Positions 1-33,874 of a stretch of 33,874 nt of DNA are shown piece after piece. Numbering within the stretch: the stretch's first letter is position 1; each line of letters opens with the position of its first letter. Origin of the DNA: Gammaproteobacteria bacterium (GTDB lineage Bacteria > Pseudomonadota > Gammaproteobacteria > Methylococcales > Methylomonadaceae); the NCBI GenBank assembly GCA_016874115.1, contig VGVA01000011.1:1-33874 (forward strand), written 5' to 3'. A model generated the notes under the pieces. It had not been told where the DNA came from, made no database searches, and saw nothing but the letters and a program-made list of their open reading frames with translations. The position numbers and the translations under genes are program-made.

Positions 1-157
1 CGTTGATTAAATGTCGCCGTCTGACTTCGGCTACTGCTTTCATGCTTAACACTCCAGGTTGCTCCGGCTAAATGCCGGTCATTTAACATCCGGGGCGGGT
101 CAGTTTTCAATGACGTTTCACCCCGGTACCTGGGTCAGGTTTGCATGATTATTTACA
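1..157 (-). mobile_element. Partial insertion-sequence end, possibly IS21-like
   Basis: The recombinase reading frame is cut at about 157/158, where a sequence beginning TGTAAATAATCATG on the minus strand takes over and runs off the left edge of the window. Two related TGACCC-containing repeats (minus-strand reading of 128-145 and 97-109) lie about 35 bp apart near the presumed tip. Multiple short terminal repeats and a TG tip are typical of IS21-family ends. A short open frame starts at 43 (minus, ATG) and leaves the window after 14 residues (MKAVAEVRRRHLIN). I do not recognise it with certainty, but its position fits an IS gene. The inner body and the other end are outside the window, so the family is a guess. 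Confidence 0.45.
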
Positions 158-311
158 CCGAAACACCGGCTTCTACAAAAATATTATCGGGGGTTAGCTC
201 TTCACCTTTAGAGTGAGCGTAACCCATTAGGATTTTTTGTTGGGTTTCTAAGCTGTCACCGTTAGCGGCTTGTTCTGAAGTAGAGACCCGAGTGTAACCG
301 TAGATTGTCAT
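153..311 (-). pseudogene. Serine recombinase, N-terminal fragment truncated by IS insertion
   Basis: This 52-codon frame begins MTIYGYTRVSTSEQ, the N-terminal strand and active-site motif of resolvase/invertase serine recombinases. Ser10 in the RVSTSEQ block is the expected nucleophile. It continues to DNIFVEAGVS, where family members normally carry on with a GS-x-P-L-x-x-RP block. Here the frame instead meets a stop within three codons, at the tip of the IS-like sequence to its left. Only about the first quarter of the catalytic domain remains, and the DNA-binding domain is gone, so it cannot be an active recombinase. It lies in the same orientation as the 82-aa ORF at 631-879 and glmS. The upstream 320 bp carries several palindromes that may be its binding or regulatory sites. 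Confidence 0.75.
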
Positions 312-630
312 AAAATTCCTTAAAGTAGCGTGTCGACATTAAGTAAATTTTACGGTAACTGTTACTTAAGTAAAGCACTTTGTAGTAGCTTTTACGATGT
401 AAGTGTCTAATTCTTATGGGAATTTCTAAAAAGTAACTGAGTCGAAGAGACGGGGACTTTTGGCTGGGGTCAAGTAAAATCAGTCGGTTACATTGTAAAA
501 AGAGCCGCTATGTAAGCTGTTGATTCGTATGGATAACTGTCAGTTACCCCAGTCAGTTATACTTGATCCCAAAACTGGCGGTAACTTATTGATTCATAAA
601 GAAGGAGGCTTTCGAAGGGCGTTCCTTTAC
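312..630. other. Gene-free stretch with palindromes upstream of the recombinase
   Basis: No convincing gene lies here. A perfect 12-bp palindrome TTACTTAAGTAA is at 362-373. It overlaps an inverted repeat GTAAC-T-GTTAC at 355-365. A longer imperfect inverted repeat pairs 466-491 (GGGGTCAAGTA...) with 541-570 (...TACTTGATCCC). In a serine-recombinase element such sites can be recombination (res-like) or repressor sites. That role is inferred from position only. Confidence 0.4.
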
Positions 631-879
631 CTAGAACCTTAAAACTTCTACATTCAGAATTTCCACCTCTGGGACACCGTTAAGTCTGGTGTCCCTTTTT
701 TTTCGCTTCTTGTAAATTGAGAAAACACTCTCTGGACCAAGTTCGAAGCCCCTAGGTGACCTATACCCCTCCCTGATCAATAAATCGGCTATAGAGCCGT
801 AAGTGAGGCTCTCCGAGTCCCTTAAATGGATGATTCGATTCGATAGTTCGGTTTGATAGGCTGAATAAGACCCAATCAT
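631..879 (-). CDS. Small recombinase-associated protein (unknown function)
   Basis: An 82-aa protein. The central part (YGSIADLLIREGYRSPRG, then a SVFSIYKK segment) resembles the helix-turn-helix-like 'recombinase' region found after the catalytic domain of large serine recombinases. I recall similar short proteins beside such recombinases, but cannot assign a function. The ATG at 877-879 has AAGGG three bases upstream on the minus strand. A 7-bp inverted repeat (GACCCAA 869-875, TTGGGTC 886-892) places the start codon in its loop, so initiation might be structure-sensitive. A lysine/arginine-rich KKRKKRDTR stretch is encoded by a long A-run. The ORF lies between glmS and the recombinase fragment, in the same direction. 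It is probably part of the same acquired element. Confidence 0.55.
   Translation of the reverse strand: MIGSYSAYQTELSNRIIHLRDSESLTYGSIADLLIREGYRSPRGFELGPESVFSIYKKRKKRDTRLNGVPEVEILNVEVLRF
671..703 (+). terminator. Terminator-like hairpin inside the 82-aa ORF, active orientation plus
   Basis: GGGACACC (671-678) and GGTGTCCC (688-695) form a perfect 8-bp stem with a 9-nt loop, followed directly by eight T residues (696-703). This is a textbook intrinsic terminator for plus-strand transcription, but it lies inside a minus-strand coding frame. It would stop transcripts entering from the IS side before they run antisense into glmS. Chance from the Lys-rich codons supplies part of the T-run. Confidence 0.5.
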
Positions 880-944
880 CAGCCCTTGGGTCTTTAGAAC
901 AAGCTGAAAACGGACTAGGAAGTCTGTACTACCCCCTAACGAGA

Positions 945-2774
945 TTACTCCACCGTCACTGATTTTGCCAGGTTTCTAGGCTGGTCTACGTCTGTTCCTT
1001 TTAGAACTGCAACGTGATATGACAGTAGTTGCAAGGGGACGGTGTACACAATAGGTGATATTTCGTTCTCTACTTCCGGTACTTTGATGATCTGAATGTT
1101 GGTTTCGGCAACCGCTGATAACGCTTCGTCCATGAAAACGATTAATTGTCCGCCACGCGCGCTGACTTCCTGCATGTTGGATTTGAGTTTTTCCAGCAGA
1201 CTGTTATTTGGTGCTACGGTGATGACCGGCATGTCTGCGTCGATTAATGCCAAAGGACCGTGCTTTAGTTCACCGGCCGGATAAGCTTCGGCATGGATGT
1301 AGGATATCTCCTTGAGTTTTAATGCGCCTTCCAGTGCGATTGGGTAATGTGTACCTCGGCCTAAAAACAAGGCATTGTCTTTTTCTGCAAATTGTTCTGC
1401 CAAAGTTTTAATTTGCGCATCCAAGGCGAGTACTTTTTCGATTTTGCTAGGCAAAGTGAATAGCTGGGAGGTTAATTTTTGCTCATTAATATCTCCGAGT
1501 TGGAAACGGCGACCCAAAGCAATAACCATCAACATTAACGCCACTAATTGGGTGGTAAACGCTTTGGTGGAGGCGACGCCGATCTCTGGACCCGCGCGGG
1601 TCATTAATACCAGATCGGACTCTCTAACTAATGAGCTTTCAGGCACGTTACAAATCGCCAGGGAATACTTGCCGCCCAATTTTTTGGCTTCTTGCAATGC
1701 CGCTAAAGTATCTGCGGTTTCTCCAGATTGGGAGATGGTGACTACCAGTGTATTAGGCGCAAGCACTGGATTTCTGTACCGAAATTCGCTTGCGACTTCA
1801 ATACTACATGGAACTCGAGCAAGTTCTTCCAGCCAATATTTGGCGACCAAACCGGCATGATAGCTGGTGCCACAGGCAAGTATTAATACCGATTGGACTT
1901 GGTCGAAAATGGTTGTAGCGTTAAAGCCAAAAGCATTTTCCAGTAAGGTGTTATTGCTGAAGCGGCCTTCCAGGGTTTGTGAAACGGCAAAAGGCTGCTC
2001 GTAGATTTCTTTGAGCATGTAATGCCGGTATTCGCCTTTCTCGGCGGCTTCCGCCGTTAATTGGCTTTCTTTTACAGGTCGTGTAACCAGGTTGCCGTCT
2101 TTGTCGTAAATGACCAGATCATTAATACCGATGACAGCAATATCGCCGTCCTCCAGGAAGATAAAGCGCTGGGTAACCGGCAATAAAGCCGCCACGTCCG
2201 AGGCGATAAAATGTTCGCCGATACCGATTCCGATCACTAACGGACTACCTTTGCGGCAAGCGATTAACGTATCCGGGTGTTCGGACGATATAATTCCCAA
2301 AGCATAAACGCCTTCAAGTCTATTAATGGCGGTTTTGACCGCCTGCACAAAATCGCCGGTATCAGCCAATGCGTCGTAGATCTGGTGTACGACGACTTCG
2401 GTATCGGTTTGTGAGGTAAACTCATAGCCGTCGGCCTGCTGCTGGCTGCGCAGGTGTTCGTGGTTTTCGATGATACCGTTATGAACGACCGCAACTTTGT
2501 GTCGGCAGATATGGGGATGTGCGTTTTGGGTGCTGGGTTTACCGTGCGTAGCCCAACGGGTATGCGCTATGCCGATAAAGCCATTAATAGGGTCGGCTGC
2601 CAACAGCTCTTCCAGCTTTTTGACTTTGCCTAATTCACGTTTCCGGTAGATTTCCCGGTTATTAATGACGGCCAGACCGGCCGAATCATAGCCGCGATAT
2701 TCCAACCGTCTAAGTCCTTCCATTAATATGGGCACAACATTCCGTTGCGCCACACCGCCGACAATTCCACACAT
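945..2774 (-). CDS. glmS: Glutamine-fructose-6-phosphate aminotransferase (isomerizing)
   Basis: GlmS makes glucosamine-6-phosphate from fructose-6-phosphate and glutamine, the entry step to UDP-GlcNAc for peptidoglycan and lipopolysaccharide. The 609 residues match the family length. MCGIVGG at the N-terminus gives the catalytic Cys exposed after Met removal, with the class II glutaminase domain over about residues 2-240. Two SIS sugar-binding domains follow, with CGTSYHAG, SQSGETADT and the C-terminal synthase segment containing ALEGALKLKEISYIHAEAY. The end, NLAKSVTVE, is the conserved tail that in many bacteria forms the Tn7 target. The start codon is one base after the glmU stop, so the two genes form an operon with glmU first. 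No glmS ribozyme would be expected in this group and none is seen. Confidence 0.97.
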   Translation of the reverse strand: MCGIVGGVAQRNVVPILMEGLRRLEYRGYDSAGLAVINNREIYRKRELGKVKKLEELLAADPINGFIGIAHTRWATHGKPSTQNAHPHICRHKVAVVHNGIIENHEHLRSQQQADGYEFTSQTDTEVVVHQIYDALADTGDFVQAVKTAINRLEGVYALGIISSEHPDTLIACRKGSPLVIGIGIGEHFIASDVAALLPVTQRFIFLEDGDIAVIGINDLVIYDKDGNLVTRPVKESQLTAEAAEKGEYRHYMLKEIYEQPFAVSQTLEGRFSNNTLLENAFGFNATTIFDQVQSVLILACGTSYHAGLVAKYWLEELARVPCSIEVASEFRYRNPVLAPNTLVVTISQSGETADTLAALQEAKKLGGKYSLAICNVPESSLVRESDLVLMTRAGPEIGVASTKAFTTQLVALMLMVIALGRRFQLGDINEQKLTSQLFTLPSKIEKVLALDAQIKTLAEQFAEKDNALFLGRGTHYPIALEGALKLKEISYIHAEAYPAGELKHGPLALIDADMPVITVAPNNSLLEKLKSNMQEVSARGGQLIVFMDEALSAVAETNIQIIKVPEVENEISPIVYTVPLQLLSYHVAVLKGTDVDQPRNLAKSVTVE

Positions 2775-2775
2775 A

Positions 2776-4146
2776 TTATTTTTCCTTTTTTACCGGACGT
2801 TGCCATCCGGATACTGAAAATTGTTTGACTCTGCTTAAGGTCAATTGCTCGGCAGGACAATCTTTAGTAACCGTCGAGCCTGCACCGATTGTGGCGTTCT
2901 TGCCGACGGTTACCGGTGCTACAAGTTGGGTGTCCGAGCCGATAAAGGCGCCGTCTTCAATGATTGTTTGATATTTATTAGCGCCATCATAGTTACAGGT
3001 AATCGTACCAGCCCCAATATTAACATGGCTGCCTACGGTTGAATCCCCTATATAGCTGAGATGGTTGACCTTGCTGTGTTCGGCAATCATCGATTTCTTT
3101 AGTTCCACAAAATTGCCAATTTTCACATCGTTTGCCAACGTCACTAACGGCCTTAACCGGGCGAAAGGGCCGATCACGCTGCCCGCGCCAATGACTCCAT
3201 CTTCTATCACACAATTGTCCAGTATTTGTACGTTGTCGCCGATTATGCTATTAATAATCCGGTTATTAGCACCTATTTTGATGTTTTTGCCGATGCGGTT
3301 TACGCCTTCAAAGATGACATTAATATCTATTTCTATATCTTCGCCGAATAGTTCCAGCTTGCCTCTTAAATCAAAACGCGACGGATCTCGTAAAGTAACG
3401 CCGCTTTCCATTAATGATAACGCCTGTTCTTTTTGATATACCCTTTCCAAATGACTTAATTGCTCACGGTTATTAACGCCCATAACCTCATCTTCGCATT
3501 CCGGCTGAGTCGCTGTTATTTTTATACCTTCGTTAACCGCCATTTCAATAATGTCGGTTAAATAATATTCACCCTGGGCATTGTTGGGTTTGAGTTGCTC
3601 CAACCATGTCTTTAATTTGTCGCCTCTTACGGCCATGATGCCGGTATTAACTTCTTTGATTAACTTCTGATCGTTGGTCGCGTCTTTTTCTTCAACAATT
3701 TTTTCAATATGGCCGTCATGATCACGCACAATTCTACCGTAACCTTTGGGGTTTTCCAGATTCACCGTCAATAAAGCCAGTGATTTCTCGCTGACATGGG
3801 TTAATAACGTACGGACTGTTGCCAGTTTCAACAGAGGAACGTCACCGTATAAAATTAATACTATATCCTTATCTCCAATTTGACCGGCAACCTGTTGCAC
3901 GGCGTGGCCTGTGCCCAGTTGTTGTTTCTGTTCGATCCAGTCTGCCTGCAAGTGCGTTAGTTGATCTCTGACCAGATCGGCGCCGTGCCCATAAACGATT
4001 TTGATTTGGTTATTTTCCAGATGCCGACTCATGTCATAAACATGTTCCAGCAAGGGCTTGCCGGCAATTTTATGTAGAATCTTGGGTATTTCCGAACGCA
4101 TTCGCGTACCTTTACCGGCTGCCAAGATAATGGTGGTCATGTGCAT
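2776..4146 (-). CDS. glmU: Bifunctional UDP-GlcNAc pyrophosphorylase / GlcN-1-P acetyltransferase
   Basis: GlmU acetylates glucosamine-1-phosphate and then joins GlcNAc-1-P to UTP, giving UDP-GlcNAc in the cytoplasm. It has 456 residues, the same length as the E. coli enzyme. The uridyltransferase domain opens with LAAGKGTRM and a PKILHKIAGKPLLEHV block. It is followed by GTGHAVQ and, further on, NTGIMAV. The C-terminal half is a left-handed beta-helix of hexapeptide repeats, with the acetyltransferase motifs VNHLSYIGDSTVG and NIGAGTITCNYDG. The ATG at 4146 has a strong AGGGGGA upstream with a 4-base gap, which favours it over the second ATG two codons later. It is co-directional with glmS and lies downstream of the atp terminator, so it should have its own promoter in 4147-4360. 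Confidence 0.97.
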   Translation of the reverse strand: MHMTTIILAAGKGTRMRSEIPKILHKIAGKPLLEHVYDMSRHLENNQIKIVYGHGADLVRDQLTHLQADWIEQKQQLGTGHAVQQVAGQIGDKDIVLILYGDVPLLKLATVRTLLTHVSEKSLALLTVNLENPKGYGRIVRDHDGHIEKIVEEKDATNDQKLIKEVNTGIMAVRGDKLKTWLEQLKPNNAQGEYYLTDIIEMAVNEGIKITATQPECEDEVMGVNNREQLSHLERVYQKEQALSLMESGVTLRDPSRFDLRGKLELFGEDIEIDINVIFEGVNRIGKNIKIGANNRIINSIIGDNVQILDNCVIEDGVIGAGSVIGPFARLRPLVTLANDVKIGNFVELKKSMIAEHSKVNHLSYIGDSTVGSHVNIGAGTITCNYDGANKYQTIIEDGAFIGSDTQLVAPVTVGKNATIGAGSTVTKDCPAEQLTLSRVKQFSVSGWQRPVKKEK

Positions 4147-4362
4147 TATTTCCCCCTAAACGCGTTCATTAATAAGCCAAAGCAGATTGTTGCTTAACAA
4201 TTTCGCATGCAATTGCGGAATTAAAATTGGCTCGAATTACTCATTAATTGTTAGTAAACTCCGCTTTCCCGCCAATTTTCGCCGTTTCCTTGCTGAGCTT
4301 ATAACGTTAAGCATCAACCTGCAGACACGTTATTAATCTGTTGATCTAGCCCAAATAAAAAA
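4147..4362. other. Leader region of glmU-glmS with a possible 25-codon basic ORF
   Basis: This is the minus-strand region upstream of glmU. A short frame at 4314-4237 (minus) would encode a 25-residue, very basic peptide starting MLNVISSARKRRK and ending LLTINE. It has no obvious ribosome site and I do not recognise it. Three ATTAAT palindromes lie at about 4169, 4242 and 4332. I see no known riboswitch fold that I can name. Confidence 0.3.
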
Positions 4363-4392
4363 GCCTGATAATGTTATATCGCATTATCAGGC
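4353..4392 (-). terminator. Intrinsic terminator of the atp operon
   Basis: GCCTGATAATG (4363-4373) and CATTATCAGGC (4382-4392) form a perfect 11-bp stem with an 8-nt loop. Read on the minus strand, the stem is followed by a T-rich run (complement of 4353-4362). It lies 32 bp past the atpC stop codon, ending the operon before glmU. Confidence 0.9.
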
Positions 4393-4424
4393 CAATTAGT
4401 TTAAATAAACATTAAAGCAGTTAA

Positions 4425-4847
4425 TTAACCACCACGTTTTCTCAGCCTGTCTAATGTTCTCAGCTGCATAATGGCTTCTGCTAGTTGTGCTTGCGCCGTG
4501 GCGTAATCAATTTTACCGGATTTGTCTGTTAAAGCTTCTTCCGCTCTGGCTTTGGCTTCGATAGCGGCGGCTTCGTCGATATCTTTCGCCCTAATGGCCG
4601 TATCCGCCAAAATGGTCACCAGATGCGGCTGCACTTCCAGTAATCCGCCGCTTACATAAAACGGATAACTTTCGGTATCGCTGACCTTAACTCGCACTTC
4701 GCCCGGTTTTAAACGAGTGATAAAAGGCGCATGACGCGGTGCAATACCGACTTCACCCATTTCAGCATGGGCAAACACCATTTCTGCCGCACCTGAATAG
4801 ATTTCTTTCTCGGCACTGACGATATCTACTTGGATGGTTGAGGCCAT
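4425..4847 (-). CDS. atpC: ATP synthase F1 subunit epsilon
   Basis: Epsilon is part of the central stalk of the F1 motor. It binds gamma and can inhibit ATP hydrolysis through its C-terminal helices. The 140 residues are the usual bacterial length. The N-terminal beta-sandwich (residues 1-85) starts STIQVDIVSAEKEIYSG and includes APRHAPFITRLKPGEVRV. The C-terminal alpha-helical hairpin (about 90-138) is Ala/Glu-rich and ends in LRTLDRLRKRGG. It is the last gene of the atp operon, 21 bp after atpD and followed by a strong terminator. Confidence 0.96.
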   Translation of the reverse strand: MASTIQVDIVSAEKEIYSGAAEMVFAHAEMGEVGIAPRHAPFITRLKPGEVRVKVSDTESYPFYVSGGLLEVQPHLVTILADTAIRAKDIDEAAAIEAKARAEEALTDKSGKIDYATAQAQLAEAIMQLRTLDRLRKRGG

Positions 4848-4868
4848 ATTAGGGTTCGCTCAGATAGA

Positions 4869-6281
<1,413 letters not shown>

Positions 6282-6307
6282 TTAAATAATAATTCGTTAT
6301 GCATAGT

Positions 6308-7171
6308 TTAAACCGCTGCTGCACCGCCGACGATTTCAGAGATTTCCTGCGTAATCGCTGCTTGCCGTGCTTTGTTGTATATTAATTGTAATTCTTTAAT
6401 CAAATTACCAGCGTTATCAGATGCGCTTTTCATCGCCACCATCCGCGCCGCCTGTTCACAAGCATTGTTCTCGACCAAACCTTGGAAGACAATGGACTCG
6501 ATGTAGCGCGTTAATAAATGATCGAGCACGTCTTTAGCATCCGGTTCGTATATATAGTCCCAATATCCGCCCAAGCCTTCTTCGATTTCTTCCGCGACGA
6601 CCGGTAATAATTTAGTCACCGTAGGCCGTTGAGTCATGGTATTAACAAACTCGTTATTAATCACGTAAAGTTCGTCAATACGGCCTTCTGCGTAAGCATC
6701 CAGCATGATTTTGATTATGCCGACGATGTCGTTTAAATGCGGGGTATCGCCTAGTTTAGTCGTTTGCCCCACCAGATTGGTTTTTAAATTACTGAAAAAC
6801 CCAGACGCTTTGGTGCCTATCGCACACACGTCAATTTCAATGCCTTTTTTTTCCCAATCCGACAATTGGGTTAAGGTTCGCCTGAACAAGTTGGCGTTTA
6901 GGCCGCCGCACAAACCGCGATCTGAACTGATGACAATTAAGCCAACGCGTTTGACATCGCGCTGCACCAGAAAAGTGTGTTTGTATTCTGGATTGGCGTG
7001 CGCCAAATGTTTAATAATCTGGCCGATTTTTTTGGAGTAAGGACGCGTTGCCTGCATTCTGTCCTTGGTTTTCCGCATTTTGCTGGCAGCCACCATCTCC
7101 ATTGCACGCGTAATTTTCTGCGTATTTTTGATGCTGGCGATTTTTAGCCTGATTTCTTTGCCGACAGCCAT
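6308..7171 (-). CDS. atpG: ATP synthase F1 subunit gamma
   Basis: Gamma is the rotating central shaft that couples the c-ring to the three catalytic sites. It has 287 residues, typical for bacteria. The N-terminal helix [32 protein letters not shown] and the C-terminal helix [31 protein letters not shown] together form the coiled-coil shaft. The Rossmann-like middle contains [17 protein letters not shown]. It is 10 bp downstream of atpA and 38 bp upstream of atpD. Confidence 0.97.
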
Positions 7172-7181
7172 GGTTTACCTG

Positions 7182-8723
7182 CTACCAACTGCCTGTTTTA
7201 ATGAAAGATTCGAGTGCATCTTTCATGCTTTGTCTAATTTCATCTGAAAAATCGCCGGTCGCATTGATTTTATCCATTAATGCGCCATGTTTTGATTTCA
7301 TGTAACCGTGTAAAGATGCTTCAAATGACAACACCTTGTTGACTTCTACTGCATCCAGATAGCCTTCGTTAGCCGCAAACAGTGACATCGCCATTTGCGC
7401 AACAGACATGGGCGCGTATTGGTTTTGTTTCATTAACTCGGTTACACGTTGTCCGCGTTCGATTTGTTTACGCGTACTTTCGTCCAAATCGGACGCAAAC
7501 TGGGCAAATGCCGCCAACTCGCGGTATTGCGCCAAGTCAAGACGGGTACCGCCGCCCAGTTTTTTAATAATTTTGGTTTGCGCCGCGCCGCCAACCCGCG
7601 ATACCGATAAACCCGCATTCACCGCAGGCCTGATGCCTGAGTTAAACAAGTTGGTTTCCAAAAAGATCTGACCATCGGTAATCGAAATAACGTTGGTCGG
7701 TACGAACGCAGATACGTCGCCGCTTTGGGTTTCGATAATCGGCAACGCCGTCAGCGAACCGGTTTTACCCTTAACTTTACCGCCGGTAAGCCTTTCGACT
7801 TCAGCAGCATTAATTCTTGCTGCGCGTTCCAACAAACGCGAATGCAGATAGAACACATCACCCGGATACGCTTCACGTCCGGGTGGACGGCGGAGCAGTA
7901 ACGATACCTGCCGGTAAGCCCAGGCTTGCTTAGTTAAATCATCGTAAATAATTAATGCGTCTTCACCGCGATCACGGAAAAACTCGCCCATTGCGCAACC
8001 GGTATACGGCGCAATAAATTGCAAAGCAGCGGATTCCGACGCCGAGGCGACAACGACAATGGTATGCTCCATGGCGCCATGCTCTTCCAGCTTACGCACC
8101 ACGTTGGCAATTGATGAGCGTTTTTGCCCAATCGCCACATAAATACATTTAATGCCTGTGCCTTTTTGGTTAATGATGGCGTCTACGGCGATAGCGGTTT
8201 TGCCGGTTTGGCGGTCGCCAATGATTAATTCCCGCTGACCGCGGCCGATAGGAATCATTGCGTCAATGGATTTCAAGCCGATCTGCACAGGCTGATCGAC
8301 CGATTGGCGGGCAATTACGCCAGGCGCAATTTTTTCAATCGGCGAACTTTCTTTAGTTTTAATAGCGCCCTTGCCGTCGATTGGATTGCCTAAAGCATCC
8401 ACAACACGGCCGAGCAAAGCTTCGCCAACCGGCACTTCCAGAATTTTACCTGTGCACTTGACCGTATCGCCTTCTGAAATATGCTGATAAGCGCCTAAGA
8501 CCACGGCGCCGACAGAATCGCGCTCCAGGTTTAGCGCCATGCCGAAGGAATTGCCTGGAAACTCCAGCATCTCGCCTTGCATGGCTTGAGAAAGCCCGTG
8601 TACCCGTACAATACCGTCGGTTACACTGACCACAGTGCCTTCCGAATGGGACTGCGCACCCAGATCGAAATTCTCGATCTTCTTTTTAATTAAGTCACTG
8701 ATTTCAGATGGATTTAATTGCAT
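7182..8723 (-). CDS. atpA: ATP synthase F1 subunit alpha
   Basis: Alpha is the non-catalytic nucleotide-binding subunit alternating with beta. The 513 residues equal the E. coli length. The N-terminus [16 protein letters not shown] contacts delta. The Walker A motif is GDRQTGKTA, and the loop containing the arginine finger is near [33 protein letters not shown]. It is 15 bp after atpH and 10 bp before atpG. All signature blocks are present, so there is no sign of decay. Confidence 0.98.
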
Positions 8724-8738
8724 GTTCTGTTCTCACTC

Positions 8739-9272
8739 TCACTGTAGAGCCTTACGCAAATTTTGGAGTTGGCCTCTGATGGAGCCGTCAATAACCCGAT
8801 CGCCCGCCCGCACCAGGACACCGCCGATTAATGATTGATCCACGGCCACATTCATGTGGACTTTCTTGTTTAATGTTTTTTCTAATGCCGCAGCAAATTT
8901 TTGCTCGCCTTCTTTACTGAAAGGAAAGGCGGTTTGGACACTGACATCGATATAACCTTCGGATTCAGCCTTTAGTTCTTCGAATATCTGGGCAATTTTC
9001 GGCAACAAGCCCATACGGTTGTTTGCGGTTAATAACTTAATAAAATTCACCGCATCCGCATCGGCTTTATCTTTACCGATATCCAGAATTAACTGGGACA
9101 ACTTATCCTTACTGAATCTGGGATTGCCTACCAATGCTTTTATTTCAGCGTTATTAATAACAGCAGACAGAAAAGACAACGTATCCGACCAACGGGTGGC
9201 GCTGGACGTCTCTTTTGCCCGCTTAAACACGGCAACAGCATAGGGCCTGGCTAATGTCGCTAATTCGCTCAT
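8739..9272 (-). CDS. atpH: ATP synthase subunit delta
   Basis: Delta clamps the peripheral stalk (subunit b) to the top of the F1 head. The 177 residues match the family. The N-terminal helical bundle starts LATLARPYAVAVFKRA, a family hallmark. The C-terminal segment has DQSLIGGVLVRAGDRVIDGSIRGQLQNLRKAL, also diagnostic. It lies between atpF (19 bp) and atpA (15 bp). Confidence 0.97.
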   Translation of the reverse strand: MSELATLARPYAVAVFKRAKETSSATRWSDTLSFLSAVINNAEIKALVGNPRFSKDKLSQLILDIGKDKADADAVNFIKLLTANNRMGLLPKIAQIFEELKAESEGYIDVSVQTAFPFSKEGEQKFAAALEKTLNKKVHMNVAVDQSLIGGVLVRAGDRVIDGSIRGQLQNLRKALQ

Positions 9273-9291
9273 GGCTTATTCAATGGCGGCG

Positions 9292-9762
9292 TTATAGTTT
9301 TTTGGAAATTTTATTAACAAGATCTTGATGTTTGTTCTTGTCGATTTCTGCCGTCAGAATTTGCTCCGCTGCCGACAAAGCCAGTGTTGCAACCTCTTTA
9401 CGCAAGGTTTCTTTGGTTTGCTGAACTTCCTGCTCTATTTGAGCTTTGGCAGCCATGATTAAGCGGTCACCTTCTTTCTTGGCGGCATTTTTTGATTCCG
9501 CAACGATGTCGTTAGCTTGTTTTTGCGCCAGACTGACAATTTCCGAGGATTGGTCTTTCGCGGTTTTTATCAAGCCGAGCGCTTTCTTCTCGGCCAGCAG
9601 CATTTCTTCCTGGCCTTTTTCCGCCGCCGCCAACCCTTCGGCAATCTTTTTCTTACGCTCTTCCAGCGCATTGAACAAGACCGGCCATACGTACTCCATG
9701 ACAAACCACACCAGGAGCGCGAAGGTAATCATTTGACCAATCAGAGTAATATTTATACTCAT
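9292..9762 (-). CDS. atpF: ATP synthase Fo subunit b
   Basis: Subunit b forms the peripheral stalk as a dimer: one N-terminal membrane helix and a long cytoplasmic coiled coil. The 156 residues equal the E. coli length. The membrane segment is about residues 4-26 ([22 protein letters not shown]). The rest is charged and Ala/Glu/Lys-rich ([20 protein letters not shown]), as expected for the right-handed stalk. There is only one b gene in the operon, so this is the non-photosynthetic type with a b2 homodimer. Confidence 0.97.
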
Positions 9763-9796
9763 GATATGTTCCTCATTGTGTTATTAATGACCAGCC

Positions 9797-10102
<306 letters not shown>

Positions 10103-10131
10103 TTATTTATTTAAATGAAAGGGTTAAACAA

Positions 10132-10914
<783 letters not shown>

Positions 10915-10925
10915 CTATTAATCAT

Positions 10926-11282
10926 TTAGCGCATTAACAGCGCAAACCAGAACACCGACAAGGCGGCAATAAAGCCGACCAACAGCGGTCTTATGTCTAT
11001 ATTTGGAATCTGTATTATTAATATGAACAGCAGCGCCGTTAACAGCAGCTTGACTTTCTCACCAATGTAGAAAGAACGCAGCATTTTATCTGCTTCCAAC
11101 TCTGCCGCCTTACTCATACGTAAAGCAAAATACAGATTCGGAATAAACGCCGCTACCCCGCCCAACGCTGCTGAAAAGGCCTTTTGCCATCCCTCAACAG
11201 AAAAACCCAGACTCACGAGCATAATTAATACCAGCTGATAAACCAGGACTTTAGCGACAGTAGACGGCACTCCTATTGCCAC
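10926..11282 (-). CDS. atpI: ATP synthase accessory protein I
   Basis: AtpI is a small membrane protein that helps assemble the c-ring or Fo. About 118 residues contain four hydrophobic segments (LVYQLVLIMLVSLGFSV, AALGGVAAFIPNLYFAL, LLLTALLFILIIQIPN, LVGFIAALSVFWFALLM). I place the start at GTG 11282-11280. GGAG lies six bases upstream, which is ideal spacing. The longer frame begins at TTG 11294, but the ribosome site would then fall inside the gene. It is the first gene of the atp operon, just behind a strong promoter with a very short leader. Confidence 0.88.
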   Translation of the reverse strand: MAIGVPSTVAKVLVYQLVLIMLVSLGFSVEGWQKAFSAALGGVAAFIPNLYFALRMSKAAELEADKMLRSFYIGEKVKLLLTALLFILIIQIPNIDIRPLLVGFIAALSVFWFALLMR

Positions 11283-11310
11283 ATTACTCTCCAAACGCTT
11301 AAGCAGCGGA

Positions 11311-11339
11311 ATTATATCTGCCAGAGCGCGCTAAAGCAA
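11311..11339 (-). promoter_or_regulatory. Sigma-70-like promoter of the atp operon
   Basis: On the minus strand, TTGCTT (complement of 11334-11339) is followed after exactly 17 bp by a perfect TATAAT (complement of 11311-11316). Transcription should start near 11304, leaving a leader of about 20 nt before atpI. Three ATTAAT palindromes (11383, 11396, 11415) sit just upstream of the -35 box. Confidence 0.8.
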
Positions 11340-11382
11340 GGCGACACGGATGAAAACTGCTTTTCCGGCCCATATTAGCTGT

Positions 11383-11420
11383 ATTAATTTGGTGAATTAA
11401 TAGAATTCGCCGCCATTAAT
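11383..11420. repeat. Cluster of three ATTAAT palindromes upstream of the atp promoter
   Basis: ATTAAT occurs at 11383-11388, 11396-11401 and 11415-11420, between the dynamin-like gene and the atp promoter. This is the densest intergenic cluster in the window. The two spacings are 13 and 19 bp. It belongs to the window-wide overrepresentation of this palindrome. Confidence 0.85.
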
Positions 11421-11485
11421 GCTGACGGCATCCATCATCATCGATTGACGGTCAGACGTAAATCCGTTCAAGCCATACCATTTTT

Positions 11486-13417
11486 TTATTCGCTGATTGG
11501 CGGCAGATTCATCGCCTTAATCATCATCATTAATTCATTACGCTGCTTTTTTAACGGTTCGATTTCAGTTTCAAGCGCGGCTATGTTTTCCACAACCGTG
11601 CCTTTCGAGTCGTTCATTTTTTTCAGCATGTGCAGGCGATTTTCAATTTGCTTTTTGTGATCTTTTATCTGGTGCATTAATGGCGTTAATACGCTGCCGC
11701 TCCAGGTCGTCGCATCGGCATGCGCCTGCCGAAGAATGTTTCTGGCTTTAGCGATTAAAGTGCCGTACAAACGGTTAATGACTACGCTTTGCTCGGTCAT
11801 GGTGGTTTTCGCGCTAACACGAAAGTTCTCGCCTTCCTCAAAAACCTGTTCTAATTCAATCTGATACTGCTTGATTGAAAACAATTGCGGTTCCAATTCC
11901 TTAAAGCCGTATTCATCGTGAAATTTTTTGTGAATGGCTTTAACCAAGCGGCGGGTTTCATTGGTGATATCCACCGAATCCTGCAATAAATCGCGCAAAT
12001 CGTCGAAGAGCTTGCGGATGTTCTGCTTCATGCCGAAAGTGGTTAAACTCTTGGACATGTCGTGTTTGGTGTTTTTAATGATCGAGTCGATTCGTTCTTT
12101 GGAAAAAGAATCGATCAGCATTTTAGCCTGTACATTGAATACCCGGCGGCTGGCTTGGAAGTTTTCGATATTCTGCATGTACAGATTTTGCCGGTCACGC
12201 GTTTCCGCCATTAACTTGCCGGTCATATCTTGGTTTTGGAAGTCGATTTTCTTGAATTCCTCTAGTTGCGAAATGCCGTTTTTAAGCGACGATTCGGTCA
12301 AGCTTAAAGATTCGTTCACCAAAAAGCCGATGTCGGGGGTTACCGTTTCCATCAAAATATTGCGGCGTTGATTAACGATATCTTCCGCCAGATAGTTTTT
12401 CAGAATGTCTATGCGGCTTCTTTGCAACAATGCCTGGTCTTTTTTGACTTTAGCCAGCAAAGCCTGTTTTGCCGAAACCGGGAAAATAGCCGATTCTTCA
12501 ATTTTAAGGGTAGTCGCAGATGTTTTTACTTGCGAAGCAATAGCCGACTGATAGCCTGCATCGCCGGCCAGATCGTCCCACATGGAGTCGATCTTGTTCA
12601 TCACCACGGCCATGCCGCGTTTGCTGCCGCCGCGGGCATGACAAACGTGGTTGCGCCACATATCCATATCGCTTTTGGTGACGCCGGTATCTGCGGCAAT
12701 CACAAACACCACCGCCTGCGCACTGGGCAATATGCTTAAAGTTAACTCCGGCTCGGCACCCAAGGCGTTCAATCCGGGCGTATCGAGAATGGTCAGCCCT
12801 TCTTTCAGCAACGGATGCGGGAAGCTGATTAAGGCGTGACGCCAGCACGGGATCTCCACCGTTTCGGGATTAATGATACCTTGTTCCGCCGCTTCCCTTT
12901 CATTCCACAAGCCTAATTTATCGGCAAGCTCGCGACTAACCCGCTTGGTGGACACTAATTCTTTGAACGCTTCCTGCATTTGCGTCGGCGAACTACAATC
13001 CAGATCGATGTGTTTCCAACGGCCGGGCGTGGACTTGAATTCCGCCATGGAAATATCTTCCAGACGGCTTTCAATCTCTAACAGACGAATGTAATTTCCC
13101 CCTTCTTCATCGAAAAACAGCTCGGTCGGCGACATGGTGGTGCGCCCCGGCGAAGACGGCAATAATCTGACGCCCGTTTCGGCAAAAAACAGCGAATTAA
13201 TCAACTCGGTTTTTCCGCGAGAAAACTCGGCGACGAAAGCCAGGGTTATACGGTCTTGCTGCAAGCCATTAAGCACATTCAAAATGGTGTTGTTACTGCT
13301 GGGATCGTTCACATCATAGCGAATGCGCCATTGATGATACATTTCGATACCCTGTATCAACTTTGCTCGCCACAGCGAGTATTCGTGCATTTGCTCTTTA
13401 AATTCCATATTACTCAT
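11486..13417 (-). CDS. Dynamin-like GTPase
   Basis: A 643-residue protein with a complete dynamin-type GTPase domain. The G1 loop is AEFSRGKT (63-70), the G2 threonines are T93-T94, G3 is DTPGL (212-216) and G4 is NKID (274-277). After the GTPase, residues about 360-640 are mostly charged helix with coiled-coil character (LETEIEPLKKQRNELMMMIKAMN at the end). I see no clear membrane helix. Bacterial dynamin-like proteins remodel or protect membranes, and one E. coli relative (CrfC) affects chromosome partition. Which role applies here cannot be read from sequence. AAGG lies six bases before the ATG. It stands alone, between pyrE and the atp operon on the same strand. Confidence 0.88.
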   Translation of the reverse strand: MSNMEFKEQMHEYSLWRAKLIQGIEMYHQWRIRYDVNDPSSNNTILNVLNGLQQDRITLAFVAEFSRGKTELINSLFFAETGVRLLPSSPGRTTMSPTELFFDEEGGNYIRLLEIESRLEDISMAEFKSTPGRWKHIDLDCSSPTQMQEAFKELVSTKRVSRELADKLGLWNEREAAEQGIINPETVEIPCWRHALISFPHPLLKEGLTILDTPGLNALGAEPELTLSILPSAQAVVFVIAADTGVTKSDMDMWRNHVCHARGGSKRGMAVVMNKIDSMWDDLAGDAGYQSAIASQVKTSATTLKIEESAIFPVSAKQALLAKVKKDQALLQRSRIDILKNYLAEDIVNQRRNILMETVTPDIGFLVNESLSLTESSLKNGISQLEEFKKIDFQNQDMTGKLMAETRDRQNLYMQNIENFQASRRVFNVQAKMLIDSFSKERIDSIIKNTKHDMSKSLTTFGMKQNIRKLFDDLRDLLQDSVDITNETRRLVKAIHKKFHDEYGFKELEPQLFSIKQYQIELEQVFEEGENFRVSAKTTMTEQSVVINRLYGTLIAKARNILRQAHADATTWSGSVLTPLMHQIKDHKKQIENRLHMLKKMNDSKGTVVENIAALETEIEPLKKQRNELMMMIKAMNLPPISE

Positions 13418-13554
13418 GGCAAGCCTTGGTCATCGATGTGTTTTATTAATGAATATAATCAAATGTATCAGACGTAAGAATTACAGGTAGTTGTAGACCA
13501 AAACACAAGATCTGTTAGCTTAGGATGTTTAAATTTTTGAGAGATTCTAAGCAA

Positions 13555-14199
13555 TTATGCTCCGTACTTGTCTTGATACGCCATAATTTCTTCCAGCGGC
13601 GCATGCAAATCTGTTTTCCCATCCCGGATATGGCTGATAATGCTATTAATATTAATGATTGATAATACAGGAATTTTAAAGTTTTCTTCTACTTCTTGCA
13701 CGGCGGAAAGCTGATTATGCGCTTTTTCCTGCCGGTCTAAAGCTATGAGCACCGCCATCGGCTCTGCACCGGCTTCCTTGATAATCTCAACCGATTCCCT
13801 GACCGATGTGCCGGCGGTAATCACATCATCGATTATTAATACCTTACCGGCCAATTTATTGCCGACGATAGCACCGCCCTCTCCGTGATCTTTAGCTTCT
13901 TTCCGGTTAAATGCGTAAGGCATGTCATTGCCGGTCATGTTGGCGTAAGCAATTGCCGCCGCACAGGCTAACGGAATGCCTTTGTAGGCCGGGCCATAGA
14001 TCACATCGGGCTTTAACCCGGAATGAATCAGTGTTTGAGCGTAAAATTCGCCCAATTTACCGATCATTGCGCCGGTATTAAACAACCCTGTATTGAAAAA
14101 ATACGGACTGATACGACCTGATTTTAACTGAAATTCACCAAATTTCAGAACACCGCATTCCAACGCGTAGGCAATAAATTCTTTTTGATAATCCAGCAT
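13555..14199 (-). CDS. pyrE: Orotate phosphoribosyltransferase
   Basis: PyrE converts orotate and PRPP to orotidine monophosphate in pyrimidine synthesis. The 214 residues match E. coli (213). The PRPP-binding signature VLIIDDVITAGTSVRE lies at 120-135. The N-terminal LKSGRISPYFFNTG block binds orotate, and YGPAYKGIPLA is at 68-78. It is preceded by yebC on the same strand, 41 bp apart. No strong ribosome site is visible before the ATG. Confidence 0.97.
   Translation of the reverse strand: MLDYQKEFIAYALECGVLKFGEFQLKSGRISPYFFNTGLFNTGAMIGKLGEFYAQTLIHSGLKPDVIYGPAYKGIPLACAAAIAYANMTGNDMPYAFNRKEAKDHGEGGAIVGNKLAGKVLIIDDVITAGTSVRESVEIIKEAGAEPMAVLIALDRQEKAHNQLSAVQEVEENFKIPVLSIININSIISHIRDGKTDLHAPLEEIMAYQDKYGA
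13645..13656. repeat. Tandem ATTAAT-ATTAAT inside pyrE
   Basis: Two ATTAAT palindromes directly abut at 13645-13650 and 13651-13656. On the coding strand they form back-to-back Ile-Asn pairs in the peptide SIININSI. It is the only immediate tandem in the window. Confidence 0.85.
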
Positions 14200-14240
14200 A
14201 AATAAAGCAGACAGTGATTAAATTTGGAGTTTTTAATAAA

Positions 14241-14990
14241 TTAGGAATCTATCTGCGCCATGATTTCATCGCTGATATCGGCATTGGTATAAACATTCTG
14301 CACATCATCCAGATCTTCCAAGCGCTCGACCAGACGCAGCAATTTTTCCGCCGTTTCCGCATCCAGCTCCGCCTGAGTGGATGCCTGCATCGTCACTTCG
14401 GCATTATCCGGCTCGAAACCGGCGGCGATTAATGCTTCTTTGACACCGAGATAGTTTTCCGGCGAAGTCATAACATCAACGGCGTTGTCATCATACGTCA
14501 CAACATCATCCGCGCCAACCTCCAGTGCTGCTTCCATTAATGCATCCTCGTCCACACCCGGCGCATAACTTAAAATACCCGCTTTACTGAACAAATAGGC
14601 CACAGATCCATCCGTACCCAGATTGCCGCCCGCTTTGATGAAGGCATGGCGCACCTCGCCTACCGTACGGTTACGGTTATCTGTAAGACAATCGACGATG
14701 ACCGCCGTGCCGCCGGGACCATAGCCTTCGTAACGCACATTCTCGTAATTTTCCGCGCCAATCGCACCCGACGCCTTTTTGATGGCGTTATCGATGGTGT
14801 CGCGCTTCATGTTATTACCCAGCGCTTTATCGATGGCCGTTCGTAACGCGGGATTGCTGGCCGCATCCGCCCCTGCACTTTTTACCGCCACCGTAATTTC
14901 CCGCAGCAGTTTGGTGAAAATCTTGCCGCGTTTGGCATCCTGCCCGGCTTTGCGATGTTTAATGTTAGCCCATTTACTGTGTCCGGCCAT
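14241..14990 (-). CDS. yebC: YebC/PmpR/TACO1-family protein
   Basis: The 249-residue protein starts [28 protein letters not shown], the family hallmark. It also has the [25 protein letters not shown] core and the C-terminal [11 protein letters not shown]. Family members were named as transcriptional regulators, but more recent work ties them to translation, where they relieve ribosome stalling at proline-rich stretches. In many Gammaproteobacteria yebC sits next to ruvC. Here ruvC is about 7 kb away on the other strand. A second family member lies directly upstream, at 15064-15780. Confidence 0.95.
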
Positions 14991-15063
14991 TTGTATACTT
15001 AAACTTAAATATTAATAATCAATGAACTGTAACTATTAATGCATATTCAATGCTTCGTAAGAA

Positions 15064-15780
15064 TTAAAACTCAGCGTCATAATACACATTCTGCACATCG
15101 TCCAGCTCGTTCAGCATGTCCAGAAATTTTTCCATTAATGCCACATCGTCGCCGGCTATTTTAGTAACGCCTTTGGGCAGAAACTGAATCTCATCCACCT
15201 CAAAATCGATTTCACCGAAATAATCGGTTAATGCTTGTTTGGCTTTGGCATATTCGGTTGGCGGTGTAAACACAGTAATTTTGCCATTTTCATTCTCAAC
15301 TTCCGTCACATCCACATCCGCGGCCAATAAAGCCTCCAGGACTGTATCTTCATCATCATGTTGAAACGCAAAGATGGCGTTATGGTCGAACATGTGCATG
15401 ACCGAACCCGGCGTACCGATTTTACTTTTGGTTTTGGTAAAACACAGGCGCACATCACCGAAGGTGCGATTGGGGTTATCGGTTAAACAATCGACAATCA
15501 CCATGCAATTGCCGGGGCCGTAACCTTCGTAGCGCGCCGGGTAAAAATCTTCCCCGCCGCCGCCTTTGGCTTTATCCAGGGCTTTTTCGATGACATGCGT
15601 CGGCACCTGGTCTTTTTTGGCGCGCTCGATCAAGCCGCGCAAGGTCAAATTCCCGTTCGGATCGACGCCGCCCGATTTGGCGCAAACGTAAATTTCCCGG
15701 CCATATTTGCTGTAAACCTTGGCCTTCATGTCCGAGGTTTTTGCCATCGACACTTTACGGTTTTGGTAGGCTCTTCCCAT
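15064..15780 (-). CDS. Second YebC-family protein (YeeN-like)
   Basis: The 238-residue protein starts [17 protein letters not shown] instead of [10 protein letters not shown], which places it in the YeeN-like branch of the YebC/TACO1 family. It shares the [25 protein letters not shown] block and the C-terminal [12 protein letters not shown] with its neighbour. It is acidic in its last third. The ATG has CGGAG about 12 bases upstream. It lies 73 bp before yebC, in the same direction, so the two are probably co-transcribed. The pair could be an old duplication with divided roles, but the sequences differ too much for a recent copy. Confidence 0.92.
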
Positions 15781-15986
15781 TAAATTGCGGCTCCGTTGGT
15801 AACGATTAAATAGTTAATTTTACCGGCAAGTAAATTGCGAGGAAATAGATAACGCGTTTCGTTAATAACTTGACTGCTTTGCGGCAATTACCCATTCAGT
15901 CTTGATTAAGTATCGTTTTGCTAGACTGAAACCAACAAAATAATAAATATATCTATTAATACAAAAACTTAAAAGAGGACTAAACT
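15781..15986. other. Divergent intergenic region between yeeN-like gene and lipoprotein gene
   Basis: This 206-bp region must hold promoters in both directions. I see TTGACT and TTGATT as possible -35 elements for the plus strand, but no well-spaced -10, so I call none. ATTAAT lies at about 15954. AGGA at 15975-15978 is the ribosome site of the plus-strand lipoprotein gene. Confidence 0.5.
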
Positions 15987-16358
15987 ATGAACAGCAAACC
16001 GATATTAATAATTTTGACTAGCATCTTGTTAACCGCCTGCGCCAGCCAGCAACCTTACGGCTACGGCAATCAATACGGTTATAACACCGGTTACTATGGC
16101 AATAGTAACAATAACTACGGTTACAGCAATCAAAACCGCACCAACAACAACGCCCTGATCGGCGGCGGCGTAGGCGCTGTGGCTGGCGCTGCATTGGGAA
16201 CCGCATTTGGCGGCAACGATTTGGCAAATGCCGGTTTAGGCGCGTTGGCCGGTGGCGCAGTCGGCGCAGCGGTTGGCGCGTATGTCGATCAACAACAGGA
16301 AAAACAGAACCAAAACAGCTGGCAACAAGACTCCTATTACGACGGTTATAGCCAGTAA
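15987..16358 (+). CDS. Glycine-zipper lipoprotein
   Basis: A 123-residue protein with a lipoprotein signal. A short basic start is followed by a hydrophobic stretch ending in LLTAC, so Cys18 would be lipidated. Residues about 20-53 are low-complexity and rich in Tyr, Gly and Asn. Residues about 56-105 are a glycine-zipper segment (GGGVGAVAGAALGTAFGG, GALAGGAVGAAVGAYVD) like those of SlyB or 17-kDa antigen relatives. A Gln/Asn-rich tail follows. It is likely anchored to the outer membrane, facing the periplasm. AGGA lies eight bases before the ATG, and a strong terminator follows. It is monocistronic and convergent with serB. Function unknown. Confidence 0.85.
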   Translation: MNSKPILIILTSILLTACASQQPYGYGNQYGYNTGYYGNSNNNYGYSNQNRTNNNALIGGGVGAVAGAALGTAFGGNDLANAGLGALAGGAVGAAVGAYVDQQQEKQNQNSWQQDSYYDGYSQ

Positions 16359-16377
16359 GCTTGCCAAATTACCAATT

Positions 16378-16410
16378 GTCACACTGCCGCCAGTGCGGCT
16401 GTGTGACTTT
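16378..16410 (+). terminator. Terminator after the lipoprotein gene
   Basis: GTCACACTGCCGC (16378-16390) pairs with GCGGCTGTGTGAC (16395-16407) with one T-T mismatch and a 4-nt CAGT loop, followed by TTTT. It lies 20 bp past the stop codon. The symmetric stem may also serve serB transcription arriving from the other strand. Confidence 0.75.
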
Positions 16411-16465
16411 TGGTGATAACTATTAAGTCTGGCAACGCAAGTGTATTCTGTTTTACAGGTTAGCT

Positions 16466-17107
16466 TCAATTAATCAACGGCAAAATCGCCGTTAAATCAG
16501 CGTCTTCAACAAACGCATCCGCCAACTCACGCGTTACTTCACGGTCGCACACCCCGCCAAAGCCGATGACGGTTACACCGGGCTGTTTGGCTTCCATGTC
16601 GGTCTTGCCGTCGCCGATTAATGCCAAACTGTTGTTGCCGCCCAGCAATTGCTTGCAGATTTCGTGCTTGCCGCCCGAACGCGCCAGCGGCGCATTAATG
16701 TCATAACCGGCATAACTGCCATCTTCGTGAAAAAAAATATCAACCGCGTGGACGTGGTCTTCAGGCAAGCCGAGGTAAGCCGCCAGCGGCAAGATGGCTT
16801 GGCGCAGGCCACCGCTAATGATGTGGACTTCCTTGTCTTGCATTAATAAGGTGTCGAACACGGCTTTCGTGCCTTCGACGATTTCTGCAATATATAAGTC
16901 TGCAACCCAGTCAATTGCGGCTTTGTCCGGCTTGATGGTGTCCAGGCGTTTACCGTAAACAGCTTCGAGCGGTAATTCGCCGTTCATCGCCCTGTCGGTC
17001 AGTTTTGCCATTGCCTCGAAACAACCGGCGCGGCGCGCCAGTTCGTCGATGCCTTCAATTTTGCTCAAGGTGCTGTCGCAGTCGAAGCAGATGATGTCGT
17101 AGTTCAT
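16466..17107 (-). CDS. serB: Phosphoserine phosphatase
   Basis: SerB removes phosphate from phosphoserine, the last step of serine synthesis. The 213-residue HAD-family protein has FDCDST with nucleophile Asp9 and Asp11, a SGG motif in HIISGGLRQA, and GDGKTDMEA near the C-terminus. It is compact, lacking the N-terminal extension of E. coli SerB. It reads in the same direction as serA, which suggests a former serA-serB operon now split by the broken gene at 17263-18943. Confidence 0.93.
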   Translation of the reverse strand: MNYDIICFDCDSTLSKIEGIDELARRAGCFEAMAKLTDRAMNGELPLEAVYGKRLDTIKPDKAAIDWVADLYIAEIVEGTKAVFDTLLMQDKEVHIISGGLRQAILPLAAYLGLPEDHVHAVDIFFHEDGSYAGYDINAPLARSGGKHEICKQLLGGNNSLALIGDGKTDMEAKQPGVTVIGFGGVCDREVTRELADAFVEDADLTAILPLIN

Positions 17108-17154
17108 TGATTATGAGTTTTAAATTCCAAGCAGAATGTGCTGAACGAAGTGAA

Positions 17155-17227
17155 GCGCATCGTTCGCGTGAGGTTTTTCCTAGACCGATGCGCCTCGTGA
17201 TTCAAAACATCCTACAGTTGGCGCATC
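17155..17227. repeat. Inverted-repeat arms downstream of the DUF262 pseudogene
   Basis: GCGCATCG (17155-17162), CGATGCGC (17186-17193) and GGCGCATC (17220-17227) are related arms that can pair in two ways. The stretch 17108-17262 holds no gene. Such small palindromic elements are common between genes in this kind of genome, and this one lies at the boundary of the presumed insert. Confidence 0.5.
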
Positions 17228-17262
17228 TTACGAGTAGAAAACAGTTATTTCACCTCTACAAA

Positions 17263-18943
17263 TCATGAATAGGAAACTTTCCAAGTCTCAATCGCCTTTT
17301 CGGATAACCAAGTTTGGTAAGCGTTTAGGTTTTGTAAGTTCCATTGGCTATAAGTAGCAACTTTTCTCGCTAAAGGAAAATGACTTTCTAAGTATGCCTT
17401 TTGTTTAATTTCAAAATTAGCCCTTCGTAAATCATCCTTCTCAAGCAAAATCATATTACCTAAACGGTCTTGTATGTCATTCACTCCCTCGCCAAAATAG
17501 TCATCCCATTCTTCAGTAGGATTATAAGGACAGACGTGTTCCAAGGTAGTCGAATTGTGATCTGTTTTATTTCCTAAGTAAGCTTCAATTTCAGCCAATA
17601 AAAATCTAATTTTTTTGTGGATTGCCGACTGGGCATTTTATGAAATTCGAATGCATTAAAAAATTCTTCGTCATTTGGATATAGCCGTTTAAAAATTTCG
17701 CTATTTTTAACATGACTAGCCCGAGTCATTTCACTTGTATAAATCTTTATGGCAAGTTGATTATAGGCAGACTCTTGTTCATTAGGAGAATGATGACAAA
17801 TGACGTTGTAACGAATTGCAAGCACATAGAGGTATTCGATTAACTTAACAAATTCATCCGCAGAAAAATGATGAAATGCCGCCATTAACATCGTGAAAGG
17901 TTGCTTGATATTGAATAACTCAAATCCTTCTAAATACTTCCTCACACTTCTATAAATGACATCCTGACTGCCCCACCAATCATCATGTGGATTCAAAAGT
18001 GAAGCATAAACAGGTGCATAGTCACTTAAAGAACGAAGGTAAGAATAGGCTTTTTCTGGCGTATCAGCTAATTTTCTAACAGAAGCAAATAAGTCCTTCT
18101 TCGTTACTAAAGTGGCCTGAAAATTATGATGGTAGCGTATAAAGTCAGTGAAATTACTTTCACCAAGTTGTGAAACAATTTCTGACCAATTTTCGTCAAG
18201 CTCATTCAGATCATGGTCTGAAATCGTGTTGTTTTTAGTCACAACAGAAAAAATATAGTTTTTTAATAAATCGGGGGTAGAAAGCTGCACATCTCTTGCG
18301 TTTAAAGTCTCAAAAACTTTATAGGCATTAAGATCATCTTGTACAACTATCTTCGTAAAAACCATGCCAGAAGATACTTTTTCGATAAACTCAGCAATTT
18401 CTTTTCCATTGCTCCCAGTTTTTTTGGACTCAAAAAACTTAAAGCACTTGTTTAGTAATTTATTAGTATGAGTTTGACCTCTTTTATTTGGCGGTTCGAG
18501 ATCAGAACAGATTACCTTAAAATTGGTTCCGTTATTTCTATTTAAAGATAATTTACTATCTACTTTTAGTAAAATTGGGTTTTTAGAGCCAATATAACGC
18601 TCAGTCAACACTCTCAGTCTCTCTTTATTTTCACCTGCCTCTTCATTTTTCCAATTAAAAACTCGATGTTTTTCATAGCCGCGAGGACGACAATAGACAG
18701 TGTAATTAGTCTTTGCTGACCATCAATAATTTCAAAATCATGCTGGCTTTTACGTTGCAACACGATATATCCCATATAATGGTAATGCTCGTCTTTAAGG
18801 GTTTCTATATCAGCCCACAAATCTTCCCACTGCTCTTTATCCCACGCATAATCCCGTTGAAACCAAGGAACTTGGTATTTAACGCCATTTCCAATTAACT
18901 CTTGAAAGGTTTAGTTGGTAGGCTCCATTAACATGAATGTCAT
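17263..18943 (-). pseudogene. DUF262/DUF1524 (GmrSD-like) protein, broken by one stop and two frameshifts
   Basis: Repaired, the gene would give about 560 residues. It would start MTFMLMEPTN at 18943, with AGGA eight bases upstream. It continues with a TFQELIGNG-VPWFQRDYAW block, the DUF262 motif IIDGQQRL, and a C-terminal HNH-like DUF1524 region with TLEHVCPYNP and RLGNMILL. This layout is that of GmrSD-type restriction proteins that act on modified phage DNA. Three lesions are visible. There is a TAA at 18911-18913 after PTN. A missing base in the A-run at 18646-18650 breaks LIGK/NEEAGENKERL. Another missing base in the A-run at 17610-17616 breaks RQSTKK/IRFLLAEIEAYLG. The gene lacks the ATTAAT palindrome and looks acquired. 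Inactivity is inferred, since frameshift suppression or sequencing error could restore part of it. Confidence 0.85.
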
Positions 18944-19054
18944 AGATTATTCCTAAACATTAAATATTCGGTAAAGACGCTTAGACCTCTAGCAATCGAT
19001 AATATTACTTAAAGCCATATTCAACCTTATCCGCCAATTCTTGGTCTCCTACTC
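18944..19054. other. Intergenic stretch between serA and the pseudogene
   Basis: This 111-bp AT-rich stretch has no gene, no terminator hairpin and no ATTAAT. It probably marks the upstream boundary of the insert separating serA from serB. Confidence 0.5.
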
Positions 19055-20635
19055 TCACAAATTAATCTGCGTCGCCATTTTCACCGGAGTCAAATCGCGT
19101 ATTTGTTGCAGGATGTTGTCCGGCACGGGGTTGGGTACGCTGATAACCGCCATCGCCTGGTCTTTGACATCCGCCGTGCTGACTTGCATCCGCGTGATGT
19201 TGATGTTGGCATTGCCCAGCACGGAGCTGATTTGCGAGATAACGCCAGGGCGGTCGTCGTGGTGGGTGACGATGAGCGAGCCTTCCGGCACGGCTTCAAT
19301 GTCGAAGTGGTTAATGCTGACCAAACGTGGACGGCGACCACCCAGCAGTGCGCCGGATAAGGCGAATTTTTGGTCGCCGCATTGGCCGGTCACTTTGATT
19401 AATGAAACGTAGTCGGTAGACTCTTTACACACCGACTCCACCAGCCCAATGCCTTGGCGTTTGGCGATGTTTTCGGCATTGACGCGGTTGACGGGGGTAT
19501 CAAACTGCGCGCCCAGGACACCGACTAAGGCGGAAACGGACACGGGACGCACCGCCGCTTCCGCGGCTTTGCCGTAGAGCGCGACTTCGACTTGGGTGAT
19601 CGGCTTGGTGGCAAGGCCAGCCAGGATTTTGCCTAAAGCAGTCGCCAAGTTCATGAAATCGACCGATTTGCTCAAATCTTCTGCTGATACCCGCGGCAAG
19701 TTGAGCGCATTGACCGCTTCGCCTGTCTTCAAAAATAACACCGCTTGGCGGGCGATTTCCACGCTGACTGCCACCTGTGCTTCTGTGGTGGATGCGCCTA
19801 AGTGCGGGGTGAACACGATGTTGTCGAGTTCCAACAAGGGCGAATCTTTGGGTGGTTCGTTTTCAAACACGTCCAAGGCCGCACCCGCACATTGGCCGGA
19901 CTTTAAGGCTTCGTATAAGGCCGCTTCGTCTATCAAACCACCACGGGCGCAGTTGATGATGCGCGCACCTTTTTTCAATTTGGCAAGACGCTCGGCATTC
20001 AGGATGTTTTTGGTTTTTTCGATCAGCGGGCAGTGCAAGGTAATGTAGTCGGAGCGGGCGATCAAATCGTCCAATTCCACTGATTCTACTCCGTATTCCT
20101 GATAGATTTCCGGCGCGACGAATGGATCATAAGCAATGACATTCATCTTCAAACCGTGACCACGGGTGGACGCAATGCGGCCAATCGTGCCGAAGCCGAT
20201 GATGCCCAAGGTTTTGTGGGCAATTTCGACACCGACCAGCGAACGCTCCCACTTGCCTGCTTTAACCGAACGGTCGGCGGCAGGCAGGCGGCGGCTTAAC
20301 GACATCATGTGGGCAATCGCCAATTCCGCCGTGGTGGTGGCGTTGGCATCCGGCGTGTTCATCACGATTACGCCCATTTCGGTCGCCGCTGGAATATCGA
20401 CGTTATCCACGCCGATCCCGGCGCGACCGATCAGCTTCAGGTTTTTAGCAGCTTCCAGCACTTTTTTTGTCACTTTGGTGTCGCTGCGGATTAATAAGGC
20501 ATCGTATTCGCCGATGATTTCACACAAACCAGCTTCATCCAGCCCGGTTTGTACGTGGATTTTGATGCCGTCTTGCTCATTAAGATAGTTGATGCCCGCT
20601 TCGGAAAGCTTGTCGGAAATAAGGATTTTTTTCAT
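19055..20635 (-). CDS. serA: D-3-phosphoglycerate dehydrogenase
   Basis: SerA oxidises 3-phosphoglycerate with NAD+, the first committed step of serine synthesis. The 526-residue long form has an N-terminal catalytic domain, a Rossmann NAD-binding domain with GFGTIGRIAS, the GRAGIGVDNVDIPAA block and the catalytic histidine in FTPHLGASTTEA. It also has an intervening ASB domain (about 320-445) and a C-terminal ACT domain (VPEGSLIVTHHDDRPGVISQI onward). The ACT domain often gives serine feedback control, though not in all long forms. It is divergent from the TlpA-like gene, with 90 bp between them. Confidence 0.97.
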   Translation of the reverse strand: MKKILISDKLSEAGINYLNEQDGIKIHVQTGLDEAGLCEIIGEYDALLIRSDTKVTKKVLEAAKNLKLIGRAGIGVDNVDIPAATEMGVIVMNTPDANATTTAELAIAHMMSLSRRLPAADRSVKAGKWERSLVGVEIAHKTLGIIGFGTIGRIASTRGHGLKMNVIAYDPFVAPEIYQEYGVESVELDDLIARSDYITLHCPLIEKTKNILNAERLAKLKKGARIINCARGGLIDEAALYEALKSGQCAGAALDVFENEPPKDSPLLELDNIVFTPHLGASTTEAQVAVSVEIARQAVLFLKTGEAVNALNLPRVSAEDLSKSVDFMNLATALGKILAGLATKPITQVEVALYGKAAEAAVRPVSVSALVGVLGAQFDTPVNRVNAENIAKRQGIGLVESVCKESTDYVSLIKVTGQCGDQKFALSGALLGGRRPRLVSINHFDIEAVPEGSLIVTHHDDRPGVISQISSVLGNANINITRMQVSTADVKDQAMAVISVPNPVPDNILQQIRDLTPVKMATQINL

Positions 20636-20687
20636 GGATGTAAAAACCTAAAGAAAAGGCGCTAAAAATCCAATAGTTTACCAGCTT

Positions 20688-20696
20688 TGGTATAAT
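20688..20696 (+). promoter_or_regulatory. Extended -10 promoter of the TlpA-like gene
   Basis: TGG followed by TATAAT (20688-20696) is an extended -10 element. The -35 position is weak, as often with extended -10 promoters. The start site would be near 20703, about 23 nt before the ATG. Confidence 0.6.
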
Positions 20697-20725
20697 CCTG
20701 ATATGTTGCTAATAAGATATGGCTG

Positions 20726-21223
20726 ATGAAATTATTAATGCGCTTTGTGATTGTTCTGTTAATAGGCTTTCTCGGTCTGGTTTTCTGGGCTGGAATTAAC
20801 AAAGACCAGACCGCCGCCAACAGCAGCGAATTTACCACCATTACCGGCAGCAAAGTGGCGCTTAAAGATTTGCGCGGCAAACCTGTGTTAGTGACTTTCT
20901 GGGCGACAACCTGTGGCAGTTGCATGAAGGAAATACCGCATCTTATTGATCTTTATAACCGTTTTCACAACAAAGGTTTTGAGCTAATCGCCGTGGCAAT
21001 GGCTTACGACCCGCCTAATCAGGTTGTACAATTGGCAAGGGACAGGGCATTGCCTTATACCATAGCATTAGACATTAATGGCGAACACGCCAATGCGTTC
21101 GGCGGTATCTGGGCAACGCCAACCACCTATTTAATCGACAAAGACGGCAAGATCAGTTGGGAAACCATCGGCATGTTTGAACCCGACGAGCTTGCCGAAC
21201 GGATTGAGAAGCAGTTAATGTGA
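20726..21223 (+). CDS. TlpA/ResA-like membrane-anchored thioredoxin
   Basis: A 165-residue protein with an N-terminal membrane anchor (about residues 5-23) and a periplasmic thioredoxin fold. The redox motif is C63-G-S-C66 in TFWATTCGSCMKEIPH, and the cis-proline lies in IWATPTTYLIDKDG. Family members reduce disulfides outside the cytoplasm, for example in cytochrome c maturation or thiol peroxidase systems. The partner here is not evident. The next gene, hemJ, acts in haem synthesis, which is suggestive only. A tandem pair of hairpins follows, so it is likely monocistronic. Confidence 0.88.
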   Translation: MKLLMRFVIVLLIGFLGLVFWAGINKDQTAANSSEFTTITGSKVALKDLRGKPVLVTFWATTCGSCMKEIPHLIDLYNRFHNKGFELIAVAMAYDPPNQVVQLARDRALPYTIALDINGEHANAFGGIWATPTTYLIDKDGKISWETIGMFEPDELAERIEKQLM

Positions 21224-21228
21224 GACTT

Positions 21229-21300
21229 AAAAATTTCCGATCACCCTGAGTCCTTCGATAAACTCAGGAGAGCCTTGTCGAAGGGTTGACGGAAATTTTT
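21229..21300. repeat. Large hairpin repeat 1 after the TlpA-like gene
   Basis: AAAAATTTCCG (21229-21239) pairs with CGGAAATTTTT (21290-21300). Inside, CCTTCGA (21252-21258) pairs with TCGAAGG (21278-21284), and CCTGAG (21245-21250) could instead pair with CTCAGG (21263-21268). It starts 6 bp after the stop codon and ends in T5, so it can act as a terminator. The inner sequence resembles widespread 'TTCGAC-AAGCTCAGG' intergenic repeats. Confidence 0.7.
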
Positions 21301-21311
21301 ATGCGATTGTA

Positions 21312-21379
21312 GTTAAGCCGTTATGCCCTTCAGCTTCGCTCAGGAGAGCGTTCGACAAGCTCACCACGAACGGCTTAAC
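21312..21379. repeat. Large hairpin repeat 2 after the TlpA-like gene
   Basis: GTTAAGCCGTT (21312-21322) and AACGGCTTAAC (21369-21379) are perfect 11-bp arms around a 46-bp centre. The centre contains TTCGACAAGCTCACC and CAGCTTCGCTCAGGAGAG, variants of the core in hairpin 1. Together the two form a paired intergenic repeat. Confidence 0.7.
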
Positions 21380-21431
21380 TGTTTTAGGACTGGTGGCATT
21401 AATGCTTATGCTTATGCTTATCGGGTTTTAA

Positions 21432-21437
21432 TATAAT
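21432..21437 (+). promoter_or_regulatory. Possible -10 element for hemJ
   Basis: TATAAT at 21432-21437 lies 22 bp before the hemJ ATG. No good -35 is seen, and the start site would leave a leader of only about 15 nt. Upstream is the triple repeat ATGCTT-ATGCTT-ATGCTT at about 21402-21419. Confidence 0.4.
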
Positions 21438-21458
21438 TTTTTAATTTTTAAATTACAA

Positions 21459-21884
21459 ATGCTCTGGCTAAAAGCATTACATTTAATCTTCATGGTCACC
21501 TGGTTTGCCGGGTTATTTTATCTGCCTCGACTGTTCGTCTACCACGCCATGAGCGACGACGCTGTCAGCATCGAACGCTTTAAGATTATGGAACGCAAAC
21601 TTTACTTCGGCATTATGACGCCGGGCATGGTATTAACTTTAGTGTTCGGCATCTGGATGCTTGTCAGTTATGCCTGGGATTTATATGGCAAAAGCGGCTG
21701 GCTGCATGCCAAACTCGGCTTATTAATGGTATTAATGGTTTACCATTTTGTCTGCGGCAAGTGGCTGTTGGACTTCAAACACGACCGCAACCGGCACAGC
21801 CATGTGTTTTACCGCTGGATGAACGAGGTGCCGGTACTGTTTCTGTTTGCGATTGTAATATTGGCGGTGGTGAAACCGTTTTAA
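21459..21884 (+). CDS. hemJ: Protoporphyrinogen IX oxidase, HemJ type
   Basis: HemJ oxidises protoporphyrinogen IX to protoporphyrin IX in bacteria lacking HemG or HemY. The 141-residue membrane protein has four hydrophobic segments. It carries the family N-terminus LKALHLIFMVTWFAGLFYLPRLFVYH with His8, the MERKLYFGIMTPGM block, and GWLHAKLGLLMVLMVYHF. No ribosome site is clear before the ATG. Two ATTAAT palindromes nine bases apart (21722 and 21731) are created by the codons TTA-ATG-GTA-TTA-ATG. Confidence 0.92.
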   Translation: MLWLKALHLIFMVTWFAGLFYLPRLFVYHAMSDDAVSIERFKIMERKLYFGIMTPGMVLTLVFGIWMLVSYAWDLYGKSGWLHAKLGLLMVLMVYHFVCGKWLLDFKHDRNRHSHVFYRWMNEVPVLFLFAIVILAVVKPF

Positions 21885-21957
21885 CGGCTTAGCAACCCAG
21901 TTATTAATGATTAAACCGCGGTTGTGATCGGGTGCTTTTATATTTGAATCCCTTATA

Positions 21958-22059
21958 ATGGCATTAACTACTGTCCCACAGACTATGTCGCGGCCTGAGC
22001 TATTAAACGACTATACAGCGTACCCATTAATGGTCATTAATTTATCCGCGCCTGAGTGA
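21958..22059 (+). CDS. Possible 33-codon ORF just before ruvC
   Basis: An open frame MALTTVPQTMSRPELLNDY... ends in TGA five bases before the ruvC start. It holds two ATTAAT palindromes (22026, 22036), used as Leu-Met and Ile-Asn. There is no ribosome site, and TATAAT at 21954-21959 overlaps the ATG. If that is the ruvC promoter, the full frame is not transcribed. An internal ATG at 21985 is an alternative. Low confidence. Confidence 0.25.
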   Translation: MALTTVPQTMSRPELLNDYTAYPLMVINLSAPE

Positions 22060-22063
22060 CTGA

Positions 22064-22561
22064 ATGCGAATTTTAGGCATAGACCCCGGCTCGCGATTAA
22101 CCGGCTACGGCATTATTGAAGACACGCCGCGCGGCTTTCAATATATCGCCAGCGGCAGCATTCGCTCGACGGCGGATTACTTCCCCGACCGCCTTAAACA
22201 GATCTTTGAGAATTTATTGCACGTGGTAGAGCAATACCAGCCGGAACAAATGGCTATAGAACAGGTATTTATGCACATTAATGCCGATTCGGCGCTAAAA
22301 CTGGGCCAGGCGCGCGGCACGGCGATTTGCGCGGTGCAGGCGGCGGGTTTGCCGGTATTTGAATATTCCGCCAAACAGGTTAAACAAGCCGTGGTCGGCA
22401 AGGGTAACGCCGCCAAATCTCAGGTTCAGCACATGGTGAAAATTCTGCTAAATATTCAGGGCGAACTGCAAATTGACGCCAGCGATGCGCTCGGCATTTG
22501 CCTGTGCCATGCCCATTATCAACAGACGGCAATGCGGTTGCAGAAGGGTTTGGGACAGTGA
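22064..22561 (+). CDS. ruvC: Holliday junction resolvase RuvC
   Basis: RuvC cuts Holliday junctions symmetrically, working with the RuvAB migration motor. The 165-residue protein has the four acidic catalytic residues at the E. coli positions: Asp7 in GIDPGS, Glu66 in AIEQVF, and Asp138 and Asp141 in IDASDALG. Unlike many Gammaproteobacteria, yebC is not adjacent. The partner genes ruvA and ruvB lie downstream but are separated by other genes. Confidence 0.97.
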   Translation: MRILGIDPGSRLTGYGIIEDTPRGFQYIASGSIRSTADYFPDRLKQIFENLLHVVEQYQPEQMAIEQVFMHINADSALKLGQARGTAICAVQAAGLPVFEYSAKQVKQAVVGKGNAAKSQVQHMVKILLNIQGELQIDASDALGICLCHAHYQQTAMRLQKGLGQ

Positions 22562-22598
22562 ATTTTGCAAAGCCGATTAATGTCATTTCAAGCCCATT

Positions 22599-23006
22599 AT
22601 GAATAAATTACGCTGGAAATTATTTACAATTTTAGTTTTTGGATTTTCAGCGCCAATTTGGTGGACTTGGGCTGTTAGTAAGCTCATTTATGCAACTTAT
22701 ATTATGAGCGGATCGCCTGATAGACCAACAGTTACACATTTATGGGGTACAGTCTACACCCCATCATTTCTTTTCGGTATCGTAGTAGGGTTTGTAATTG
22801 CAAGGTTAAGTAGTCCAAAACCTGTTAAGGGTTGGGTGCTTTTTATAAGTGCATTAGCCTTCGCTGAGGTATTGATTAATATTGTGTCTGCTATATCAAT
22901 TGAAGAACTTCGCTTGACATTGATATCAACTGGAAACTTGTTCTTTTTCATAGGAACGGCTTTAGTCCCTGGAGTTTTCGCTATGCCGGAAAGAAATATA
23001 AGATGA
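22599..23006 (+). CDS. Unknown four-helix membrane protein between ruvC and ruvA
   Basis: A 135-residue protein with about four hydrophobic segments (near residues 8-30, 50-67, 77-99 and 107-128). I recognise no family. It is AT-rich compared with its neighbours and uses many Ile and Phe codons. The stop overlaps the ruvA start (ATGA at 23003-23006), so ruvA translation may be coupled to it. This unusual position inside the ruv cluster suggests either a late insertion that adopted the operon or an envelope gene that travels with it. It has one ATTAAT (about 22875). Confidence 0.7.
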   Translation: MNKLRWKLFTILVFGFSAPIWWTWAVSKLIYATYIMSGSPDRPTVTHLWGTVYTPSFLFGIVVGFVIARLSSPKPVKGWVLFISALAFAEVLINIVSAISIEELRLTLISTGNLFFFIGTALVPGVFAMPERNIR

Positions 23007-23611
23007 TCGGCTTTTTACGCGGCAAACTCATCCACAAAGCCCCGCCCTTATTGTTGTTGGACGTGCAAGGCGTCGGCTACGAAGTGGAAGCGCCGATGAC
23101 CACCTTTTACAATCTGCCTGCCTTAGGCAGCGAAATTTTGCTTCACACCCATCTGGTCGTACGGGAAGACGCCCACATATTGTTCGGCTTTTCAACCGAA
23201 GCCGACCGCGCCATGTTTCGCACATTAATCAAAGTTAACGGCGTCGGCCCCAAGCTGGCGTTAACCATCCTTTCCGGCCTGACCGGCGAAGAATTTCATC
23301 GCTGCATCTTTCATAACGATGCACATGCCCTGGTGCGTTTACCGGGCGTAGGCAAGAAGACCGCGGAACGATTAATCATAGAAATGCGCGACCGCTTGCC
23401 GGATTTAGGCGATTTGTCCGCATCCGGCGCGGCAACTGTCAGCACCGTTTTGTCACCGGCCATGACCAACCCCAAACAAGAAGCCATCAGCGCCTTATGC
23501 TCTCTGGGTTACAAACCGCCGGATGCCAGTAAAATGGTGCAAGGCATTAATACTGATGGCCTTACTTGTGAGGAGATTATTCGGTTAGCATTGCAAGGGG
23601 CGGCGAAGTAA
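23003..23611 (+). CDS. ruvA: Holliday junction DNA helicase subunit RuvA
   Basis: RuvA binds the four-way junction and loads RuvB. The 202 residues start MIGFLRGKLIHKAPPLLLLDVQGVGYEV (OB fold). Helix-hairpin-helix motifs follow at LIKVNGVGPKLALTILS and LVRLPGVGKKTAERLIIEM. The C-terminal domain that contacts RuvB starts near KQEAISALCSLGYKPPDA. Its start overlaps the preceding unknown gene by four bases. The next gene is vapB rather than ruvB. Confidence 0.97.
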   Translation: MIGFLRGKLIHKAPPLLLLDVQGVGYEVEAPMTTFYNLPALGSEILLHTHLVVREDAHILFGFSTEADRAMFRTLIKVNGVGPKLALTILSGLTGEEFHRCIFHNDAHALVRLPGVGKKTAERLIIEMRDRLPDLGDLSASGAATVSTVLSPAMTNPKQEAISALCSLGYKPPDASKMVQGINTDGLTCEEIIRLALQGAAK

Positions 23612-23636
23612 TTTACTCAATTAATTCAATGCCGAA

Positions 23637-23665
23637 TTGACAAAACTCAACCCTACACTTATAGT
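23637..23665 (+). promoter_or_regulatory. Strong sigma-70-like promoter of vapBC
   Basis: A perfect TTGACA (23637-23642), a 17-bp spacer and TATAGT (23660-23665) precede vapB. It lies in the ruvA-vapB gap, giving the toxin-antitoxin pair its own promoter. Confidence 0.82.
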
Positions 23666-23684
23666 CTTACTTATTTCTTACTTA
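23666..23684 (+). promoter_or_regulatory. Direct repeats, candidate VapB operator
   Basis: CTTACTTA occurs at 23666-23673 and 23677-23684, 11 bp apart (one helical turn), directly after the -10 box and over the expected start site. VapB-VapC complexes usually repress their own promoter, so this is a likely operator by position. VapB operators are more often inverted repeats, so the call is tentative. Confidence 0.45.
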
Positions 23685-23691
23685 ACGCATC

Positions 23692-23961
23692 ATGGCTTCC
23701 GTCAACGTTAAATTATCCAGCAAAGGCCAATTAATTATCCCCAAACCTGTACGGGACGCTTATCATTGGGAAACGGGCCAAGAACTGACTTTAACCGATA
23801 CCGGCAACGGCATTCTGTTACAACCGAAAGCCCCTTTCGCCGAATCCACGCTTAGCGATGTGGCAGGCTGTTTGCCTTATGTCGGCAAAGCCCTGTCCAT
23901 TGATGACATGAACCAAGCCGTGGCGGAAGGACTGAAGGCGCAATTTCATGATTGCGGTTGA
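23692..23961 (+). CDS. vapB: AbrB/MazE-fold antitoxin (VapB)
   Basis: An 89-residue antitoxin that should bind and neutralise the PIN toxin encoded next, and repress the operon. The N-terminal swapped-hairpin DNA-binding domain reads VKLSSKGQLIIPKPVRDAYHW. The C-terminal part (about 55-89) would wrap the toxin. It overlaps vapC by 14 bp, so translation is coupled. It carries one ATTAAT (about 23732). No clear ribosome site precedes the ATG. Confidence 0.88.
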   Translation: MASVNVKLSSKGQLIIPKPVRDAYHWETGQELTLTDTGNGILLQPKAPFAESTLSDVAGCLPYVGKALSIDDMNQAVAEGLKAQFHDCG

Positions 23962-24340
23962 CACCAACGTCGTCGTTCGCCTACTGACCAAAGACGATGC
24001 CGCGCAATTCCAAAAATCCTATCAACTGTTTGATAATAATGATGTTTTTATTACCGACAGCGTCATCCTTGAAACCGAATGGGTGCTAAGGTTTGCTTAC
24101 GGCTTTGACGGCAAGCAAATTTCAACAGCTTTTAATCAACTACTCGGCTTGCCGAATGTAAATGTAACCCAACCAGCCTTGCTTGCCCAAGCTATTGCTT
24201 GGCACGAAGAGGGACTGGACTTTGCCGATGCCTTCCATTTGGCATATAACCAATATTGTAAGATTTTTTACACGTTTGACCAGAAAATGAGCAAGGTGGC
24301 AAGTAAGATAGGCAGTTGTAAGGTCAATGTGCCGACTTAG
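23948..24340 (+). CDS. vapC: PIN-domain ribonuclease toxin (VapC)
   Basis: A 130-residue PIN-domain protein. The metal-binding acids are Asp5 in VDTNVVVRLL, Glu42 in ILETEWVL, and Asp91/Asp94 in LDFADAFHLA, with Asp111 as a fourth. VapC toxins cleave tRNA or rRNA loops and arrest growth when free of VapB. All key residues are kept, so it looks functional. It overlaps vapB by 14 bp. The pair separates ruvA from ruvB. Confidence 0.9.
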   Translation: MIAVDTNVVVRLLTKDDAAQFQKSYQLFDNNDVFITDSVILETEWVLRFAYGFDGKQISTAFNQLLGLPNVNVTQPALLAQAIAWHEEGLDFADAFHLAYNQYCKIFYTFDQKMSKVASKIGSCKVNVPT

Positions 24341-24543
24341 TTACGTAATCGTAGGTCACATTGCCGCGTTACGACTGCATGGATGCAGGAGGTAGGGCAA
24401 CGCAGGAGCAGTTGCCGAACGGTTATGTGACAATGAGATATTAAATGTCAGGTAGCGCAAGCGCAACCTGACCTACAAGACTGCATTCCCACGCAGAGCG
24501 TGGGAACGATGAAACATGGGAACTAAAAAAATAGGTCAAAGGT
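24341..24543. repeat. Intergenic palindrome cluster after vapC
   Basis: Nested inverted repeats fill this gene-free stretch. GTCAGGT (24447-24453) pairs with ACCTGAC (24466-24472), and GTAGGTC (24351-24357) pairs with GACCTAC (24470-24476). TTCCCACGC (24486-24494) pairs with GCGTGGGAA (24498-24506) across 3 nt. The last is a type of GC-rich palindrome often scattered between genes in related genomes. ATTAAT is absent. Confidence 0.65.
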
Positions 24544-24990
24544 ATGGAAGGTGAAAAAGTTTTCATAGAAGTTATCGAACAAGGAATACAACGATTTATT
24601 TCAGTTGAAGCAAAGCGAACTAAAGAAAATTTCTTTCAAATAGTATCCGAAGCACCACTTGAGCATATTGATTATTATAAATGTGGCGATGTCGTCAAAT
24701 GCGCTTGGCGGTATTTTGGTAATGGCTTTGATGGCGGAATTGTTGTGATTTCCAAGTCTGATAAGAGCTTACCTGAATTCCCTGTCGGAACTAGAGTAAG
24801 AGTTTCTGAACATGCTGGTTGGAAGTCAAATTTTGTCGGCACTGTGGTTTCATTCCCAGAGCCATCGATAACAATGCTTGGCCCTGAATCTTTGTATTTG
24901 ATTGAGTTTGTTGAACCACAACAAGATAGAAACGAAGATTATACGTATACAAAAGCCCAAATATCTAATGTTTATCTTGATTTTGCTTAA
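24544..24990 (+). CDS. Unknown cytoplasmic protein
   Basis: A 148-residue protein I do not recognise. There is no signal peptide or membrane helix. It is rich in beta-strand-like stretches (VFIEVIEQGIQRFISVEA, FPVGTRVRVSEHAGWKSNFVGTVVSF, LYLIEFVEPQQD). The second half resembles small barrel folds that carry a G-x-V-x-V turn. AGGT and ATG are nearly adjacent, so the ribosome site is poor. It is AT-rich, without ATTAAT, and sits beside a toxin-antitoxin pair and repeats, which fits acquired DNA. An immunity or defence-associated role is possible but unsupported. Confidence 0.6.
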   Translation: MEGEKVFIEVIEQGIQRFISVEAKRTKENFFQIVSEAPLEHIDYYKCGDVVKCAWRYFGNGFDGGIVVISKSDKSLPEFPVGTRVRVSEHAGWKSNFVGTVVSFPEPSITMLGPESLYLIEFVEPQQDRNEDYTYTKAQISNVYLDFA

Positions 24991-25118
24991 AAAACAATTT
25001 GTGTGGTACTAGGCATGTAGATTGAGGTGAGCTTTTGAATCCCAACAAAAAAGACCGCCCCAATGTTAGGATTTGCCCCTTACCCACAGTCTACATTTAA
25101 TCCAAATTATTTGAATTA

Positions 25119-26153
25119 ATGCTCGAATCCGACCGCCTCATCACCGCCAAAGCTCAAGCTGACGAAGAACGCCAGGACCGCGCCATCAGGCCAAAGCGCC
25201 TGGCGGAATACATCGGCCAGCCGGAACTTAAGGCGCAAATGGATATCTTTATCCAGGCCGCTTTAGGGCGGAAGCAGGCGCTAGACCACGTCTTAATCTT
25301 CGGCCCGCCCGGCTTGGGCAAGACCACGTTGGCAAATATTATTGCCGCGGAAATGAGCGTCAACATCCGCCAGACTTCCGGTCCCGTATTGGAAAAAGCG
25401 GGCGATTTGGCTGCATTGCTGACCAATTTGGAAGCGCACGATGTGCTGTTTATCGATGAGATCCACCGCTTAAGTCCGCAGGTGGAAGAAATCTTGTACC
25501 CGGCGATGGAAGATTACCAACTGGATTTAATGATCGGCGAGGGCCCTGCAGCCCGTTCCATTAAGCTGGATTTACCGCCGTTTACTTTAGTCGGCGCGAC
25601 CACACGAGCGGGTCTGTTAACTTCGCCTTTGCGCGACCGCTTCGGCATCGTACAGCGGCTGGAATTTTATGACATTAATGAATTGGCTGACATTGTTATA
25701 CGCTCCGCAGCTGTGTTAAGTATCTCTATAGAAAACACTGGCGCCAAGGAAATCGCCCGCCGTGCCCGTGGCACTCCCAGAATTGCCAACCGGCTGCTCC
25801 GGCGGGTGCGGGATTTTGCCGAAGTCAAAGCGGATGGCGTGATAACCGATGCGATTTCCGGCCAAGCGTTGGACATGCTGCGAGTCGACACCAATGGTTT
25901 CGATGCGCTTGACCGCAAACTATTAATGGCAATGATCGAAAACTTTTCCGGCGGGCCGGTCGGTTTGGACACCTTATCGGCGGCGATCAACGAAGAACGC
26001 GGCACGATTGAAGACGTTCTTGAACCTTACTTGTTGCAGCAAGGCTTTATCATGCGTACACCCCGCGGACGCGTGGTTACGCAACAGGCTTATCTGCATT
26101 TTGGCTTAAAACCGCCGAAAAACGCAGTTATTAATGGAGATTTGTTTGAGTAA
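25119..26153 (+). CDS. ruvB: Holliday junction branch migration ATPase RuvB
   Basis: RuvB is the hexameric AAA+ motor that drives branch migration with RuvA. The 344-residue protein has [12 protein letters not shown], Walker [10 protein letters not shown] (62-70), Walker B FIDEIH (111-116) and sensor GATTRAGLL. The C-terminal winged helix ends with [22 protein letters not shown]. It is separated from ruvA by vapBC and an unknown gene, so its promoter must lie in 24991-25118 or further upstream. Its last codons overlap ybgC. Confidence 0.98.
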
Positions 26154-26553
26154 ACCCTTTGTGTGGCCGGTGCGGGTTTATTATGAAGACACCGATGCAG
26201 GCGGCGTGGTGTTTTACGCCAATTATCTAAAATATTTTGAGCGCGGACGCACGGAATACTTACGATCAATCGGCTTTGAACAGGACGATCTTATTAATAA
26301 TCAAGGCATTATTTTTGCCGTGCGCGCCATTAATGTAGACTACATTAAGCCCGCTCGCTTCAACCAATTACTGGAAGTCAGCACGAAAATTACTGCGGTT
26401 AAGAAAGTCAGCCTTGAATTTCAGCAACAAATTACCCATCATAACCAACTTTTAGTGTCCGGCGATGTGAGAATCGCCTGTTTGGATGCCATTACCCTGA
26501 AACCTACAGCCATTCCTAAAAATATAATAGGGCAGATCAAAGATGAACACTGA
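26146..26553 (+). CDS. ybgC: Tol-Pal system-associated acyl-CoA thioesterase
   Basis: YbgC is a hotdog-fold thioesterase encoded at the head of the tol operon. The [29 protein letters not shown] block holds the catalytic Asp and the helix of the hotdog fold. I prefer the TTG start at 26146 (135 residues), because GGAG at 26136-26139 lies six bases upstream. The ATG at 26134 would use that same sequence as codons and has no ribosome site of its own. It overlaps the ruvB end by 8 bp and tolQ by 11 bp. Confidence 0.92.
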
Positions 26554-27220
26554 TTTATCGATTTTTCAATTAATATTGGACGCCAGTTTTGTCGTGCAAT
26601 TTGTGATGTTTCTATTAATAGCCGCCTCGCTCGCGTCGTGGACCTTTATTTTTTCCAAGCGAAAAGACTTAACCCGCGCCATCGAAATCACCGATGAATT
26701 CGAGGAAGAATTCTGGTCGGGCACCGCTTTGGCGGATTTATACCGCAAATTGTCAGCGAAAGACTTCAAGCCAGAAGGTATCGAGAAAATCTTTCTGGCC
26801 GGTTACAAGGAGTTTTCCCGGATGCGGCAAACCGGCAATGTCGATCCGATGGTGCAGGTGGAAAGCGCCCAACGCGCCATGCGGATTGAATTGTCGCGCG
26901 AGCTGGACAGATTAGACCAGCATTTGCCGTTTTTGGCGACAGTCGGCTCCATCAGCCCGTATATCGGCCTGTTTGGCACGGTGTGGGGCATCATGAACTC
27001 ATTCATGTCTTTAAGTAAGGTCAAGCAAGCCACTCTCGCTCAGGTCGCGCCCGGCATTGCCGAAGCATTAATCGCCACCGCCATCGGCTTGTTTGCCGCA
27101 ATACCGGCGGTCGTCGCCTATAACCGCTTTTCCACCCGGTTGGAAAGCTTGACCGGCCGCTACGAATTGTTCGTGGAAGAATTCGTCGTTCTTCTGCAAA
27201 GACAGGTGCACATGAAATGA
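26543..27220 (+). CDS. tolQ: Tol-Pal system protein TolQ
   Basis: TolQ is the inner-membrane stator-like partner of TolR, using proton flow to energise TolA during cell constriction. The 225 residues have a first membrane helix at about 12-33 (DASFVVQFVMFLLIAASLASW). Two further helices lie in LPFLATVGSISPYIGLFGTVWGIMNSF and GIAEALIATAIGLFAAIPAVVAYNRF. Its end overlaps the tolR start by four bases (ATGA). Confidence 0.96.
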   Translation: MNTDLSIFQLILDASFVVQFVMFLLIAASLASWTFIFSKRKDLTRAIEITDEFEEEFWSGTALADLYRKLSAKDFKPEGIEKIFLAGYKEFSRMRQTGNVDPMVQVESAQRAMRIELSRELDRLDQHLPFLATVGSISPYIGLFGTVWGIMNSFMSLSKVKQATLAQVAPGIAEALIATAIGLFAAIPAVVAYNRFSTRLESLTGRYELFVEEFVVLLQRQVHMK

Positions 27221-27657
27221 GAAAAAACAAACGCAGAAAACCCATGGGCGAGATTAATGTCGTCCCTTACATCGATGTCACCTTGGTGTTGTTGATTATC
27301 TTTATGATTACCACGCCCATGTTGCAAACTGGGGTGGATGTGGATTTGCCGGAAGCCGAAGCGGCCAATGTCGAGCAAAAAGAAAGCGTCCCTCCCATCA
27401 TTATCTCCATCAAAGCCGATGGAACTTACTTCATAGACTTGAACGGCGACGGCAGCGAGGATGAAAAAGACCAACTGCAGCCGGAAGAAATCAGCGACAA
27501 AATACAATCTGCGATAACGGGTAAGAAAAACCCACAAGTATTAATCAGGGCAGATAATAAAGTCGATTACGGTGCAGTCGTCAAAGTGATGGCAGAGTTA
27601 AAGAACGCAGGCGTTCCCAATGTGGGCTTGATGACCAAACCCAGCGACACACAATAA
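27217..27657 (+). CDS. tolR: Tol-Pal system protein TolR
   Basis: TolR is an ExbD-family protein with one membrane helix and a periplasmic domain. The 146 residues contain NVVPYIDVTLVLLIIFMITTPM, where Asp20 is the proton-carrying acid. A periplasmic part follows, including VLIRADNKVDYGAVVKVMAELKNAG. It has a slightly long acidic loop (DLNGDGSEDEKDQ). It is translationally coupled to tolQ. Confidence 0.96.
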   Translation: MRKNKRRKPMGEINVVPYIDVTLVLLIIFMITTPMLQTGVDVDLPEAEAANVEQKESVPPIIISIKADGTYFIDLNGDGSEDEKDQLQPEEISDKIQSAITGKKNPQVLIRADNKVDYGAVVKVMAELKNAGVPNVGLMTKPSDTQ

Positions 27658-27678
27658 CTCCATCATTTCAACACAATA

Positions 27679-29091
27679 ATGGAAAACCAACCCAAGCTAA
27701 CGCGGCCGTTTTTAGTTGCCCTGGCTTTGCATTTAACGCTGATCGGCTTATTTATTTTAAGCGCTTTATACAAACCGTCGCCTAAAGAATTAATGGACGA
27801 CCAAGACATCATTCACGCTACTATCGTGGAAAACAGCGCTCCTTCCCAAATAAGCAAAGCTACAACAGCAAAACCGACGCAAGAAAAAAAACTGGTCACC
27901 GAACCTAAACCGGTAGAACAGCATGAGGATCAAGCCGCGTTAATTAAACAGCGGAAAGCGGCTGAACAGGCAAGAACTGAAGCGAAAAAACTGGCCGCAG
28001 AAAAACAAAAAATCCTGGAAAAAGCGCAACAACAGGCACAAACGGAAGCGGAAAACAAAAAGAAGGCAGAAGCCAAAATACAAGCTGCTGCTGCCGAACA
28101 AGCCAAGAAAAAAGCGGCTGCGGAAGCTAAAGAGAAAGCGCAAAAAGAAGCCGAAGTAAATGAAAAAATCGAAGCTAAGAAAACCCAACAAGCAGAAATA
28201 AAAAAGAAGAAATCAGAGGAAACCGCAAAGTCCGAAATAGCAGCCAAAAAGCAAGCTGCTGCGGATGCTAAAGCCGAAGCCGCCGCCAAAGCCAAGGCGG
28301 AAGCCAAAGAAAAAGCCGCTGCCGATGCGGAAGCCAAGAAACAAGCTGCCGCGGAGGCCAAAGCTGAAGCCACCGCCAAAGCCAAGGCGGAAGCTAAAGA
28401 AAAGGCCGCTGCCGATGCGGAAGCCAAGAAACAAGCTGCCGCGGAGGCCAAAGCTGAAGCCACCGCCAAAGCCAAGGCGGAAGCTAAAGAAAAGGCCGCT
28501 GCCGATACGGAAGCCAAGAAACAAGCTGCCGCGGAGGCCAAAGCCGAGGCCGTCGCCAAAGCCAGGGCGGAAGCTAAAGAAAAGGCCGCTGCCGATGCGG
28601 AAGCCAAGAAACAAGCTGCCGCGGAGGCCAAAGCTGAGGCCGTCGCCAAAGCCAGGGCGGAAGCTAAAGAAAAAGCCGCTGCAGAAGCCGCCGCAAAACT
28701 GGAAGCGCAAAAACGGCGCGCTACCGAGTTAGCGGCGGAAAAAGCAGCAAAACTGGCGGCGGCCGAACAAGTCAGAGCGACAGCAGAAAAAGCCAAAGCA
28801 GCGGCCGCAGGCGAAGCGGAAATTGCTAAATATAAGGCTATGATTAAGCGAAAAGTTGAAAACGCCTGGGTTCCACCGCCCGGCCAGTCCGGCTCCACTT
28901 GTAACGTCAGAATCAGACTGTCTTCTGACGGTACCGTGATGGATTCAACGGTTAATTGTAACGGAAACGACATTATTTCTCGTTCGGTCGAGAATGCCAT
29001 TGAACGATCTTCGCCTTTGCCGGTACCGCAAGACCGGGCATTACTTCAGCATTTTAGAAGCATCAGCTTTAATTTTAGCGCCAGAAATTAA
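27679..29091 (+). CDS. tolA: Tol-Pal system protein TolA with long repetitive domain II
   Basis: TolA links the TolQR motor to TolB-Pal at the outer membrane. The 470-residue protein has an N-terminal membrane helix (about 10-28, FLVALALHLTLIGLFILSALY). A very long Ala/Lys/Glu helical domain II runs from about 90 to 375. The C-terminal domain III holds YKAMIKRKVENAWVPPPG and SGSTCNVRIRLSSDGTV. Domain II contains nearly five copies of a 30-residue unit encoded by a 90-bp tandem repeat (28261-28690). The total is longer than the 421 residues of E. coli. The gap before tolB is 112 bp, suggesting a separate tolB promoter. Confidence 0.94.
   Translation: MENQPKLTRPFLVALALHLTLIGLFILSALYKPSPKELMDDQDIIHATIVENSAPSQISKATTAKPTQEKKLVTEPKPVEQHEDQAALIKQRKAAEQARTEAKKLAAEKQKILEKAQQQAQTEAENKKKAEAKIQAAAAEQAKKKAAAEAKEKAQKEAEVNEKIEAKKTQQAEIKKKKSEETAKSEIAAKKQAAADAKAEAAAKAKAEAKEKAAADAEAKKQAAAEAKAEATAKAKAEAKEKAAADAEAKKQAAAEAKAEATAKAKAEAKEKAAADTEAKKQAAAEAKAEAVAKARAEAKEKAAADAEAKKQAAAEAKAEAVAKARAEAKEKAAAEAAAKLEAQKRRATELAAEKAAKLAAAEQVRATAEKAKAAAAGEAEIAKYKAMIKRKVENAWVPPPGQSGSTCNVRIRLSSDGTVMDSTVNCNGNDIISRSVENAIERSSPLPVPQDRALLQHFRSISFNFSARN
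28261..28690 (+). repeat. 90-bp tandem repeat in tolA (about 4.8 copies)
   Basis: Units begin at 28261, 28351, 28441, 28531 and 28621. Copies two and three are identical or nearly so. Copies four and five share the VAKARAEAKEK variant instead of TAKAKAEAKEK. The period is a multiple of three and encodes a 30-residue helical unit. The pattern shows recent in-frame duplications. Confidence 0.92.
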
Positions 29092-29106
29092 CCTTAAGAA
29101 TTTTTA

Positions 29107-29150
29107 ATATCCTATTGATATTCAGGATATATTAACTTTTCTGATATAGT
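29107..29150 (+). promoter_or_regulatory. Possible tolB promoter region with inverted repeat
   Basis: ATATCCT (29107-29113) and AGGATAT (29124-29130) form an inverted repeat, followed by TATAGT at 29145-29150 as a possible -10. The -35 is weak. It lies in the 112-bp tolA-tolB gap. Confidence 0.35.
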
Positions 29151-29203
29151 ATCTGGCAGCAAACATACGTTTATCAAGAACAGGCAAAACACGAGGTAGA
29201 TCC

Positions 29204-30463
29204 GTGAAATTGATTAATAAAAGCCATTGGCTGGCGATGATACTGGTGTTCTCGCCGCTAACGCAAGCCGAATTAACTATCGATATCTCCGAAAGCTCTG
29301 GCGGCGGCATTCCGGTAGCGATTGTGCCATTTGCATCATCCGGTGCGCCGGTAGATGTCAGTTCAGTCATTAATGCCGATCTGGCCCGCAGCGGTTATTT
29401 CAGCCTGCTGCCGCCACAGAATATGCCGAACCGCCCGAATTCCGCATCGGCTGTAAATTTTCCCGAATGGCAAGCTATTAACCAGAACTATCTGGTCGTC
29501 GGCCAGGTTAACGGCGGCGGCAACCAATACAGCGTACAATTCCAGTTGTTGGATGTCATGAAAACCGGACAGCTTTTGGGTTATCAAATGAACTCGTCCG
29601 GCGCCGATTTACGCCGCACTGCGCACCAAATTGCCGACATGATTTTCGAAAAACTGACCGGCAAAAAAGGCGCATTCGGCGGACGCATCGCTTACGTAAC
29701 CAATAACGGCCAGCAAAGCCAGTTACAGGTTGCCGATACCGACGGTTTTGCCCCGCAAATCATCACCACATCCAAAGAACCGTTAATGTCGCCCGCCTGG
29801 TCGCCGGATAAAAGTAAAATCGCTTATGTCTCTTTCGAACGCAAAACGGCCGCTGTTTTCGTACAGGATCTGGCAACCGGACAGCGCAAAAAAGTAGCGG
29901 AATTCCCAGGTATTAATGGCGCGCCTTCGTGGTCGCCTGACGGCCAAAAACTGGCGCTGACTTTATCTAAGGACGGCAGCCCGGATATTTACACGCTGAA
30001 CTTAAACAGCGGCGCATTGAACAAGCTGACTAAAAGTTATTCTATTGATACCGAACCGGCCTGGTCTCCGGATGGCAGCCAGATCGTATTTACTTCCGAC
30101 CGCGGCGGCAAACCCCAGTTGTATATGATTTCCAGCACCGGCGGCGAAGAAAAAAGGATAACTTACACCGGCGATTACAACGCCAGGGCCAGTTTTTCGC
30201 CGGACGGTAAAATCGCCATGGTGCACGGCAACGGCGGCGACTACCGCATCGGCGTAATGGAACCCGGTAGCCGCTCCATTAATGTCATCACCACAGGACC
30301 GGCCGATGAGTCGCCCAGTTTTGCCTCCAACGGCGCAATGGTAATTTATGCCGCCAAGAAAGGCGGATCGTCTTACTTATCCGCCGTCTCCTTAGATGGT
30401 AAAATGCAGCAACGATTAGGACTTAACAGCGGCGGTGTACGTGAACCGGCATGGTCGCCTTAA
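29204..30463 (+). CDS. tolB: Tol-Pal system periplasmic protein TolB
   Basis: TolB is a periplasmic beta-propeller that cycles between Pal and TolA. The 419 residues begin with a signal peptide likely cut after LTQA (about residue 22). An N-terminal alpha/beta domain (to about 155) follows, then propeller blades marked by repeated W-SPD-x-x-KIAY-type motifs (PAWSPDKSKIAYVS, PSWSPDGQKLALTL, PAWSPDGSQIVFTS). The start is GTG at 29204 with GAGG nine bases upstream. The last codons end in REPAWSP, slightly short of the usual C-terminus. Confidence 0.95.
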   Translation: MKLINKSHWLAMILVFSPLTQAELTIDISESSGGGIPVAIVPFASSGAPVDVSSVINADLARSGYFSLLPPQNMPNRPNSASAVNFPEWQAINQNYLVVGQVNGGGNQYSVQFQLLDVMKTGQLLGYQMNSSGADLRRTAHQIADMIFEKLTGKKGAFGGRIAYVTNNGQQSQLQVADTDGFAPQIITTSKEPLMSPAWSPDKSKIAYVSFERKTAAVFVQDLATGQRKKVAEFPGINGAPSWSPDGQKLALTLSKDGSPDIYTLNLNSGALNKLTKSYSIDTEPAWSPDGSQIVFTSDRGGKPQLYMISSTGGEEKRITYTGDYNARASFSPDGKIAMVHGNGGDYRIGVMEPGSRSINVITTGPADESPSFASNGAMVIYAAKKGGSSYLSAVSLDGKMQQRLGLNSGGVREPAWSP

Positions 30464-30506
30464 CAAAAACTTTTACGCAAAAAATAATTTCAATTCGGAG
30501 AATAAC

Positions 30507-31067
30507 ATGGCAAAAAAAAGTTTATTAATAGTGATGTTGATTACGGTGTTTGCCTTATCAGGCTGTAGCGAAGACGAGGCGGCCGAAGGACTTAACAACG
30601 CCAACCAAAACGCAGCCAGCGGCATTAATGACGCTTCAACCAGCGGCCTGACCGGTATGGCCGGCCCTGGTTACACCGGTATTACCGGCAACAACGCTTG
30701 GTTAGGGCCTGAATTCAGCGATCCCAACAACCCGTTATCCAGAAGCACTATTTATTTCATCTACGACAGTAGCGACGTGCAGCCGGATTTCATCCCGGTG
30801 ATTAATGCCCACGCCAGATACCTGGCTGCACATCCTAACCAAAAATTAACTTTGGAAGGCCATGCCGACGAACGCGGTTCGCCGGAGTACAACATTGCGT
30901 TGGGCGACCAGCGCGCAAAAGCCGTTGCCGCCATGATGAAAGCGCAAGGCGCAAGCGACGGTCAAATGAATCTGGTTAGCTACGGCGAAGAAAAACCGGC
31001 AGTCATGGGTAATGATGAAAGCTCGTACGAACGCAATCGCCGCGTTGAATTGTCCTACCAGCGGTAA
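30507..31067 (+). CDS. pal: Peptidoglycan-associated lipoprotein Pal
   Basis: Pal is an outer-membrane lipoprotein that binds peptidoglycan and TolB. I start it at ATG 30507, with GGAG six bases upstream. A longer frame from 30435 would overlap tolB and bury the signal peptide. The lipobox LSGC puts the lipidated Cys at residue 20. The OmpA-like domain has NQKLTLEGHADERGSPEYN and ALGDQRAKAV. The total is 186 residues. Confidence 0.95.
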   Translation: MAKKSLLIVMLITVFALSGCSEDEAAEGLNNANQNAASGINDASTSGLTGMAGPGYTGITGNNAWLGPEFSDPNNPLSRSTIYFIYDSSDVQPDFIPVINAHARYLAAHPNQKLTLEGHADERGSPEYNIALGDQRAKAVAAMMKAQGASDGQMNLVSYGEEKPAVMGNDESSYERNRRVELSYQR

Positions 31068-31087
31068 TATTAAAGAGGTAAATGTTG

Positions 31088-31963
31088 ATGAAAACCCGTC
31101 TTGCTTTGTTACTTTGCGCTTGCAGCACGGCCTGCGCAGAAGCGCCGCCAGTGGTGAATAATGCTGGCGTTGCTCCTAACCCGGCCGTACCGTCGGCAGC
31201 ATTAACAAACGATTACCAGTTAATGAAACGCATTGAACAATTGCAGGGGGAAATTCAACAATTGACCGGTAAAGTTGAAGAGCAAGCCTATCACGTCGAA
31301 GAACTGAAAAAACAGCAAAAAAATATGTACACCGATTTTGACGACCGAATTCAAAATCTGGAAAAAAAATCCGGCGGCAGCCAACCCATAGGCGATACCC
31401 CTGCCGATCCATTATCGACCCCGCCCGCGACGCCTGATGCTGGCGCGGATACTTCGACTCCATCCGCCACCGCCATAGAAACGCCGACAAAGAGTACAGC
31501 AGAGCCGCAAAGCGCAGCGCCAAAGTCATCCGTTTCCGCGCAACAGGAACCGGTTCCTCCGCCTGCACCGGAAGCCATGCCTTTGTCCGCGTCCGAAAAA
31601 CAGGAATACCAGTCTGCATACGATAATCTGCGCAATGGCCGTACGGCACAAGCCATCACGCAATTCAAAGCATTTATCGCTAACCATCCGACGAGTACCT
31701 ATGCTGGCAATGCCTTCTACTGGTTAGGCGAAGCACATCGCGTCAACATGGACAACACCTCTGCCCGGCAGGCATTTAATGATGTCGTTGAAAAGTACCC
31801 GTCATCAGCCAAAGTTTCAGATGCCTTGCTGAAACTAGGCTATATCGAAATGGAAGAAAAAAACACCGGAAAAGCCCGCGAAATATTAATGCGAATCACC
31901 ACAGATTTCTCCAATACCAGAGCCGCTGCTTTAGCAGAAAAGAAACTGGCGACCCTGCCCTAA
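31088..31963 (+). CDS. cpoB: Cell division coordinator CpoB
   Basis: CpoB (YbgF) is a periplasmic protein linking Tol-Pal with septal peptidoglycan synthesis. It has a signal peptide (MKTRLALLLCACSTACA), a coiled coil at about 45-95 (MKRIEQLQGEIQQLTGKVEEQ) and a Pro/Ala/Thr-rich linker. C-terminal TPRs follow (YQSAYDNLRNGRTAQAITQFKAFIANHP onward). I prefer the ATG at 31088, nine bases after AGAGG. The ATG at 31082 is only three bases after it. The linker is unusually long and low-complexity. It follows pal directly. Confidence 0.93.
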   Translation: MKTRLALLLCACSTACAEAPPVVNNAGVAPNPAVPSAALTNDYQLMKRIEQLQGEIQQLTGKVEEQAYHVEELKKQQKNMYTDFDDRIQNLEKKSGGSQPIGDTPADPLSTPPATPDAGADTSTPSATAIETPTKSTAEPQSAAPKSSVSAQQEPVPPPAPEAMPLSASEKQEYQSAYDNLRNGRTAQAITQFKAFIANHPTSTYAGNAFYWLGEAHRVNMDNTSARQAFNDVVEKYPSSAKVSDALLKLGYIEMEEKNTGKAREILMRITTDFSNTRAAALAEKKLATLP

Positions 31964-31970
31964 AGCATAG

Positions 31971-32618
31971 TTGGCAGTGGAAAAACTCCGCATTACGGAA
32001 ATCTTTTATTCCCTGCAGGGAGAATCGACCCTTAGCGGTATTCCTACCGTATTCATCCGGTTAACAGGGTGCCCGTTGCGTTGCGATTATTGCGATACAG
32101 CGTATGCCTTTACCGGCGGCGTTAAAAAAAACATTAGTGAAATCATTAATGAAGTTAACCGCTACGGTGCTCGCCACGTTACGGTTACCGGCGGCGAACC
32201 GCTTGCCCAATCTGCCTGTCTGCCATTAATGACAGCTTTGCTCGATCTTGATTATGTGGTTTCCCTGGAAACCAGCGGCGCAATAGATGTTTCAGCCGTT
32301 GACCCCCGTGTCATTAAAGTCATCGATCTTAAAACACCAAGCTCCGGCGAATTAAATAAAAATCTCTACCAAAACATTAATTACTTGAGCAAAATCGATC
32401 AGGTAAAATTCGTGATCGGCAACCATGAAGATTATGAGTGGTCGAAGCAAATCGTAGCGAAATACAGTTTAGCTACGAAATGCGAAATACTATTTTCACC
32501 GGTACAGTTAACACAAAACCCAACCGAATTGGCCGATAAAATACTCGCAGACAGACTGCCTGTCCGCTTTCAAATTCAATTGCACAAATATCTTTGGCAA
32601 GACGCCAGGGGTAAATAA
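31971..32618 (+). CDS. queE: 7-carboxy-7-deazaguanine synthase
   Basis: QueE is a radical SAM enzyme that makes 7-carboxy-7-deazaguanine on the way to queuosine. The 215-residue protein has the cluster motif CPLRCDYC (CX3CX2C), preceded by EIFYSLQGESTLSGIPTVFIRLTG and followed by VTGGEPL. The start appears to be TTG at 31971 or GTG at 31977, as no ATG fits and no ribosome site is clear. It lies 7 bp after cpoB, so translation probably depends on read-through coupling. Confidence 0.94.
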   Translation: MAVEKLRITEIFYSLQGESTLSGIPTVFIRLTGCPLRCDYCDTAYAFTGGVKKNISEIINEVNRYGARHVTVTGGEPLAQSACLPLMTALLDLDYVVSLETSGAIDVSAVDPRVIKVIDLKTPSSGELNKNLYQNINYLSKIDQVKFVIGNHEDYEWSKQIVAKYSLATKCEILFSPVQLTQNPTELADKILADRLPVRFQIQLHKYLWQDARGK

Positions 32619-32621
32619 TTA

Positions 32622-33296
32622 ATGTCTCAACGAGCAATCATCCTATTATCTGGCGGCCTTGATTCCATCACCGTATTGGCGCTTGCCAAACAACAAGGCT
32701 ACGAATGTTATACCTTGAGTTTCGACTATGGCCAACGGCACAATGCGGAGATAAACGCCGCCATTGAGATTGCTAAAAGCTATCAGATTAAGGAGCATAA
32801 AATCATAAAGCTCGGTTTAGACGCCATTGGCGGTTCTGCATTAACCGATCAAAATATCGATGTGCCAACGCAAATGCAGGCAGGTATACCCGTCACTTAT
32901 GTACCCGCAAGAAATACTATTTTTTTAGCTTACGCATTGGCCTGGGCGGAGGTATTAAAGATTAATGATATTTTTATTGGCGTGAATGCGGTGGATTACT
33001 CCGGTTATCCCGACTGCAGGCCCGAATTTATTCAGGTATTTCAAAGTCTTGCCCGTCTCGCCACCAAAGCAGGCATTGAAGGACACGCAATAACTATTCA
33101 CACGCCGCTTATTGCCCTAAGCAAAGCCGAGATAATTAAACTTGGCGCATCATTAAATATCGATTACGCCAAAACAGTTTCATGTTATTCAGCCGACCAA
33201 CACGGCAACGCCTGCAAAGTATGCGATGCTTGCCGTTTACGAATGCAAGGTTTTTTAAATGCTGGCTTTCCGGATCCCACACACTATCGCGCATAG
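32622..33296 (+). CDS. queC: 7-cyano-7-deazaguanine synthase
   Basis: QueC converts 7-carboxy-7-deazaguanine to preQ0 with ATP and ammonia. The 224-residue protein has the PP-loop SGGLDS at the N-terminus, the [10 protein letters not shown] block and [17 protein letters not shown]. It also has the C-terminal zinc site of four cysteines ([20 protein letters not shown]). Three bases separate it from queE. Both steps of preQ0 synthesis thus sit together, as in many Gammaproteobacteria. Confidence 0.97.
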
Positions 33297-33303
33297 AAAA
33301 ATG

Positions 33304-33331
33304 TTGCAAAGATCAGCGTACTTGTTATAAT
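33304..33331 (+). promoter_or_regulatory. Promoter of the tRNA-Lys gene
   Basis: TTGCAA (33304-33309), a 16-bp spacer and TATAAT (33326-33331) lie 11 bp before the tRNA 5' end. Confidence 0.72.
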
Positions 33332-33342
33332 TGCCGGTCTTT

Positions 33343-33418
33343 GGGTCGTTAGCTCAGCCGGTAGAGCATCGCACTTTTAATGCGGTTGTCATGCGTTCGA
33401 ATCGCATACGACCCACCA
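33343..33418 (+). tRNA. tRNA-Lys (anticodon UUU)
   Basis: A 76-nt cloverleaf. The acceptor GGGTCGT pairs with ACGACCC, and discriminator A and CCA are encoded. The D-arm is AGCTCAGCCGGTAGAGC, the anticodon stem is CGCAC/TGCGG-like around the loop CTTTTAA with anticodon TTT, and the T-loop is GTTCGAATC. Anticodon UUU reads AAA and AAG. It is followed at once by a terminator. Confidence 0.96.
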
Positions 33419-33426
33419 AACAAAAC

Positions 33427-33459
33427 AAGGGCTTGGAATAACACCAAGCCCTTTTTATT
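33427..33459 (+). terminator. Intrinsic terminator after tRNA-Lys
   Basis: AAGGGCTTGG (33427-33436) and CCAAGCCCTT (33444-33453) form a 10-bp stem with a 7-nt loop, followed by TTTATT. Confidence 0.88.
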
Positions 33460-33546
33460 GCTCGCGGGGCACTAGCGGGGCAATCCTAAATAAATCAACA
33501 CAACAATTCACAGTAAATAAGGCCGTTTTCTAAGCAAATTTGAGCC

Positions 33547-33874
33547 TGATCTTGCCTGGATTTCACGGACACTCCACTAAGCGACTTTTTGGGCTTCAAA
33601 CGCTTCTGGGCTGAGATAGCCCGGTCTTGAATGGAGCCGTTTGCGATTGTAATACACTTCGATATATTCGAACACCTGATGCTTGGCATCGGAACGAGTC
33701 TTAAAGCGTTCGCCATGAATAGCTTCGACCTTGAAGCTGTGGTTCCAGCTTTCCATGGCGGCATTGTCATAACAATCGCCCTTCTTGCTCATACTGCAAA
33801 CCAGCCGGTGTTTTCTGAATAGCTTCTGGTAGGCGGCTGAACAATATTGGCTACCCCGGTCAGAATGCACTATC
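33547..33874 (-). mobile_element. IS3-family insertion sequence, right end (partial)
   Basis: The transposase frame at 33577 is followed on the minus strand by a non-coding tail whose tip I place at 33547. There the sequence reads TGATCTTGCCTGG on the plus strand (ending CA on the minus strand), as IS3-family ends do. The other end and any target duplication are outside the window. Between the tRNA terminator and this tip (33460-33546) I see no gene, only a doubled GCGGGGCA. Confidence 0.65.
33577..33874 (-). CDS. IS3-family transposase OrfB, C-terminal part (cut by window edge)
   Basis: The C-terminal ~98 residues of an rve-type DDE transposase. VHSDRGSQY holds the second catalytic Asp, and NAAMESW, 35 residues on, holds the catalytic Glu. 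YYNRKRLHSRPGYLSPEAFE near the end is typical of IS3 OrfB. The frame stays open to the right edge, so its start is outside the window. No ATTAAT occurs in it, in keeping with recent arrival. Confidence 0.93.
   Translation of the reverse strand, partial: IVHSDRGSQYCSAAYQKLFRKHRLVCSMSKKGDCYDNAAMESWNHSFKVEAIHGERFKTRSDAKHQVFEYIEVYYNRKRLHSRPGYLSPEAFEAQKVA

Follow-up and report, generated by a model that had tools for sequence, protein, structure and literature searches.

The question raised by this locus is what has become of a restriction-type gene whose reading frame is broken three times: whether it is decaying, is switched or recoded by slippage at runs of A, or is merely misread in a draft assembly. 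The gene lies in the window, the whole stretch of 33,874 nucleotides analysed here, which comes from a Methylomonadaceae draft genome of 2.48 Mb (212 contigs, 93.9% complete). It is very probably a horizontally acquired, stand-alone restriction gene of the GmrSD type (type IV, modification-dependent) that was inactivated recently.

The membership in a GmrSD-like family, which the original prediction had read from the letters, was right. Both domains, PF03235 (GmrSD_N, DUF262) followed by PF07510 (GmrSD_C, DUF1524), score above their curated cut-offs when the three open pieces are taken jointly, and in two intact relatives both are found within one chain. PF03235 is divided between two pieces (E=1.4e-23 and 6.9e-10, profile positions 3-77 and 117-199 of 199) and is in frame down to about 18652. 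The pieces carry the motifs FQR, IIDGQQR and FETLN, and the nuclease motif (E/D)H..N..N was read by eye in the third piece as LEH, LGN and RANF..K, with the motif definitions taken from the excerpted text of PMC4619093 and PMC11411939. The single-chain type IV enzymes GmrSD and Eco94GmrSD have in common with the window gene the DUF262-then-DUF1524 order and the QR, DGQQR, FxxxN and H..N motifs, but they are encoded by one open frame, whereas the window copy is not.

The closest described type is HEC-06 (PADLOC PDLC04154, a profile that carries no curated cut-off), the top profile for the middle piece and for the two intact relatives. These two relatives score 699 and 700 bits across residues 3-558 of 560, and the middle piece of the window gene scores 399 bits. 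In the excerpted text of PMC11411939, HEC-06 is a GmrSD-like protein that lies within Hma clusters and works independently, its DUF262 part likely sensing modified DNA and controlling the DUF1524 nuclease via nucleotide hydrolysis. The window copy is broken, and its immediate neighbours are serA and serB. The only solved chain with E up to 0.01 for an intact relative is chain B of PDB 9jfl, a DUF262 domain-containing protein; this is a distant likeness (residues 6-308, E=1.9e-12) that spans about the N-terminal half.

The features of the locus are collected in Table 1. The window copy lacks the single uninterrupted coding frame of the single-chain form, being divided by a TAA codon, which is a substitution and lies within no run, and by two frame changes, at each of which it is one base shorter than all 13 aligned relatives. 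The second change is pinned to the A7 run or to the base preceding it, and the first falls in a variable stretch where the exact base is not resolvable, the A5 run probably being the likeliest place. The original prediction had placed one-base losses in both A-runs, the second of them a slippery A_AAA_AAA heptamer. Both losses and the in-frame heptamer are confirmed, as is a position at or beside the A7 run for the second, and the A5 run stands as the likeliest site only. The further claim that a -1 slip would correct both is true of one-base losses and merely restates that both are losses. Judged from these letters, the window gene is a pseudogene of the GmrSD family and not a working member.

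Table 1. Features of the broken gene and of the adjoining genes, in window positions.
Feature	Position	Strand	Remarks
GmrSD (DUF262+DUF1524) gene, predicted pseudogene, HEC-06-like	17263..18943	-	start ATG at 18943, terminal TGA ending at 17263; one in-frame stop, two frame changes
In-frame TAA, codon 11	18911..18913	-	sense codon in 13/13 aligned relatives
First open piece, after the stop	18624..18910	-	N-terminal part of GmrSD_N with QR and DGQQR; PF03235 E=1.4e-23
A5 run; first frame change most likely here or next to it	18646..18650	-	variable stretch in the alignment
Second open piece	17577..18647	-	remaining part of GmrSD_N with the FxxxN motif, and middle part
A7 run at the second frame change; in-frame A_AAA_AAA heptamer	17610..17616	-	placed by alignment with relatives
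Third open piece	17266..17616	-	GmrSD_C (DUF1524), H and N residues kept; PF07510 E=2.5e-15
serA	19055..20635	-	upstream neighbour, open
serB	16466..17107	-	downstream neighbour, open; ATGA overlap with serA in relatives
serA-serB gap	17108..19054	.	1,947 bases; missing in 4/4 other same-genus genomes with serB

The relatives against which the gene was read come from a scan of a genome collection. Seventeen related loci were found, and 15 of these are open over the whole gene, about 560 codons, in a count that excludes loci L004-L007, L009 and L010 (five of these share contigs with counted loci, L009 does not); the two that are not open over the whole length are L027, which is interrupted, and L039, which is partial at 270 codons. 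When 151 genomes of the family were searched with an E cut-off of 1e-10, the middle piece had a match in 21, the window's own included. The alignment holds 13 of the 17 loci (L035, L036, L037 and L039 are left out), and motifs and substitutions were compared with 12 relatives, the interrupted L027 also being left out, over 559 of 584 columns. In the middle piece, the window protein and that of its nearest relative are 85-86% identical. At the second shift site, 10 of the 13 aligned relatives have 7 or 8 A and read them unshifted as Lys-Lys-Ile, and an AAG interrupts the run in three.

A first alternative is that the real gene is intact and that the draft, assembled into 212 contigs, is in error at homopolymers, as the position of two of the three lesions at or near A-runs could suggest. 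The TAA, being a substitution away from any run, does not fit this, and the other A/T runs of at least 7 that start in listed window genes all lie in open frames (14 of 14, one of them within the GmrSD gene itself), so the intact long runs in neighbouring genes to which the original prediction had pointed were found again. Sequencing error is unlikely as the cause of the lesions because a frameshift or inner stop is seen in none of the 15 window genes that have a comparable match in the same genus, and the chance that the gene is in fact whole must be rated as small. These 15 belong to a background comparison of 53 matches at 60% identity or more (41,985 bases), drawn from 354 non-overlapping ATG frames compared in one direction between 400 kb of one same-genus genome and 340 kb of this genome plus the window; the GmrSD gene falls outside it, since no relative of this gene occurs in the same-genus genome used. 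Two candidate lesions appeared in this background, both outside the window: a pair resembling fhcD and fhcC by eye (L054) and a partial match of 50 residues (L048). An earlier background run, made with stop-to-stop frames that include antisense shadows, had given 14 and 16 unsorted matches with stops. The fhcD- and fhcC-like sequence (L054:2512-4345, named by eye) is one frame in the same-genus genome and two frames here, with repeat-like sequence between them.

Runs of A within a defence gene may also be taken as a switch, so that slippage would toggle the gene within a population, and the length of the run at the second site does vary among relatives (7 against 8 A). However, all 10 relatives with 7 or 8 A stay in frame at the run, both runs of the window copy would have to switch, and the TAA lies in neither. 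Tracts of 5 and 7 bases are also short for phase-variable tracts. Phase variation is thus most improbable here.

Recoding would require more, namely -1 ribosomal (or transcriptional) slippage at both runs together with read-through of the stop or an unusual start, yielding a low level of full-length enzyme. The second site offers the in-frame A_AAA_AAA heptamer; the first reads GGA AAA ATG, which is not an X_XXZ_ZZN heptamer but has an A_AAA tetramer inside. Such a tetramer is a weaker kind of shift motif. An ATT, a rare start, is present between the TAA and the QR motif, where ATG, GTG and TTG are all missing from the frame. Sites of the A_AAA_AAA kind do have precedent, since an insertion-sequence cluster with this heptamer is among the proven frameshift cases in the excerpted text of PMC4066793, and prokaryotic shift sites are not always accompanied by structures according to the same excerpt. 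In the window, the 90-base stretches downstream of the runs are no more stably folded than their shuffles (z 0.09 for the second, -0.52 for the first). That excerpt also names five Shine-Dalgarno-like words as proven stimulators, and none of them was seen by eye in the 24 bases upstream of the second run. Insertions during transcription increase with the length of A/T runs in E. coli and Buchnera (PMC5574713, excerpted text). The relatives read the second run as ordinary codons, broken by AAG in three of 13, and none of the 13 has the two-frame layout, 15 of the 17 loci being a single open frame. Programmed -1 frameshifting was rejected on the downstream folds and the single-frame relatives. 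The A7 run may slip at a trace level, yet this cannot remove the stop, and production of the enzyme by recoding is extremely improbable.

Because the A7 run is read as Lys-Lys-Ile in the relatives, the slippery heptamer is best seen as a by-product of conserved amino acids. This carries a caution: where Lys-Lys codons make an A-run, a frameshift can be expected to coincide with a slippery heptamer in frame, and the heptamer alone is not evidence of recoding. Genes of Blochmannia with frameshifts at homopolymers (PMC3017870, excerpted text) share with the window gene the A-run frameshift in an otherwise recognisable gene; in the former the rest of the gene is in frame and slippage could restore it, whereas the window gene adds a nonsense codon and a second shift. 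A related thought is that the allele might be a reversible or leaky 'off' state, in which run slippage and a non-standard start past the TAA would give traces of enzyme. If true, this state would keep a costly restriction gene at a low level behind a housekeeping gene, but we give the idea hardly any credence.

The preferred reading, decay of an acquired gene, is informed by the history of the site. Of the eight genomes of the genus, five have serB, the window's own included, and in each of the other four an ATGA, an overlap of 4 bases, forms the end of serA and the start of serB. Since the two genes overlap elsewhere and lie 1,947 bases apart here, the GmrSD-type gene is, on this comparison, a late insertion between them. 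Searches of the genome with the two Pfam domains and with the DNA of the gene turned up no second copy. In the unrooted codon tree, which carries no support values, the window copy adjoins L031, from the record of Crenothrix polyspora CP2, and not L023 of the same genus, and this fits horizontal movement. The 12 proteins encoded next to the gene in the window have no match at 17 loci of relatives, here L023-L038 and L009, within flanks of up to 4 kb, shorter in some. A mobile element was considered as carrier of the gene and gained no support from the searches for repeats, second matches and viral contigs: among the repeats shown for 17000-19150 there were only short imperfect ones, stretch 17100-17265 recurs in the genome as a single weak match of 36 bases (83% identity), and no relative came up when viral contigs were scanned once using L031-derived patterns. 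Transposase-like frames (by eye) lie at the end of the contig, at window 33495-33870.

A gene released from selection might also be expected to show it in its substitutions. Where the 12 other rows all agree, in 264 columns, the window copy carries 7 private changes, compared with 1 of 258 in L031, 0-5 in eight rows, and 8, 16 and 21 in the three most distant rows. Such counts rise with branch length, and a close sister in the set reduces them: the branch of the window is 1.13, that of L029, with 5 private changes, is 0.96, and that of L031 is 0.40. Two of the private residues lie by motifs and differ from all 12 rows, one in column 27 beside QR and one in column 218 just after FxxxN. Nine of the 11 remaining rows served for a comparison of non-synonymous distance, and in 9 of 9 the window is farther away than L031, although these comparisons have branches in common. 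At synonymous sites the differences are saturated (pS 0.77-0.87 in pairs with the window), which precludes a dN/dS value for the window branch. Given this saturation and the effect of branch length, neither the private changes nor dN demonstrate relaxed selection on substitutions, and the private changes hint only weakly at decay.

In favour of decay are three disabling lesions set against 13 of 13 aligned relatives and the empty serA-serB site in 4 of 4 genomes; against it stand the middle piece, still 85-86% identical to that of the nearest relative, and the retention of the catalytic residues. The original prediction had rightly leaned towards decay, and the alternatives that it had left open are now weakened. 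The probable course of events would have been as follows: a GmrSD-family gene from outside landed between serA and serB and split the overlapping pair, selection for keeping it lapsed, and it then acquired a nonsense mutation and two single-base deletions, at least one of the deletions at an A-run prone to slippage and perhaps by slippage. By analogy with its family, an intact copy would use its DUF262 part to recognise modified phage DNA and its DUF1524 part to cut it, and the present allele should give a peptide of 10 residues or inactive fragments. What emerges looks like a known kind of restriction gene in the state of a recent pseudogene, a matter of ordinary gene decay and not of hidden regulation. 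It is a clear example of how a solo restriction gene was gained and then decayed in methanotroph-type bacteria, complete with the unoccupied site in other genomes and a separate loss of the gene in a related lineage.

This other loss concerns Crenothrix polyspora CP1, in which an insert of 117 bp (L027:4144-4260), with inverted ends by eye and an in-frame TGA, breaks a related GmrSD gene. The CP1 gene was thus lost independently of the window gene. The insert has 19 matches in the CP1 genome, that in L027 included, at 89-100% identity, and no match in either the genome presumed to be CP2 or that presumed to be the source of the window; it looks like a MITE.

The related genes at L023-L038 mostly lie close behind varied, often housekeeping-looking genes (names by eye). 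The nearest frames are co-directional upstream at 14 of the 15 loci with such a frame and downstream at 11 of 15, as counted from mechanical frame calls, with no null model, and with two pairs of loci sharing a context. Full-length relatives also occur on plasmids: three Salmonella enterica plasmid records (among them NZ_CP033346.1) hold one that is 62.5% identical and annotated as a DUF262 protein, and the remaining 184 matching plasmid records are less than 60% identical.
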